From assembly GCF_030849025.1 (NCBI RefSeq), contig NZ_CP118224.1, positions 2,849,001-2,913,000 of the forward strand: DNA of 64,000 nt, written 5' to 3'. Each line of letters opens with the position of its first letter. Within the stretch, counting starts at the first letter, position 1. A program made the position numbers and the translations under genes. This document shows positions 1 through 64,000 of this stretch, one piece after another. The notes beneath the pieces were generated by a model. The model was not told where the DNA came from, ran no database searches, and saw nothing but the letters and a program-made list of their open reading frames with translations. The DNA is from Oceanimonas pelagia (GTDB lineage: Bacteria > Pseudomonadota > Gammaproteobacteria > Enterobacterales > Aeromonadaceae).

Positions 1-1065
1 GGCCAGACCGGTGAGCACCAGCATCAGGGTAATGATCCAGAAACGGACGATCACTCTGGGCTCGGGCCAGCCTTTCAGCTCGTAATGGTGATGAATGGGC
101 GCCATGCGGAAAATACGCTGGCCCCGCAGCTTGTAGGATCCCACCTGCAGGATCACCGACAGGGTCTCGATCACGAAAATGCCGCCCATGATCACCAGCA
201 GGAATTCCTGACGTACCAGCACGGCAATGACGCCCAGGGTCGCGCCCAGCGCCAGGGAGCCTACATCGCCCATAAACACCTGGGCCGGAAAGGTGTTGAA
301 CCACAAAAAGCCCAGACCGGCGCCGACGATGGCGGTACACACCACGGTCAGCTCTCCGGCATTGGCCACGTAGGGAATGTGCAGATACTCGGCGAAATTG
401 ACGTTGCCGGTGGCCCAGGCCACCAGGGCAAAGCCCGCCGCCACCATCACGGTGGGCATGATGGCCAGGCCATCGAGGCCGTCGGTGAGGTTGACCGCAT
501 TGCTGGAGCCCACGATCACGAAATAGCTGAGCACGATAAAGAACAGGCCGAGCTGGGGCATGACGTCCTTGAAGAAGGGCACCACCAGCTGGGTCTGGGC
601 AGGATCCTTCGCGATGGCATAAACAAAGATCGCCGCCGCCAGCGCCGCCGCCGACTGCCAGAAGTACTTCCAGCGGGCGATCAGGCCGTCGGTGTTCTTG
701 CGCACCACCTTGCGGTAGTCATCGACAAAGCCGATGGCACCGAAGGCGCCCAGCACGAACAACACCACCCACACATAGGGGTTGGACAGCCGGGCCCACA
801 GCAGCACCGACACGAAGATGGCAATCAGGATCATCAGGCCGCCCATGGTGGGCGTGCCCGCCTTGCTGAAGTGGGACTCGGGGCCGTCGTTGCGCACCAC
901 CTGGCCAATCTGCAGCTTCTGCAGCCGGCGAATAAGGCGGGGGCCGATCCACAGCGACACCAGCAGACCGGTCAGAATGGAGACGATGGCCCGAAAGGTC
1001 AGATAGGAAAAGACGTTGAAAAATCCGAAATGGGGAGTCAGCCATTCCGCCAGCCAGACTAGCAT
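1..1065 (-). CDS. mraY: phospho-N-acetylmuramoyl-pentapeptide-transferase (3' end outside window)
   Basis: Makes lipid I at the inner membrane by moving phospho-MurNAc-pentapeptide from UDP to undecaprenyl phosphate. The frame starts at ATG 1065 and runs open to the window edge for 355 codons. The family is about 360 residues, so only about the last five codons are missing. Visible are multiple hydrophobic segments, the early DDYRK aspartate pair, the NLTDGLDGL motif, and the HHHYELKGW histidine motif near the end. The start overlaps the murF stop by 7 nt, as in the standard division/cell-wall cluster order. Confidence 0.96.
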
Positions 1066-2399
1066 AGCTCTCCCTCCTGAATGGCCCGGACCAGTTGTTC
1101 CATCCGGGCACTGCGTGCACCCTTGACCAAAACCACCACCTTGTTGTGTGCCGCCAGCGCTTCCTTCAGCGCTGGCCACAATTGTTGCTTGTTGTCGAAA
1201 TGACGGCCCTGGGCCGCCGTGGCCGTGTGCCGGCTGTCTTCCCCCACGGTGAGCACGGCGTCAATGCCGAGCCGGCGGGCATGCTCGCCCACCTTGACGT
1301 GCATCTCGCGGCTGTAGTCACCGAGCTCGGCCATGTCGCCAAACACGAAAATGCGATACCCCGGCAGACTGGCCAGGGTATCGAGACCGGCCAGCACCGA
1401 GGCGACGCTGGCGTTATAGGTATCATCCAGCACCGTCAGACCGGGACGCGTCCACACCTGCAGGCGGCCCCTGGCCTGATTAAAGGCGGCCAGACCGGCC
1501 GCAATCTCTTCCAGGCTGGCGCCCAGCTGCTCGGTGCCGGCGGCGGCGGCCAGGGCGTTGGCCACATTGTGTTTGCCGGGCACCGGCAACCGAATATCGA
1601 TTTCCCCCTGGGGCGTCAGCAGCCGAAAACGGGCGCAGCCGGCGGCGTCCAGGGTCACCTGACGGGCCTGATAGTCGCGGCGGTCGCCGAAATAGGTAAG
1701 CTCATGGGATTGTTTCCACAGGCTGCAGAAAGGGCTGTCGCCATTGGCGATGGCCACCCCACCGGGCTCCAGGCCACCGTAGATTTCGCCCTTGGCCTGG
1801 GCAATGCCCTCCAGCGAGCCAAAGCCTTCCAGGTGCGAGGCCTCCACGTTGTTGATCAAGGCCACGTGAGGCCTGGTCAGCGAGCTGGTCCAGGCGATTT
1901 CACCGATGTGGTTGGCACCGAGCTCGATCACCGCGTAGTCGGTGTGCTCGGTCAGCTCGCACAGGGTCAGGGGCACGCCAATCTCGTTGTTGAGGTTGCC
2001 CCGGGTGGCCAGCACCTCGCCCTTCTGGCGCAGTATGCTGGCGGCCATTTCCTTCACCGTGGTCTTGCCGCAACTGCCGGTAATAGCCAGCACCCGGGCC
2101 TGACTGGCCGCACGCACCAGGCCACCGAGCACGCCCAGGGCCAGCCGGGTGTCGGCCACACGGATCTGCGGCAAATCCAGCTCCAGCCAGCGCTCCACCA
2201 GCAGCGCCGCGGCGCCCTGCTCCACCGCCTGGGCGGCAAAGTCGTGGGCGTCAAAGCGCTCACCCGACAGCGCCACAAACAGGCAGCCGTCATGCATGGG
2301 CTGGCGGCTGTCGGTGGACACCGCCAGAATGTCGCGATCCGCGCCGCGCAACTCGCCGCCGGAGGCCTCGGCCAGCCGGCTCAGGGATACGGCGATCAC
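1059..2399 (-). CDS. murF: UDP-N-acetylmuramoyl-tripeptide--D-alanyl-D-alanine ligase
   Basis: Cytoplasmic ATP-dependent ligase adding D-Ala-D-Ala to UDP-MurNAc-tripeptide, the last soluble step before MraY. It has 446 residues, normal for MurF. The Mur ligase N-terminal domain is followed by the ATP loop TGSCGKT at about residues 107-113, then the central and C-terminal ligase domains with LDDTYNAS. The start codon is GTG, and its last bases form the TGA stop of murE (GTGA overlap), which suggests translational coupling. It overlaps mraY downstream. Confidence 0.97.
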
Positions 2400-3868
2400 C
2401 GGCCTGCCCCCAAGGCGGCGGCCACGGTTTCCCGATCGCTGTAATGTGATGTTTGCGTGCCCACTATCTGATAATCCTCGTGGCCCTTGCCAGCCACCAA
2501 AATAATGTCCTGTTCATTTGCCGCGCCAATGGCGCAGGCAATGGCCTCGGCCCGGGAATGAATCACCCTGGCAGCATTCGGCGCACTCAGGCCGGCCTGC
2601 ATGTCGGCGATAATGGCCGCGGGCGACTCGGTGCGCGGATTGTCGTCGGTGAGGATCACCTCGTCGGCGCCGTTTTCCGCCGCCGCCGCCATCAGCGGCC
2701 GTTTGCCCCGGTCCCGATCGCCGCCACAGCCCACCAGGCACCAGAGCCGGCCCCGGCAGTGCTGGCGCAAGGCCTGCAGCACCTGTTCCAGCGCATCCGG
2801 GGTGTGGGCGTAGTCCACCACCACCAGAGGCTTGCCCGGGGCGGTAAAGGGCTCCATGCGCCCGGCCACGCCCACCAGTTTGGGGGCCGTGGCCAGCAGC
2901 CGCTCAAAGGACTCACCCAAAACCAATAGCGCTCCCATGGCCGCCAGCAGATTGGCCACGTTGAAGCGGCCGATCAGGGGGGCGGATAATACACCATTCC
3001 CCCAGTCGGAGTTAATGGTCACTTTCACCCCGTCGCCATAAAAATGCACCGTTTCCGCCACCAGCTGACGACCGGGAAAATCCGCCAGCCGGCCGTGCAG
3101 GCTGTAGGCCACGGCGTCGGCATAATGGCCCAGCCAGCGCCGGCCGTACACGTCGTCGGCATTGATCACCCGGCCCTTGCGGCACTGCTCAAAAAGGCTC
3201 CGTTTGACTTCACCGTATGCGGCCATGGTGCCGTGATAGTCCAGGTGATCCCGGCTCAGGTTGGTGAACACCGCCACGTCAAAATCGAGCGCGGCCACAC
3301 GGTGCTGGTGCAGGCCGTGGGACGATACCTCCATCGCCACGCGGGCGGCACCAGCGTCGAGCATGGTCGACAGCTGCTGCTGCACTTCCAGCGCCGAGCC
3401 GGTGGTGTTGGCCGCCGGGGTCAGCTGGCCGCACAGGCCGTTGCCCAGCGTGCCCATGACCCCGCTGCGCACTCCCAGCAGCAGGCTCCAGTGAGCGATC
3501 AGCTGGGAAACCGTGCTCTTGCCGTTGGTGCCGGTCACCCCCACCAATTGCAGCCGGCGCGAGGGCTCGCCGTAAAAGGCGCCGGCCAGCCGTGACAACT
3601 GCTCCGGCAGCCGGTGCACCCCCAGCAGACGATGATCCTGCGGATCCAGTCCGGCCTGCTCGGGGGTGTCGGCCTGATAAAGCACCGCCGCCGCCCCCTG
3701 CGCCAGGGCACTGCCGATATACTGACGACCGTCGGTCTGATGGCCTTTAACGGCCACAAACAGGCAACCGGGAGTCACGCTCCGGCTGTCGAGGGTGATG
3801 CGCTCAATGGCGATGGCCGGGGCCGAGTGCCCCAGGGGAATCGCCAGCTCTCTAAGTGTGAGGGACAA
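2396..3868 (-). CDS. murE: UDP-MurNAc-L-Ala-D-Glu:meso-diaminopimelate ligase, TTG start
   Basis: Adds the third stem-peptide residue in the cytoplasm. The ATP loop TGTNGKST lies at about residues 112-119 and the DNPR motif, which recognises meso-diaminopimelate, is intact, so the cell wall should be DAP type. I place the start at TTG 3868. An AGGAGG ribosome site sits 7 nt upstream, the product is 490 residues (E. coli MurE 495), and the overlap with ftsI is only 17 nt. The frame stays open to an ATG at 3916, but that start has no ribosome site and adds 16 unconserved-looking residues. Confidence 0.93.
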   Translation of the reverse strand: MSLTLRELAIPLGHSAPAIAIERITLDSRSVTPGCLFVAVKGHQTDGRQYIGSALAQGAAAVLYQADTPEQAGLDPQDHRLLGVHRLPEQLSRLAGAFYGEPSRRLQLVGVTGTNGKSTVSQLIAHWSLLLGVRSGVMGTLGNGLCGQLTPAANTTGSALEVQQQLSTMLDAGAARVAMEVSSHGLHQHRVAALDFDVAVFTNLSRDHLDYHGTMAAYGEVKRSLFEQCRKGRVINADDVYGRRWLGHYADAVAYSLHGRLADFPGRQLVAETVHFYGDGVKVTINSDWGNGVLSAPLIGRFNVANLLAAMGALLVLGESFERLLATAPKLVGVAGRMEPFTAPGKPLVVVDYAHTPDALEQVLQALRQHCRGRLWCLVGCGGDRDRGKRPLMAAAAENGADEVILTDDNPRTESPAAIIADMQAGLSAPNAARVIHSRAEAIACAIGAANEQDIILVAGKGHEDYQIVGTQTSHYSDRETVAAALGAGR

Positions 3869-5600
3869 CGGCTGCCTCCTGTCCTGCCAGCTGGAATTGT
3901 TCTTCGGTGGCCGCATCGGGGCGAATGTTGAGCAACTGCAGGGCGCCGCTCATCACCTCGGCAAACACCGGGGCCGCCACCTGGCCACCGTAATACTGAT
4001 CGCCCTGAGGCTCGTTGATCACCACCACCATGGCCAGGCGCGGATCGCTCAAGGGCGCCACCCCGGCAAACAGTCCCACATAATCACTGCCGTAGCCGCC
4101 GGCGATGGCCTTGCGCGAGGTGCCGGTCTTGCCTCCCACGCGGTAGCCGGCAATGGCGGCATTGGTGGCGGTGCCACCCGGCCGCACCACGCTTTCCAGC
4201 ATGTGCAGCACCGCCTCGGCATGACGGCGGGGGATCACCTGCTCACCCGCGGGCGGCTGACTGCGCTTGATAATGGTCAGCGGATGGCGCACGCCGCCGT
4301 TGGCCAGAATGGCGTAGGCCTGGGCCAGTTGCAGCGGGGTCACGGTCACGCCGTAGCCAAAGGACAGGGTCGCCTGTTCGATATCGGACCAGCGCCGGCG
4401 CTGGGGCACCATGCCGGTGCTTTCGCCCACCAGCCCCATGCCGGAGTCGATGCCGAGCCCGAAACGGTACAGGGTGTCCAGCATCTGCTCCGGGGTTTCT
4501 TCCATGGCCATCAGCACCATGCCCATGTTGGACGAGCGCTGCAGCACGGTTTCCACGCTGATCTTGCCCAGGTTGCGGTGATCCGATACGCGCTTGCCAC
4601 CCAGACGCATCCAGCCCGGATTGGTGTCGATCATGCTGTCGGCATTGACCACGCCGTTTTCCAGGGCACTCACGACGATCATCGGCTTGAGGGTGGAGCC
4701 CGGCTCGTAGGCATCGGTCACCGCCCGGTTACGGGCACGAAAGCCCTGATACTGGCTGCGGTTGTTGGGATTGAACGAGGGCGCGTTGACCATGGCCAGC
4801 ACCTCGCCGGTTTTCACGTCCAGCATCACCAGCGAGGCCGAGGTGGCTCTGTGATATTCAAACGCGCGCTTGAGCGAGCGGTAGGCCAGGGCCTGTATGC
4901 GCTGGTCGATGGTCAGCTCGATATTGTTGGCCTGACGGGCTTCCGACACCACCCCCAGGTCCTCGATCACCCGGCCCATGCGGTCCTTGCGCACCTTGCG
5001 CTCGCCGGGCTGGGCGGTAAGCCAGTCGTTAAAGGCCCGCTCTATGCCCTCGATGCCGGCACCGTCGATATTGGTCATGCCCACCAGGTGAGCATTGATC
5101 TCACCGGTGGGATAAAAGCGCCGCTCTTCCGGCCGCAGGTGCACTCCGGGCAGGCGCAGCTTGCGAATGTATTCGGCCACCGCCGGGGTCACCTGGCGTT
5201 GCAGGTAAACGAAGCGACGTTTGGGATCCTGCACTCGGGCCAGCAGCTTGTCGTGGGGCACCCCCAGTACCTCGGCCAGGGCCTGCCAGGCCTGTTGCTT
5301 GTCGAGGCTGTGCTCGGCGTGGATCTGCTTGGGATCCGCCCATACCGCCTGCACCGGCACCGACACCGCCAGCTCCTCGCCGTTGCGATCCATGATCATG
5401 CCCCGGGCGGTGTTGCTGACCGCGGTGGAACGCAGGGAGCGCAGATCCCCCTCCAGCCGCAACCGATCCGGCGAGATCACCTGGATCCAGGCAGCCCGGG
5501 CAAAGAGCGCGAAAAAGGCCAGCAGGATCACGCCGCAGGTGAAGTAAAACCGACCGCGGGCCAGCATGGGTTCCTTTTTCAGTTTTTTGCGCCAGCTCAT
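3852..5600 (-). CDS. ftsI: septal peptidoglycan transpeptidase, penicillin-binding protein 3
   Basis: Class B penicillin-binding protein that cross-links septal peptidoglycan with FtsW and FtsQLB. It has 582 residues: a cytoplasmic tail, one membrane anchor at about 20-40, a pedestal domain, then the transpeptidase. Active-site motifs are STLK (Ser at about 302), SSN (356-358) and KTGT (491-494). Its ATG overlaps the ftsL stop (ATGA). The extreme C-terminal codons overlap the Shine-Dalgarno and TTG start of murE, which may couple the two. Confidence 0.97.
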   Translation of the reverse strand: MSWRKKLKKEPMLARGRFYFTCGVILLAFFALFARAAWIQVISPDRLRLEGDLRSLRSTAVSNTARGMIMDRNGEELAVSVPVQAVWADPKQIHAEHSLDKQQAWQALAEVLGVPHDKLLARVQDPKRRFVYLQRQVTPAVAEYIRKLRLPGVHLRPEERRFYPTGEINAHLVGMTNIDGAGIEGIERAFNDWLTAQPGERKVRKDRMGRVIEDLGVVSEARQANNIELTIDQRIQALAYRSLKRAFEYHRATSASLVMLDVKTGEVLAMVNAPSFNPNNRSQYQGFRARNRAVTDAYEPGSTLKPMIVVSALENGVVNADSMIDTNPGWMRLGGKRVSDHRNLGKISVETVLQRSSNMGMVLMAMEETPEQMLDTLYRFGLGIDSGMGLVGESTGMVPQRRRWSDIEQATLSFGYGVTVTPLQLAQAYAILANGGVRHPLTIIKRSQPPAGEQVIPRRHAEAVLHMLESVVRPGGTATNAAIAGYRVGGKTGTSRKAIAGGYGSDYVGLFAGVAPLSDPRLAMVVVINEPQGDQYYGGQVAAPVFAEVMSGALQLLNIRPDAATEEQFQLAGQEAAVVPHT

Positions 5601-5908
5601 GGTTGCATCACCAGTTTTTCCTTACCCGGTTCGGGCCGCTTCATACCCAGCTTTTCCCGGGCCAGGGCTTCGACACGGCTGTGCTCCATCAGGGTATTCT
5701 GCTCCAGCAGCAGGTTGCGCCATTCAATGTCGAGCCGGTCCTGCTCGGCCATCAGCTCGTTGTATTCACTGGTTTTTTGCCGGGTGCTGTGGGTCACCAC
5801 GATCACCGTCATGGCCGACACCACAGTCAGGATGGCCAGCAGCAACAGCCATTTGTAACGCCACAGATCCCGCCCGATTTCCCGGGCCAGGTTGATGCGG
5901 CTTTCCAT
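5597..5908 (-). CDS. ftsL: cell division protein FtsL
   Basis: Small bitopic division protein of the FtsQLB complex. It has 103 residues: a short basic cytoplasmic N-terminus, a membrane segment at about residues 20-38, then a heptad-like coiled coil rich in Leu and Glu. Sequence conservation in this family is low. The call rests on size, topology and position between rsmH and ftsI. It starts one base inside the rsmH stop (TAATG) and ends in an ATGA overlap with ftsI. Confidence 0.93.
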   Translation of the reverse strand: MESRINLAREIGRDLWRYKWLLLLAILTVVSAMTVIVVTHSTRQKTSEYNELMAEQDRLDIEWRNLLLEQNTLMEHSRVEALAREKLGMKRPEPGKEKLVMQP

Positions 5909-6852
5909 TACTCGCTGCGCTCCAGTCGCTCGGCCACCCGCAGCACCGAGCTGCGGGCCCGGGGGTTGGCGGCCACCTCCTGTGCGGAAGGCTTCTGCGC
6001 CTTGCCCACGCTTCTGAGCGAGCGGCCACCGGCCAGCTGGGCCTCGGTCAGGGGCAGGCCGGGCGGCACTTCGGGTCCCTTTTCATGCTTGCGAATAAAA
6101 TGTTTGACCAGCCTGTCTTCCAGGGAATGAAAACTGATCACCGACAGCCGGCCACCGGGTGCCAGTACCGTCAGGGCACCGTTCAGCGCCTGCTCGATTT
6201 CGTCCAGCTCACTGTTGATGTAGATGCGAATGGCCTGAAAACTGCGGGTGGCGGCGTGCTTGTTCTTTTCCTTGCTGGGGTTGACCCGGGCGATCATCTC
6301 CGCCAGCTGACGGGTGCGGGTCCAGGGCGTGATCTGGCGGTCGTGCACGATGGCGCGGGCAATTTTGCGGGCATGACGCTCCTCGCCAAAGGTCTTCAGC
6401 ACCCAGGCGATGTCGTCCATGTCGGCATGGTTGAGCCAGTCGGCGGCACTCTGGCCGCTGGTGGGATCCATGCGCATGTCGAGGGGGCCATCCTTCTGAA
6501 AACTGAAGCCGCGCTCGGCATCATCCAGCTGGGGCGATGACACCCCCAGATCGAGCAGCACGCCGTCCACCCGGCCGGTGAGGCCTTCGGCTTCCATCAT
6601 GTCGGCCAGCCGGGAAAAGGGGCCGTGCAAAATGGTAAAACGCGGGTCGGTGATGTTTTCGGCTTCGGCAATGGCCGCCGGATCCCGGTCAATGGCCAGC
6701 AGCCGGCCATTCGGCCCCAGTCTGGACAGAATATGGCGCGAGTGTCCGCCCCGGCCAAAGGTGCCGTCCACATAAATGCCGTCGGGGCGAATATTCAGAC
6801 CGGCCACTGCTTCTTCCAGCAGAACGGTAATGTGTGCCTGTTGTTCACTCAT
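5908..6852 (-). CDS. rsmH: 16S rRNA (cytosine(1402)-N(4))-methyltransferase
   Basis: SAM-dependent methylation of the base of C1402 in the 16S decoding centre. RsmI, which methylates the ribose of the same nucleotide, is encoded only 1.1 kb away (7988-8827). It has 314 residues (E. coli 313). The SAM site [11 protein letters not shown] lies at about residues 28-38, followed by [12 protein letters not shown] and the C-terminal block [10 protein letters not shown]. It begins 2 nt after the mraZ stop and overlaps ftsL by 1 nt. Confidence 0.97.
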
Positions 6853-6854
6853 TG

Positions 6855-7313
6855 TTATAGCGAAAAGTCCCGCAATCGTTCCGATGAATCCCAGCCTTCG
6901 TCGGGAAGGGCCTGCAAGTCATCGTTTATTTGTTGTTGCCAGCGGGGCTCGCTCCAGATTTCAAAGCGATTGAGCTGCCCTACCAGCATGATTTTTTTAT
7001 CCAGCCCCGCGTGTTGCCGCAGCGGCCCCGGCACCAGAAAACGGCCGTTGCCATCCAGCTCGCACTCGGCGGCATGGCCCAGCAACAGCCGCTGCAGGCG
7101 CCGCTCCTGGGGATGGGTACTCGACAGGCTGCGCAGGGTTTTCTCTACCAGCTCCCATTCGTTCAGGGGATACAGCAGCAGACAGGGATGACTGATATCG
7201 ATGGTGCATACCAACAGGCCGTCGCATTCATCACGCAACGGTTCACGATATCGGGTTGGTATGGCCAGCCGCCCCTTGCTGTCCAGGCTGATGGCATGGG
7301 CACCACGCAACAT
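6855..7313 (-). CDS. mraZ: transcriptional regulator MraZ
   Basis: First gene of the division/cell-wall cluster, encoding a double AbrB-fold DNA-binding protein that represses its own promoter. It has 152 residues, as in E. coli, with two repeats (about 8-52 and 80-125) each carrying the DGxGR/DSKGR-like beta signature ([28 protein letters not shown]). Its likely operators, three GTGG repeats 10 bp apart, lie at 7341-7364 upstream of its ATG. Confidence 0.96.
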
Positions 7314-7340
7314 TCAGAGTCCCTGAAATTCTACTTTGTT

Positions 7341-7364
7341 CCACAAAGATCCACTTTTTCCCAC
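7341..7364 (-). promoter_or_regulatory. MraZ operator (three direct repeats)
   Basis: Read on the minus strand, GTGG tetramers begin at exact 10-bp intervals (7364, 7354, 7344), each followed by G or A and an A/T-rich 5-nt spacer. This is the known MraZ box form, GTGGG-like repeats with 5-nt spacers. The array lies just downstream of the predicted start point of the promoter at 7372-7400, which suits repression. What is seen is the repeat; binding is inferred from family knowledge. Confidence 0.8.
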
Positions 7365-7371
7365 CGCACCA

Positions 7372-7400
7372 AGTGTAAGGAGCGAATACAGGCATTTCAA
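7372..7400 (-). promoter_or_regulatory. sigma-70 promoter of the mraZ operon
   Basis: On the minus strand TTGAAA (7400-7395), a 17-nt spacer and TACACT (7377-7372) form a good housekeeping promoter. The predicted start near 7365 lies at the edge of the first MraZ box and gives a leader of about 50 nt before the mraZ ATG at 7313. Confidence 0.75.
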
Positions 7401-7520
7401 GCAAGGAAATAGTTGCTCACGACAAAGGGCGCTGTTGGCGGGAATATTTAAAAAGCGGCGACGGCCCCTAAAAGAACGGGCGAAAAGAAAAGTGCACAAA
7501 TGCCGGCGGCATAATGAAAC

Positions 7521-7542
7521 AACGCAGCCTTGTGGCTGCGTT
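7521..7542 (-). terminator. terminator of RNase P RNA
   Basis: A 9-bp perfect stem (7521-7529 with 7534-7542, loop TTGT on the plus strand) just beyond the mature 3' end of the RNase P RNA. On the minus strand it is followed by a modest T-rich tail. The stem has the same sequence as the core of the dolP/sspB terminator at 12274-12302. Confidence 0.75.
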
Positions 7543-7554
7543 GGGGGTAAATAC

Positions 7555-7935
<381 letters not shown>

Positions 7936-7941
7936 GCGCGC

Positions 7942-7947
7942 AGTGTA
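7942..7947 (-). promoter_or_regulatory. -10 element of rnpB
   Basis: TACACT on the minus strand, 6-7 nt before the expected mature 5' end of RNase P RNA. I see no good -35 hexamer 17 nt upstream; the region there is very GC-rich. Confidence 0.5.
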
Positions 7948-7987
7948 CCCCAGCCGGGCCACCGGCGCCAGCGCTATTCTTGCCGGC

Positions 7988-8827
7988 TCAGAGCCCCGCT
8001 TCCAGACCGTATTTGTACAGGGCGTTCTTTTTCAGGCCGTGGATTTCGGCAGTCAGGGCGGCCGCCTTTTTCAGCCCCAGGTCGGCGCTGAGCAGCGCCA
8101 GGGTCTTCAGCGCCGGCACCGGCAGGTCATCGGCCTCGGCCTTGTGCCCGGCCACCATCAGCACGATCTCGCCCCGACTACGGTTGGCGTCCTCCTTCAG
8201 CCAGCCGAGCATCTCGCCCGCCGGCAGGCTGTGAATGGTCTCAAAGGCCTTGGTCAGCTCCCGGGCCACTACCACGTGGCGTTCCGGGCCCATCACCGCC
8301 ACCAGCGCCGCCATGGTGTCGAGCAGACGGCGGGGGGATTCGTAAAACACCATGGTCCTGGGCTCGTCCTTCAGGCTTTCCAGCTTGTCGGTACGCGCCT
8401 TGTCTTTTGCCGGCAAAAAGCCTTCGAACACAAAACGATCCGTGGGCAACCCGGCCGCCGACAGGGCGGTGACCGCGGCACAGGGTCCCGGCAGGGCCAC
8501 CACCTGTACACCGGCCTCGCGACAGCGGTTGACCAGATGGTAACCGGGATCGCTGATCAGCGGCGTGCCCGCATCCGATACCAGGGCGATGCTCTTGCCT
8601 TCCAACAGGCGGCCAACCAGCTGCTCGGCCTTGTGCTGTTCGTTGTGGTCGTGCAGCGCCCAGGTGGGTGTGCCAATCTGGTAGTGAGACAGCAGCTTGC
8701 CGGTATGGCGGGTGTCCTCGCAGGCGATTACGTCCACCTGGCGCAGGGTATCCAGCGCGCGCTGGCTGATGTCGGCGAGGTTTCCGATGGGGGTGGGCAC
8801 GATATAAAGGGCGGCAGCCGGGCTCAT
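7988..8827 (-). CDS. rsmI: 16S rRNA (cytidine(1402)-2'-O)-methyltransferase
   Basis: Tetrapyrrole-methylase-fold enzyme that methylates the 2'-OH of C1402 in 16S rRNA, complementing RsmH. It has 279 residues, close to the E. coli length. The N-terminus [14 protein letters not shown], then [24 protein letters not shown] (SAM binding) and the GFLP block are all clear. It is divergent from lpoA, as in many gammaproteobacteria, and is followed on the same strand by rnpB with its own -10 element. Confidence 0.96.
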
Positions 8828-8847
8828 GGCAACTCCTGTGCAAGCAA

Positions 8848-8876
8848 TTGTTTCACCGTCCCGGCCCGATTACACT
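8848..8876 (+). promoter_or_regulatory. sigma-70 promoter of lpoA
   Basis: TTGTTT (8848-8853), a 17-nt spacer and TACACT (8871-8876). The predicted start near 8883 leaves a leader of only about 14 nt before the lpoA ATG at 8897, which has no obvious Shine-Dalgarno sequence. Confidence 0.65.
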
Positions 8877-8896
8877 TAGGACCAGAATGACTCAGC

Positions 8897-10738
8897 ATGG
8901 GAAATAAGGGATTGGCAACTCAACTTCAATGGGCCAGTGTAACACGACTGCTGTGCACCCTGGTGCTTTCATCCGCGCTGACGGCCTGCGGCAGTGGCCT
9001 GCTGCAACCCACCGTGGAGCCCGAACCGGCACCGGACATGTTCAGCCCCCTTGACCGGCCCGCCGAACAGTACTCGGCCCAGGCCAACGTCGCCGCCGGC
9101 GACGATGTCTTTGCCTGGAACGTACTGGCGGTACGCGCCCTGCTGCAACAGGGCAACAGTGCCGAGGCCAGAGAGCGGCTCACCGGCCTGCGCACCGGGG
9201 CCAGCCTGTCACAACAACCGGTGGTTACCCTGCTCGAGGCCGCCGTGCTGCTGACGGAACAGCAACCGGGGCAAAGCCTGCAGCGGCTGCGCGGCATAGA
9301 CGGACAACGCCTGGCGCCCTCGGCCCGGGCCTACCTGCGGCTGCTGGAGGCCAATGGGTACGAGCAACAGCAACAGCCGCTGGACGCCGCCCGGGCCCTG
9401 ATTGCCCGCCATGACCTGCTGGCCGGTCCCGCGCAGAACAACAACCGCGAGCGCATTTACCGGCTGCTGGCCCAGGTGGACGTAGCGAGTCTGCGCCGGG
9501 CTCAGGGTGAACACAACAGCCCCGAGGCCAATGGCTGGTTCCGGCTGATGGCCATTCTCAACGCCGGCGATCAGCCCGCCGCCCGGCGCAGCTGGCAGCT
9601 GCAGTCCTGGAGCGGCAGCTACCCGGATCACCCGGGCCGGGTCTATCTGCCCGACGCTCAGGACGTGGCACAACCACAGGCCTTCGAGCCGTCCCATATC
9701 GCCGTGATGCTGCCCCTGTCCGGCCGTCTGGCCGAGCAGGGCGAAGCCATTCGCAACGGCATTCTCAGTGCCGGCCAGGGCCAGACCACCCGCATCAGCT
9801 TCCTCGACACGCAAGGGGCCGACATGGCCGCCCTCTACCGGCAGGCCGCCCAGCAAGGCGCCGACTTTATTCTGGGCCCGCTGCTGAAGGAAAACGTCGA
9901 CGCCCTGCTCAAGCAGGATCCGGCCATGCCGGTGCTGGCCCTGAACCAGCCCGCCTACCAGCCGCAGCTGGCCGCCTTTTACTATTTTTCCCTGTCGCCC
10001 GAGGGCGAGGCCGCCGATGCCGCCCGCCGCATGTGGGACGACGGCCACCAGCAGCCGCTGGTATTTGCCCCGGCCAACGAGCTGGGTCGCCGGGTGGCGG
10101 CCGAATTCAACCGTCAGTGGCAGGCCCAGAGCGGCCGTCCGGCCATCCTGGCCTATTTCAACAATCAGGCCAGCATCGAAAACGACGTGCGTCGCGCCCT
10201 GAACAGCCGGCCGGCCGCCGCAGCCGCCGGTCAGGTACAGACGCTGGAGGGCTCTACGCCCGGCCTGGTGCCCGAAGCCCGCCCCGCCGATTCGGTATTT
10301 ATGGTCACCAACGCCGCCGAAACCCGCTATATTCTGCCTTACTTCGACTTTGTGCGGGACAGCCGGGCCGCCCGCCTGCCCACCTATGTGATCTCCCGCA
10401 GCTATATTCCCGCCGGCGAAGCCCCCATGGGCGAGCTGGCGGGCCTGCGCCTGTCCGACATGCCGTGGATGTTTGACGGCGCGCCCCAGCTGAAGGAAGA
10501 GGTACTGAGCCTCTGGCCCGAGGCCAACGCCGGATGGCTGCGGCTGTTTGCCCTGGGTTACGATGCCCGGGCCCTGGTGATGCAGCTGCCGGCCCTGCGT
10601 CAGGGCGCGCCCGCCGTGCCGGGGCTGACCGGCGAGCTGACGGTCTCACCCGAGGGGGTGGTGCAGCGCCGCCTGCAATGGAGGGAGTACGTTAATGGCG
10701 ACTGGCTTTCCATCGGACAACAAACCGAACCACAATAA
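8897..10738 (+). CDS. lpoA: outer-membrane lipoprotein activator of PBP1A
   Basis: LpoA reaches from the outer membrane through the periplasm to stimulate the transpeptidase PBP1A. It has 613 residues. The lipoprotein signal ends in a lipobox LTA-C, with the modified Cys at about 31. After that come a TPR-like helical N-terminal part (about 50-260) rich in Gln, Leu and Ala, and a periplasmic-binding-protein-like C-terminal domain starting near HIAVMLPLSGRLAEQGEAI. It begins the conserved lpoA-yraN-diaA-dolP run; yraN starts 44 nt before its end. Confidence 0.94.
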   Translation: MGNKGLATQLQWASVTRLLCTLVLSSALTACGSGLLQPTVEPEPAPDMFSPLDRPAEQYSAQANVAAGDDVFAWNVLAVRALLQQGNSAEARERLTGLRTGASLSQQPVVTLLEAAVLLTEQQPGQSLQRLRGIDGQRLAPSARAYLRLLEANGYEQQQQPLDAARALIARHDLLAGPAQNNNRERIYRLLAQVDVASLRRAQGEHNSPEANGWFRLMAILNAGDQPAARRSWQLQSWSGSYPDHPGRVYLPDAQDVAQPQAFEPSHIAVMLPLSGRLAEQGEAIRNGILSAGQGQTTRISFLDTQGADMAALYRQAAQQGADFILGPLLKENVDALLKQDPAMPVLALNQPAYQPQLAAFYYFSLSPEGEAADAARRMWDDGHQQPLVFAPANELGRRVAAEFNRQWQAQSGRPAILAYFNNQASIENDVRRALNSRPAAAAAGQVQTLEGSTPGLVPEARPADSVFMVTNAAETRYILPYFDFVRDSRAARLPTYVISRSYIPAGEAPMGELAGLRLSDMPWMFDGAPQLKEEVLSLWPEANAGWLRLFALGYDARALVMQLPALRQGAPAVPGLTGELTVSPEGVVQRRLQWREYVNGDWLSIGQQTEPQ

Positions 10739-11075
10739 GCGCGCTCACGGCGCCCTGCATGAACGCCGGGCCGAAGCGTACCTGCGCACTCAGGGGTTGC
10801 AGCCGGTGGCCCGCAACTACCAGTGCAAACTGGGTGAAATCGATCTCATCATGCGCCAGGGCGCCACTCTGGTGTTTGTGGAGGTGCGTTACCGCCACGA
10901 TCGGCGCTTTGGCGGCGCCGCCGTGTCGGTGACCGCCGCCAAACAGCAGCGGCTGCGCCGCGCCGCCCTCAGCTATCTGCACATGAAGGGGCTGAACGAA
11001 GCACACCAGCCCTGCCGTTTCGACCTGGTTGCCTGCGACGGTGACCAGATCAACTGGATACCCAACGCCTTTTAA
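10695..11075 (+). CDS. yraN: UPF0102 family YraN-like nuclease-fold protein
   Basis: 126 residues. The segment GEIDLIM, followed by LVFVEVRYR, is the D-(E/Q)xK-like core of the restriction-endonuclease fold typical of this family. Biological function is not established. The ATG at 10695 lies inside lpoA (44-nt overlap), and a GGAGGG ribosome site sits close upstream, so translation is probably coupled. Position between lpoA and diaA is conserved among relatives. Confidence 0.92.
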
Positions 11076-11083
11076 GGAGCCTC

Positions 11084-11674
11084 ATGCAGGAAGAAATCAA
11101 AGCCAGCTTCACCGAAAGCATTCAGACCAAGATCGCCGCCGCCGAAGCCCTGCCCGACGACATTCTGGCCGCGGCCCAGATGATGGTGATGTGCCTGCTC
11201 AACGGCAACAAGCTGCTGGTGTGCGGTAACGGCGGCTCCAACGCCCTGGCCCAGCTGTTTGTCAGCGAGCTGATTAACCGCTACGAAACCGAACGTCCGG
11301 CGCTGCCGGCCATCTGCCTGACCCTGGACACCAGCAGCATCAGCGCCATTGCCGTGGATCACCACTTCGACGATGCCTACGCCCGCCAGATACGGGCCCT
11401 GGGTCAGGCCGGCGACGTACTGGTGGTGATCTCCACCAGCGGCCACAGCCGCAACCTGATCAAGGCCGCCGAGGCGGCGCTGAGCCGGGACATGACCATA
11501 GTGGCACTGAGCGGCGGCGACGGCGGCGAGCTGGCCGGCCTGCTGGGGCCCAACGACGTGGAAATTCGCGTGCCGGCGCTGCGGGCACCGCGCATTCACG
11601 AGGTGAACCTGCTCACCCTGCACTGCCTGTGCGATCTGATTGACCGCACCCTGTTTCCCAGCCAGGAGGACTGA
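11084..11674 (+). CDS. diaA: DnaA initiator-associating protein DiaA
   Basis: SIS-domain protein of 196 residues, the same length as E. coli DiaA. The tetramer binds DnaA and promotes orderly loading at oriC. The SIS signatures are [16 protein letters not shown] (about residues 44-59) and [18 protein letters not shown]. It resembles phosphoheptose isomerase GmhA. The call as DiaA rests on the yraN-diaA-dolP context. It is preceded by an AAGGAG ribosome site 8 nt after yraN. Confidence 0.9.
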
Positions 11675-11678
11675 CTGC

Positions 11679-12257
11679 ATGAACAAGACACTGGTCGTGT
11701 TACTGACTTCTCTCGCCCTGCTGCAGGGCTGTGCCGGCCTGGTGGCCGCCGGCGGCGCCACCGGTGCCAATATGATTACCGACAGACGCACCATCGGCAC
11801 CCAGCTCAGCGATCAGACCATTGAGATGCGTGCCCTGCACCGGCTCGGCGAGGAAAAGCCAATGTGGAGCGAAAGCCGCTTTGCGGTGATCACCACCAAC
11901 GGCAAGACCCTGCTGATCGGCCAGACCCCCACCGAGGCCCACCGGACCCGGGCCGAGGAAATAGTACGGGGAGTGCCCGGCGTCACCGAGGTGTTCAACG
12001 AGGTCCGTATCGGCCAGCCGCTGACCCTGACCCAGCAAAGCCGGGACACCTGGCTGACCTCCAAGGTCAAGAGCACCCTGCTGGCGGAAAAGAACATCGA
12101 CGGCAGCAAGCTCAAGGTGGTCACCGAAAACACCGAGGTGTTCCTGATCGGCCTGGTGACCCGCAGGGAAGCCGACATCGCGGTGCAGCTGACCCGCAAC
12201 GTAGCCGGCGTATCCCGGGTGGTGACCGCCTTTGAATACGTACAGGATGCGCCCTGA
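11679..12257 (+). CDS. dolP: outer-membrane lipoprotein with two BON domains
   Basis: DolP (formerly YraP) supports outer-membrane integrity and BAM activity at division sites. The product is 192 residues. I chose ATG 11679 because the CAGGAGGA ribosome site precedes it and because it gives a short lipoprotein signal with lipobox LLQG-C (Cys 18). An in-frame ATG at 11640 would bury the signal. Two BON domains follow (about 47-115 and 125-190). The gene begins 5 nt after diaA and ends at a strong bidirectional terminator. Confidence 0.93.
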   Translation: MNKTLVVLLTSLALLQGCAGLVAAGGATGANMITDRRTIGTQLSDQTIEMRALHRLGEEKPMWSESRFAVITTNGKTLLIGQTPTEAHRTRAEEIVRGVPGVTEVFNEVRIGQPLTLTQQSRDTWLTSKVKSTLLAEKNIDGSKLKVVTENTEVFLIGLVTRREADIAVQLTRNVAGVSRVVTAFEYVQDAP

Positions 12258-12273
12258 GACGTGAGACATAATC

Positions 12274-12302
12274 AAAAAACGCAGCCGGTGGCTGCGTTTT
12301 TT
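12274..12302. terminator. bidirectional terminator between dolP and sspB
   Basis: Perfect 13-bp stem (12274-12286 with 12290-12302) with a 3-nt loop. The A6 and T6 ends give a U-tract on either strand, so it can end both dolP and sspB. It lies 1 nt past the sspB stop codon. Confidence 0.92.
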
Positions 12303-12303
12303 A

Positions 12304-12747
12304 TTACTTGATGACCTTGAGATTGGGTCTGCCCTTTTTCGGTGCGGGCCGGGACGGCTCCATCTCGGGCGGTTCCGCCGGCTCGTCTTCCTGGCTGCTG
12401 GCTTCCAGCCAGGCCTCATAGGCCTGCTCCGGCGGGAAAAAGGTGCCGGCACCGTTCTCACGGGCCTGAATGGCCACCACCGCCGCCATGGGAATGTACA
12501 CCTGCAGCGGCTGGCCGCCAAAACGGGCGTTAAAGCTGACCGCTTCGTTGTCCATGTGCAGGCCGACCACGGCGCTGGGCGAAATATTGAGCACGATCTG
12601 GCCGTCGTTCACATACTGACGCGGCACCTCGGTGTGAGGCACCTCGGCGTTCACCAGCAGGTGCGGGGTCAGCTCGTTGTCCAGCAACCAGTCGTAAAAC
12701 GCCCGCAGCACATAGGGACGACTGGGGGTCATTTCGTCCATGGTCAC
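12304..12747 (-). CDS. sspB: stringent starvation protein B, ClpXP adaptor
   Basis: Delivers ssrA-tagged proteins to ClpXP. It has 147 residues: a folded substrate-binding domain (about 1-112, with [19 protein letters not shown]), an acidic, proline-rich linker ([11 protein letters not shown]), and a C-terminal ClpX-binding tail RPNLKVIK that matches the family XB motif. ATG 12747 overlaps the sspA stop; an in-frame ATG at 12741 is the alternative. It is cotranscribed with sspA. Confidence 0.97.
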
Positions 12748-13373
12748 ACCTTGCCGCCCAGGTCGCGCTCGGCTTCGGTGAGCGAGGCCTGAAACGACTC
12801 GCGTTCAAACAGGCGCACCATGTAGGCCTTGAGCTCCTTGGCACCACGGCCGGACAGCTCAATGCCCAGGGACGGCAGCCGCCACAGCAGCGGGGCCATG
12901 TAGCAGTCGACCAGGCTGAACTCTTCGCTCATGAAGAAGGGGAACTCGGCAAATACCGGCGCTATGGCCAGCAGCGCCTCGCGCAGCTCCTTGCGGGCTT
13001 CGTCGGCCTTGTCACCGCGCTGAATACGCGCCACCAGCGAATACCAGTCCTGATCGATGCGGTGCATCATCAGCCGGCTGTTGCCCCGGGCCACCGGATA
13101 CACCGGCATCAGCGGCGGGTGGGGAAAGCGCTCGTCCAGGTATTCCATGATGATGCGAGACTCGTAAAGCACCAGCTCACGGTCGACCAGGGTCGGCACC
13201 GTGCCGTAGGGGTTCAGCTCCAGCATGTCCTCGGGCAGGCTGTCAGGCTCGACCTGGCTGATCTCCACGCTGACACCCTTTTCCGCCAGCACAATACGCA
13301 CCTGGTGGCTGTAGATGTCATCAGCACCGGAAAACAGCGTCATAATGGAACGTTTGTTGGCCGCAACTGCCAT
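12744..13373 (-). CDS. sspA: stringent starvation protein A
   Basis: GST-fold protein that binds RNA polymerase and supports stationary-phase and acid-stress gene expression. The product is 209 residues. ATG 13373 is chosen because GGAGG lies 5 nt upstream; the frame also contains an ATG at 13385 that overlaps that ribosome site. The thioredoxin-like N-terminal domain ([23 protein letters not shown]) and helical C-terminal domain are visible. It heads sspAB; its own promoter lies at 13415-13444. Confidence 0.96.
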
Positions 13374-13398
13374 TGAATCCTCCACAAATCAAAAATGG

Positions 13399-13435
13399 GA
13401 ACGGCAATGGAAGCAGTATACCCCCATTGCCGTTC
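13399..13435 (-). terminator. petABC terminator hairpin embedded in the sspA promoter
   Basis: Perfect 12-bp inverted repeat (13399-13410 and 13424-13435) with a 13-nt loop. On the minus strand it is followed by a T-rich stretch, 27 nt past the petC stop. It overlaps the core promoter and leader of sspA (-10 at 13415-13420 in the loop). Confidence 0.7.
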
Positions 13436-13444
13436 ACCTGTTCA
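13415..13444 (-). promoter_or_regulatory. promoter of sspAB
   Basis: On the minus strand TGAACA (13444-13439), an 18-nt spacer and TATACT (13420-13415). The predicted start near 13408 gives a 35-nt leader to ATG 13373. The elements lie within the petABC terminator hairpin. Confidence 0.55.
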
Positions 13445-13461
13445 GCTTAGACGACGTCTGC

Positions 13462-14196
13462 TCAGTGTACGTCCCGCCAGTATTCTTTCTTCAGCAGGTA
13501 GGCAATGACGAAGAAGATCGCCAGGAAGCCCAGTACCCAGTAGCCCAGGCGCTGACGCTCCAGCTTGACCGGCTCGCCGGAGTACACCAGGAAGTTGACG
13601 ATATCCAGCACCGCCTGGTCGTATTCGGCAGTGGTCAGCTCGCCGTTGCCGTCGGTCTGAATGCCCACCGGCGTGACCACTTCCACCCCGTCAACGGTGT
13701 GGGTTTCGGTTTCCAGCCGGGCAGTGCCCTGCAGCGGCTCCAGCACATGGGGCATGCCCACGGACGGGAACACCAGGTTGTTCACACCGAACGGGCGGCT
13801 GTCGTCCTTGTAGAAGGAACGCAGGTAGGTGTACAGCCAGTCGGCGCCACGTACCCGGGCCACCAGGGTCAGATCCGGCGGCGCGGCGCCAAACCAGTTG
13901 GCGGCGTCGCTTTCCGGAATGGCGTTTTCCATCAGGTCACCGATGGCCACACCGGTGAAGTTCAGGTTGGCCTGCATCACGTCTTCCGGAATGCCCAGAT
14001 CCTCGGCCACACGGTTGTAGCGCTGGTACTGGGTGCTGTGACAGCCGGAGCAGTAGTTCATGAACAACTTGGCGCCGTTCTGCAGCGAGGCCTTGTCGGT
14101 CAGATCGTAGTTCGCCTCATCCAGGTGAACATTGCCGCCGGCGGCAAAGGTCAGGGCCGGCAACAGCGCAAACAATGCAACAACTATCCTTTTCAT
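13462..14196 (-). CDS. petC: ubiquinol-cytochrome c reductase, cytochrome c1 subunit
   Basis: Periplasmic haem subunit of the bc1 complex. The product is 244 residues from ATG 14196, which starts in the ATGA overlap with petB. The signal peptide ends near LTFA-AGG, the haem c motif CSGCH is at about 49-53, a likely axial Met lies in FPSVGMPHVL, and a C-terminal anchor (LGYWVLGFLAIFFVIAYLL) precedes a basic tail. The open frame continues upstream of 14196 into petB, but those residues are a shadow. Confidence 0.96.
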   Translation of the reverse strand: MKRIVVALFALLPALTFAAGGNVHLDEANYDLTDKASLQNGAKLFMNYCSGCHSTQYQRYNRVAEDLGIPEDVMQANLNFTGVAIGDLMENAIPESDAANWFGAAPPDLTLVARVRGADWLYTYLRSFYKDDSRPFGVNNLVFPSVGMPHVLEPLQGTARLETETHTVDGVEVVTPVGIQTDGNGELTTAEYDQAVLDIVNFLVYSGEPVKLERQRLGYWVLGFLAIFFVIAYLLKKEYWRDVH

Positions 14197-15410
14197 TTGA
14201 ACGTTACCCTCTCTGGCAGCGGCTTGGTTTTTTCGTTTTTGCTGTAGAAGAACAACAGCACGAAGAAGGCAAAATAGCCGAAGGAACATACCTGAGCCAG
14301 CAGCGTCAGGGTCGGGGTAGAAGGCAGCGCGCCCAGCACACCCAGAATGATGAAGCAGACCACGAACTGAACGATGTTCAGCAGGTGCAGCTTGCTGCGG
14401 TAGCGGAACGAACGCACCTTGCAGCGATCCAGCCAGGGCAGCACGAACAGCACGGCAATGGACAGGCCCATCAGAATAACGCCCATCAGCTTGTCGGGTA
14501 CCGCCCGCAGAATGGCGTAGAACGGAGTGAAGTACCATACCGGGGCAATGTGCTCGGGGGTCTTCAGGCCGTTGGCCGCTTCAAAGTTCGGCGCTTCCAG
14601 GAAGTAGCCGCCGCCTTCGGGCATAAAGAAGATCACGAAGCTGAAGAAGAACAGGAAGCCCGCCACACCGACGATGTCTTTCACGGTGTAGTAGGGGTGG
14701 AAGGGAATGGCGTCTTTCGGCCAGCCGTTCTCGTCCTTGTTTTTCTTGATGTCGATACCGTCGGGGTTGTTGGAGCCCACTTCGTGCAGCGCCACAATAT
14801 GCAGGAACACCAGGATCACCAGCACCAGCGGCAGGGCAATCACGTGCAGCGCGAAAAAGCGGTTCAGGGTGGCACCGGAGATGACGTAGTCACCCCGAAT
14901 CCACAGGGTCAGATCGTCGCCGATCACCGGAATGGCACCGAACAGCGAGATGATGACCTGGGCCCCCCAGTAGGACATCTGCCCCCAGGGCAGCAGGTAG
15001 CCCATGAAGGCTTCCGCCATCAGCACCAGGAAGATCAGCATGCCGAACAGCCACAGCAGTTCACGGGGCTTCTGGTAGGAGCCGTAGATCAGGCCACGGA
15101 ACATGTGCAGGTACACCACCACAAAGAAGGCGGAGGCACCGGTGCTGTGCATGTAGCGCAGCAGCCAGCCGTATTCCACGTCCCGCATGATGTATTCGAT
15201 GGAGGCAAAGGCGCCTTCGCCGGACGGGTTGTAGTTCATGGTCAGCCAGATACCGGTAAGGATCTGGTTCACCAGTACCAGCATGGCCAGGGAGCCAAAG
15301 AAGTACCAAAAGTTGAAGTTTTTGGGTGCGGGATACTGACCTACGTGCTTGTTGTAGGTCGCCGTCATCGGAATGCGTTCGTCGATCCAGCTTACGAGTT
15401 TACCCAGCAT
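14193..15410 (-). CDS. petB: ubiquinol-cytochrome c reductase, cytochrome b subunit
   Basis: Integral membrane subunit carrying haems bL and bH and both quinone sites. The product is 405 residues from ATG 15410, four nt after the petA stop. The N-terminal half has the expected histidines (LLRYMHSTGASAFFVVVYLHMFRGL and FFALHVIALPLVLVILVFLHIVALH). The C-terminal half has the PEWY-like Qo-loop as PVWYFTPFYAILR, with Glu replaced by Val relative to the usual PEWY. That substitution occurs in some bacterial lineages but deserves a check. Confidence 0.95.
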   Translation of the reverse strand: MLGKLVSWIDERIPMTATYNKHVGQYPAPKNFNFWYFFGSLAMLVLVNQILTGIWLTMNYNPSGEGAFASIEYIMRDVEYGWLLRYMHSTGASAFFVVVYLHMFRGLIYGSYQKPRELLWLFGMLIFLVLMAEAFMGYLLPWGQMSYWGAQVIISLFGAIPVIGDDLTLWIRGDYVISGATLNRFFALHVIALPLVLVILVFLHIVALHEVGSNNPDGIDIKKNKDENGWPKDAIPFHPYYTVKDIVGVAGFLFFFSFVIFFMPEGGGYFLEAPNFEAANGLKTPEHIAPVWYFTPFYAILRAVPDKLMGVILMGLSIAVLFVLPWLDRCKVRSFRYRSKLHLLNIVQFVVCFIILGVLGALPSTPTLTLLAQVCSFGYFAFFVLLFFYSKNEKTKPLPERVTFK

Positions 15411-15414
15411 GGTG

Positions 15415-16005
15415 TTAGGCTCCTTCCTTGTCTTCACCCACCAGAATGGTGGTGTCGTTGACATAGTAATAAGGGGGAATGACCAGGTTCAGCGGAGCCG
15501 GAACCCCCTGGAACACGCGGCCGGCCATGTCAAACTTGGAGCCGTGACAGGGGCAGAAGAAGCCGGCGCTCACACCCTGCACCTGCTCACCGAAGCTGTC
15601 GGGCAGGTAGGTGGGCGAACAGCCCAGGTGGGTACACAGGCCCACGGCCACGAACACCTCGGGCTTGATGGAACGGTAGGCGTTCTGGGCATAACCGGGC
15701 TGTTGCGGCTGCTCGGAGGCAGGATCCCGCAGCTGATTGTCATGCTTGGGCAGACCGTCCAGGATCTCCTGGCTGCGGCGCACGACCCACACCGGCTTGC
15801 CACGCCACTCCACCCGGATCAACTGACCGGGCTCCATTTTGCTGATGTCGACTTCTACCGGCGCACCGGCGGCTTTCGCCTTGGCGCTGGGGTTCCACGA
15901 TGCTATGAAGGGCACAGCGGCAAAGGCAGCTCCGACCCCACCCACAACTGTGGTTGACCAGGTCAGAAATCTGCGGCGACCGGTATCAACTGGCGCATTG
16001 CTCAT
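15415..16005 (-). CDS. petA: ubiquinol-cytochrome c reductase, Rieske iron-sulfur subunit
   Basis: 2Fe-2S protein moving electrons from ubiquinol to cytochrome c1. The product is 196 residues from ATG 16005, which has GGGAGAG upstream. The N-terminus has twin arginines (GRRRFLTW) before a membrane span, a Tat-type anchor typical of Rieske proteins. Cluster ligands are CTHLGC (124-129) and CPCHGS (151-156). First gene of petABC. E. coli lacks this operon; here it sits between rpsI and sspA. Confidence 0.96.
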   Translation of the reverse strand: MSNAPVDTGRRRFLTWSTTVVGGVGAAFAAVPFIASWNPSAKAKAAGAPVEVDISKMEPGQLIRVEWRGKPVWVVRRSQEILDGLPKHDNQLRDPASEQPQQPGYAQNAYRSIKPEVFVAVGLCTHLGCSPTYLPDSFGEQVQGVSAGFFCPCHGSKFDMAGRVFQGVPAPLNLVIPPYYYVNDTTILVGEDKEGA

Positions 16006-16067
16006 CCAAAAACTCTCCCATTTGGTCTCCGCGCATTTATTTTTCGTTCCATGCATTGATACTGCGA

Positions 16068-16107
16068 TGTGGCAACCGCGGCGGATATCATGGTTTCAAT
16101 TGCCACA
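16068..16107 (-). repeat. inverted repeat in the petABC leader
   Basis: Perfect 8-bp arms TGTGGCAA (16068-16075) and TTGCCACA (16100-16107), 24 nt apart, just inside the predicted petA transcript. It could be a leader hairpin or a protein site. It does not match FNR or ArcA consensus in my reading. Confidence 0.4.
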
Positions 16108-16120
16108 AAAAAACCCGGAA

Positions 16121-16149
16121 ATTCTAATGAAAAGTGCGGTCTTTTACAA
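16121..16149 (-). promoter_or_regulatory. sigma-70 promoter of petABC
   Basis: On the minus strand TTGTAA (16149-16144), 17-nt spacer, TAGAAT (16126-16121). The predicted start near 16114 gives a leader of about 109 nt before petA. It lies between the rpsI terminator and petA, so petABC can be expressed independently of the ribosomal genes. The rest of the 16006-16303 interval holds only the inverted repeat at 16068-16107 and the rpsI terminator. Confidence 0.75.
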
Positions 16150-16253
16150 GGACGCCCGCTGTGCCGAAGCCCGCATATATGGCGCCACAACTTGTTTCAA
16201 ATCAATGCCTAAGCAAAAAGACATTGATGTGCCAAAACCGCCTTTCAACAATA

Positions 16254-16280
16254 AAAAAGCCCGGGTAAACCGGGCTTTTT
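16254..16280 (-). terminator. terminator of rplM-rpsI
   Basis: 11-bp stem (16254-16264 with 16270-16280), 5-nt loop, T-tract on the minus strand, 23 nt past the rpsI stop. Confidence 0.9.
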
Positions 16281-16303
16281 GATATACAAGACTGCTGTCC
16301 CAA

Positions 16304-16696
16304 TTAACGCTTGGAGAACTGGGGACGCTTGCGCGCCTTGTGCAGACCAACTTTCTTACGCTCAACGCGACGGGCGTCACGGGTCACGAAGCCGGCCTTG
16401 CGCAGGGCACCGCGCAGGGTCTCGTCATACTGCATCAGGGCACGGGTAATGCCGTGACGGATGGCGCCAGCCTGACCGGAGATACCACCACCGGAAACGG
16501 TGATGTACAGGTCCAGCTTCTCGCTCAGCTCGGTCAGTTCCAGCGGCTGACGAACCACCATGCGGGCGGTTTCACGACCGAAGTACTGATCCAGGGAACG
16601 CTGGTTGATAACGATGTTACCGCTGCCCGCCTTTACGAATACGCGCGCAGTGGAGCTTTTGCGACGGCCAGTACCGTAGTATTGAGTTTCTGCCAT
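16304..16696 (-). CDS. rpsI: 30S ribosomal protein S9
   Basis: 130 residues, the standard length. N-terminal [15 protein letters not shown], the [15 protein letters not shown] glycine-rich segment, and the basic C-terminus ending in SKR, whose last Arg reaches the P-site tRNA. It follows rplM by 15 nt in the conserved rplM-rpsI operon. Confidence 0.99.
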
Positions 16697-16711
16697 TTGC
16701 CTAATCCCGCC

Positions 16712-17140
16712 TTAGATGTCAAGTACTTGAGGTTGTTGCGCAGCATGGTTGTGCTGGCTGCCCGCATAGACTTTCATCTTGCGGTACATGGCACGACCCA
16801 GGGGGCCGCGGGGCAGCATGCCGCGTACGGCAGACTCGATCACCATCTCGGGCTTGCGGTCGATCAGCTTTTCGAAGCTGATGGACTTGATGCCACCCGG
16901 GAAGCCGGAGTGAGAGTAGTAAATCTTGTCGGACGCTTTCTTACCGGTTACCTGTACCTTCTCGGCATTGATTACGATGATGTAGTCACCGCAGTCAACG
17001 TGAGGAGTGAATTCCGGCTTGTGCTTACCGCGCAGGCGGCGGGCGATCTCGGTGGCCAGACGACCCAGAGTTTTGCCCTCTGCATCAACAACATACCAGT
17101 CACGCTTGACGGTTTCTGGCTTAGCAACAAAAGTTTTCAT
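16712..17140 (-). CDS. rplM: 50S ribosomal protein L13
   Basis: Early-assembly protein of the large subunit, 142 residues like E. coli L13. ATG 17140 gives the canonical [20 protein letters not shown] start; the open frame continues to 17191 but adds unrelated residues. Conserved [21 protein letters not shown] and [10 protein letters not shown] are present. A promoter at 17279-17307 gives a long leader (about 130 nt), compatible with the known autoregulation of this operon. Confidence 0.99.
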
Positions 17141-17278
17141 GGATGAACCCAAATTACTGAAAATGAATCCTACACTTGCGCACATGCGCAAAACACGACC
17201 AGACCCCCTACCCCTTCGAGTAGCTGTCTGCTTACTGTGATGCCACCTTATCGGCGGCTGTGTAACGTGGGCCGGGCG

Positions 17279-17307
17279 ATTATAGGTAAAGTTGCCTTAA
17301 AAATCAC
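17279..17307 (-). promoter_or_regulatory. promoter of rplM-rpsI
   Basis: On the minus strand a consensus TATAAT (17284-17279) with a 17-nt spacer to a weak -35, GTGATT (17307-17302). The start falls near 17272. Confidence 0.65.
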
Positions 17308-17394
17308 CTGCTAATTTCAATGCCCGTTGAAACCGGCCGGCTCGCCCGCCCTTTCCTCGCGACCATGCCTCGGATCGGAGGGCGCATATTGTGA

Positions 17395-18495
17395 CTAAGG
17401 AAGGTGCTCTCTGGCAAGATATTCATGGGACTGCATTTCGGTCAGCCGCGACAGGCAGCGCCGGAACTCGAAATTGAGCCGCCCTTCGCCGTATAACTGC
17501 GCCATGGGCACCGCCGCCGAAATGATCAGTTTGACGTGGCGCTCGTAGAACTCGTCCACCATGGCGATAAAACGCCGGGCAGCATCATCGGTGTCGAGCC
17601 CCATGGGCTGTACCTCCGCCAGCAGCACGGTATGGTAGCAGCGGGCCAGCTCGATGTAGTCGAGCTGGGAGCGGGGAGTGCAGCACAGCTCCTCAAACCC
17701 GATATAAAGCACGCCGTCGCCCTCGGCGACGGTACTCAGCCGGCGGTGGTTCACCTCGATGTCGGCACCCCAGCGGCCCGGCTCGTTGCACAGACGAGCG
17801 AAATACTGCTCCAGATTGGCGCCGGCCTGGGCGTCGAGGGGGTAGTGATAAATTTCCGCCTGTTGCAGGGTGCGCAGCCGGTAATCGGTGCCCGAGTCGA
17901 CATTGACCACCTCGCAGTTGGCCTTGATAAGCGCAATGGCCGGCAAAAAGCGGGCCCGCTGCAGGCCGTTGCGATAGAGCTCGTCGGGGGGGATGTTGGA
18001 GGTGGCCACCAGGATCACGCCATGACCGAACAGGTATTCAAACAGGGTGCCGAGGATCATGGCATCGGTGATGTCGGACACGAAAAATTCGTCAAAGCAG
18101 ATCACCCGGGCGTCCCGCGCCAGCCGCTCGGCCACGGTTTTCAGCGGATCGGCCTGGCCTTTCAGGCTTTGCAGCTCGTCGTGTACCCGCACCATAAAGC
18201 GGTGAAAGTGCACCCTGAGCTTGCGCTCAAAGGGCAAGCAGTCGTAGAAGGTATCCATCAGGTAGGTCTTGCCCCGGCCCACGCCGCCCCAGAAATACAG
18301 CCCGCGAATGGACTGGGCCGGCACCTCAACACGGCCGGTGAGCCGCTGCCACAGGCTGGGCTTGGGTGCCGCTGCCGGCACCGCCACGAGATCATCAAAC
18401 AGACGCTGCAAATGGGCCACCGCCTCGGCCTGGGCCGGGTCGTGCACAAAATCGGAACGGGTCAGATCCGCCTGGTATTTACTGCTGGGAGTCAT
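17395..18495 (-). CDS. zapE: cell division ATPase ZapE (AFG1-like)
   Basis: AAA-type ATPase that associates with the FtsZ ring under stress. The product is 366 residues from ATG 18495 (E. coli 375). Walker A is in WGGVGRGKTYLMD; the Walker B-like ICFDEFFVSDI and the sensor LVATSNIPP follow. The frame remains open to 18624, but the conserved N-terminus begins at MTPSSKYQ. It is divergent from degQ, which is the usual gammaproteobacterial arrangement. Confidence 0.95.
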   Translation of the reverse strand: MTPSSKYQADLTRSDFVHDPAQAEAVAHLQRLFDDLVAVPAAAPKPSLWQRLTGRVEVPAQSIRGLYFWGGVGRGKTYLMDTFYDCLPFERKLRVHFHRFMVRVHDELQSLKGQADPLKTVAERLARDARVICFDEFFVSDITDAMILGTLFEYLFGHGVILVATSNIPPDELYRNGLQRARFLPAIALIKANCEVVNVDSGTDYRLRTLQQAEIYHYPLDAQAGANLEQYFARLCNEPGRWGADIEVNHRRLSTVAEGDGVLYIGFEELCCTPRSQLDYIELARCYHTVLLAEVQPMGLDTDDAARRFIAMVDEFYERHVKLIISAAVPMAQLYGEGRLNFEFRRCLSRLTEMQSHEYLAREHLP

Positions 18496-18632
18496 GGCTG
18501 CCGCTGAATGAACACTGGGGCCGCCAGTGTAGCGAGGACACCCTGAAAACGGCAAGCAATGGCCGGCAGAGGGTTGATCTTCCACACAAAAACCACAATT
18601 AATGAAAACAGCACCATTTGACACGCCGGCAC

Positions 18633-18660
18633 GGAACTCGGCTCGGCCCTGCGAGTCTGA
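18633..18660 (+). promoter_or_regulatory. sigma-E (RpoE) promoter of degQ
   Basis: GGAACT at 18633-18638 and TCTGA at 18656-18660, 17 nt apart. This matches the known E. coli RpoE pattern GGAACTT-N16-TCTGA except for the last T of the -35. The predicted start near 18667 gives a leader of about 40 nt with AGGAG before ATG 18707. It would place a periplasmic protease under the envelope stress factor that the adjacent DegS controls. Confidence 0.72.
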
Positions 18661-18706
18661 ATGTTCAATTTCCGGTCTTAATTCCTGTAAATATTAGGAG
18701 CACTGC

Positions 18707-20065
18707 ATGAAAGGTCGACGTCCCCTGTTGTCCGCCCTGGCCCTGAGCATGGGTCTCGCCATCCTGCCCGCGGCCCAGGCCGCCCTGCCCTTTGGCGCCG
18801 GCACCGAGATCAACAGCCTGGCGCCGGTGGTGGAAAAGGTCAGCCCCGGCGTGGTCAATATTTCGGTTTCCGGCAGCAAGATCAGCCGCCAGGTGCTGCC
18901 CGAGCCGTTCCGGTTTTTCTTTGGCCCCAACATGCCCGGCGAGCAGGTGCGCGAGCGCCCCTTTCAGGCCCTGGGGTCGGGGGTCATCATCGACGCCGAC
19001 AAGGGCTATGTGATCACCAACAATCACGTCATTGAAGACGCCGACAAGATACTGATCACCCTGATCGACGGTCAGGAATACGAAGCCGAGCTGATCGGTG
19101 CCGACAAGGAGTCGGACATCGCCCTGCTCAAGGTGGAGGCAAAAGATCTGGTGGAAATCGAGTTTGCCGACTCCGACAAGCTCAGAGTGGGTGATTTCGC
19201 CATCGCCATCGGCAACCCCTTTGGTCTGGGTCAGACGGTGACCACCGGCGTGATCAGCGCCCTCGGCCGCACCGGCCTGAACGTGGAGAATCTGGAAAAC
19301 TTTATTCAGACCGACGCTGCCATCAACTCCGGCAACTCCGGCGGCGCCCTGCTGGACATGGAAGGCAAGCTGGTGGGCATCAACACCGCCATTCTCGGCC
19401 CGGGCGGCGGCAACATCGGCATCGGTTTTGCCATTCCCGCCAATATGGTGAAAAACCTGGCGGATCAGATCCTGGAATACGGTGAAGTACGCCGGGGCGT
19501 GCTGGGCGTGATGGGCGGCGAGCTGACCTCCGAGCTGGCCCGCACCTTTGGCTACCGCAGCCAGCACGGCGCCTTTGTCAGTCAGGTGCTGGAAGACTCC
19601 GCCGCCGCCAAGGCCGGGCTCAAGGCCGGTGACATCATCATCAGCCTGGACGGCAAGCCCATTCGCTCCTTTGGCGAGCTGCGTGCCAAGGTGGCCACCA
19701 TGGGCGCCGACCGCACCGTGGAGCTGGGGCTGTTCCGGGACGGCAAGGAGAAAACCGTGAAGGTCACCCTGGATCACGCCAGTGAGCAGAAAGTGGCGGC
19801 CAACACCCTGCACCGGGCCCTGGAAGGCGCCTCCCTGGCCAACAGTGACCGCAGCGACGGCGTGCGTGGCGTCAAGGTCACCGAGGTGACTCCCCGCTCG
19901 CCCGCCGCCCTGTCCGGCCTGGAGGAAGGGGATCTGATCATCGGCGTGAACCGCCAGCGGGTGAAGGAGCTGGGCGAGCTGCGCAGAATCATCGAGGCCA
20001 AGCCGGAAGTACTGGCCCTGAACATTCAGCGCGGCAATTCCTCCATCTACCTGGTACTGAGATAA
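18707..20065 (+). CDS. degQ: periplasmic serine endoprotease DegQ/DegP family
   Basis: Periplasmic quality-control protease and chaperone. It has 452 residues. The signal peptide cleaves near AAQA-ALPFG (residue 25), and the trypsin-like domain has His 107 (TNNHVIED), Asp 137 (ESDIALLK) and Ser 211 (GNSGGAL). Two PDZ domains follow (about 260-345 and 365-450). The order degQ-degS and overall length (E. coli DegQ 455, DegP 474) favour DegQ. The likely RpoE promoter is DegP-like behaviour, so this may be the only DegP/Q enzyme of the organism. Confidence 0.93.
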   Translation: MKGRRPLLSALALSMGLAILPAAQAALPFGAGTEINSLAPVVEKVSPGVVNISVSGSKISRQVLPEPFRFFFGPNMPGEQVRERPFQALGSGVIIDADKGYVITNNHVIEDADKILITLIDGQEYEAELIGADKESDIALLKVEAKDLVEIEFADSDKLRVGDFAIAIGNPFGLGQTVTTGVISALGRTGLNVENLENFIQTDAAINSGNSGGALLDMEGKLVGINTAILGPGGGNIGIGFAIPANMVKNLADQILEYGEVRRGVLGVMGGELTSELARTFGYRSQHGAFVSQVLEDSAAAKAGLKAGDIIISLDGKPIRSFGELRAKVATMGADRTVELGLFRDGKEKTVKVTLDHASEQKVAANTLHRALEGASLANSDRSDGVRGVKVTEVTPRSPAALSGLEEGDLIIGVNRQRVKELGELRRIIEAKPEVLALNIQRGNSSIYLVLR

Positions 20066-20159
20066 CCCTCTGACCACAAAGGGAGTCTGCCGCCGGCCGA
20101 CTCCCTTCCCTGCCCCTTTATGTTATGCTTGGTGGATTCAACAGCCACCACCTCAAGCC

Positions 20160-21257
20160 ATGCGGCCAACCACCCTTTTCAAATACGGTCTACAGGGCGT
20201 GCTCTACGGCGTGCTGATGGCCGTGTTGCTGCTGCTGCTGTTTCCTCAGTTACGCACCCAGTCCATTGAGCACTGGTGGCGCAATCCTCAGGTCAATGTC
20301 ACCAGTTTTGCCTACGCCGCCGCCCGGGCCGGGCCCGCCGTGGTCAATATCTACACCCGCAGCTTTCAGCATGGCGGCACCAGCCCGGAGCTGAGCGCCA
20401 CCGGCCTGGGCTCGGGGGTGATCATGTCGGCCCGGGGCTATGTGCTGACCAACTATCATGTGATCGCCGAGGCGGATCAGGTGATCGTCGCCCTGCAGGA
20501 TGGCCGCATCATCGCCGGCAAGGTGATCGGCTTTGACGTGCCCACGGATCTGGCGGTGCTGAAAATCGACGCCGACCGGCTGCCGGTGATCCCCCAGAGC
20601 CAGGATCTCGCTCCGCAGGTGGGTGATATCGTGCTGGCCATCGGCAATCCCTACAACGTGGGCCAGACCATTACGCAGGGCATCATCAGCGCCACCGGCC
20701 GCACCGGCCTGTCGAGCATGGGCCCCGACAGCAACGGCCGTCAGGATCTGCTGCAGACCGATGCCGCCATCAATGCCGGCAATTCCGGCGGCGCCCTGGT
20801 CAATGTCTACGGCGAACTGGTGGGCATCAATACCGCGTCCTTTCAGAGCGTGGCCCATCAGGAAAGCTATGGCATCAGTTTTGCCATTCCCTATGCCCTG
20901 GCCACCCGCATCATGCAGGAGCTGATCGCCAATGGCCGGGTGATCCGCGGTTATCTGGGCATTGGCGGTGCCGACATTCCGCCGGTCATGGCCCGGCTGC
21001 TCAACCTGGAGCAACAGGCCGGCATCTATGTGGACAGCGTCAGCCCCAATGCCCCTGCCGCCAAGGCCGGCATTGAAAGCGGTGACGTACTGCTGGCCAT
21101 CGACGGCAAGGAGATCGCCAACACCCGCCAGGCCATGGACATGGTGGCTGAAACCCGGCCGGGCACGGAAATTCGCGTGACCCTGCTGCGGGCGGGCAAA
21201 ACCCTGACCCTGCCGGTACAGATCGAGGAAGACAGGCGTTTTCAGCGCTTGCGGTGA
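20160..21257 (+). CDS. degS: envelope stress sensor protease DegS
   Basis: Inner-membrane anchored protease that senses unfolded outer-membrane porins and makes the first cut in anti-sigma factor RseA, releasing RpoE. It has 365 residues: one N-terminal membrane anchor (about 13-29), protease domain with His 100, Asp 130 and Ser 209 (GNSGGAL), and a single PDZ domain (about 255-340). The 94-nt gap from degQ holds no clear terminator. Its 3' end meets a heptamer repeat array. Confidence 0.95.
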   Translation: MRPTTLFKYGLQGVLYGVLMAVLLLLLFPQLRTQSIEHWWRNPQVNVTSFAYAAARAGPAVVNIYTRSFQHGGTSPELSATGLGSGVIMSARGYVLTNYHVIAEADQVIVALQDGRIIAGKVIGFDVPTDLAVLKIDADRLPVIPQSQDLAPQVGDIVLAIGNPYNVGQTITQGIISATGRTGLSSMGPDSNGRQDLLQTDAAINAGNSGGALVNVYGELVGINTASFQSVAHQESYGISFAIPYALATRIMQELIANGRVIRGYLGIGGADIPPVMARLLNLEQQAGIYVDSVSPNAPAAKAGIESGDVLLAIDGKEIANTRQAMDMVAETRPGTEIRVTLLRAGKTLTLPVQIEEDRRFQRLR

Positions 21258-21262
21258 AGCAA

Positions 21263-21351
21263 GGGATTAGGAATTAGGGATTAGGGATTGGTAAAACGTA
21301 ATGAATGGGGCTGGAAACCAGGCTAATCCCCAGTCCCCAGTCCCCAGTCAC
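21263..21351. repeat. inverted arrays of a GGGAYTR heptamer between degS and murA
   Basis: Four tandem 7-bp units on the plus strand (21263-21290, mostly GGGATTA) face four units in the opposite orientation (21324-21351, reading GGGACTG/GGGATTA on the minus strand) across a 33-bp spacer. The arms can pair imperfectly. A second, diverged copy lies at 34084-34138. The array fills the interval between two converging stop codons. There is no T-tract, so it is not a standard terminator. Confidence 0.85.
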
Positions 21352-21355
21352 GGGG

Positions 21356-22870
<1,515 letters not shown>

Positions 22871-22884
<14 letters not shown>

Positions 22885-23155
22885 GTTGGCTCCGGGAATC
22901 GGTTTCGGGCAGCTCAAACAGCGAGCCTACCCCATACAAGTCGGCAAGAGGATAAAAACTGTCGGGGGGCGAACACAGCGTCAGCCGCTGGTTTCGGGCC
23001 GCCAGGGCCTGGCTCCACTGCACCAGCAGTGCCAGTCCCACCGAGTCGATACGCTCCACGGTGCTCAGATCGGCCGTGGATGCGGCGAACAGGGTATCAC
23101 GCTCCGCCCACCAGGCGGGCAACTGCTCCCGGGTCAGCGGACGGGTCAGTTTCAT
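22871..23155 (-). CDS. mlaB: STAS-domain subunit of the Mla lipid transporter
   Basis: Cytoplasmic STAS protein that stabilises the MlaFE complex and is needed for its activity. It has 94 residues, with the STAS core LSTVERIDSVGLALLVQWSQAL. Start overlaps the mlaC stop (ATGA). Confidence 0.93.
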
Positions 23156-23784
23156 TGGGCGGTGTCCAGCGGGGTCACCGGCTTGCTGGTCAGCTCGCGC
23201 AGCTGGCGGCTGACCGCATCGATGCCCTTCTGGCGGATCAGGCCGCTCAGCTCCGACTGCTTGGCGGAAAGCAGGCTGATGCCTTCGGCAATCATGTCAA
23301 ACACCTTCCATTCGCCGGTACGGCCGTTTTTACGCAGCTTGAACTCCAGGCGAATTTCGGGTTTGTTCGGCTCCAGCACCGTCACCGGCACCGTGGCCAG
23401 TTTGTCTTCCGGCCCCACCGCGCCCTTGCCGATGTTCACGGTCTGCTGCTTGTAGGCAGCCAGAGCGTCGGCATAGGTCACCACCAGATAATCGCTGAAG
23501 GCCTCAACGAAACGCTCGCGCTGCTCGGCAGTGGTCTTGTTGAGCTGGCTGCCGATTACCCGGAAGGCGGAAAAACGCACGTCCACCGCCGGCAGCATTT
23601 CTTCCCGCACTATGGTGCGCAGATGTTCGGGGTTGGCCGAGATTTTGCCTTGTTCCTGCTCCAGCCGGTCAAAGGTGCGCTGGGCCACCTGATCCACCAG
23701 CAGGTAGGGATCGGTGGCGGCCAGGGCCGGCAGGGCAAACAGGCCGGTCAGCACCAGCAGCCAGGACATCAGTTGTTTTTTCAT
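23152..23784 (-). CDS. mlaC: periplasmic phospholipid shuttle protein MlaC
   Basis: Carries phospholipid between the outer-membrane MlaA complex and inner-membrane MlaFEDB. It has 210 residues, a cleavable signal ending at LPALA-ATD, and the MlaC/Ttg2D fold with ERFVEAFSDYLVVTYADAL and FDMIAEGISLLSAKQSELSG motifs. It lies between mlaD and mlaB. Confidence 0.95.
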   Translation of the reverse strand: MKKQLMSWLLVLTGLFALPALAATDPYLLVDQVAQRTFDRLEQEQGKISANPEHLRTIVREEMLPAVDVRFSAFRVIGSQLNKTTAEQRERFVEAFSDYLVVTYADALAAYKQQTVNIGKGAVGPEDKLATVPVTVLEPNKPEIRLEFKLRKNGRTGEWKVFDMIAEGISLLSAKQSELSGLIRQKGIDAVSRQLRELTSKPVTPLDTAQ

Positions 23785-23810
23785 GATTCCTCCTCGGGGA
23801 ATGCGCCGGT

Positions 23811-24284
23811 TCAGTCTTTACCGATGGAATAAATAAACTTGCCAATCAATTCTTCCAGCACCAGAGCGGACTGGGTGTCGGCGATGGTGTCGCCGTCCCT
23901 GAGCATGCCGATGCCCATGTCCTCATCGGCAAAGCCCGGGGTAATGCCCAGATACTGCTCTCCCAGCAGGCCCGAGGTCAGAATGGCGGCGGTGCTGCTC
24001 TCGGCAAACTCGCCCGCGTCCTTGTTCATCGCCAGCGTGACTACCGGCACCTGGCTCTCGGCATCCAGGCTGATGTTGGCTACCCGGCCCACCACCACGC
24101 CGCCCACCTTGATGGGAGAGCGCACCTTGAGACCGCCGATGTTGTCGAAGCGGGCATACAGGGTATAGGTTTCACCCTGTCCGTTCACACTCACTCCGGC
24201 CACCTTGAACGCCAGCAGCAGCAGGGCGCCGATACCGGCCAGCATAAAGCAGCCGACGCTGAATTCCAGTTTGCTGTATTTCAT
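23811..24284 (-). CDS. mlaD: MCE-domain protein MlaD
   Basis: Membrane-anchored hexameric MCE ring of the Mla transporter. It has 157 residues: one N-terminal membrane helix (about 7-29), then the MCE domain (ARFDNIGGLKVRSPIKVGGVVVGRV...). The C-terminal tail is short, unlike the second MCE protein of this window at 58007-58924. Confidence 0.95.
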   Translation of the reverse strand: MKYSKLEFSVGCFMLAGIGALLLLAFKVAGVSVNGQGETYTLYARFDNIGGLKVRSPIKVGGVVVGRVANISLDAESQVPVVTLAMNKDAGEFAESSTAAILTSGLLGEQYLGITPGFADEDMGIGMLRDGDTIADTQSALVLEELIGKFIYSIGKD

Positions 24285-24290
24285 TATCGC

Positions 24291-25070
24291 TTACCCGAAC
24301 ATGATGGCGGTGAGCACGAAGTCGAGCCCCAGTACCGCCAGAGAAGAATGAACCACGGTACGGGTGGTCGCCTGACTGATGCCCGCCGCCGTGGGCCTGG
24401 CATCAAACCCGTTGAACAGCGCAATCCAGGTGACCACCAGGGCGAACACCAGGCTCTTGATAAAGCCCTGCATGATGTCTTCGTGCCAGTCCACCGCCGC
24501 CTGCATGGCGGACCAGAAACCGCCCTCGTCCACCCCCAGCCAGTCCACGCCCACCAGCTTGGCCCCCCAGATGCCGATCATGTTGAACAAAAACGCCAGC
24601 AGCGGCATGCTGATGAACCCGGCCCAGAACCGGGGCGCCACCACCCGGCGCAGCGGATCCACGCCCATCATTTCCAGGCTGGACAACTGCTCGGTGGCCT
24701 TCATCAGCCCCAGCTCGGCGGTCAGCGCCGAGCCGGCCCGGCCGGCAAACAGCAGGGCGGTGACCACAGGCCCCAGCTCCCGCAGCAACGACAGCGACAC
24801 CAGCGGCCCCAGACTGCCCTCGGCGCCAAAGTCCACCAGCACATTATGTCCCTGCAGCGCCAGCACCATGCCGATAAACATGCCCGACACCAGAATAATC
24901 AGCACCGACTGCACGCCCACCACATGCAACTGCTGAACCAGCAACGGAAAGTGCTTTTGCGGTTGCGGCCGCCCCACCAGAGCATGGGTCAGCATAATGC
25001 CGGCCCGGCCCAGGGCGGTGAGCCCGGACACACCCTGGCGGCCGAGGCGGCCAATCACGTCAATCAACAT
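24291..25070 (-). CDS. mlaE: Mla lipid transporter permease MlaE
   Basis: Inner-membrane permease of the phospholipid ABC transporter. It has 259 residues, with five or so hydrophobic segments and the family signature [38 protein letters not shown], the coupling-helix region contacting MlaF. Start overlaps the mlaF stop by 11 nt. Confidence 0.96.
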
Positions 25071-25860
25071 AAGCCAGAGACTCCCTGTAGTCCGGGGCCG
25101 GATAGTGGAACGGCACCGGGCCGTCCGCTTCGCCCCGCAAAAACTGGATCACCTGGGGATCCTGGTGGGCTTTCAGCTCTTCGGGGGTGCCGGCGGCGAT
25201 CACCTTTTTATTGGCGATGATGTAGGCGTAATCGGCAATGGTCATCACCTCGTCGACGTCGTGGGTTACCACGATGGAGGTCAGCTGCTGGGCCCGGTTG
25301 AGCTCGGCGATCAGCCGCACCAGCACGCCCATGCTGATGGGATCCTGGCCGGCAAAAGGCTCGTCATACATGATCAGCTCCGGATCCAGGGCAATGCTGC
25401 GGGCCAGGGCCGCGCGCCGGGCCATGCCGCCGGAGAGTTCGGACGGAAACAACTGCGCCGCGCCGCGCAGGCCCACCGCCTCCAGCTTCATCATCACCAG
25501 GGTGTGAATAATGGCTTCCGGCAGGCCGCTGTGCTCCCGCAGGGGAAAGGCCACATTGTCGAACACCGACAGGCCGGTAAACAGGGCCCCGCTCTGAAAC
25601 AGCATGCCCATGCGCCGGCGCACTTCGTACAACCGGCGGCGCCCCAGGGACGGTATCGACTCGCCGTCAAAGCGCACCTCGCCGCTGTCGGGCTTGATCT
25701 GGCCGCCGATCAGGCGCAGCAGAGTGGTCTTGCCAATGCCGCTGGGGCCCATGATGGCGGTGATCTTTCCGCGCGGAATGTCCATGCTGATGCCCTGGTA
25801 AAGGGTGCGATCACCATGGCTGAAGCAAAGGTCCCGTATCTCGACAAGGCTTTGACTCAC
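25060..25860 (-). CDS. mlaF: Mla lipid transporter ATPase MlaF, GTG start
   Basis: ABC ATPase with Walker [10 protein letters not shown], signature LSGGMARR, Walker [14 protein letters not shown] and H-loop VVTHD. The product is 266 residues from GTG 25860. I prefer this over an in-frame ATG at 25974 because a good promoter at 25886-25914 would start RNA at about 25879, downstream of that ATG, and because E. coli MlaF begins at the same point. First gene of mlaFEDCB-ibaG-murA. Confidence 0.93.
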
Positions 25861-25885
25861 ACTCTGTCCCCGCAAAAAAGAAAGG

Positions 25886-25914
25886 ATTGTAGGGGTTCGG
25901 CTGAACATCGGCAA
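25886..25914 (-). promoter_or_regulatory. sigma-70 promoter of the mla operon
   Basis: On the minus strand TTGCCG (25914-25909), 17-nt spacer, TACAAT (25891-25886). The leader before the mlaF GTG is about 19 nt. Confidence 0.72.
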
Positions 25915-26002
25915 CCGAATGACACCGAATTTGCGCCACCCCCTGACCGGACGCGATCGCCCCTCTCCCATCAAGCCGGTCGCTTCTCGGGCCGGGCTTT
26001 TC

Positions 26003-26008
26003 TATAAT
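26003..26008 (+). promoter_or_regulatory. -10 element upstream of kdsD
   Basis: Consensus TATAAT, 26 nt before the kdsD start. No convincing -35 is visible at 16-18 nt spacing. It probably serves the kdsD-to-npr run. Confidence 0.5.
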
Positions 26009-26034
26009 GGCGCCGCCTCAGTGTGGAGAAAGCC

Positions 26035-27009
26035 ATGTCAGCAGAATTTGATTATCGTACCACCGCCCAACGCGTTCTTGATATTGAAAAGGCGGCCCTG
26101 GACGGCCTTTATCAATATTTGGATGAGTCCTTCAATCACGCCTGCCGGCTGATGTTTGACTGCCCCGGCAAGGTGATTGTCACCGGCATGGGCAAATCGG
26201 GCCATATCGCCAACAAAATCGCCGCCACCCTGGCCAGCACCGGCACCCCCGCCTTTTACGTGCATCCGGGCGAGGCCAGCCATGGCGATCTGGGCATGAT
26301 CGACAGCAAGGACGTGGTGCTGGCCCTGTCCAACTCCGGGGAAAGCGAGGAAATTATCGCCCTGCTGCCGGTGCTCAAGCGCCGCGGGCTCAAACTCATT
26401 TGCATGACCGGCAAGCCCGAGTCCACCATGGCGCGGGAAGCCGATGTACACCTGTGCACCCGGGTTGAACGGGAAGCCTGCCCGTTGGGCCTGGCGCCCA
26501 CCGCCAGCACCACCGCCACCCTGGCCATGGGCGATGCCCTGGCGGTGGCGCTGCTGGAAGCCCGCGGCTTTACCGCCGACGACTTTGCCCTCAGTCACCC
26601 CGGCGGGGCCCTGGGCAAGCGGCTGCTGCTACGGGTAGCCGACGTGATGCACAAGGAAGAGCGGGTGCCCAGAGTAAGCCTGGATACCCTGGTTATCGAC
26701 GCCCTGCTGGAGATCGGCCGCAGCGGCATGGGCTTTACCGCCGTGGTCGATGGCGAAGGCCGGCTGGCCGGCATCTATACTGACGGTGACCTGCGCCGCA
26801 CCCTGGACCACAAGATAGATGTGCACAACACCCGCATCGCTCAGGTGATGACCCGCGGCTGCACCACTGTGCCTGCCGGCATGCTGGCGGCGGAGGCGGT
26901 CAAACTGATGGAAGAGAAAAAAATCAGCGGCCTGCTGGTGCTGGACGACGACCAGCGCCCGGTCGGGGCCTTTAACATGCACGATTTGCTGCGCGCGGGA
27001 GTGATCTGA
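26035..27009 (+). CDS. kdsD: D-arabinose 5-phosphate isomerase
   Basis: Converts ribulose 5-phosphate to arabinose 5-phosphate for Kdo synthesis. The product is 324 residues from ATG 26035, with GGAG 9 nt upstream. It has an N-terminal SIS domain (GKVIVTGMGKSGHIANKIAATLASTGTPAF-like region) and two C-terminal CBS domains (about 205-320). An in-frame ATG at 26023 lacks a ribosome site. The stop overlaps the kdsC start by one base (TGATG). Confidence 0.96.
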   Translation: MSAEFDYRTTAQRVLDIEKAALDGLYQYLDESFNHACRLMFDCPGKVIVTGMGKSGHIANKIAATLASTGTPAFYVHPGEASHGDLGMIDSKDVVLALSNSGESEEIIALLPVLKRRGLKLICMTGKPESTMAREADVHLCTRVEREACPLGLAPTASTTATLAMGDALAVALLEARGFTADDFALSHPGGALGKRLLLRVADVMHKEERVPRVSLDTLVIDALLEIGRSGMGFTAVVDGEGRLAGIYTDGDLRRTLDHKIDVHNTRIAQVMTRGCTTVPAGMLAAEAVKLMEEKKISGLLVLDDDQRPVGAFNMHDLLRAGVI

Positions 27010-27560
27010 TGACGGTACAAACCCTGTACGGCGCCGTAACCAGGGACGTCTGGCAGCGGCTCAAGGACATTCGCCTGCTGATCTGCGATGTGGACGGCGT
27101 GCTGTCCGACGGCATGATCTACCTCGGCGACGAGGGCGAAGAATACAAGAGCTTTTGCACCCGGGACGGTTTCGGCATCAAGGCGGTGCTCAACGCCGGC
27201 ATCGAGGTGGCGGTGATCACCGGACGCAGCTCGCGCATCGTCAGTGATCGCATGAGCGCCCTGGGCGTGCGTCACATTTATCAGGGCCAGAGCGACAAGC
27301 TGCACAGCTACGGCGAACTGCTGGACCGCCTGGTGCTCACGCCGCAACAGGTGGCCTACATCGGCGACGACGTGGTCGATCTGCCGGTCATGCAGCACTG
27401 TGGCCTGGGCGTGGCGGTGGCCGATGCCCACCCGCTGGTACTGCAGCGGGCCGGCTACACCACCCGCACTCCGGGAGGACACGGCGCGGTACGTGAACTG
27501 TGCGATCTGCTGCTCGATGCCCGTGGCCTGCTGGATCAGGCCGAGGGCATGAGCGTATGA
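27009..27560 (+). CDS. kdsC: 3-deoxy-D-manno-octulosonate 8-phosphate phosphatase
   Basis: HAD-type C0 phosphatase releasing Kdo for lipid A assembly. It has 183 residues. HAD motif I is CDVDGVLSDG, with the Thr/Ser of motif II in VITGRSS and motif IV YIGDDVVDLPV. It lies in the kdsD-kdsC-lptC chain; its stop overlaps the lptC ATG (ATGA). Confidence 0.97.
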   Translation: MTVQTLYGAVTRDVWQRLKDIRLLICDVDGVLSDGMIYLGDEGEEYKSFCTRDGFGIKAVLNAGIEVAVITGRSSRIVSDRMSALGVRHIYQGQSDKLHSYGELLDRLVLTPQQVAYIGDDVVDLPVMQHCGLGVAVADAHPLVLQRAGYTTRTPGGHGAVRELCDLLLDARGLLDQAEGMSV

Positions 27561-28105
27561 GCCGCCAGACCTGGCTGTTTGGCGGCCTGTTCGTGGTGGC
27601 CCTGGCCACCTGGCAATGGTTTGGCACCGACCGCAATGCGCCCGCCAGCGAGCAGGATTTTCAGCCGGACTTCGTCGCCACCAACCTCACCAGCGTGCAG
27701 TATAACCGGTTGGGGCTGCCCTACCGGGGCATGCAGGCGGAGCACGCGGAGTACTACGAATCCCTGTCCATGACCCTGATGAAAAAACCTGTTATCTTGC
27801 TTTATTCCCCCGACGGCCGGCCCCAGTGGCGGCTGAGCGGAAATAACGGCACCATCAACACCGGCGACAACGCCGTGCTGACCGGCAACGTGGTGGGCAA
27901 GGGGCTGCAACCGGATGCCCTGGTGGAAACCCTGACCACCGAATATCTGGAAATGGACTTTATCAACAATCGACTGCGCTCCAACCAGAGAGTGCGGCTG
28001 GAAAGCCCGCAATACCAGGCGGAAGGCACGGGCCTGCGAGGCAAGCTGGATCAACAAACGGTGGAATTACTGAATGAAACCCGGGCAACTTATTTCAATC
28101 CTTAG
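27557..28105 (+). CDS. lptC: LPS export protein LptC
   Basis: Bitopic inner-membrane protein passing LPS from LptB2FG to LptA. The product is 182 residues from ATG 27557: a membrane anchor (about 5-22, WLFGGLFVVALATWQWF), then a beta-jellyroll periplasmic domain. The frame stays open upstream to 27500 inside kdsC, but the ATGA overlap and topology fix the start. It overlaps lptA by 32 nt. Confidence 0.94.
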   Translation: MSRQTWLFGGLFVVALATWQWFGTDRNAPASEQDFQPDFVATNLTSVQYNRLGLPYRGMQAEHAEYYESLSMTLMKKPVILLYSPDGRPQWRLSGNNGTINTGDNAVLTGNVVGKGLQPDALVETLTTEYLEMDFINNRLRSNQRVRLESPQYQAEGTGLRGKLDQQTVELLNETRATYFNP

Positions 28106-28595
28106 TCTTGGCGGCCTGCTGGGCCTGGGTCAGGCACAGGCCAGAGACAGCGACTTTCGCCAGCCGGTGACCATAGACGCCGGCCGTCAGCTGGTAGAGC
28201 TGGCCGACAACAAGGTCACCTTTATCGACAAGGTGGTGGTCAAGCAGGGCAGTATAGACGTGCGTGCCAACGAGCTGGTGGTGATCCGCAACGAGCAGGG
28301 CCTGCAGTCGATGACCGCCAAGGGCAGCCCGGCCACCTATGAGCAGATCCTCAACAACGGCAAGCCGGTGCATGCCGAGGCCCGGGAAATTCACTACGAC
28401 ATGCGTGCCCGTACCATCACCCTGATCCGGGACGCCAAGCTCAAGCAGAACGACAATATCGTCACCGGCTACCGCATTCGCTACTTTATCGACAAGGAAC
28501 AGATGGAAGCCGAAAGCCAGGGCGGCAAGGACAGGGTCACCACCATCTTCCTGCCCGACCAGGTGCAGGAGTTCGACAAGCAGGATAACAACTGA
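28074..28595 (+). CDS. lptA: LPS periplasmic bridge protein LptA
   Basis: Forms the beta-jellyroll filament that carries LPS across the periplasm. It has 173 residues, with a signal peptide ending near LGQAQA-RDS and OstA-fold repeats ([23 protein letters not shown]). It starts inside lptC (32-nt overlap) and ends 2 nt before lptB. Confidence 0.96.
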
Positions 28596-28597
28596 GC

Positions 28598-29323
<726 letters not shown>

Positions 29324-29365
29324 CGGCACCGCAATGCGGTTTATCAGGAAGGATGCTGCAACGAA

Positions 29366-30802
29366 ATGAAGCCAACTCTTCAGTTACGCCTGGGCCAGCA
29401 GCTGACCATGACCCCCCAGTTGCAACAGGCCATTCGCCTGCTGCAACTGTCCAGCATGGAACTGCAACAGGAAATCCAGATGGCACTGGACAGCAATCCC
29501 CTGCTGGAGCAGGAAGAGCCGGACAGCATCAGGGTTGACGACAACCGCAACGAAGAGCAGATGGCCTCCGACACCGCCATGGAGCGCAACCAGCTGTCCG
29601 AAGAGCTGCCCATGGACACCAGCTGGGAAGAGGTGTACACCGCCTCTCCGGTCAGCGGCGGCGCGGGCCTGCCGGAAGGGCTGGAAGACACCGTCTACCA
29701 GGGCGAAACCACCGAGAGCCTGCAGGATTACCTGACCTGGCAGATGAACCTGACCCCCTTCAGCGACACCGATCAGGCCATTGCCCTGGCCATTATCGAC
29801 GCCGTGGACGACGCCGGCTACCTCACCGCCAGCATCGATGACCTGCTGCAGGCGGTATCGGCGGAGGAGCTGGGCATCGAGGCCGATGAGGTGGAAGCGG
29901 TACTCAAGCGCATTCAGCACTTCGACCCCATCGGCGTGGCCGCCCGCAGCGTGCAGGAGTGCCTGAGCATTCAGCTCGAGCAGTTTCCCCCCGACACGCC
30001 CTGGCTGGCCGAGGCCCGCAATCTGCTGGCCCAGCACATGGACCTGCTCGGCAACCGGGACTACCGCAGCCTGCAGCGCAAGACCAAACTCAAGGAAGAC
30101 GAACTGCGTGAGGTGCTGGCACTCATTCAGCAGCTCGAACCCAGACCCGGCAGCAGTATCATTCAGGGCGATTCCGAATACGTGATCCCCGATGTGGTGG
30201 TCACCAAACGCAGCGGCGTCTGGGTGGCGGAGCTCAACCCCGAGGCCATGCCCAAAATACGCCTCAACCAGACCTATGCGGCCCTGGCCAGCAAGCCCCG
30301 CAACAGCGAGGACGGCCAGTTTATCCGCAACCACCTGCAGGACGCCAAGTGGTTTCTCAAAAGCCTTGAAAGCCGAAATGAGACGCTGCTCAAGGTTGCC
30401 AATTGTATTGTTGAACAACAACAGGCATTCTTTGAGCATGGAGAAGAGGCCATGAAGCCCATGGTGCTGAACCATGTGGCCGAAGCGGTGGAGATGCACG
30501 AGTCCACCATCTCCCGGGTGACCACCCAGAAGTTCATGCACACTCCCAGAGGCGTGTTTGAACTCAAGTATTTCTTCTCCAGCCATGTGGGCACCGACGA
30601 TGGCGGTGAGTGTTCTTCCACGGCAATTCGCGCCCTGATCAAGAAACTGGTCGGGGCGGAAAACCCGGCCAAGCCGCTGAGCGACAGCAAAATCGCCCAG
30701 TTGCTGGCCGACCAGGGGATTCAGGTGGCCAGGCGAACCATCGCCAAGTACAGGGAGTCACTGGCCATTCCCCCTTCCAATCAGCGCAAACGCCTGGTTT
30801 AA
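29366..30802 (+). CDS. rpoN: RNA polymerase sigma-54 factor
   Basis: Alternative sigma factor for nitrogen, motility and related regulons. It has 478 residues. The Gln/Leu-rich activator-interacting region I ([22 protein letters not shown]) is followed by an acidic region II, the core-binding domain, the HTH ([19 protein letters not shown]) and the C-terminal RpoN box [15 protein letters not shown]. It leads hpf-ptsN-rapZ-npr, the standard gammaproteobacterial neighbourhood. Confidence 0.98.
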
Positions 30803-30826
30803 AGGCAACGACAGAAGGAAGACGTT

Positions 30827-31114
30827 ATGCAAATCAACCTGACCGGACACCATGTCGAAATCACCGATGCACTCCGTGATTATGTAAACAGCAAGTTTTC
30901 CCGGCTGGAACGCCATTTCGATCACATCACCAATGCGCACGTCATCCTCAATGTGGAAAAAATGCAGCAAATCGCCGAGGCCAAGCTGCATGTGAGCGGC
31001 GGCGAGCTGTTTGCCAACGCCCAGCACGAAAACATGTATGCCGCCATCGATGGCCTCATCGACAAGCTGGATCGTCAGATCATCAAACACAAAGAGAAGC
31101 TCAAGCAAAAATAA
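30827..31114 (+). CDS. hpf: ribosome hibernation promoting factor
   Basis: Short-type HPF, 95 residues as in E. coli. Binds the 30S decoding region and promotes 100S dimer formation in stationary phase. N-terminus MQINLTGHHVEITDALRDYV and basic C-terminus (KLDRQIIKHKEKLKQK) are characteristic. It lies 24 nt after rpoN and 2 nt before ptsN. Confidence 0.97.
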   Translation: MQINLTGHHVEITDALRDYVNSKFSRLERHFDHITNAHVILNVEKMQQIAEAKLHVSGGELFANAQHENMYAAIDGLIDKLDRQIIKHKEKLKQK

Positions 31115-31116
31115 CC

Positions 31117-31563
31117 ATGGAAGTCGCCGACATACTGAGCAGGGGCTGCACGCGCAGTGCGGTTCCCTGCACGAGCAAAAAACGTGCTCTGGAAATCATC
31201 AGCGAGCTGGCTGCCGAACATCTCCACATCGGCAGCCAGCCGCTTTTTGACTGTCTGCTGGCCCGGGAAAAAATGGGCAGTACCGGCATTGGCAACGGTA
31301 TCGCCATTCCCCACGGCCGCATCGGCAACGACAACAAGGCGACGGCCGTTTTGCTCACCTTTGCCGAGCCGGTGGAGTTCGACGCCATCGACAATCAGCC
31401 GGTCGGCCTGGTGTTTGCCCTGCTGGTGCCGGAGCAGGAATGCAAGCAGCACCTGAAAACCCTGTCGCTGATCGCCGAGAAGCTCAGCAACAAACAGGTA
31501 TGCCGGCAATTGCGTCAGGCCGGCAGCGACGAAGAACTCTACCAGATCATGATTTCAGCCTGA
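31117..31563 (+). CDS. ptsN: nitrogen phosphotransferase IIA component
   Basis: EIIA-Ntr regulator of potassium and phosphate physiology. It has 148 residues, and the phosphorylated His is at about 66 in GIAIPHGRI. It receives phosphate through EI-Ntr and NPr; the latter is encoded at 32426. Confidence 0.97.
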   Translation: MEVADILSRGCTRSAVPCTSKKRALEIISELAAEHLHIGSQPLFDCLLAREKMGSTGIGNGIAIPHGRIGNDNKATAVLLTFAEPVEFDAIDNQPVGLVFALLVPEQECKQHLKTLSLIAEKLSNKQVCRQLRQAGSDEELYQIMISA

Positions 31564-31572
31564 GGAGTCAAC

Positions 31573-32439
31573 ATGCAGCTGGTGATCGTCAGTGGTCGTT
31601 CCGGGTCGGGTAAGACCGTGGCCTTGCGGGTGCTCGAAGATCTCGGCCACTACTGCGTCGACAACCTGCCGGTGGCGCTGCTGCCGGAGCTGGTGCGGCT
31701 GCGCCGGGACAAGCCCGGCGCGGTGGCGGTGAGCATAGACGTGCGCAACCTGCCCGACAGTGCCGAGCAGCTGGAAGCCTTTCTGGCCGAAGTACGGGCC
31801 ATGAATGAGGTTCAGCTTTCCAGCATTTTCATCGATGCCGACAACTCGGTGCTGATCCGCCGCTTTGGCGATACCCGCCGGCTGCATCCGCTGTCCCGCC
31901 ACAGCCTGACCCTGGACGAGGCCATTCGCGAGGAAACCCACCTGCTGGCGCCGCTGTCGTCGGACGCGGATCTGCGCATCGACACCTCAAGCTTGAGCAT
32001 TCACGACCTGAGCGAAATCATTCGCGAGCGCATTCTGGGCAAAAAGGAAAAGGAGCTGAACTGGGTGTTCGAGTCCTTTGGCTACAAGTACGGCGTCTCC
32101 AAGGACGCCGACTTCGTGTTTGACGCCCGCTTTCTGCCCAATCCCCACTGGATTGCCGAGCTGCGCCCCTACACCGGCCGGGATCAGCCGGTGGCCGACT
32201 ACCTGGGCAGCCAGCCCGAGGTCATGAAATACCTGTGGCAGCTGGAAAACCTGCTGATCACCTGGATGCCCCACCTGGAGCGCAACAACCGCAGCTATGT
32301 CACCGTGGCCATCGGCTGCACCGGTGGCCAGCACAGATCCGTGTTCATTGCCGAGCAGCTGGCCCGGGTCTTTACACAACTGGGCAAGAGCGTGCAGTTG
32401 CGCCACCGCACCCTGGAAAAACGCCATGCCGAAAATTGA
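31573..32439 (+). CDS. rapZ: RNase adapter protein RapZ
   Basis: In E. coli, RapZ binds small RNA GlmZ and recruits RNase E, linking amino-sugar levels to GlmS. It has 288 residues, with Walker A GRSGSGKT (8-15) and the conserved C-terminal [10 protein letters not shown] in the RNA/GlcN6P-binding domain. npr begins 14 nt before its stop. GlmY and GlmZ are not visible in this window. Confidence 0.97.
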
Positions 32440-32701
32440 ACGCAACCTGCAGATCGTCAACAAACTGGGGCTGCACGCCCGGGCCGCCATTCAGCTGGTG
32501 CAACTGACCCAGCAGTTCGACGCCGAGGTCACCGTGTGCAACCAGCAAAAACAGGCCCCCGCCAACAGCGTGATGGGCCTGCTGATGCTGGAAACCGCCC
32601 AGGGTCACGCCATTCGCGTGGTGGCGGACGGGCCGGATGCGGAAGCGGCCATGAACGCCGTGGCCCGGCTGGTGGCGGATCGTTTCAACGAATCGGAATA
32701 A
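32426..32701 (+). CDS. npr: nitrogen-related phosphocarrier NPr
   Basis: HPr-like carrier of the nitrogen phosphotransfer chain. The product is 91 residues from ATG 32426, with active-site His at about 17 ([11 protein letters not shown]). Seryl-loop region NSVMGLLML is present. The longer upstream frame is a shadow of rapZ. Confidence 0.96.
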
Positions 32702-32719
32702 CCCTCAGCCGGACGCCGA

Positions 32720-34081
32720 ATGACAGAACCACAGGAACAAAGCAGCACGCCGGATCACCTGGAGACCATTACCCAGGCGCTGAACAGCGGCATGTTCGTG
32801 CACGTGCGCCGAATGCTGCAGCAAATGCGCCCGGGCGACGTGGCCTGGCTGCTGGAAGCCTCGCCCAGCCCCAGCCGCAAGGTGCTGTGGCAGTTGATCG
32901 ATCCCGACGATTACGGTGAAATTCTGGAAGAGCTGTCGGAAGAAGTACGCGACGGCATTATTCGGCTGATGGAGCCGGAAAAACTCGCCAGCGCCCTGGA
33001 AGACATGGAGTCGGACGATCTGGCCTATGTGCTTCGGGATCTGCCCGAGCAGCTGTTCAATCAGGTGCTCACCGAAATGGACGAGCAGGACCGGCACCGC
33101 GCCGAACTGGCCCTGTCCTACCCGGAAGACACCGCCGGCTCGCTGATGAACACCGAGTTCATCACCCTGCGCCCGGACGTCACCATCGATGTGGTGCTGC
33201 GCTACCTGCGGCGGCACACCGAGCTGCCGGAAGGCACCGACACCCTCTATGTGGTGGATAACGACAACCGGCTGCTGGGGGACATTTCCCTCGCCAGCCT
33301 GGTGGTGCAGTCTCCCACCACCACGGTGGCGGAGGCCATGGACACCTCGGTGGAAGCCATTCCCCTGACCATGACCGACACCGACGTCGCCAACCTGTTT
33401 GAACGCCACGACTGGCTGTCGGCGCCGGTGGTGGACGAAAACAACCAGCTGCTGGGGCGCATCACCATCGACGACGTGGTCGACATCATTCGCGAGGAAG
33501 GCGAACACTCCATGATGGGCATGGCCAAGATGGACGACGACGAGGACACCTTTGCCCCCGTGCTCACCAGTGCCCGCCGTCGCTCCTTCTGGCTGACCAT
33601 CAACCTGGGCTCGGCGCTGGTGGCCGCCAGCGTGTCCAACATGTTCGAGGAAACCCTGTCCCAGCTGGCCACCCTGGCCATTCTGATGACCATAGTGCCC
33701 TCCATGGGAGGCATTGCCGGCAACCAGACCCTGGCGCTGGTGATCCGGGGCATGGCGGTAGGCCATATCGGCGACAGCAACGCCCGCTGGCTGCTCACCA
33801 AGGAAGCCCTGGTGGGGCTGATCAACGGCATGCTGTGGGCCCTGGCCATTTCGGTGGTGGTGGCACTGTGGAAAGGCAGCTGGGAAATCGGCCTGGTGAT
33901 CGCCGCCGCCATGTTTATCAACCTGTCGGTGGCAGGCCTGGCCGGCGCCAGCATTCCGCTTATTATGAAACGCTTTAATATCGACCCGGCCCTGGCCGGC
34001 TCCATGGCCCTGACCACCATCACCGACACCGTGGGCCTGCTCTCCTTCCTCGGCCTGGCCACACTTATCCTGTTGCACTGA
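32720..34081 (+). CDS. mgtE: MgtE-family magnesium transporter
   Basis: Homodimeric Mg2+ channel gated by cytoplasmic Mg2+ binding. It has 453 residues: N-terminal superhelical domain (about 20-130), two CBS domains (about 135-255; MNTEFITLRPDVTIDVVLRYLR), a connecting helix, and five transmembrane helices with the PSMGGIAGNQ pore signature. It starts 18 nt after npr, so there is no room for a Mg-sensing riboswitch directly ahead of it. Its stop is followed by a heptamer repeat array. Confidence 0.95.
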   Translation: MTEPQEQSSTPDHLETITQALNSGMFVHVRRMLQQMRPGDVAWLLEASPSPSRKVLWQLIDPDDYGEILEELSEEVRDGIIRLMEPEKLASALEDMESDDLAYVLRDLPEQLFNQVLTEMDEQDRHRAELALSYPEDTAGSLMNTEFITLRPDVTIDVVLRYLRRHTELPEGTDTLYVVDNDNRLLGDISLASLVVQSPTTTVAEAMDTSVEAIPLTMTDTDVANLFERHDWLSAPVVDENNQLLGRITIDDVVDIIREEGEHSMMGMAKMDDDEDTFAPVLTSARRRSFWLTINLGSALVAASVSNMFEETLSQLATLAILMTIVPSMGGIAGNQTLALVIRGMAVGHIGDSNARWLLTKEALVGLINGMLWALAISVVVALWKGSWEIGLVIAAAMFINLSVAGLAGASIPLIMKRFNIDPALAGSMALTTITDTVGLLSFLGLATLILLH

Positions 34082-34083
34082 CC

Positions 34084-34138
34084 GGGACTAGGGACTGACT
34101 GTATGGGTTCCAATCCCCAGTCACCCGTCCCCGATCCC
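34084..34138. repeat. second GGGAYTR heptamer inverted array, mgtE/pmbA junction
   Basis: Two plus-strand units (34084-34097, GGGACTA and GGGACTG) face four minus-strand units (34111-34138). One right-hand unit, CAGTCAC, is identical to a unit of the array at 21324-21351. As there, it fills the gap between two converging genes. Confidence 0.75.
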
Positions 34139-34143
34139 GGTTT

Positions 34144-35517
34144 TTACTGTCCTGCAATCTTCATATTGTCGATCAGCACGGAGCCGGTATGCAGGCTGGA
34201 GCGGGTTTCCACGTCGGTGCCGATGGCCTGAATGCCGGCGAACATGGTTTTCAGGTTACCGGCAATGGTGATCTCTTCCACCGGGTAGGCAATTTCGCCG
34301 TTCTCTACCCAGAAGCCGGCGGCGCCCCGGGAATAGTCGCCGGTGACGATGTTCACCCCCTGCCCCATCATTTCGGTCACCAGCAGGCCGGTGCCCATTT
34401 GCTTCAACAGTTCGTCATGGCTCTGGCCGCTGCTCGACACCGTCCAGTTGTGAATACCGCCGGCATGGCCGGTGACCGGCAGGCCCAGCTTGCGCGCCGA
34501 ATAACTGGTCAGCAGGTAGGTCTGCAACACGCCGTTTTCGATGATGTTGCGCTCAAGGGTACGCACCCCTTCGTTGTCGAACGGAGCACTGGCCAGCCCC
34601 TTGTGGAGGTGCGGCTGCTCATGAATGGTGAGCCAGTCGGGAAACAGTTGCTCGCCGCAGGCGTCGAGCAGAAAGGATGACTTGCGATACAGGTTGCCGC
34701 CACTGATGGCCATCACCAGATGGCCAAACAGGCCCGAGGCCACGTCCGGATGAAACAGTACCGGCGCCTGGGTGGTGCCGATCTTGCGGCCCCCCAGACG
34801 ACCGAGGGTGCGGCTCACCGCCTCGTCGGCCACCTTTTCTGGCGCCCACAGATCGTCAAAGTGGCGGGCCGAGGTATAACCGTATTCCCGCTGCATGTCG
34901 CCATCCTGCTCGCCGATGAGCACACAGCTCATGCCGTAGCGGGAGCCGGCATAGCCCTTGATAAAGCCGTGGCTGTTGCCATAGACCCGAATGCCCACAT
35001 TGGCGGAAAAGCTGGCGCCGTCCGACTGCTTGATGCGCTTGTCCCGGCCCAGTGCCGCGCGCTCACAGCGCAGTGCCAGCTCGATGCCCTCGGCGGGCTC
35101 CATGGCGCGGGGAAAACACAGCTCAAGCGCGGGCGCCTCCCAGGCCAGCTGATCGGCATCGGCCAGGCCGGCGTGAGGATCGGCGGTGGTGTAACGGGAA
35201 ATATCCAGCGCCGCCGCCACGGTGCGGGCAATGGCGTCGGGACGCAGATCCGAGGTGGAGGCCGAGCCCTTGCGGCCGTCCCGGTACACGGCGATGCCCA
35301 GGGCACCATCCTTGTTGAATTCAATGTTTTCCAGCTCGGCATTACGGGTATTGACCGACAGCCCGGTCTGCTTGCTGATGGACACTTCCGCCGCCTCGGC
35401 ACCCAGGCGTCTGGCGCTTTCCAGCGCCTGCTCTACCGCCAGCTCAAGCTGGCGCTGTTCGGTTTGAATCTCTTCGGGAGTCATAATGAATTCGCTGGTT
35501 CCGTTTGCAGTTAGCAT
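34144..35517 (-). CDS. pmbA: metalloprotease PmbA (TldE)
   Basis: Partner subunit of the TldD/TldE heterodimeric protease that degrades unfolded peptides and matures some ribosomal peptides. Lacks the HExxxH site itself, as expected. The product is 457 residues from ATG 35517, which has AGGGGT upstream; ATG 35484 (446 residues) is the alternative. Conserved C-terminal GTGLLVTEMMGQGVNIVTGDYSRGAAGFWVENG-like block (about 385-415) and terminal IAGQ are clear. It is divergent from darP. Confidence 0.94.
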   Translation of the reverse strand: MLTANGTSEFIMTPEEIQTEQRQLELAVEQALESARRLGAEAAEVSISKQTGLSVNTRNAELENIEFNKDGALGIAVYRDGRKGSASTSDLRPDAIARTVAAALDISRYTTADPHAGLADADQLAWEAPALELCFPRAMEPAEGIELALRCERAALGRDKRIKQSDGASFSANVGIRVYGNSHGFIKGYAGSRYGMSCVLIGEQDGDMQREYGYTSARHFDDLWAPEKVADEAVSRTLGRLGGRKIGTTQAPVLFHPDVASGLFGHLVMAISGGNLYRKSSFLLDACGEQLFPDWLTIHEQPHLHKGLASAPFDNEGVRTLERNIIENGVLQTYLLTSYSARKLGLPVTGHAGGIHNWTVSSSGQSHDELLKQMGTGLLVTEMMGQGVNIVTGDYSRGAAGFWVENGEIAYPVEEITIAGNLKTMFAGIQAIGTDVETRSSLHTGSVLIDNMKIAGQ

Positions 35518-35587
35518 AACAGACCCCTGCGCCCCTTGGGAGAAGCTGGTAGAATAATCGCAATCCACGATCTGCAAGAGAAATGCC

Positions 35588-36109
35588 ATGCGCCATCACG
35601 ACGACCATCCCGACCACGACGACGACATCGAGTGGGTCAGCAAGAGTGAAATGAAGCGGGAAAGCCACGCCCTGCAGCAACTGGGCATGGACCTGGTCAG
35701 GCTCAAGGCCAGCGATCTGGCCAAGGTGCCGCTGGATGAAGAGCTGAAGGACGCCATCGCCCTGGCGCACAAGCTGTCCAACAAGCGCGAGGCCCTGCGC
35801 CGCCACCTGCAGTTTATCGGCAAGCTGATGCGCAGCCGCGACGTCACCGCCATTCGCGAGGCGCTGAATGCCTTTGATCAGAAGAACGCCGTGGTCAATG
35901 CCCACTTTCACCGGCTGGAGCAGTGGCGGGACAGGCTTATCCGCGAGGGCGACAAGGCCGTGGACGCGCTGCTGGCCGAGCACCGTGGCCTGGACCGGCA
36001 GAAACTGCGCCAGCTCGCCCGCACCGGCCGCAAGGAGCAGGCCGCCGGCCTGCCACCCAAGGCCTACCGGGAGCTGTTCCAGTACCTGAAACAAAACCTG
36101 GAGCCGTAA
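35588..36109 (+). CDS. darP: ribosome assembly factor DarP (UPF0307)
   Basis: DarP (formerly YjgA) joins late 50S precursors. It has 173 residues: a His/Asp-rich N-terminus (MRHHDDHPDHDDD), then a helical charged domain (EWVSKSEMKRESHALQQLG ... RQLARTGRKEQ) that defines the family. It stands between pmbA and tldD, transcribed away from pmbA, and ends before a set of hairpins and a terminator. Confidence 0.93.
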   Translation: MRHHDDHPDHDDDIEWVSKSEMKRESHALQQLGMDLVRLKASDLAKVPLDEELKDAIALAHKLSNKREALRRHLQFIGKLMRSRDVTAIREALNAFDQKNAVVNAHFHRLEQWRDRLIREGDKAVDALLAEHRGLDRQKLRQLARTGRKEQAAGLPPKAYRELFQYLKQNLEP

Positions 36110-36117
36110 GAATCTGG

Positions 36118-36173
36118 TTGCCGCTGCGCGGCAATTTGCGGGCAGGCTGTCCCTATTCAGGGACAAGACCCGC
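36118..36173 (+). other. two hairpins between darP and the terminator
   Basis: A perfect 7-bp stem-loop (36118-36124 with 36128-36134) is followed by a nested structure: outer GCGGG/CCCGC (36138-36142 with 36169-36173) around inner GTCCCT/AGGGAC (36149-36154 with 36159-36164). With the terminator at 36186-36208, almost the whole 118-nt interval is foldable. It may be a processed 3'UTR. Confidence 0.55.
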
Positions 36174-36185
36174 GCTCCCAATAAC

Positions 36186-36208
36186 AACGCCGGCATTATG
36201 CCGGCGTT
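36186..36208 (+). terminator. terminator of darP
   Basis: 10-bp stem (36186-36195 with 36199-36208), 3-nt loop, T6 tract on the plus strand. It may also slow tldD transcription from the other side. Confidence 0.88.
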
Positions 36209-36227
36209 TTTTGCTTTCAGGGGCGGC

Positions 36228-37673
36228 TTACTGGGTGCCGCCCACCGTCATACGATCCAGCTTGAGGGTAGGCTGGCCCACCCCGACCGGCACGCTCTGG
36301 CCGTCCTTGCCACACACGCCCACACCGGCGTCCAGGCTCAGATCGTTGCCCACCATGGACACCTGGCTCATGGCCTCGGGGCCGTTGCCGATCAGGGTCG
36401 CGCCCTTGATCGGCGCGGTCAGCTTGCCGTCCTCGATCAGGTAGGCTTCCGAGGCGGAGAATACGAACCGGCCCGAGGTGATGTCCACCTGACCACCGCC
36501 GAAATTGGGGGCGTAAATACCCTTCTTCACGCTGCGAATGATCTCTTCCGGTGGCGTCTCGCCGGCCAGCATGTAGGTGTTGGTCATGCGCGGCATGGGC
36601 AGGTGGGCATAGGACTCGCGCCGGCCGTTGCCGGTGGGCGCCATGCCCATCAGCCGGGCATTGAGCTTGTCCTGCATATAGCCCTTGAGCACACCGTTTT
36701 CGATCAGCACGTTATAGCCGCTGGGGGTACCCTCGTCGTCTATGGTCAACGAACCACGGCGATCGGACAGGGTGCCGTCGTCCACTATGGTACACAGGGA
36801 GGACGCCACCTTTTCACCAATGCGGCCGGAATAGGCGGAGGAGCCCTTGCGGTTGAAGTCCCCTTCCAGGCCATGGCCCACCGCCTCGTGCAGCAGCACA
36901 CCGGGCCAGCCGGCCCCCAGCACCACCGGCATGGTGCCGGCGGGGGCGTCCACCGCCTCCAGGTTTACCAGCGCCTGACGTACCGCTTCCTTTACATAGC
37001 CCATGGCGCGGGGCTGGCCGTCTAGCTCTTCCAGAAAATAGTCGTAGCCGAAGCGGCCGCCGCCGCCGCTGCTGCCGCGCTCACGGCGGCCGTTGCGCTC
37101 GGCCAGCACCGAGCAGTTGAGCCGTACCAGCGGGCGCAGATCCGTGGCCAGGGTACCGTCGGTGGCCAGCACCAGCACCTCTTCGTACACGCCGGAAATG
37201 GAGGCGATCACCTGGGTCACGGCGGGATCCAGACTGCGGGCAAAGGCGTCCATCTGCTGCAGCAGGGCAATTTTCTGCTCCCGGGGCAGGCTGTCGAGGG
37301 GGTTTACCCCCGCATAGCGGGCAGTCACCGGCTGCTGCCGGCCCACCTTGAAACGGCCGTCGCCACCGTGAGCGGCAATGCCCCGGGCGGCGCTCACCGC
37401 CTGATCCAGGGCGGCGGCGGTGAGCTCGTCGGAATAGGCAAAGCCGGTCTTCTCGCCGCTCACGGCGCGCACCCCCACGCCCTGCTCGATGTTGTAGCTG
37501 CCGTCCTTGACGATGCCGTCTTCCAGCACCCAGGACTCGTGCACGCTGTTCTGAAAATACAGATCGGCAAAGTCGATCTGGTGGCGGCTGAGCCGCGCCA
37601 GCTGGGCATCCAGCAGAGCCATGTCCAGCTCGTTGGGCACCAGCAGGCTTTGGTTGATCTGTTCAATACTCAT
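36228..37673 (-). CDS. tldD: metalloprotease TldD
   Basis: Catalytic subunit of the TldD/TldE protease. The product is 481 residues from ATG 37673, the same length as in E. coli. The Zn site HEAVGH is at about 262-267, followed by [10 protein letters not shown]. Start overlaps the nitrilase-like gene stop (ATGA), so it ends the rng-yhdP-nitrilase-tldD run. Confidence 0.97.
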
Positions 37674-38497
37674 TCGTTGTCTCTCCACACCGCCCGCAGG
37701 CGGGCATGTTGGGCCACTGGCATGTCACGACGCACGCGCTCGAGGCGTTCACGCTCTAGGGGGGCACACACCAGCCCTTCCTCATCGGGCAGGCAGGCAC
37801 ACACCTCACCCCAGGGATCCAGAATCACCGAATGCCCCCAGGTCTGACGCCCGCCGGCGTGCACGCCCACCTGATCGGCGGCCAGCACGTAGCACTGGTT
37901 CTCAATGGCCCTGGCCTGCAACAGCGGCAGCCAGTGCGCCTGTCCGGTCACCCGGGTAAAGGCCGCCGGCACCATTAAAATTTCGGCCCCCTGCTCGCGC
38001 AGGGCGCGATACAACTCGGGAAAACGCAGATCATAACAGATAGACAGGCCCAGGCGACCAAAGGGACTGTCCACCACGCACAGTTCACTGCCCGGGCTGA
38101 AGCTGTCCGACTCCCGGTAACGGCCGTGGCCGTCGGCCACGTCCACATCAAACAGGTGCAGCTTGTGATAGTGTGCAACCCGCTGCCCCCGATCATCATA
38201 CACCAGGCAACTGGTGTGCAGTTTGTCGCTGCCGTCAATACGGGTGGGCAGGGAGCCCGCCACCAGCCAGATGCCCAGGCGTTGCGCCTGCGCTGCCAGC
38301 CAGTCCTGCACCGGGCCTTCCCCCAGAGGCTCGGCCACACGCTGCACCGCCTCGCGGCCGCCAAATGCCACAGCGTTTTCCGGCAACAGCACCAGCAGCG
38401 GCCGGGTGGCGGGCAATTGCGCCAGCAGGGCCGCTATGCGCTCACGGTTGGCGGGCCAGTCGGCGCCGGCATTCAGTTGCAGGGCTACCAGTTCCAT
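37670..38497 (-). CDS. carbon-nitrogen hydrolase (nitrilase/omega-amidase-like)
   Basis: 275-residue member of the nitrilase superfamily, Nit-like branch. The catalytic triad is Glu 40 (LLPENAV), Lys 112 (YHKLHLFD) and Cys 154 ([10 protein letters not shown]). This type often repairs deaminated glutathione or acts as an omega-amidase; the exact substrate cannot be read from the sequence. It lies between yhdP and tldD, a conserved gammaproteobacterial position, with an ATGA overlap into tldD. Confidence 0.88.
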
Positions 38498-38500
38498 TCA

Positions 38501-41500
38501 TCACTCCTTGTCGGTTTGCGGCAGGCGTATTCGGTTTCGCTCCCGGCCCAGCTCGCTGACCTGCGGGCTGGCCAGCGGGCCACTCACACCGTAACGAATA
38601 CGGGTAAATACATCTACCACGGGGCCCAGTACCTTGGACAGAGCCAGCACATACAACCCGGTCACCGGGGTCACCGCAAAGGCCGCCAGCACCGGCAGGT
38701 TGCCGGTGAGATTGGGGGTAAAGTCAAAGCGGTAATCCAGCCGCTCCGCCGCCAGATCCACCCGCCCGCGTCCGGCCAGATCCCCGGCGGCGCCTTTCAG
38801 CAGAAAATCATCGTTGTGCAGCACACCGTTGCTGAACTCGCCGTGAGCGGTAATGCTGTCAAAGTAAAAACCGTCTTCAAACACATCGCGAAAGTCCAGC
38901 CGCAGCCGGCGCAGCACCGACTCCATGCTCAGCACCGACAGCAGGCCGGCGCCCTTGTCGCTGACCCCGGTGAGCACGCCGGCGCCGGTTTCCACGCTGA
39001 CGCGGCCGTTCAGGGTGGCGGGGTTCGGCTGCCAGGGCAATCCGGGCCAGCTCAGCTCCCCTTCCAGCAGCGCCTGGGTGTCCCGGAACGGTGATGACCG
39101 GCCCATGGCCTGCCACAGCGCCTGCAACGACCGGGCGCCGCCCTGCCACTGCAACCGGCTGATGTCGCCCCCCTCATGCTGCAGCCAGCGTCCCTGGGCC
39201 CGGCCCTGCAACTGGGGGCCGTCGAGCCAGAGATCGTCGAGCTGCACGCCGTTTTCATCGGCAAGCGGGGTCAGCTGAAAGCCGGCCTTGCCCAGGGACA
39301 GCTCGTGCCAGCGACAGTCGTCGCAGCGAAACACCAGCGCCGGTATCTGCGCCGGCGCCAACCGGCCCACCGCGGGCCCGTTTTCACCCAACCCGGGGCT
39401 CAGCCACAAGCGCTCAAAGCGAGCGGTAACCGGCTCGTGATTGCCCCAGGCCACTTCCCCTTTGGCCTGCCGGGCATTCACTTCCAGCCGCTGCCGCCCC
39501 GCCTCGGCGGGGCTCAGGTTCAGCCGCAGATCGCTGAGCGGCTGACGCCACAGCTCGCCGCGGTCGGCCCGCACCAGCGCCCGGTAGCGCGCGGGCCAGT
39601 GCAGCGCCAGCCCGGAAACCTGCTTGCCATTGGCACCGCCACTGGCCAAAGCCAGCCAGTCGTCCAGTTTCAGCTCGGCCAGGTGCGCGGCCACATCCAG
39701 CGGTGCCCGGGGCGGTTTGGCCAGGGCACCGCCGGCGTTCAGCCACAACCGCTTCACATGCACGCCGTCGGCGGCAAAGGCCAGCCTGACATCGGCATCA
39801 ATATCCGGCGCCAGGTTCAGCCGCGCCTGAGCCTGGGTCACATCACCGGACAGGCTAAGTTGTAATGGCCGCTCCCGCTGTGCCGCCTTGCCCAGGGGAG
39901 TGGGCAGACGGCTGCCCAGGCCGGCCAGATTGGAACCCAGATCGGCCTCGTAATGCACTGTGCCCTGCGTCAGGTTCAGCCGGACCTTGCCCTGCCAGCC
40001 GGTCTCGCCGTTCAGGCCGGCCAGCCGGGGCCGCGCCCGGCTCAGGGCCTGAGCCTGCAGCCGGCCGGCCAGGCCGATATCGGCCCGGTAACCGGCCTCG
40101 GTCACCCGGCCCGTATACTCCACCGTCAGTGGCTGGCCCAGCCAGCGGGCCTTAAGCTGCTGCAGCTCCGTCTGCTTTTCATCAAAATACAGGGTGCCGT
40201 GCACCTGACTCAGGGGCATGGCCAGAGGCACCACCCGCACCTCGTTGCCGGCAAAGCTCACCTCGCCCTGCACGCCCACGGGCCCACCGCTCAGGGGAAT
40301 ATCCAGGCCCAGCCGGCCGGTCAGCGGCCCGGATACCTGCACCTGCCTCAGGGTGGTGCCCACCGAGCCGGCCAGGGGGGAGCTCTGCAGATAGGCGGTC
40401 ACCGCCTCGCCGGCGCCGGCAACACCGGCCTCGAGCTTGAGCCGGGCACTGCGGTTGAGGGGCACAATGCGGGCGTCGATGTTTTCCGCCCGGGCCTCGC
40501 CCAGGCGCCCGTGAGGGCCGCGCATGTACAGGCCGTCGTTTTCAAACAGCAGGTCCAGATCGAGGTCGGTCAGCGGCTGCCAGCGGGGATCAAAACGGAA
40601 TTCGGCGTCGCGCAGGGGCACCCGGGCCTGAAAAATGCCGCTGCCGTCGCGGTAGGGAAAGCGGTTGAGCCGGCCATACCAGAGCACCTCGGCGTGCTCG
40701 GCATGACCATCGCGAATGGCGCCCTGCAGGTAGTCCACCAGCCGGGTGCCCATTACCGGCTCGGGCAGGTAATGGCCGGCACGGCCGGCACGGTGCAGAT
40801 CCACCCGGGCCGAGGCGCTGAGCAGAGGCGACTCGCCGGCAGGCAATTGCAGGCTGAACCAGGCGTCCAGGCTCAGATCGTCGCCCTCTATTTCCAGCCG
40901 GTCGCTCCACAGCCACCAGCCCTCGGGCCGCTGTTGCCATTGCAGCTCGGCGTTCCATGCCTTAATGGGCCAGGGGGCGCGAAAGGCCTTGTCCCACTGC
41001 CAGTCGGCCGGTGCCGCCTGCGTCAGGGTCAGCCGGCCGCCGTCGGCGGCCACCGCAAAGCGACCGTGAATGCCCCGGGTTTGCGGCACCCAGCCAAAGG
41101 CCCGGGTACTGACGTCATGCAGTTCACCGTCCAGCCGCCAGTCGCTGCCATCGGCGCTGGCGGCAAGGCGCAGCCCCGCCAGCTGCCCTTCCGGGGCGAT
41201 CCCGGCCAACTGGTGAGCCGCCCCGGGCCAGTAGTATTCGCCCCACTGGGCCAGCAGCGCCAGATCGGTCAGGCTGAGCCTGTCCAGATAGCCACTGAGC
41301 TGATCGTCATGGCGATCAAGCCGTACCCGCCAGCGGGGCCAGGCCTCGCCGTCGACGCTGATGTCGATGTCGCTGCTGGCCAGTTGCCAGCCGCTGCCGG
41401 TGGGCTGCCACTGAATGCGGCCGCCGTCCACCGCTATGGTATGGCCGTCACCCCAGCCGGCGCGGTTACGCCCCAGGGTGAGCAGGGCCGCCTGCAGTTC

Positions 41501-42247
41501 ACCCTGCTGCCACTCCAGCCAGGCCTCAAACGACAGCTCGGCCACAACGCCCTTATCGGCGGGACGCACCCGGGCCAGCAGCGGACTGGCGTCCACGCCG
41601 TCGGCCTGCAGGTAAATGCCGCCGCTCAGGTGCTCGGGGTCGCCTTCCAGCCGGCCCTTGAACACAAATTGCTGGCCGTCACCGGTGCCAAAACCGAGAC
41701 GTCCTTCGCCCTGATGCAGGCCGGGCTGGTTGCGCCAGCGCAGGGAAGGAATATGCAGCGCCAGCAGCGGCCGGTTCGGGCTGTTCAGCTCCAGTTGCGC
41801 ATCCACCAGGGTGAACCGGGCCACCCCCTGCAGCGCCAGGGTGCGCAGGGCCTCGAGATCGGTGTTGCCGGATTCAGGATTTTGCGACGGACCCAGCGGC
41901 AGCCGCAGGCCGTCGAGGGTGACCTCGTTGAGCACCGGCCGCCACTGGCGCAGGCTCTGCCACAGCTGCACGTCGATCAGCGCCCGGCGCAGGGTCAGAT
42001 CCGGATGTGCCGGGCGCTGCAGGCGCACCTTTTCCAGCACCAGCACCGGCCCGTAATCCTGCCAGTCCAGCCCCAGGCCACCGATGTTCAGGGTGAGCTG
42101 GTGTTCACTCAGCAGCCGGTCGAGCCACTGTTGTTGCAGGGAGGCCAGCCAGGGTGAGCCGAAGCGCAGCAGGGTGACCAGCAGGGCCAGCATCACCGCG
42201 CCGGCGGCCAGGCCGAACCAGGCCCAGCTCAGGCTGCGTCTCAACAC
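38501..42247 (-). CDS. yhdP: AsmA-like inter-membrane lipid transport protein YhdP
   Basis: Very large envelope protein, 1248 residues (E. coli 1266): an N-terminal membrane anchor (about 10-30), a long periplasmic beta-taco groove built of repetitive strands, and an AsmA-like C-terminal region (about 1050-1240, LDFRDVFEDGFYFDSITAHG). In E. coli YhdP, TamB and YdbH together move phospholipid to the outer membrane. GTG 42247 shares bases with the rng stop; a TTG follows immediately and could serve instead. Confidence 0.93.
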   Translation of the reverse strand: MLRRSLSWAWFGLAAGAVMLALLVTLLRFGSPWLASLQQQWLDRLLSEHQLTLNIGGLGLDWQDYGPVLVLEKVRLQRPAHPDLTLRRALIDVQLWQSLRQWRPVLNEVTLDGLRLPLGPSQNPESGNTDLEALRTLALQGVARFTLVDAQLELNSPNRPLLALHIPSLRWRNQPGLHQGEGRLGFGTGDGQQFVFKGRLEGDPEHLSGGIYLQADGVDASPLLARVRPADKGVVAELSFEAWLEWQQGELQAALLTLGRNRAGWGDGHTIAVDGGRIQWQPTGSGWQLASSDIDISVDGEAWPRWRVRLDRHDDQLSGYLDRLSLTDLALLAQWGEYYWPGAAHQLAGIAPEGQLAGLRLAASADGSDWRLDGELHDVSTRAFGWVPQTRGIHGRFAVAADGGRLTLTQAAPADWQWDKAFRAPWPIKAWNAELQWQQRPEGWWLWSDRLEIEGDDLSLDAWFSLQLPAGESPLLSASARVDLHRAGRAGHYLPEPVMGTRLVDYLQGAIRDGHAEHAEVLWYGRLNRFPYRDGSGIFQARVPLRDAEFRFDPRWQPLTDLDLDLLFENDGLYMRGPHGRLGEARAENIDARIVPLNRSARLKLEAGVAGAGEAVTAYLQSSPLAGSVGTTLRQVQVSGPLTGRLGLDIPLSGGPVGVQGEVSFAGNEVRVVPLAMPLSQVHGTLYFDEKQTELQQLKARWLGQPLTVEYTGRVTEAGYRADIGLAGRLQAQALSRARPRLAGLNGETGWQGKVRLNLTQGTVHYEADLGSNLAGLGSRLPTPLGKAAQRERPLQLSLSGDVTQAQARLNLAPDIDADVRLAFAADGVHVKRLWLNAGGALAKPPRAPLDVAAHLAELKLDDWLALASGGANGKQVSGLALHWPARYRALVRADRGELWRQPLSDLRLNLSPAEAGRQRLEVNARQAKGEVAWGNHEPVTARFERLWLSPGLGENGPAVGRLAPAQIPALVFRCDDCRWHELSLGKAGFQLTPLADENGVQLDDLWLDGPQLQGRAQGRWLQHEGGDISRLQWQGGARSLQALWQAMGRSSPFRDTQALLEGELSWPGLPWQPNPATLNGRVSVETGAGVLTGVSDKGAGLLSVLSMESVLRRLRLDFRDVFEDGFYFDSITAHGEFSNGVLHNDDFLLKGAAGDLAGRGRVDLAAERLDYRFDFTPNLTGNLPVLAAFAVTPVTGLYVLALSKVLGPVVDVFTRIRYGVSGPLASPQVSELGRERNRIRLPQTDKE

Positions 42248-43716
42248 TACATCATTACCACGTCGAACTGCTCCTGATTATACAGGGGCTCACTGTTGAC
42301 CCTGACCTGCTTGCCGATAAACACCTCCAGCTCGGCCAGCATGTGGGACTCGTCTTCCTGCAGCGCATCGGCCACGGCGGTGGAGGCATAGACCACGAAC
42401 TTGTCGGCGTCGTAGGCCTTGTTGACCCGCAGGATCTCCCGCAGGATTTCGTAGCTGACGGTTTCCACGGTTTTGACCCGGGCCCGGCCGTTACACTCGG
42501 GGCAGGCGTCACAGAGCACGTGCTCCAGGCTTTCCCGGGTGCGCTTGCGGGTCATCTCCACCAGCCCCAGCTGGGAAAAACCGTTGACGTTGGTCTTGGC
42601 CCTGTCCCTGGACAGCGCCAGCTCCAGGCTGTGCAGCACCCGGCGCTTGTGATCGTCATCGTACATGTCGATGAAATCGATGATGATGATGCCCCCCAGA
42701 TTGCGCAGCCGCAACTGGCGGGCAATGGCCTGGGTGGCCTCGATGTTGGTGTTGAAGATGGTTTCTTCGAGGTTACGGTGGCCGACAAAGGCGCCGGTGT
42801 TGATGTCGATGGTGGTCATGGCCTCGGTCTGATCGATGATCAGATATCCTCCCGACTTGAGCTCCACCTTGCGATCCAGCGCGCGCTGAATTTCGTTTTC
42901 CACATCGTAGAGATCGAAGATGGGCGCATTGCCCTGGTAGTATTCGATGCGCCCGGACAGCTCGGGCACAAACTCGTCCACAAAGGTGCGCAGGGCATCG
43001 CAGGTTTCCCGGGAGTCCACACGAATGCGATCCAGCTCGGCGCCGACAAAATCGCGCACGATGCGAAACGCCAGCCGCAGATCCTCGTAGAGCATGGAGC
43101 AGGACGGATACTTGCCCCGGCGCTCCTGGATTTTGCGCCACAGCCGCTTGAGAAAGGCGGCGTCCTGGGCCAGCTCCTGCTCGCCGATGCCCTCGGCGGC
43201 GGTGCGAATGATAAAGCCGCCCTGTTCATCCACATGCTCGGCGGCCAGCCGCTTGAGCCGGTCCCGCTCCTGCTCGGAGTCGATGCGCTGGGACACCCCC
43301 ACATAGGCGCTGCCGGGCATGAACACCAGATAGCGGGACGGCAGGGTGATGTCGGTGGTGAGGCGGGCACCCTTGGTGCCGAGCGGATCTTTCACCACCT
43401 GCACCATGATGTCCTGGCCCTGGCGCACCAGTTCGGCGATGTTGCCCGCCTGAAAATGGGCCTGCTCACGGGTGTCGACACATTCGGTGTGCGGCACGAT
43501 GTCGGAGGCGTGCAGAAAGGCGGCGCGCTCGCCGCCGATGTCCACAAAGGCCGCCTGCATGCCCGGCAGCACCCGGCTGACCTTGCCCTTGTAGATGTTG
43601 CCGACAATGCCGCGCCGGGCCTGACGCTCGATGTGCACTTCCTGCAGGATACCGTTTTCCACCAGGGCGACCCGGGTCTCTGCCGGGGTCATATTGATAA
43701 TCAGCTCTGCAGACAT
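42247..43716 (-). CDS. rng: ribonuclease G
   Basis: Endoribonuclease that matures the 16S 5' end and degrades mRNAs. It has 489 residues, as in E. coli. The N-terminal S1 domain (GNIYKGKVSRVLPGMQAAFVDIG) is followed by the DNase I-like catalytic core with IIIDFIDMYDDDHKR, and the Zn-link pair is in CDACPEC. It lacks the long RNase E C-terminal scaffold. Good GGAG ribosome site before ATG 43716. Confidence 0.97.
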   Translation of the reverse strand: MSAELIINMTPAETRVALVENGILQEVHIERQARRGIVGNIYKGKVSRVLPGMQAAFVDIGGERAAFLHASDIVPHTECVDTREQAHFQAGNIAELVRQGQDIMVQVVKDPLGTKGARLTTDITLPSRYLVFMPGSAYVGVSQRIDSEQERDRLKRLAAEHVDEQGGFIIRTAAEGIGEQELAQDAAFLKRLWRKIQERRGKYPSCSMLYEDLRLAFRIVRDFVGAELDRIRVDSRETCDALRTFVDEFVPELSGRIEYYQGNAPIFDLYDVENEIQRALDRKVELKSGGYLIIDQTEAMTTIDINTGAFVGHRNLEETIFNTNIEATQAIARQLRLRNLGGIIIIDFIDMYDDDHKRRVLHSLELALSRDRAKTNVNGFSQLGLVEMTRKRTRESLEHVLCDACPECNGRARVKTVETVSYEILREILRVNKAYDADKFVVYASTAVADALQEDESHMLAELEVFIGKQVRVNSEPLYNQEQFDVVMM

Positions 43717-43787
43717 GATGGCTCCGCCAGTGAGAAAGTAGGGAAAGTCTTAAGCTAACACAGAATGGCGGTTTTCCGGTGTCCGGA

Positions 43788-44363
43788 TCAGCCGGTGACC
43801 ACCCCGCCACGCTGCAGCAGCGCCTCGGTTTCCACCAGCGGCAGACCCACCACGGCGCTGTAACTGCCGTGAATGCGCGCCACAAAGCGTCCGCCCAGCC
43901 CCTGGATGCCGTAGCCACCGGCCTTGTCGGCGGGCTCGCCGGTGCGCCAGTAACGGTCGATATCGGCTTCGCTCAGGGCACGAAAGGTCACTTCCGTGGT
44001 GACCAGCACCACCTCGCAGCCGCCGCCGGTGGCCAGCGCCATGGCGGTCATCACTTCATGGCATCGCCCCGACAGCCGGCGCAGCATGGCCTTGCCGTGG
44101 GCCTCACTCTGCGGCTTTTCCAGCACCTCGCCGTCCACCACTACGATGGTGTCACCGCCCAGCACCGGCAACGGCCGCGGCGCCAGCGCCGCCCCCGCCT
44201 GCGCCTTGCTTTGCGCCAGTCGCTGCACATAGTCGGTGGCGGCCTCACCCGGCCGCTGCCGCTCTTCCACCTCGGGGCGCACCAGCTCAAAGCTTACTCC
44301 CAGCTGGGCCAGCAGTTCACGGCGGCGGGGGGAGGCCGAGGCCAGGTACAGGGCGGTGGTCAT
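43788..44363 (-). CDS. maf: Maf-family nucleoside triphosphate pyrophosphatase
   Basis: Hydrolyses dTTP/UTP and modified pyrimidine nucleotides (YhdE type). It has 191 residues, with [12 protein letters not shown] at the N-terminus, [16 protein letters not shown] and [11 protein letters not shown]. The SASPRR motif and mreD-maf-rng context support the YhdE rather than the YceF branch. It lies 9 nt after mreD. Confidence 0.94.
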
Positions 44364-44372
44364 CGAGTTTCC

Positions 44373-44861
44373 TCAGGTCAGGGCAAACTGGCGCCGGCAC
44401 TTGCGCAACAGCAAAAAGATCCAGGGCCAGAACACCATGCTGCTGACGATGGACCAGAAGTAGTGGTAATCCACCTGGATATCCCGATTGAGGTAGGCGG
44501 TCCAGAAGATCAGCAGCTTGTTGAGCATCACCAGGCCCCCCACCACAAAGGCCTGCTGCCACACCGAGTAGTTGCGCATACGCTGAAACTGGGAGGCGGC
44601 CAGATACACCGGAATCACCAGCGCCAGGGCGCGCACTCCCAGCACCGAGCCCAGCAGCAGATCCAGCAGCAGGCCAGCCACAAAGGCGGTGCCCACATTG
44701 GCCCGGTGCGGCAGGGCGATGGCCCAGTAGATCAGGGTGATCAGCAGCCAGTCGGGGCGAAACGGCGCGATCAGATCCGGCAGTGGCAGAATCGACAGCA
44801 TCAGCGCCAGCGCCAGGCTGGCCATGATGCCCACCCGACTGCGCAGGGGAAAGGCGCTCAT
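44373..44861 (-). CDS. mreD: rod shape-determining protein MreD
   Basis: Polytopic inner-membrane protein of the elongasome. The product is 162 residues from ATG 44861, which overlaps the mreC stop (ATGA). Five hydrophobic segments and a basic C-terminus. Upstream in-frame residues to 44921 are a shadow of mreC. Confidence 0.95.
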   Translation of the reverse strand: MSAFPLRSRVGIMASLALALMLSILPLPDLIAPFRPDWLLITLIYWAIALPHRANVGTAFVAGLLLDLLLGSVLGVRALALVIPVYLAASQFQRMRNYSVWQQAFVVGGLVMLNKLLIFWTAYLNRDIQVDYHYFWSIVSSMVFWPWIFLLLRKCRRQFALT

Positions 44862-45730
44862 GAGCTCTCCTTGTCGTTGGCCGTGGCCGGTTCCGGCTCG
44901 GTAACCCTGGGCTCGGGCCACAACAGCAGCAGGTAGCGCACCCGGCCGAGGGCGGCAAAGGGCGTCACCCGAATATCGGCAAAGGCATGGCCTTCCTCAT
45001 AGCCCACGTGAGTGACCCGACCCACCGGATAGCCCTCGGGAAAACGCCCGGCCAGGCCCGAGCTGAGCAGCACGTCGCCTTCCTGAATGTCGGTATTGCG
45101 GGTAATGTTGTCGAGCACCAGCCGGTCCAGCCGGCCGCTGCCGCTGGCAATGGCGCGCAAATCATTGCGCGCCACCCGCACCGGAATGCCGTGGCTGATG
45201 TCGGTGATCAGCAGCACCCGGCTGGTGGTCTGCCCCACCGAGATCACCTGGCCCACCACGCCCTGCTCGTTGAGCACCGGCTGGCCTTCAAACACCCCCT
45301 GCCGGCTGCCCTTGTCGATCACCACCTGGTGAGAAAAGGGATCCGTGTCCACCGCCATGATCTCGGCCACCATGCGCCGGGCGTCGCGCTGCACCGGCGA
45401 GCCCAGCAGCTCGCGCAGGCGCTGGTTTTCCTGCTCCAGATGGCGCAGGCGCAGCAGGTCATCCCGCAGCAGAAACAGCTCCCGTTCCATGCGCTCGGTC
45501 TGGTTCAGCAGCGCCTGGCGCGACATCAACTGGGTAGAGGCGGAGTCCAGCAACAGCCGCGGACTGTTGGCCATGTACTGCAGCGGGCTGACCAGGGAGT
45601 TGAGGTAAAGCTTGATATCGGTAAAGGACTGGTAGCGGCTGTCGGCCACCATCAGGGCAAGGCTGGCCAGCACCGCCAGGGTCAGGCGAATGGGCAGGGA
45701 AGGGCCGCGACCAAATATGGGTTTCATCAC
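44858..45730 (-). CDS. mreC: cell shape-determining protein MreC
   Basis: Periplasmic elongasome scaffold activating PBP2. It has 290 residues: an N-terminal membrane helix (about 15-31), a coiled coil (about 70-110), then the beta-barrel pair. It starts MM; the second Met is an equal candidate. The C-terminus is short and acidic, without a long proline-rich extension. Confidence 0.95.
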   Translation of the reverse strand: MMKPIFGRGPSLPIRLTLAVLASLALMVADSRYQSFTDIKLYLNSLVSPLQYMANSPRLLLDSASTQLMSRQALLNQTERMERELFLLRDDLLRLRHLEQENQRLRELLGSPVQRDARRMVAEIMAVDTDPFSHQVVIDKGSRQGVFEGQPVLNEQGVVGQVISVGQTTSRVLLITDISHGIPVRVARNDLRAIASGSGRLDRLVLDNITRNTDIQEGDVLLSSGLAGRFPEGYPVGRVTHVGYEEGHAFADIRVTPFAALGRVRYLLLLWPEPRVTEPEPATANDKESS

Positions 45731-45763
45731 AAAAAAGGCAGGCCGGTCACCCGGCCCGATTCA

Positions 45764-46903
<1,140 letters not shown>

Positions 46904-46920
46904 TCACGAACGAATACGAG

Positions 46921-46949
46921 TTTCAATAAATCGATAAGTTCCCTACACT
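46921..46949 (+). promoter_or_regulatory. promoter of the PLP desulfhydrase-like gene
   Basis: TTTCAA (46921-46926), 17-nt spacer, TACACT (46944-46949). The predicted start near 46956 argues for translation from GTG 46982. Confidence 0.5.
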
Positions 46950-46981
46950 TGCGCCAGAACTTTACTTTTCTCGGTCTTTCC

Positions 46982-47887
46982 GTGCCTTCACTGCATCGCT
47001 GGCAACAGCTCTACGACCGGGCCGGCGCCTCCGTGCTGCAGCCGGTACGGCATGCCTTGCTCGACCATCATGGCCTGACCCTGCACATCAAGCGGGACGA
47101 CCGGCTGCATGCCTTTATTTCCGGCAACAAGTGGCGAAAACTGAAATATGTGTTGCGCCAGGCGCTGTCGGAACGGGCCGCCGGCCTGCTCAGTTTTGGC
47201 GGCGCCTGGTCCAATCACCTGCACGCCCTGGCCGCCGCCGGCCAGGCGCTGGGCGTGCCCACCGCAGGCATAGTGCGGGGCGAGCCCGAATACGCCGGCA
47301 ACCCCACCCTGTCCGATGCGCGAGCCTGGGGCATGACGCTGGAATTTGTGGACCGGCAGAGCTACCGCCGCCGCCACGAGGCGGACTTTCTCGCCGGGCT
47401 GGCCGCCCGCCATCCCGGCTTTTACATCATTCCCGAAGGGGGCAGCTGCGTCCTGGCCCTGCCCGGCGTGGCCGAGCTGTGGCGGGAACTGCCCCCCTGC
47501 GAGGAGCTGATATTGCCGGTGGCCAGCGGCGGCACCCTGGCCGGGCTGCTGTCGGCTCGCCCCGGCCGCACCCGCGTTACCGGCTACGCCGTACTCAAGG
47601 GCCAGGGCTGGCTTGCCGACACCGTGCACGGGCTGTACGCGCCCGCCGCCCATGACCCCGGCTGGCAACTGCGGCTGAACCATCACGGCGGCGGTTATGC
47701 CAAATGTTCCCCGGCAGACCGGGCCGCCATCACCGAATTAAGCGAGGCGCTGGCAGTGCCGCTGGAGCCGGTATACAGCGGCAAGGCCCTGCTCGGCCTG
47801 TTTCGGGACATTGAAGCCGGCCACTACGCTCCCGGCAGCCGGCTGATTTTTCTGCATACCGGCGGGCTGCAGGGCGCCAGAAGCTAG
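46982..47887 (+). CDS. PLP-dependent D-cysteine desulfhydrase / ACC deaminase-like protein
   Basis: Fold-type II PLP enzyme of about 301 residues. The PLP lysine is probably in ISGNKWRKLKYVL, followed by the SFGGAWSNHLHALAAAG phosphate-facing segment and the glycine-rich VASGGTLAGLL loop. Relatives act on D-cysteine or 1-aminocyclopropane-1-carboxylate; the substrate here is not determinable. GTG 46982 is chosen because the promoter lies over an upstream TTG at 46949. Divergent from mreB, convergent with csrD and overlapping its stop by 4 nt. Confidence 0.8.
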   Translation: MPSLHRWQQLYDRAGASVLQPVRHALLDHHGLTLHIKRDDRLHAFISGNKWRKLKYVLRQALSERAAGLLSFGGAWSNHLHALAAAGQALGVPTAGIVRGEPEYAGNPTLSDARAWGMTLEFVDRQSYRRRHEADFLAGLAARHPGFYIIPEGGSCVLALPGVAELWRELPPCEELILPVASGGTLAGLLSARPGRTRVTGYAVLKGQGWLADTVHGLYAPAAHDPGWQLRLNHHGGGYAKCSPADRAAITELSEALAVPLEPVYSGKALLGLFRDIEAGHYAPGSRLIFLHTGGLQGARS

Positions 47888-49797
47888 ACCAGCGCAAAGC
47901 GCTCGGGGCAGGAGAAATAATAGCCCTGGCCGGCGTGCACGCCCAGCTGTTGCAGGCATTCCCACTCCGCCTCGGTTTCCACCCCCACGGCAATCACCTG
48001 TGTGCGGTTGCCCATGCAGTTGCCCAGCAGACTGCGCACCGCCATCTGGTTATTGGGCTTTTTTTCGATGTCCCGCACCAGGCTGGGATGCAGCTTGAGA
48101 TAGTCGAGATCATAGTCCTTGATGTACTGGGTACTGACCACGTCCTGACCCGCATGATCCACCGCCAGCCCGCAGCCCAGCGCCTTGAGCGCCCGCAGCG
48201 GCTTGACCAGATCCTGAAAATGACGGCTGACACCGGCTTCCGACAGCTCGATCACCAACTCGTTGAGCAGGGCCTTGGGCAGCTGGATCAGCTCAAACAC
48301 CAGCCAGCGGTGAAAGCCCCGGTTGAGCAGGCTGTCCACCGACAGGTTGATGGCCAGGGTGGCGCGGCGATCGCTTTCCTGCAGCAGGGTCAGGCAGCGC
48401 AGCATGATGCAGCGATCCAGCTCCTGCAACAGGCCGCATTTTTCCGCCATGGGCAGAAAATGCCCCGCCGCCAGCTCCCGGCCCTGCTCGTCGTGAATGC
48501 GCGCCAGCAGTTCATGGCTTTCCGGCTCACCGCCCCGGGCCCGGTAAATGCCCTGGCGATCGAGCAGCACCGCGTCCTGCTCCAGCAGCCGGCTCAGCAG
48601 GGTGCGCCAGCGCACCGTGCCCTTGCCGCTGCTTTCCTCGGTCAGGCCCTTGTAATACATGAAATAACCGTCGCCGCCCTGCAGGGCAGCGCTGCGCAGG
48701 GCCAGCTCGGCTTCTTCCTCCACCTGGTGCAACTGCTCGCCAAAGCGAAAGCAGACGCCACCGATAAACAACGCCGGCTCCCGCACCGTATCGGGCCAGT
48801 GCAGCCGGTGCAGCAGCTTCATCACCTGGCGGGCCGCATCCAGCGCCTCACTCTCCACCAGATTGGGAAACAGCAGGGCAAAGGTGTTGCCGGTGTAACG
48901 GGCCTGCAGGGCGCCCGGATAACGCCGGATCAGGTGCCCCAGGTACACCGAGGCCGAGCTCAGCAGCTCGTCGCCCCGGTCGTGCCCCAGCTTGTGGTTG
49001 ATGTGCTCCAGATCCTGCAGCTCCACCAGCAGCAGGGCGCCGGAATGACTGGCAGAGTCGTTGAGCGCCGCTTCCAGCCGGTTGTCGAAGAAGACCCGGT
49101 TGCCGATGCCGATCTTGCGATCCACAAACACATTGGCACGAATGAAGGTGTCGAAACGGCTGCGCTCCTTGCGCGCCTCCTTCAGCTCGCCCATCAGCTT
49201 GTCCAGCGCCCGGCTGGCGGCCTGGGGCCACTCCTCACCGGGGCTGTGCTGCAACATGCTGAGCCGGCCCGCCAGGATCAGCCGGCCGCGCTGGTCGAGC
49301 AGCTCGGCTCCCCGCAGCTGGCGGCGAAACCAGCGCAAACTGAACAGCAGGCCGGCAAACACCAGCATGATGGCACCGGTCAGCCCCGACACCGCCGCCA
49401 GCGAGCTGTCGATATCGTAAAAGGGCGGACGCAGCACCAGCCGCACCAGCAGCTCCGGCTCGCCCGGCAGAGGGTGCTGGTATTCCCGGGACACTTCACT
49501 GTCGGCCAGCGGCTGTCCCTGCTGGTAGCGGTAGCGCACCGCCGCGTCGTCCTGCACCGTAAATTCGATGATATCGTTGACGTCGAGCAGGGCCGGCAGC
49601 CAGCGCTCCAGGGTGGCCTGCCGCCCGGCGCCGCTCTGCCAGGCCTCGTCGACCAGGCGCACCACGGCATCGACCTGGCGCTGCTGGTAGGCCACCCCCA
49701 TCTGATAAAAGCTGATGCCGGCACCCACCAGCACCATCAGTACCGCCGCCAGCACACACAGGGTGATGGTGGTAATAAACTGATTGGTGAATTTCAT
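47884..49797 (-). CDS. csrD: CsrD-like regulator with degenerate GGDEF and EAL domains
   Basis: In E. coli CsrD works with RNase E in decay of CsrB/CsrC small RNAs. The product is 637 residues (E. coli 646) from ATG 49797, chosen for AGGGA upstream; ATG 49851 is possible. Two membrane helices (about 8-30 and 150-168) flank a periplasmic domain, then a HAMP-like linker. The GGDEF site reads HDRGDE and the EAL site reads HELLARI, so both look catalytically dead, as known for CsrD. It lies beside mreB as in E. coli, apart from one inserted gene. Confidence 0.93.
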   Translation of the reverse strand: MKFTNQFITTITLCVLAAVLMVLVGAGISFYQMGVAYQQRQVDAVVRLVDEAWQSGAGRQATLERWLPALLDVNDIIEFTVQDDAAVRYRYQQGQPLADSEVSREYQHPLPGEPELLVRLVLRPPFYDIDSSLAAVSGLTGAIMLVFAGLLFSLRWFRRQLRGAELLDQRGRLILAGRLSMLQHSPGEEWPQAASRALDKLMGELKEARKERSRFDTFIRANVFVDRKIGIGNRVFFDNRLEAALNDSASHSGALLLVELQDLEHINHKLGHDRGDELLSSASVYLGHLIRRYPGALQARYTGNTFALLFPNLVESEALDAARQVMKLLHRLHWPDTVREPALFIGGVCFRFGEQLHQVEEEAELALRSAALQGGDGYFMYYKGLTEESSGKGTVRWRTLLSRLLEQDAVLLDRQGIYRARGGEPESHELLARIHDEQGRELAAGHFLPMAEKCGLLQELDRCIMLRCLTLLQESDRRATLAINLSVDSLLNRGFHRWLVFELIQLPKALLNELVIELSEAGVSRHFQDLVKPLRALKALGCGLAVDHAGQDVVSTQYIKDYDLDYLKLHPSLVRDIEKKPNNQMAVRSLLGNCMGNRTQVIAVGVETEAEWECLQQLGVHAGQGYYFSCPERFALV

Positions 49798-49922
49798 TCG
49801 CAGTCCCTGCCGCCGACCCGTGGCCGGCATCTCCTGTTTGTTATTATGCAAGATTCAGGCGAAACCCAACCCCGCCTCTGTTCAGTATCGTTCAGTTTTA
49901 TCGGCTCGCCCAAACAGCAAAA

Positions 49923-49942
49923 GGCCCCGCCTGAGCGGGGCC
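49923..49942 (-). terminator. terminator of ssb
   Basis: 8-bp GC-only stem (49923-49930 with 49935-49942), 4-nt loop, TTTT on the minus strand, about 30 nt past the ssb stop. Confidence 0.8.
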
Positions 49943-49971
49943 CCGATGATACAACGTTTCGCGTTCCGAAC

Positions 49972-50553
49972 TCAGAACGGAATATCGTCATCGAAGTCCA
50001 TCGGCGGCTCGTTGTATACCGGCTGGCTCTGGGGCTTGGCTGCCGGTTGCGGCTGCCCCTGAGGCTTGTTGCCGCCGTACTGGGACTGGCCCCCCTGCTG
50101 GACATACTGGCCGCCGCCCTGCTGCTGGCCCCAGTTGCCCTGTTGCTGACCGCCACCCTGCTGGCCCTGGTTCCAGCCGCCCTGGCCACCACCGGCGCCC
50201 TGCGGGCGACCGCCCAGCATCTGCATGGTGCCGCCCTGATCCACCACCACCTCGGTGGTGTAGCGGTCCTGACCGCCCTGATCCTGCCACTTGCGGGTCT
50301 GCAGCCGGCCTTCCACATACACCTGCGAGCCCTTGCGCAGGTACTCTCCGGCAATTTCGGCCAGCTTGCCGAAGAACACCACCCGGTGCCATTCGGTGCG
50401 CTCGCGCTGCTCTCCGCTCTGCTTGTCGCGCCAGGTTTCACTGGTGGCCAGGGTAATGTTGGCGACGGCGTTGCCGTTAGGCATATAGCGCACTTCGGGA
50501 TCCTGACCCAGGTGCCCGATCAGGATGACTTTGTTGATGCCTCTATTGGCCAT
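49972..50553 (-). CDS. ssb: single-stranded DNA-binding protein
   Basis: Homotetrameric SSB, 193 residues from ATG 50553 with GGAG 7 nt upstream; a GTG at 50571 would start earlier. The OB fold ([25 protein letters not shown]) spans about 1-110. A low-complexity Gln/Gly-rich linker follows (about 115-180), then the acidic protein-interaction tip DFDDDIPF. It lies 14 nt after the MFS gene and probably in one transcript with it. No clear LexA box directly before it. Confidence 0.97.
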
Positions 50554-50567
50554 AACTTGCTCCGTAC

Positions 50568-51941
50568 TCACAGGTTGATCAGGCGTTTGGCCTGATCCAG
50601 TTCAAAAATGTTGCCATCTACCTTGAGGTAGGCGGCGCTTTCGTCGGGAATAATCAGCGCCTCGTGCACACCCGGCAGTGCCATCAGCCGCTGCAGCAAC
50701 TGACTGCGGGCAGATTCGCTTTCTATATTACCACCGATGGGCAGAATATGAGACCGCACGCGGCTGACATTGGCCATGCCCGCCGACAGCCAGAACCACA
50801 GCACCATGGTCAGCGCCACCAGCAAAAACACGCCGGGACCGCCGAGCTGCTGGAACAGCAGGCCCCCCAGCACACCGCCGAGAAAGGCCCCGAAAAACTG
50901 GCTGGTGGAATAAATGCCCATGGCGGTGCCCTTGCCTCCCGCCGGCGCCAGCATCGACAGAAACGCCGGCAGCGAGGCTTCCATAAAGTTGAAGGCGGTA
51001 AAGTACAGCACCATGGCCAGGGCCAGCAGCCAGAGCTGGCCCTGGCCCAGCGCCATCAGCACCAGCGCCATCATCATCACCAGAATGGAGGCCTGAAACA
51101 GCAGCTTGTTCATGTTGCGCCGGGCGCCGAGGATCAGAAAGGGAATGATCAGCACAAACGACAGTCCCAGCGCCGGCAGATACAGCCACCAGTGGTGCTC
51201 GGCCACCAGGCCGGCGTCTTTCAGCGACAACGGAAAGGCCACGAACACGGCGGTCAGGGTCATGTGCAGCAGCATGATGCCAAAGTCCAGCCGCAGCAAC
51301 TGCGGATCCTTCAGCAGCCGGCCGAACAGCTCGGGAGCGGCGGTCACGTCCCGGATCTGCCCCTTGCTCACCGAGTCCGGCAGCATGAGACGCACCATGA
51401 CGATCCCCACCAGCGCCAGCAGCGCCGTGCTCCAGAATACCCCGGACAGACCGAACCAGGACGCCAGCAGCGGCCCCGCCACCATGGCGGCGGCAAACGA
51501 CAGGCCGATGCATACCCCGATAATGGCCATGGCCTTGGTGCGGTTTTCTTCCCGGGTGATGTCGGCGGCCAGCGCCAGTATGGCCCCGGCAATGGCGCCG
51601 CTGCCCTGCAGCACCCGGCCGATCACCACGCCATAAACAGAGTCGGACAGCGCCGCCACCACAGAGCCGGCAGCAAACAGCGCCAGCCCGGCGTAAATCA
51701 CCGGCTTGCGGCCGATGCGATCCGACAGCCAGCCGGCGGGGATCTGCAATACCGCCTGGGTCAGACCATAGGCGCCGATGGCGATGCCCACCCACAGGGG
51801 GGAATAGCCCTCCAGGCCGCTACCGTACAGGGCAAACACCGGCATGATCATGAACAGGCCCAGCATGCGCATGCCAAAAATGCTGGCCAGGGTAAAGGAC
51901 GCCCGCCGCTCCCGCGGGCTGAAGCCTTGCTGATCGCTCAT
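50568..51941 (-). CDS. MFS transporter with C-terminal YAM domain (YajR-like)
   Basis: Putative proton-driven drug/metabolite exporter of 457 residues. Twelve hydrophobic segments, with MFS motif A as [16 protein letters not shown]. The C-terminal soluble domain of about 70 residues ([25 protein letters not shown]...) resembles the ferredoxin-like YAM domain of E. coli YajR. ATG 51941 is chosen; ATG 51962 is an alternative. Divergent from uvrA and upstream of ssb. Confidence 0.88.
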
Positions 51942-52026
51942 GAGTGATGGTTCCGCTGTCATTGTTCACAAAAGAGCGGCAGTTTAGCACGGAGCACCGC
52001 TCGAGATTAATCCCTCCGTTGCGCTC

Positions 52027-52055
52027 TTGGCTGGCTATTCATCCAGTGCCATACT
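52027..52055 (+). promoter_or_regulatory. uvrA promoter with a degenerate LexA-like box
   Basis: TTGGCT (52027-52032), 17-nt spacer and CATACT (52050-52055). Within it lies CTGGCTATTCATCCAG (52031-52046), which fits the core CTG-N10-CAG of the LexA operator but has G and C where the consensus has T and A. SOS control of uvrA is known in relatives; this site is only a candidate. Confidence 0.4.
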
Positions 52056-52089
52056 AGCCGGTCTGGTTTAAAACTTGGTCAAGCTGCAG

Positions 52090-54918
52090 ATGGATAAAAT
52101 CGACGTTCGCGGAGCGCGCACCCACAACCTGAAAAACATCAGCCTGGAACTGCCCCGGGACAAACTCATCGTGATCACCGGCCTGTCGGGCTCGGGCAAG
52201 TCGTCCCTGGCCTTTGACACCCTCTATGCCGAGGGCCAGCGCCGCTACGTGGAGTCGCTGTCCGCCTACGCCCGCCAGTTCCTGTCACTGATGGAAAAAC
52301 CCGACGTCGATCATATCGAGGGGCTGTCACCGGCCATCTCCATCGAGCAGAAGTCCACCTCCCACAACCCCCGCTCCACCGTGGGCACCATTACCGAAAT
52401 TCACGACTACCTGCGGCTGCTGTTTGCCCGGGTGGGCGAGCCCCGCTGCCCCGTACACCAGCTGCCGCTGACCGCCCAGACCATCAGCCAGATGGTGGAC
52501 AAGGTGCTGGAACAGCCCGAGGGCAAGCGGCTGATGCTGCTGGCCCCCGTGGTGCGCAACCGCAAGGGCGAGCACAGCAAGCTGCTCGACAACCTGGCCG
52601 CCCAGGGCTTTATTCGCGCCCGCATCGACGGCGAGGTGTGCGATCTGTCGGATCCGCCGGCACTGGAACTGCAGAAAAAGCACACCATCGAGGTGGTGGT
52701 GGACCGCTTCAAGGTGCGGGACGATCTGCAACTGCGGCTGGCCGAGTCCTTTGAGGCGGCGCTGGAGCTGTCCGGCGGCATCGCCTCGGTGGTGAGCATG
52801 GACGACGAACAGGAAGCGCCACTGGTGTTTTCCGCCAACTTCGCCTGCCCCGAATGCGGCCACTCCATTGCCGAGCTGGAGCCACGCATTTTCTCCTTCA
52901 ACAACCCGGCGGGGGCCTGCGAACAGTGCGACGGCCTGGGCGTGCAGCAGATCGTCGACCCCGACAAGGTGGTGTCCAACCCGGAGCTGAGCCTGGCCGG
53001 CGGTGCCATTCGCGGCTGGGACAAGCGCAGCTATTACTACTACCAGATGCTCAAGTCGCTGGCGGACCACTACGACTTCGATCTGGAGGCGCCCTTTGAA
53101 AGCCTGTCGACACCGGTGCAAAAGGCGGTGCTGTACGGCTCGGGCCGCACCAGCATCGAATTCCGCTATATGAACGACCGGGGCGACGTGCTGGTGCGCA
53201 AGCATCCCTTTGAGGGCATTATTCACAACATGGAGCGGCGCTACCGGGAAACCGAGTCCAACTCGGTGCGCGAGGAGCTGGCCAAGTACCAGAGCAACCG
53301 GGCCTGCCCCGGCTGCGGCGGCACCCGGCTGAAGGAGGCCGCCCGCCACGTGTTTGTGGCGGATCACAACCTGCCGCAAGTGTCCGACATGGCCATCGGC
53401 GAGGCCCATGCCTTTTTCACCGGGCTGCAACTGGCCGGACAGAAGGCGCAGATCGCCGACAAAATCCTCAAGGAGATCACCGAGCGGCTGGGCTTTCTGG
53501 TGAATGTGGGGCTGAACTACCTGACCCTGTCCCGCAGCGCCGAGACCCTGTCCGGGGGCGAGGCTCAGCGCATTCGCCTGGCCAGCCAGATCGGCGCCGG
53601 CCTGGTGGGAGTCATGTATGTGCTCGACGAACCCAGCATCGGCCTGCATCAGCGCGATAACGAACGGCTGCTGGCCACCCTCACCCACCTGCGGGATCTG
53701 GGCAATACCGTGATCGTGGTGGAGCACGATGAAGACGCCATTCGCGCCGCCGACCATGTGCTCGACATCGGTCCCGGCGCCGGGGTGCACGGCGGGCAGA
53801 TCGTGGCCCAGGGTACCCCCGCCGAGGTGATGGCCAATCCGGAATCCCTCACCGGTGCCTATCTCTCGGGCCGTGAAGCCATTGCGGTGCCGGCACAACG
53901 CACCCCCGTGGGCGAGCACTGGCTGAAGCTGGAAGGGGCCAGCGGCAACAATCTCAAGCAGGTGAACCTCGAATTACCTCTGGGGCTGATGACCTGTGTC
54001 ACCGGGGTGTCCGGCTCGGGCAAGTCCACCCTGATCAACGACACCCTGTTTCCGCTGGCGCACCGGGAGCTGAACAAGGCCACGGTGAGCCAGCCAGCCC
54101 CCTACACCGCCATTCACGGCCTGGACAGGCTGGACAAGGTGGTGGACATCGATCAGAGCCCCATCGGCCGCACCCCCCGCTCCAACCCGGCCACCTACAC
54201 CGGCATTTTCACCCCCATTCGCGAGCTGTTTTCCGGCACCCAGGAGGCCCGCTCCCGGGGCTACAAGCCGGGCCGCTTTTCCTTCAACGTGAAAGGCGGC
54301 CGTTGCGAGGCCTGCCAGGGCGACGGCGTGATCAAGGTGGAAATGCACTTTCTGCCCGACGTTTACGTGCCCTGCGACGTGTGCAAGGGCAAGCGCTACA
54401 ACCGGGAAACCCTGGAGATCCAGTACAAGGGCAAAAGCATTCACGAGGTGCTGGAAATGACGGTGGAGGAAGCCTGCGACTTCTTCGCCCCGGTGCCGGC
54501 CATTGCCCGCAAGCTGCAGACCCTGATGGACGTGGGCCTGTCCTATATCCGTCTGGGGCAGTCGGCCACCACCCTGTCCGGCGGTGAGGCCCAGCGGGTC
54601 AAGCTGGCGCGGGAGCTGTCGAAACGGGACACCGGCCAGACCCTGTACATTCTCGACGAGCCCACCACCGGTCTGCATTTTCACGATATTCAGCTGCTGC
54701 TGACGGTGCTGCACCGGCTGCGGGATCACGGCAATACCGTGGTGATCATCGAACACAATCTGGACGTGATCAAAACCGCCGACTGGATCGTGGATCTGGG
54801 TCCAGAAGGCGGCAGCGGCGGCGGCCGCATTCTGGTCACCGGCACCCCGGAACAGGTGGCGGAACACCCGGATTCTCACACCGCCCGCTTTTTACGGCCT
54901 ATGCTCAATGGGCGCTGA
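52090..54918 (+). CDS. uvrA: excinuclease ABC subunit A
   Basis: Damage-recognition ATPase of nucleotide excision repair. The product is 942 residues from ATG 52090 (E. coli 940), beginning [20 protein letters not shown]. It has two ABC modules: Walker [14 protein letters not shown] (31-) and [10 protein letters not shown], each with LSGGEAQR. The zinc sites are CPEC...CEQC and CEAC...CDVC. An in-frame TTG at 52075 is less likely. The order ssb-MFS-uvrA-oligosaccharyltransferase resembles the Vibrio neighbourhood as I recall it. Confidence 0.98.
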
Positions 54919-54937
54919 ACAACACAAGGACCCGTGA

Positions 54938-56665
54938 ATGAGCCGGCTTTCCCTGCCTTATCTTTTTTTCTGGTGTTTTGCCGCCTGGGCCCTGGGCGGC
55001 ATGCACTTTTTTATGCACAACCCTGGCGGCGCCGGCCTGTATCTGCCGTTCAACATGACCGGCTGGATGCTGGTGTCGCTGATGATTGCCCTGGGGCTGT
55101 GGCAGCTGACCCGCAACCGGGCGGTGGTCTGGAGCCGGTTTCATCTGGGGTGCTGGCTGGCCTTTGCGCTGATGCTGGTGCCCCTGCTCTATCCCGGCGC
55201 CGAGCTGGCGGATCGGGCCCTGCCCCGGCTGGCGGGGCTGGCCGGCGGCCTGCTGTTCTGGTTTGCCCTGCTGCAGTGCCGCTTTGACGAGCACGGCCGC
55301 TGGCGCCTGCTCTATGTGCTGCTGGCGGCGGTGACCCTGGAAATACTGCTGGGGCTGGTGCAGTACTACCTGCTGGAGCCAGGCAACCCCATTGGTTACA
55401 ACACCAAAACCAACCGCCCCTACGGCATTTTTCAGCAACCCAACGTCATGGCCAGTTTTATGGCCACCGGGCTGATGCTGGCCTGGTATCTGTGGCTGGA
55501 AGACAGACGGCCGCTGCCCGCCGTGCGCCGGCTCTGGCTGGGCGCCGTGCTGCTCACCACCTCGTTGCTGCTGGTGGTGCTGCAGTCCCGGGTAGGGCTG
55601 CTGGGCGGTCTGACCGGCGTGCTGCTGCTGTTGCCGCTGAGCTGGCAGCGAGGACGCCGCGATACCCTGATGCTGCTCGGGCTGGTACTGCTGGGCATGG
55701 CGCTGGCGCTGGTGTCCATGACGCTGGTGGACGGAGTGCAGCGGGGGGCCGAGGTCTACAGCGATCCGGGCGTGCGCAAATACTACTGGCAGCAGAGCCT
55801 GGCGCTGATCGGCCAGCACCCCTGGACCGGAGTCGGCTACGGCGATTTTGAACGCCAGTTTATGGAATTTTACGCCGCCCAGCGGGAGCAGATTGCCACC
55901 CTGCCGCCCATGGAGCCCAACCTGGATCATCCCCATAACGAGCTGCTGTTCTGGGGCGTGGAAGGGGGCCTGCTGCCGGTGCTGGCCATCATCGGGGTAG
56001 CGCTGATGTTTGGGCGGCGGCTGTGCCGGGCGCCCTGGCGCCAGGCACTGGCGCTGGCGGCGCTGGTGTGGCCCATCGCCCTGCACAGCCAGACCGAATA
56101 CCCCTTTTACCATTCCCTGGCACACTGGGTAGCCCTGCTGGTGCTGCTGTACTGGATTGACGGGCGCCTGCTGCCGCCGCGGGAAGCCCCCTATCGCCAC
56201 CGCTTGCTGGCACGCTTTAGCGCCCTGCTGATCCCGGCGCTGGTGGTGCCCTTTATGGCCACCGGGCTGCACAGCGCTCGGCTGATCACGCAATATGAAC
56301 GGGGCGGCGGCAAGGAGCCGGAACTGCTGCTGGCGGTCAGCAATCCCCTGGCCTGGCTGGGCCGGCTGGAGTTCAGCGCCATGTCGCTGCGGCTGACGGT
56401 GGCCGCAGCACAGCAGGATACCGAAGCGCTGCAGGCCTACCTGGACTGGGGCCGGGAATTTGTGCGCCATACCCCCAGGGCCGGTATTTACCGCAACATG
56501 GTACTGGCCCTGCACCATCTGGACCGCCCCGAGGAAGCCCGGCGACTGCTGCAACGGGCCCGCTACTACTACCCCAGGGAAGAAAGCCTGCACGACGACC
56601 GCATTCAGCGGGCGCTGGACGCGGCCGCCCATCCGGCGTCGGCCGGCTCGGGCGCCGACGCCTGA
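54938..56665 (+). CDS. PglL/O-antigen ligase-family O-oligosaccharyltransferase
   Basis: Polytopic membrane protein of 575 residues with about 11-12 hydrophobic segments. The large periplasmic loop contains YNTKTNRPYGIFQQPNVMASF and the Wzy_C-type HPHNELLFWGVEGG motif. A TPR-like C-terminal tail (about 480-560) follows, as in PglL enzymes that glycosylate pilins and other periplasmic proteins. WaaL-type LPS ligase is the alternative. AAGGA precedes ATG 54938, 19 nt after uvrA. The 3' end overlaps the convergent gene by 61 bp. Confidence 0.82.
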   Translation: MSRLSLPYLFFWCFAAWALGGMHFFMHNPGGAGLYLPFNMTGWMLVSLMIALGLWQLTRNRAVVWSRFHLGCWLAFALMLVPLLYPGAELADRALPRLAGLAGGLLFWFALLQCRFDEHGRWRLLYVLLAAVTLEILLGLVQYYLLEPGNPIGYNTKTNRPYGIFQQPNVMASFMATGLMLAWYLWLEDRRPLPAVRRLWLGAVLLTTSLLLVVLQSRVGLLGGLTGVLLLLPLSWQRGRRDTLMLLGLVLLGMALALVSMTLVDGVQRGAEVYSDPGVRKYYWQQSLALIGQHPWTGVGYGDFERQFMEFYAAQREQIATLPPMEPNLDHPHNELLFWGVEGGLLPVLAIIGVALMFGRRLCRAPWRQALALAALVWPIALHSQTEYPFYHSLAHWVALLVLLYWIDGRLLPPREAPYRHRLLARFSALLIPALVVPFMATGLHSARLITQYERGGGKEPELLLAVSNPLAWLGRLEFSAMSLRLTVAAAQQDTEALQAYLDWGREFVRHTPRAGIYRNMVLALHHLDRPEEARRLLQRARYYYPREESLHDDRIQRALDAAAHPASAGSGADA

Positions 56666-57414
56666 ACAAAGCGCACCCGGAACAGCCGGGGCCACCACTT
56701 GCCGGTGAGGTAAAACTCACCGGTCTCGGGATTGTGGGCAATGCCGTTGAGCACCGCTTCCCGGTGCGCCACCCGGTCGCTCAGGGGCAACAGGGGGGAA
56801 GCGTCGATCACCCCGTCCACCTCGCCACTGGCCTTGTGAATACGCAGGATGCGCGCCTGTTTCCAGACATTGGCGTAGATGTGCTCCCCGGCGCAGGCCA
56901 GGGCGTTGAGCCGGGGCTGGGACCGGCCATCAAGACGCACCTCAAGCCGTTGCTGCAGTGAAAAATCCACCGGGCTGCGCCGCTGCAGGCTGGCCGAGCC
57001 GTCGCTCATCCACAGGTGGTCACCGTCAAAGCACAGGCCCCAGCCCTCGCCTTCATAGGAGTGCGCCATTTCCAGCTCCAGCCCGGGCAGCCGCCACACC
57101 AGCGCCAGCCCTTCCCGCCAGGTGAGCTGTACCAGCCGCTCTCCCACCCGGGCCAGGCCCTCGCCAAACAGGCTGTCGGCCAGCGCCATTTGAAGCTCTA
57201 GCTCGCCGTTGCGTCCGTTCAGCCGGCGCAGGCTGGACTGGCCATACAGGCCGGTGCTCACGTACAACCGGCCCTGGTGCCACTCCAGCCCCTGAGTGAA
57301 GGCATTGATGTCGTGAGGCAGGGTCTCCAGCACCCGCACCGTCAGCCGCTCCACCGCCATGGCCTGGCCACTCAGTGCCAGTAACACCAGCATTGCCCAG
57401 CGCCGCACTGTCAT
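56605..57414 (-). CDS. secreted glutamine cyclotransferase-like protein
   Basis: 269 residues with a signal peptide (MTVRRWAMLVLLALSGQAMA-VER). The beta-propeller pattern of plant/bacterial-type glutaminyl cyclases is visible: LPHDINAFTQGLEWHQGRLYVSTGLYGQSSLR, EGWGLCFDGDHLWMSDGS, LNALACAGEHIYANVWKQARI and VLNGIAHNPETGEFYLTGKWWPRLF. These would convert N-terminal Gln to pyroglutamate in the periplasm. Start overlaps the preceding lipoprotein stop (ATGA), making it the last gene of the ClC/MCE operon. Confidence 0.85.
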   Translation of the reverse strand: MTVRRWAMLVLLALSGQAMAVERLTVRVLETLPHDINAFTQGLEWHQGRLYVSTGLYGQSSLRRLNGRNGELELQMALADSLFGEGLARVGERLVQLTWREGLALVWRLPGLELEMAHSYEGEGWGLCFDGDHLWMSDGSASLQRRSPVDFSLQQRLEVRLDGRSQPRLNALACAGEHIYANVWKQARILRIHKASGEVDGVIDASPLLPLSDRVAHREAVLNGIAHNPETGEFYLTGKWWPRLFRVRFVQASAPEPADAGWAAASSAR

Positions 57415-58010
57415 TCAGCCACGGCCTGGCTCAGCAGCCAGTCGTTCAGCGCCGGCGCCAGCCGTTCGGCGGCCCGGCCCAGCGCCGCCACCAGGGCATC
57501 GGCCTGCAGGTTTGCCAGCGGCTCGCGCTGCTCAAAGCGCCGGCTGGCCACCATGTGCCTGTCGGCGGTGCGCAGCAGCTGGGCGTCAAAGCGAATCACC
57601 GCTTCCTGCCGGCCGGCGCTCAGATCCGCTTCAAAGGCGCGCAGGGTACCGGTCAGCTCCCAGTCGGCCTGCACGCCCTCGTCTTCCCGGCTGAGTCCCC
57701 CCAGGCGGGCATCCCGTCCCAGGGCGTCCAGCAGCCAGTCCTGCCACAGCTCCGGCAGCGGCGCGCTCCAGCGGGCACCGCCATGGGCCTGGTAGGACTG
57801 GCGCCCGGTCAGCACCAGCAATCGGTTGCCGTTGAGCACCCCGCTGGCCCTGGGCCGGGCCAGCCGCAGACCGTTGAGCCGCCCCTCCTCGTCACTCGGC
57901 ACCAGCGCCGCCGGCGGCAGGCGGTAACGGCTCACCGGCTCCGCCGCCGGCAGCACCGAACAGCCCGCCAGCCCCAGCAGGGCCATCAGCATCACAACAC
58001 CTCTGATCAC
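57411..58010 (-). CDS. PqiC-like ABC transport auxiliary lipoprotein
   Basis: 199-residue lipoprotein: GTG start in a GTGA overlap with the MCE gene, then a signal with lipobox LAG-C (Cys 17). The mature part has the PqiC/YmbA-type pattern (EPVSRYRLPPAALVPS ... VLNGNRLLVL ... YQAHGGARWSAPLPELWQDWL). PqiC attaches MCE channels to the outer membrane. Its place right after the MCE gene supports the same role. Confidence 0.86.
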   Translation of the reverse strand: MIRGVVMLMALLGLAGCSVLPAAEPVSRYRLPPAALVPSDEEGRLNGLRLARPRASGVLNGNRLLVLTGRQSYQAHGGARWSAPLPELWQDWLLDALGRDARLGGLSREDEGVQADWELTGTLRAFEADLSAGRQEAVIRFDAQLLRTADRHMVASRRFEQREPLANLQADALVAALGRAAERLAPALNDWLLSQAVAE

Positions 58011-58924
58011 GGTTTGAATTCCTCCATGGATTCCCGCTCCAGCAGGGTGGCGGCGGGATCCTGTTGCAGTTGCCGGGTCACGTCCCCCAGCGCCCTCAGG
58101 GTACGGCGCAATTCCCGCAGCGCCGGCTCCAGCCCGGCCAGCCCCTGCAGGCCCGCTTCCAGCGCCGGTTGCTGCTGCGCCAGCAGCCGCTCCAGCCGTT
58201 CGCTCAGCCGCTGCAGGCTGGCAGCGGTGGCAGCGGTATCGGCCAGCATGGGTTCGCCGTGCTGTGCCAGTTGCCGGTCGAGCCGGGCCAGCATGGCGTC
58301 CAGCCGGGTGGCGGCGCCGGCCAGGGCATTCAGCCCCTCGCTCAGGCTTCCCTGCTGTTGCGCCAGGGTGGCGCTGACCTCGTCCAGGCTGGCCAGCATG
58401 CGGCCGACATGAGCGGCATTCTGCGGGGTGAGCAGCCGGTTGGCATTGTCGAGCAGGGTGTTCAGGCTCAGCATCAGCTCCTCGCTGCTCACCCGCAGCC
58501 GGGCCAGAGGCGAGGGCTCGGCCCGGATCACCGGGATCTGCCCGCTGCCGTCGGCCAGCAGGGGGCTGGCGGGAGAGCCGTGGCTGAGCTCGATATTGGC
58601 GGCGCCGGTAATGTTGGCCAGGGCCAGCCGGGCCCGGGTGTCGGTCTTGACCGGGGCATCGGTGGCAATGCGCACCCGGGCCCGCACCTGGCGCGGATCC
58701 TCCGGGTTCAGGGTCAGGCTCTCCACCTCACCCACCCGTATGCCGCTGTATTGCACCGGGCTGCCCACCGACAGCCCGGACACCGGCTCGCTGAACAGAA
58801 TATCGTAGCGGCGCAGCTCGCGCTCGTCGCCGGTTTTGGCCAGCCAGAGCACAAAGGCCAGGCCGGCGGCTGCCACCAGCAGGGTAAATGCACCAATCAG
58901 CACGTGATGTGCCCGGGTTTCCAT
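58007..58924 (-). CDS. MlaD-type MCE protein of a second lipid transporter
   Basis: 305 residues: N-terminal membrane helix (about 10-27), one MCE domain (about 38-117, ILFSEPVSGLSVGSPVQYSGIRVGEV), and a long helical C-terminal region (about 150-290) with Leu/Gln/Ala heptads. The long tail is longer than in MlaD (157 residues at 23811-24284) and could form a needle-like tube. It begins 3 nt after the ATPase stop. Confidence 0.9.
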   Translation of the reverse strand: METRAHHVLIGAFTLLVAAAGLAFVLWLAKTGDERELRRYDILFSEPVSGLSVGSPVQYSGIRVGEVESLTLNPEDPRQVRARVRIATDAPVKTDTRARLALANITGAANIELSHGSPASPLLADGSGQIPVIRAEPSPLARLRVSSEELMLSLNTLLDNANRLLTPQNAAHVGRMLASLDEVSATLAQQQGSLSEGLNALAGAATRLDAMLARLDRQLAQHGEPMLADTAATAASLQRLSERLERLLAQQQPALEAGLQGLAGLEPALRELRRTLRALGDVTRQLQQDPAATLLERESMEEFKP

Positions 58925-58927
58925 AGG

Positions 58928-59707
58928 TTACTCCTTGTTGCCCCGAGCGGCCTGCTGCGCCGCCCTGCCCCGCGGGCCGTGAAAATAATCCCGAATCCAG
59001 GGATCCTGGGTGGCAACCACCTCGGCCAGCGTGCCCGCCGCCTGCACCCGCCGCTGCCCCAGCACCGCCACCCGGTCGCAGCAGGCGTACAGGGTGTCGA
59101 GATCGTGGGTGACCAGCACCACCGTCAGCCCCAGAGCGTCGCGCAGGGTCAGCAGCAGACGATCAAAGGCCGCCGCCGACACCGGATCCAGCCCGGCGGT
59201 GGGCTCGTCCAGCAACAGGATCTGCGGATCCAGTGCCAGCGCCCGGGCCAGGGCTGCCCGTTTGATCATGCCCCCGGACAGACTGGACGGATAGCGCTGC
59301 CCCGCCAGTGCCGGCAGCCCGGCCAGCGCCAGCTTGATGTCGGCGAGCTCACTGGCCCGCGCCCGGCTCAGGCCGGCGTGCTCGATCAGCGGCAGGGCGA
59401 TGTTTTCCAGCACCGTCAGCGAAGAAAACAGCGCTCCGCTCTGAAACAGCACCCCCATGCGCCGCTCCAGGGCACTGCGCTGTGCCGCCGGCAGGGTCAG
59501 CAGATCCTGCTGCCACAGCCGCACCTCGCCGGCGTCGGGCCGGTGCAGACCGATGATGGAACGCAGCAGCACCGACTTGCCGCTGCCGGACCCGCCCACC
59601 AGACCGAGGATCTCGCCCTCGATCACATCGAGATCCAGGTGTTCGTGCACCACCTGGGGGCCAAAGCGGTTGCGCAGATCCCGCACCTGTATGACGGCCC
59701 CGCTCAC
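58928..59707 (-). CDS. MlaF-type ABC ATPase, GTG start
   Basis: 259 residues from GTG 59707, inside the permease stop (GTGA). Walker A GGSGSGKSVL, signature LSGGMIKR, Walker B ILLDEPTAGLDP, H-loop VTHD. The LSGGM form and GALFSSLTVLENIALPL match lipid-exporting MlaF relatives. An open frame continues upstream to 60373, but that part is a shadow of the permease. Confidence 0.92.
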   Translation of the reverse strand: MSGAVIQVRDLRNRFGPQVVHEHLDLDVIEGEILGLVGGSGSGKSVLLRSIIGLHRPDAGEVRLWQQDLLTLPAAQRSALERRMGVLFQSGALFSSLTVLENIALPLIEHAGLSRARASELADIKLALAGLPALAGQRYPSSLSGGMIKRAALARALALDPQILLLDEPTAGLDPVSAAAFDRLLLTLRDALGLTVVLVTHDLDTLYACCDRVAVLGQRRVQAAGTLAEVVATQDPWIRDYFHGPRGRAAQQAARGNKE

Positions 59708-60813
59708 CAGCCCATCTCCATCAGGAACAGGGCAGCGATGGCATCGAGCAGGATCACCACAAAGATCGACTGTACCACGCTGGAGGTGGTGTGCTCCCCC
59801 ACCGACCGGGCGCTGCCCGCTACCTTGAAGCCTTCCAGGCAGCCGATCAGCGCAATCAGGATGGCAAACAGCGGCGCCTTGCCCAGCCCCACCAGCAGGT
59901 GACGCACCGGCACCTCCTGCACGATGGCGAGAAAGCGCGCAGGGGCAATATCCAGCGACAGCACCCCCACCAGGGCACCGCCAAACAGCCCGCTGAGTAT
60001 GGCGATAACGGTCAGCAGCGGCAGGGTCAGCAACAACGCCAGCACCCGGGGCAACACCAGCAGGGCAATCGGATCCAGCCCCTGGGCGCGCAGGGCATCC
60101 AGCTCCTGGTTGACCTTCATCGAGCCCAGCTGGGCGGTAAAGGCGCTGGCGGTGCGGCCGGCCAGCAGAATGGCGGTGAGCAGCACGCCGAATTCGCGCA
60201 TAAAGCTGTAGGCCACCAGATCCACCGTGTAAATGGTGGCGCCGAAATTGGCCAGCACGGTGGCGCCGAGAAAGGCCACCACCGCCCCCACCAGAAAGGT
60301 CAGCAGCGCCACAATGGGCACCGCATTGAGACCACACTGGTGCATTTGCGCCACCAGCGCGGTAAGGCGCCACTGGCGCGGACGAAACGCCAGTGCCAGG
60401 CCGGTGCTCAGGGTCAGGCCGGTAAAGCCAAGCAGCAGCCGGCCCTGCCGCCAGCCGGAATGGGCGTATTCACCCAGCCGGGCCAGGCCATCACTCCAGT
60501 GGGCCCGGGGCGCGGGCGCCGGCTCGCGGCCGCTCATGGTCCCGGCCACCGCCAGCAGCAGGGCCCGCTGGCCGTCGCTCAGGCCGGTGGCCTCGCGGGC
60601 CAGCGCCAGCAAGGGTGCCCCCAGCCGTTGCCACAGCAGACCGGCACCGGCGGTGTCTAGCCGGGTCAGCCCGCTGCCGTCCAGAGCCACTATGCCTCGC
60701 ACCGGCAGGGAGCCCAGCGCGGCGTAAAGCCGATCGTGGTGGGCCAGGGTCCAGTCGCCATTCAGCAGCAGCCGGCCATCACTGAGCTGCCAGCCACTCT
60801 CGTGCTTGCTCAA
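59704..60813 (-). CDS. MlaE-type permease with fused N-terminal STAS domain, TTG start
   Basis: 369 residues. The first about 100 resemble a STAS domain (LSDGRLLLNGDWTLAHHDRLYAALGSLPVRGIVALDGSGLTRLDTAGAGLLWQ), i.e. MlaB and MlaE in one chain. The permease follows with the signature GRTASAFTAQLGSMKVNQELDALRAQGLDPIALLVLPR. TTG 60813 is chosen: GGGGGA lies upstream, it overlaps the ClC stop (TTGA), and nothing conserved lies further upstream, though the frame is open to 61449. Confidence 0.9.
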   Translation of the reverse strand: MSKHESGWQLSDGRLLLNGDWTLAHHDRLYAALGSLPVRGIVALDGSGLTRLDTAGAGLLWQRLGAPLLALAREATGLSDGQRALLLAVAGTMSGREPAPAPRAHWSDGLARLGEYAHSGWRQGRLLLGFTGLTLSTGLALAFRPRQWRLTALVAQMHQCGLNAVPIVALLTFLVGAVVAFLGATVLANFGATIYTVDLVAYSFMREFGVLLTAILLAGRTASAFTAQLGSMKVNQELDALRAQGLDPIALLVLPRVLALLLTLPLLTVIAILSGLFGGALVGVLSLDIAPARFLAIVQEVPVRHLLVGLGKAPLFAILIALIGCLEGFKVAGSARSVGEHTTSSVVQSIFVVILLDAIAALFLMEMGW

Positions 60814-62468
60814 TACAGTCCCCCTTCTTCGGTCAGCATGTGCACCAGCCGGGCCCGGGTCACCAGCCCCCGGCCGCGACGCACCGGCACCAGAAAACCG
60901 GCGCCGGTGTCGTCCTGCAGCGTGCGCAGGGCATCCAGCAACGACATGTCCCGCTCCAGCCGCTGCAGCCGGCGCTCCGGGGTGAGCAAGGCGTCGAGGG
61001 TGTCCGGCGCCATCCGTTGCTCCAGCTGCGCAGGGTTGAGCAGGTAATAGTGCTGATCCCGCTTCACCACCAGGGCCGTGGCCTTGCTGCGGGGCGGGGC
61101 GCCCTCTCCGCTCCACTCCACCAGGCTCATGTCGGCCAGCTCCGACAGATAGCGCTGCGCCAGAGCGGTGCGCAGCGGATGGGTCTGTAACTCCTGGCCG
61201 CGCACCCGAAGCTGGGTGATCACCAGGGACGGCAGATGAAATCCATGCTGGCACAGCAGGTTGGCGCCCAGCACCACCACCATGGCCGGCAGCATGGCCT
61301 CGGCACTGAGGGACAGCTCCAGCACGGTGGCGATGGCCGCCAGCGGAGCGTGCAGCACGGCGCTCATCATGGCGGCCATGCCCAGCAGGGCGTACAGGGC
61401 CGGATCGGAAGCACCCGGCAACAAGGCCCCGGCCACACTGCCGGCACACACCCCCAGCATCAGGGTGGGCGCAATCTGGCCCCCGGGCACCCCCAGACCG
61501 ATGGCCGCCGCCGTGGCCAGCAGCTTGGCCGCCAGTATGCCCAGCAGCAACGGCCAGGGCAGCCCGTCGCTCAGTGCAAGATTGATGGTGTCGTAACCGG
61601 AGCCGAGGATCTGGGGCGTGACCAGCGCCAGCCCCCCGGTTATGGCGCCCGCCAGCAACAGGCGAACGGCACGGGATGTGAGCGGCAGTCGAATAAATAC
61701 CAGCACCAGCCGCTGAAACAGCGCCGCCAGCAATCCAACCCAGAGTCCGGTAAGCAGCAGACCGGGCAACTCCCGATAGGAGGCCAGCGACAGGCTGACC
61801 GGCTCCAGAATAGCGTGCGTACCCAACAGGCCATTGGTGAGGGCCGAGGCGGTAATGGCGGCGGCGATAATGGGCGCAAAGCCGAGCAGGCTGTATTCCA
61901 TCAGCACCACCTCCATGGCGAACAGCACTCCTGCCAGCGGCGTGTTAAAGGCCGCCGAAATGGCCGCCGCCGTGCCGCACCCGAGCAACAGCCGCAACTG
62001 GCTGGGCGGACGCCCGCTGAGCTGGCCGATCTGGCTGGCAATGCCCGCGCCCAGATGCACCGTGGGGCCTTCCCGTCCCACGCTGTGACCCGAGCCCAGG
62101 GCAATGAGCGCGGCCACAAACTGAAACCCGATATTGGCCGCCGGAATCCGGCCCTGGCCAAACTGCAGCCGCTCCAGCACATAGGCCAGCCCCACCGACT
62201 GACACGCCGGCGGCGTCAGCCGGTAGAGCAGGATCAGCAGCAGGCTGCCTGCCAGCGGCAGCCCCAGTTGCCAGTGCCAGGTCAGGGCTTCAAAGTCTTC
62301 CAGGTTTTTGCCATTCAGGCCGCCCAGGGTGGCGTTGAGCAGGAACAGAAAACTCATCATCACCAGGCTGGCGATAATGCCGGTCAGCACCCCCAGCAGC
62401 ACCAGCGGCAGCAGGCTGCCGGCGCGGCGCGAAAACAGGCGCTGGATCAGGTTATCTGCTTGGCTCAT
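60810..62468 (-). CDS. ClC-family chloride channel/antiporter with C-terminal CBS region
   Basis: 552 residues from ATG 62468. ClC selectivity motifs are GSGHSVGREGPTV, with the gating Glu in GREGP, GVPGGQIAPTL, and a C-terminal half of the double-triangle fold. GSGHS differs from GSGIP of E. coli ClcA, where the Pro follows; this variant occurs in other bacterial ClCs. Two CBS-like stretches end the protein (about 430-550). It is upstream of, and coupled to, the lipid transporter. GTG 62483 is another possible start. Confidence 0.9.
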   Translation of the reverse strand: MSQADNLIQRLFSRRAGSLLPLVLLGVLTGIIASLVMMSFLFLLNATLGGLNGKNLEDFEALTWHWQLGLPLAGSLLLILLYRLTPPACQSVGLAYVLERLQFGQGRIPAANIGFQFVAALIALGSGHSVGREGPTVHLGAGIASQIGQLSGRPPSQLRLLLGCGTAAAISAAFNTPLAGVLFAMEVVLMEYSLLGFAPIIAAAITASALTNGLLGTHAILEPVSLSLASYRELPGLLLTGLWVGLLAALFQRLVLVFIRLPLTSRAVRLLLAGAITGGLALVTPQILGSGYDTINLALSDGLPWPLLLGILAAKLLATAAAIGLGVPGGQIAPTLMLGVCAGSVAGALLPGASDPALYALLGMAAMMSAVLHAPLAAIATVLELSLSAEAMLPAMVVVLGANLLCQHGFHLPSLVITQLRVRGQELQTHPLRTALAQRYLSELADMSLVEWSGEGAPPRSKATALVVKRDQHYYLLNPAQLEQRMAPDTLDALLTPERRLQRLERDMSLLDALRTLQDDTGAGFLVPVRRGRGLVTRARLVHMLTEEGGLY

Positions 62469-62500
62469 CACGAGGTTCCGCACGCATCAGGAGAGTTCAT
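62468..62500 (-). CDS. possible 10-residue leader peptide upstream of the ClC gene
   Basis: ATG 62500 follows a very strong ribosome site (GGGGAGGGG, 62513-62505) at 4 nt spacing. It encodes MNSPDACGTS and stops with TGA whose last base begins the ClC ATG (TGATG). The ribosome site is far better placed for this frame than for ClC, so ClC may depend on reinitiation. No known family. It could be a chance short frame; the overlap and ribosome site are directly visible, function is inference. Confidence 0.45.
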   Translation of the reverse strand: MNSPDACGTS

Positions 62501-62549
62501 TATTCCCCTCCCCGCCGGATAAAACCACTTTTGCAGCAAGTATTTATGG

Positions 62550-62576
62550 TATATTTCACAGACTTTTCACGGGAGG
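62550..62576 (+). promoter_or_regulatory. -10 element and ribosome site of the 62581 gene
   Basis: TATATT at 62550-62555 and GGGAGG at 62571-62576, 4 nt before ATG 62581. No clear -35. Confidence 0.45.
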
Positions 62577-62580
62577 CATC

Positions 62581-62892
62581 ATGTACAAACTGGTATTTTT
62601 CGTTCCCGAGTCCCATGCCGAAGCGGTCAAGCAGGCGGTGTTCGCCACCGGCGCCGGCAAAATTGGCGACTACGATCAGTGCTGCTTTGAAACTCGCGGC
62701 CGGGGCCAGTTCCGCCCGCTGGCCGGCGCCAACCCGTTTATCGGCCAGACCGGCGAGCTGGAGCGGGTGGAGGAGCTGCGCATCGAGCTGGTGTGTGAGG
62801 ATCACCTGATTCAGCAAGCCCTGGACGCCCTGCGCGCCGCCCATCCCTATGAAGAGCCCGCCTACGACGTCTGGCCTCTGGCCGGGCTCTGA
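62581..62892 (+). CDS. small NIF3/YqfO insert-domain-like protein
   Basis: 103 residues, ferredoxin-like (PII/CutA-like) fold expected. N-terminus YKLVFFVPESHAEAVKQAVFATGAGKIGDYDQC and C-terminus HPYEEPAYDVWPL are the signature of the domain inserted in YqfO-type NIF3 proteins, found here alone. Function unknown; metal or nucleotide binding is possible. Monocistronic, with its own ribosome site. Confidence 0.85.
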   Translation: MYKLVFFVPESHAEAVKQAVFATGAGKIGDYDQCCFETRGRGQFRPLAGANPFIGQTGELERVEELRIELVCEDHLIQQALDALRAAHPYEEPAYDVWPLAGL

Positions 62893-62893
62893 A

Positions 62894-63187
62894 TCAGCGG
62901 GTCACATCCACTCTGGGCGGCTGAAAAATGTGCTCAATCCACGCCGGCTGCAGGCAGGCAAGTACCTCCCGGGCGAGGCCGTAATCCCTTCGCCGGCCTT
63001 TCAGCTCAAGCCAGGTGGAATAAAAGGTGTCGATCTCCATGCGACCGTGACGATGTTCCAGCCAGATCCAGTCATCCCCCTGACGACCGAATTGCAGCCG
63101 CGCAAAGCGTCCCTGCAGGGACGCCACAATCTGTTCAAAGCACGCCCCGTCCAGCTCGGCGAAAATCACGTATTCGTCCTGATCCAC
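62894..63187 (-). CDS. hypothetical protein, 97 residues
   Basis: I do not recognise the family. Acidic, aromatic-rich soluble protein (MDQDEYVIFAELDGACFEQIV ... DDWIWLEHRHGRMEID ... YSTWLELKG) without a signal peptide or membrane segment. It looks like a real gene: it fills the space between two genes on the other strand, its stop lies 1 nt from that of the 62581 gene, and the composition is protein-like. It may be a small lineage-restricted DUF. Confidence 0.65.
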   Translation of the reverse strand: MDQDEYVIFAELDGACFEQIVASLQGRFARLQFGRQGDDWIWLEHRHGRMEIDTFYSTWLELKGRRRDYGLAREVLACLQPAWIEHIFQPPRVDVTR

Positions 63188-63204
63188 GTCTCAGGCTCCC
63201 GTCA

Positions 63205-63210
63205 TATAAT
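63205..63210 (+). promoter_or_regulatory. -10 element of ogt
   Basis: Consensus TATAAT; a start near 63217 leaves a leader of about 24 nt to ATG 63241. The -35 region is poor. Confidence 0.45.
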
Positions 63211-63240
63211 CATGAAAGTTTCTTCATCATGGAACACGCC

Positions 63241-63693
63241 ATGCACTGTATTTTACCCAGCCCCTGTGGCCCGCTGCGCATTGAAGCATCACCCCAAGCC
63301 ATTACCGGAATTCTGTTTCTCGACGAAGACGTGCCGGTGCTGCCCCCGACATCCCCCCTGCTGGCGGAAGCTTGCCGCCAGCTGAACGCCTATTTCACCG
63401 GTCAACTGACACGTTTCACCCTGTCTCTGGCACCGGCAGGCACGGCCTTTCAACAGCAAGTATGGCAGGCGCTGTTAACCATTCCCTGGGGAGAGCAGCG
63501 CAGTTATGGCGAGGTTGCCAGTGCCATCGGCAACCCCCGGGCGGTGCGGGCCGTGGGCGCCGCCAACGGCCGCAACCCCATTCCCATTCTCATTCCCTGC
63601 CACCGGGTGATCGGCGCCAATGGCAGCCTCACCGGCTATGCCGGTGGCCTGGAGCGCAAACGCTGGCTGCTGGCTCACGAGGCAAAATGCTGA
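63241..63693 (+). CDS. ogt: methylated-DNA--protein-cysteine methyltransferase
   Basis: Suicide enzyme removing O6-alkyl groups from guanine. The product is 150 residues from ATG 63241, where GGAA precedes; ATG 63229 is possible. It has a short N-terminal domain, then the DNA-binding HTH (YGEVASAIGNPRAVRAVGAANGRNP) and the acceptor Cys in IPCHRVIG. Single-domain type, without the Ada N-terminal regulator part, hence ogt. Confidence 0.93.
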   Translation: MHCILPSPCGPLRIEASPQAITGILFLDEDVPVLPPTSPLLAEACRQLNAYFTGQLTRFTLSLAPAGTAFQQQVWQALLTIPWGEQRSYGEVASAIGNPRAVRAVGAANGRNPIPILIPCHRVIGANGSLTGYAGGLERKRWLLAHEAKC

Positions 63694-63710
63694 CAATACG
63701 CCCGGCACCC

Positions 63711-63728
63711 TGTGCGAGATCTCTCAAG
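63711..63728 (+). promoter_or_regulatory. UvrY/GacA-like response regulator site
   Basis: TGTGCGAGATCTCTCAAG matches 14 of 18 positions of the UvrY site known at E. coli csrB (TGTGAGAGATCTCTTACA), including the whole GAGATCTCT centre. It is centred about 170 bp before the predicted 5' end of the CsrB-like RNA; in E. coli the site is similarly far upstream. Nothing else explains this palindrome after ogt. Confidence 0.72.
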
Positions 63729-63794
63729 CTGCACGCAGACAATGCGTTTTCGTGCTCCCGCCATTGACGCCAGCCCCATAAAATTTCCATTAAA

Positions 63795-63807
63795 AGTCAA
63801 AAACTTG
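63795..63807 (+). promoter_or_regulatory. IHF-like site
   Basis: AGTCAAAAACTTG fits the IHF consensus WATCAANNNNTTR at 12 of 13 positions, within an A/T-rich patch that contrasts with the GC-rich surroundings. It sits between the UvrY-like site and the RNA, where IHF would loop DNA; IHF sites occur at csrB in E. coli. Confidence 0.55.
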
Positions 63808-63886
63808 TTATTTTTTACCCCATTCTGACCACCCGAGCAGGCGCGTATGCCGGCTGGAGCCGGCGCCGCTCCGGGTTATTATCTTT

Positions 63887-64000
63887 CCCGCCAGGAAGCA
63901 GCGGGCCCGGTCGGGAAGACAGGGCCGCCAGGAACGGCACAGGAACACCGCCAGGAAGGCGGCAAGGACACCTTCAGGACTGAAGAGGTAAAGCGGGTCA
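63887..64000 (+). ncRNA. csrB: CsrB/CsrC-type small RNA, 5' part (continues past window)
   Basis: Sponge RNA for the translational regulator CsrA. Seven GGA motifs occur in about 110 nt (near 63893, 63913, 63930, 63941, 63953, 63965 and 63976). At least four sit in predicted hairpin loops: 63887-63905, 63924-63938, 63948-63962 (5-bp stem, loop AGGAA) and 63972-63985 (CTTCA/TGAAG around GGAC). The segment near 63964-63985 resembles the AAGGACACC-plus-hairpin repeat of E. coli CsrB. The 5' end is uncertain: TATTAT at 63877-63882 may be the -10, and another GGA hairpin lies just upstream at 63849-63864. Confidence 0.82.

Follow-up and report, generated by a model that had tools for sequence, protein, structure and literature searches.

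The six-gene run analysed here is mostly an ordinary operon, in which a known lipid pump is accompanied by neighbours seen only in a small bacterial group. It lies in a 64-kb window, by which we mean the whole stretch of DNA analysed. The account that we consider very probable has three parts: the core is an Mpc-type transporter; the ClC gene, which codes for a ClC-family anion transporter of an ordinary kind, joined the operon in one genus-level clade; and the cyclase gene resides in the locus independently of the core. Both neighbours would be lineage-specific and without an obligatory functional tie to the core.

Organization of the six-gene run

All six genes are encoded on the minus strand, as confirmed by checking frames and letters in the window (Table 1). 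The initial annotation had described a tightly packed run, and reading the junction letters and recomputing the offsets bore this out. The TTG start of the MlaE gene overlaps the ClC stop (TTGA), GTGA overlaps join the MlaE gene to the ATPase gene and the MCE gene to the lipoprotein gene, a 3-nt gap lies between the ATPase and MCE genes, and the lipoprotein and cyclase genes share an ATGA overlap. Its span of 56605–62513 agrees with ours except at the end, 62513 being 45 nt past the ATG of the ClC gene. The starts fall at -4, -4, +2 to +10, -4 and -4 in all seven genomes with ClC first, the window's included; the ATPase junction of G007, G009 and three genomes of the ClC-last order was taken from the row labelled by the FetA query.

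The six genes are probably co-transcribed, although four of the nine terminator-like sites in the region (3.4 expected) count against this, as they fall within ClC and MlaE coding sequence on the operon's strand. A promoter scan of the region gave one promoter-like site, on the plus strand, against 0.7 expected, and none on the operon's own strand.

Table 1 Genes of the six-gene run, in order of transcription.
Product	Position	Strand	Start, size and family match
ClC-family anion transporter	60810..62468	-	552 aa, ATG start, GTG at 62483 possible; PF00654 Voltage_CLC 4.8e-76
MlaE-family permease with N-terminal STAS-like domain (MpcE-like)	59704..60813	-	TTG start; PF02405 1.1e-68
MlaF-like ABC ATPase (MpcF-like)	58928..59707	-	GTG start; PF00005 ABC_tran 1.1e-30
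Single-MCE protein (MpcD-like)	58007..58924	-	ATG start; PF02470 MlaD 5.5e-17
PqiC-like (DUF330 / ABC_trans_aux) lipoprotein (MpcA-like)	57411..58010	-	GTG start; PF03886 7.1e-19
Predicted secreted glutamine cyclotransferase	56605..57414	-	ATG start; PF05096 Glu_cyclase_2 5.1e-80

A predicted Mpc-type lipid transporter

Judged from sequence, the four-gene core (57411–60813) is the working unit and an Mpc-type lipid transporter, because it has the same four parts as Mpc and because its MCE protein and its lipoprotein both match PDB 13hr. The permease exceeds the TIGR00056 cut-off (224.6 against 212.2 bits) and is fused to a STAS-like domain, whose STAS_2 match (6.9e-6, 26.6 bits) is under the Pfam cut-off of 29.2; the LDTAGA stretch of this domain reaches an invariance of at least 90% across 11 aligned sequences, the window's among them. 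MlaF is the best NCBIfam model for the ATPase, at 172 bits under an equivalog cut-off of 441.

The MCE protein is long-tailed, as initially proposed: its 305 aa hold one PF02470 match and a C-terminal tail of about 168 residues, and residues 1–305 match PDB 13hr_I (4.9e-79). The AF2 model consists of an N-terminal helix, the MCE domain and tail helices at 139–299, the latter predicted at low confidence. None of five periods gave a significant periodicity in the tail; the lowest p was 0.08, at a period of 3.6. The MCE alignment comprised 29 chosen sequences, a subset of those available. The lipoprotein carries an LAGC lipobox, and its residues 8–198 match PDB 13hr_A (2.2e-38); homologues of both proteins occur in 13hr, 13hq and 13hs. 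The gene order E-F-D-lipoprotein, with the PqiC-like lipoprotein at the end as in the E-F-D-A order of Mpc, is kept in all 20 core-bearing genomes of the genus (19 relatives and the window).

The Mpc (Mla-Pqi chimeric) system is encoded by mpcEFDA of Brucella abortus and comprises a STAS-fused permease, an MlaF-like ATPase, a single-MCE protein with a long helical tail (331 aa, compared with 305 here) and a PqiC-like lipoprotein, with no MlaC or MlaA gene (PMC12436622). Two features set our case apart from that description: the Oceanimonas host also has a canonical Mla system, and the core here lies between a ClC and a cyclase gene. The combination of MCE, STAS and PqiC-like parts is thus a known one and does not lie outside known biology. 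For a linkage of ClC or cyclase with MCE genes, our literature search, partly of titles and the beginnings of abstracts, found no published record. Fixed stoichiometry had been read from the overlaps. Junctions of this kind do not determine it, and for their model the Mpc authors assume 2:2:6:8 (PMC12436622). By homology, the inner membrane would hold the STAS-fused permease and the ATPase, a number of MCE proteins would form a ring on top of them, and the helical tails would assemble into a hydrophobic needle spanning the periplasm, its tip anchored to the outer membrane by a ring of the PqiC-like lipoprotein. ATP would then power phospholipid movement through the needle, with mechanism and direction presumed from the homology.

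The permease and ATPase families and the MCE domain are shared with E. coli MlaFEDB(C), but genes for MlaC, MlaA and a separate MlaB are missing from the six-gene operon, and the MlaD equivalog scores 49.5 of 135 bits. With E. coli PqiABC the operon shares the PqiC-like lipoprotein, but it has one MCE domain instead of three and an ABC transporter in place of PqiA (PMC10897342); no PqiA match was found among the six genes. The same source places the homologue XCC0632 in an operon with mlaFE homologues and an MCE gene (PMC10897342). The core also agrees with the described neighbourhood of type I MCE genes with DUF330, which has permease and ATPase genes upstream of the single-MCE gene and DUF330 downstream; the section on it does not mention ClC or cyclase (PMC5561183).

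A canonical Mla set, which the initial annotation had also placed in the window, extends from 22871 to 25902 or 25974. Its MlaF, MlaE and MlaD are above their own NCBIfam cut-offs, MlaC is level with its cut-off (195 of 195 bits) and MlaB is under it (45.7 of 90 bits). The genome encodes MCE domains at three separate loci, in agreement with a lipid route distinct from canonical Mla.

The ClC and cyclase genes

Besides matching the Voltage_CLC profile, the ClC protein keeps the gating glutamate as E133 (GREGP). At the inner proton-glutamate position, E203 of ClcA, it has V187; in an alignment to solved ClC chains this residue falls opposite the second of the paired glutamates (EE) of 1kpl. The glutamate expected of an H+/Cl- exchanger is thus absent, which is not decisive for the transport mode; Val at this site is as in ClC channels. 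Both residues are invariant in the 15 aligned genus proteins, window included, which were chosen as a subset of those available. The structure model of the ClC protein has a mean pLDDT of 48.7.

The cyclase, a putative enzyme, belongs to the glutamine cyclotransferase family PF05096, the 'plant-type' family, whose profile covers residues 18–249. Homologues in the PDB are 3nok, 3nol, 3mbr and 2faw. The signature reads LNAL in the window, as against LNEL or LNDL in several relatives and PDB chains.

Gene order in the genus and beyond

Among 23 genomes of the genus, the cyclase is present in all, the core in 20 and a close ClC in 19 (one copy broken). Seven genomes (type A) have the order ClC-E-F-D-C-cyclase, as in the window. 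Ten (type B) have E-F-D-C-ClC followed by opposite-strand PA2778-type peptidase and PA2779-family genes and then the cyclase. The core occurs without a close ClC in three genomes (G016, G020, G022), ClC without the core in two (G001, G021), and neither in one. Where ClC and core occur together they are adjacent and co-directional (17/17), with ClC first in seven genomes and last in ten, so that the two orders are circular permutations of a five-gene order. ClC has thus switched ends yet remained in the operon. Its junction is tight in both orders, in 7/7 type A genomes and in 8/10 type B genomes, where ClC starts at +3 or -4.

The cyclase touches the lipoprotein gene in the seven type A genomes only; in each of these a start overlapping the lipoprotein stop is available (ATG in six, GTG in one). 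In 12 of the 13 other core-bearing genomes a pair of opposite-strand genes separates the cyclase from the core, the cyclase is present in all three core-less genomes, and FetAB-like genes precede it in 5/23. At the empty sites, relaxed tblastn of the stretches from G016, G020 and G022 gave no significant ClC match, the best E being 0.36, and the G001 and G021 stretches gave none to the core beyond the included ClC ends; on the G018 contig the ATPase query matched other ABC genes only.

Outside the genus, neither ClC nor cyclase was found in the DNA around any of 77 core loci drawn from the best 80 of 583 matches. Of the 77 loci, 75 had a detectable lipoprotein gene, and 67 were at least 20 kb long, the others showing less flank. 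The nearest frames on either side of the core were scanned at 10 of 11 sampled loci (nine from the 77, one from the sister genus); they were of mixed families, several without a match, and included no ClC or cyclase. Conversely, no core gene adjoined distant ClC genes of other genera in 15 loci, most of 3–4 kb and four of 12–13 kb, except for one ABC ATPase match in L127. The initial annotation had itself named relatives with the MCE genes but without ClC or cyclase as evidence against its reading. Such relatives exist in the genus and outside it, and the linkage of ClC, core and cyclase is not conserved.

Trees and the origin of the arrangement

Four trees recover type A as a single clade (MurA 95/92; ClC, MlaE+F and cyclase+PglL each 100/100). 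Its ClC groups with that of the core-less G001 (100/98, midpoint root), and the ClC tree gives no sign of a foreign origin of this gene, a reading that we rejected on that ground. Type B is one clade in the MurA tree (98/97, with G022) and the ClC tree (100/98), whereas the MlaE+F tree splits it, five type B genomes grouping with type A, G016 and G020 (94/99). The MurA tree was built without G008, which gave no match, and with five of six outgroup genomes; 13 rows of the cyclase+PglL tree were under half filled. Branching at the base of the genus tree is poorly defined, so that any order of losses is tentative.

ClC most likely lay downstream of the lipoprotein gene in the ancestor. Its move to the front would have taken place on the branch leading to the Oceanimonas-type genomes, and a tandem duplication followed by loss of alternate copies would give the exact circular permutation. 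The coupling of cyclase and lipoprotein genes would have arisen only once two or four intervening genes were lost.

Weighing the alternatives

An origin of the six frames by chance in GC-rich DNA can be rejected: long open frames are common on both strands of the window, but each gene strongly matches a family, and the same junctions are found in all seven ClC-first genomes. The initial annotation saw in the six genes one coupled unit of fixed stoichiometry; on this view they would form a dedicated machine, and the cyclase would mature one of its components. The overlapping cyclase start in every ClC-first genome fits this, but the comparative data largely refute it, and we regard it as very improbable. 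The opposite-strand genes that part cyclase from core in nearly all other core-bearing genomes, our reason for discarding a role of the cyclase in maturing the transporter, stand against it, as do the cyclase of core-less genomes and its absence from the 77 outside loci (from the best 80 of 583 matches). The operon products also offer no obvious N-terminal Gln target, at least as predicted, since the MCE protein should retain its N-terminal anchor and the lipoprotein should start with Cys.

A functional tie of ClC to the transporter is harder to dismiss, though we think it unlikely. ClC would serve charge or volume balance, or outer-membrane repair under salt stress, and selection would keep it at either end. 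Its unbroken adjacency and co-direction with the core despite the changed position count against an accidental neighbour, the tight junctions in both orders point the same way, and the invariant Val is compatible with a special transport mode. Against this, core and ClC each occur without the other within the genus, the ClC copy of G005 is frameshifted, ClC is missing from all 77 outside loci (from the best 80 of 583 matches), and tandem duplication with loss would preserve adjacency without selection. It is accordingly doubtful that a ClC-type channel or transporter became an accessory part of the Mpc lipid bridge in this clade; if it did, anion flux would assist or control the traffic of phospholipids between the two membranes.

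On the preferred reading, an Mpc-type transporter with lineage-specific neighbours, the locus is a clear case of an Mpc-type operon beyond Brucella and exemplifies an apparent single-machine operon assembled from separable modules within one genus. A clade in which ClC is first, last, absent or alone would be a natural test set for asking whether genes found beside MCE genes also work with them.

Architecture of the six-gene cluster

The six genes and five junctions described in the initial annotation, in the order ClC, permease (E), ATPase (F), MCE protein (D), lipoprotein (C) and glutamine cyclotransferase (cyclase), were found on the minus strand in the place assigned to them when the sequence was read, matched to profiles and its junctions recomputed. 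The run, previously said to end at 62513, ends instead at one of two ClC starts. At its other end, the cyclase gene and a convergent Wzy/PglL-type gene share 61 nt at their 3' ends. The window also carries a bacterial RNase P RNA class A (319 bits).

Table. Coordinates of features in the window and in compared loci
Feature	Location	Position	Remark
Window	3.59-Mb genome	C1:2849001-2913000	
RNase P RNA	window	7553-7935	minus strand
Wzy/PglL-type gene	window	54938-56665	profile match
Shared 3' ends	window	56605-56665	
Six-gene run	window	56605-62468 (ATG) or 62483 (GTG)	minus strand
Third MCE locus (L238), near C1:1,482,000	window's genome, G000	C1:1481642-1482688	597-residue frame, three MCE matches
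Split ClC gene	G005, L049	10673-12412	
AI-2E-type transporter gene	G033, L056	10505-11620	
SulP-type permease gene	Halomonas sp. A11-A, L134	8147-9859	
PA2779-family and PA2778-type peptidase genes	Serpens gallinarum, L158	13504-14726	core's strand

The core matches PF02405 (permease), PF00005 (ATPase), PF02470 (MCE) and PF03886 (lipoprotein), and the permease N-terminus is STAS-like (STAS_2, 26.6 bits, under the cut-off of 29.2). Judged from sequence, its architecture is that of the Mla-Pqi chimeric lipid transporter (Mpc) of Brucella abortus, for which PMC12436622 describes MpcE with an N-terminal STAS, MpcF, a long-tailed MpcD and a PqiC-like MpcA, and reports co-purification of these parts; the four-part make-up is the same. 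PMC5561183 states that 59% of type I MCE genes have permease and ATP-binding genes upstream and that DUF330 is their most frequent downstream domain, and PMC10897342 describes this combination in the surroundings of XCC0632 as well as in Legionella. Residues 1-305 of the MCE protein match chain I of PDB 13hr (4.9e-79), and the lipoprotein matches chain A (2.2e-38). In the whole genome the MCE domain is matched five times, at three loci: the canonical Mla locus in the window, the six-gene operon and a third locus, probably PqiB-like by its count of MCE matches.

By alignment, the ClC protein keeps the gating glutamate E133 and has valine at the site of the second glutamate of the EE pair of solved bacterial exchangers. 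Valine occupies that site in ClC channels, but the residue does not decide the transport mode. The cyclase is a member of PF05096, a family that includes solved bacterial proteins. According to PMC10653852, Bacteroidetes cyclases work on exported proteins with N-terminal glutamine, and bacterial pyroglutamate formation is not well understood.

Distribution and gene order

Across 23 genomes of the genus, the window's own included, the cyclase is universal (23/23), the STAS-permease core is present in 20 and a close ClC (at least 63% identity) in 19, counting the G005 copy. A frameshift near residue 216 breaks that copy in two: it may be a pseudogene, or the single-contig assembly may carry a sequencing error there. 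Seven genomes share the window's order, ClC-E-F-D-C-cyclase (type A). Ten have E-F-D-C-ClC, followed by an opposite-strand PA2778-type peptidase and PA2779-family gene and then the cyclase (type B). The core lacks ClC in three (G016, G020, G022), ClC lacks the core in two (G001, G021), and one (G018), whose contig stops just past FetA, has neither. FetAB-like genes lie upstream of the cyclase in five of the 23; the FetB-like protein matches UPF0014, and both it and the FetA-like protein fall under their NCBIfam cut-offs. In G016 core, FetAB and cyclase follow on one strand, a second way in which gene loss put the cyclase in line with the core.

All seven type A genomes have available starts at -4, -4, +2 to +10, -4 and -4 (35 junctions, starts picked by position). 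Eight of the 10 type B genomes offer a ClC start at +3 or -4 relative to the end of the lipoprotein gene. In G017 the start is a TTG at +11; in G005 the first part of the broken ClC opens with ATG at +3.

Four of five sister-genus (g3) genomes carry the core and none of the five a cyclase match; among the core-bearers, G024 and G033 have only remote ClC matches, located on separate stretches, and none was found in G030 and G035. G033 shows a further addition to the core, an AI-2E-type transporter gene about 23 nt past the lipoprotein match. A GTDB contig scan (best 80 of 583 relatives, three from this genus) gave 77 outside loci, by title mostly Pseudomonas, Halomonas, Marinobacter and close kin, 67 of them at least 20 kb long. 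Among these best-scoring loci, ATPase and MCE genes occur in 77/77 and the lipoprotein in 75/77; neither ClC nor cyclase was found in any of the 77 (tblastn, E 1e-4, within the stretches compared). The PA2778/PA2779 pair adjoins the core in one of these 77, the Mpc-type core of Serpens gallinarum. In Halomonas sp. A11-A the matched core start is preceded, at a distance of 142 nt, by the gene of a SulP-type sulfate permease that has a STAS domain of its own.

Origin of the two orders

In a MurA DNA tree of 22 genus genomes and five outgroups, type A forms a single clade (95/92), as does type B with G022 (98/97); the tree does not resolve where the five FetAB-bearing genomes fall between these two clades. 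Type A is also a single clade in the ClC, MlaE+F and cyclase+PglL trees (100/100 each), where it groups with core-less G001 (100/98, midpoint root), G016/G020 (96/96) and G016/G018 (99/98), respectively. Type B is a single clade in the ClC tree (100/98). The MlaE+F tree splits it and groups five of its members with type A, G016 and G020 (94/99). This split counts against a simple picture; if true, it would imply that the type B order is the ancestral one.

The simplest ancestor would have carried E-F-D-C-ClC, the opposite-strand peptidase and PA2779 gene, then FetAB and the cyclase, with repeated losses from this arrangement. The two orders are exact circular permutations of five genes, which tandem duplication and differential loss would yield.

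The cluster is real and mostly ordinary, a known transporter type with two lineage-specific neighbours, ClC and cyclase. The initial annotation had tied lipid transport to glutamine cyclisation and anion transport. By its own test, relatives carrying the MCE genes without these neighbours, the comparison of genomes leaves the first tie failed and the second weak. One point is still notable: the adjacency of ClC and core is kept in 17 of 17 genomes, with ClC at either end.
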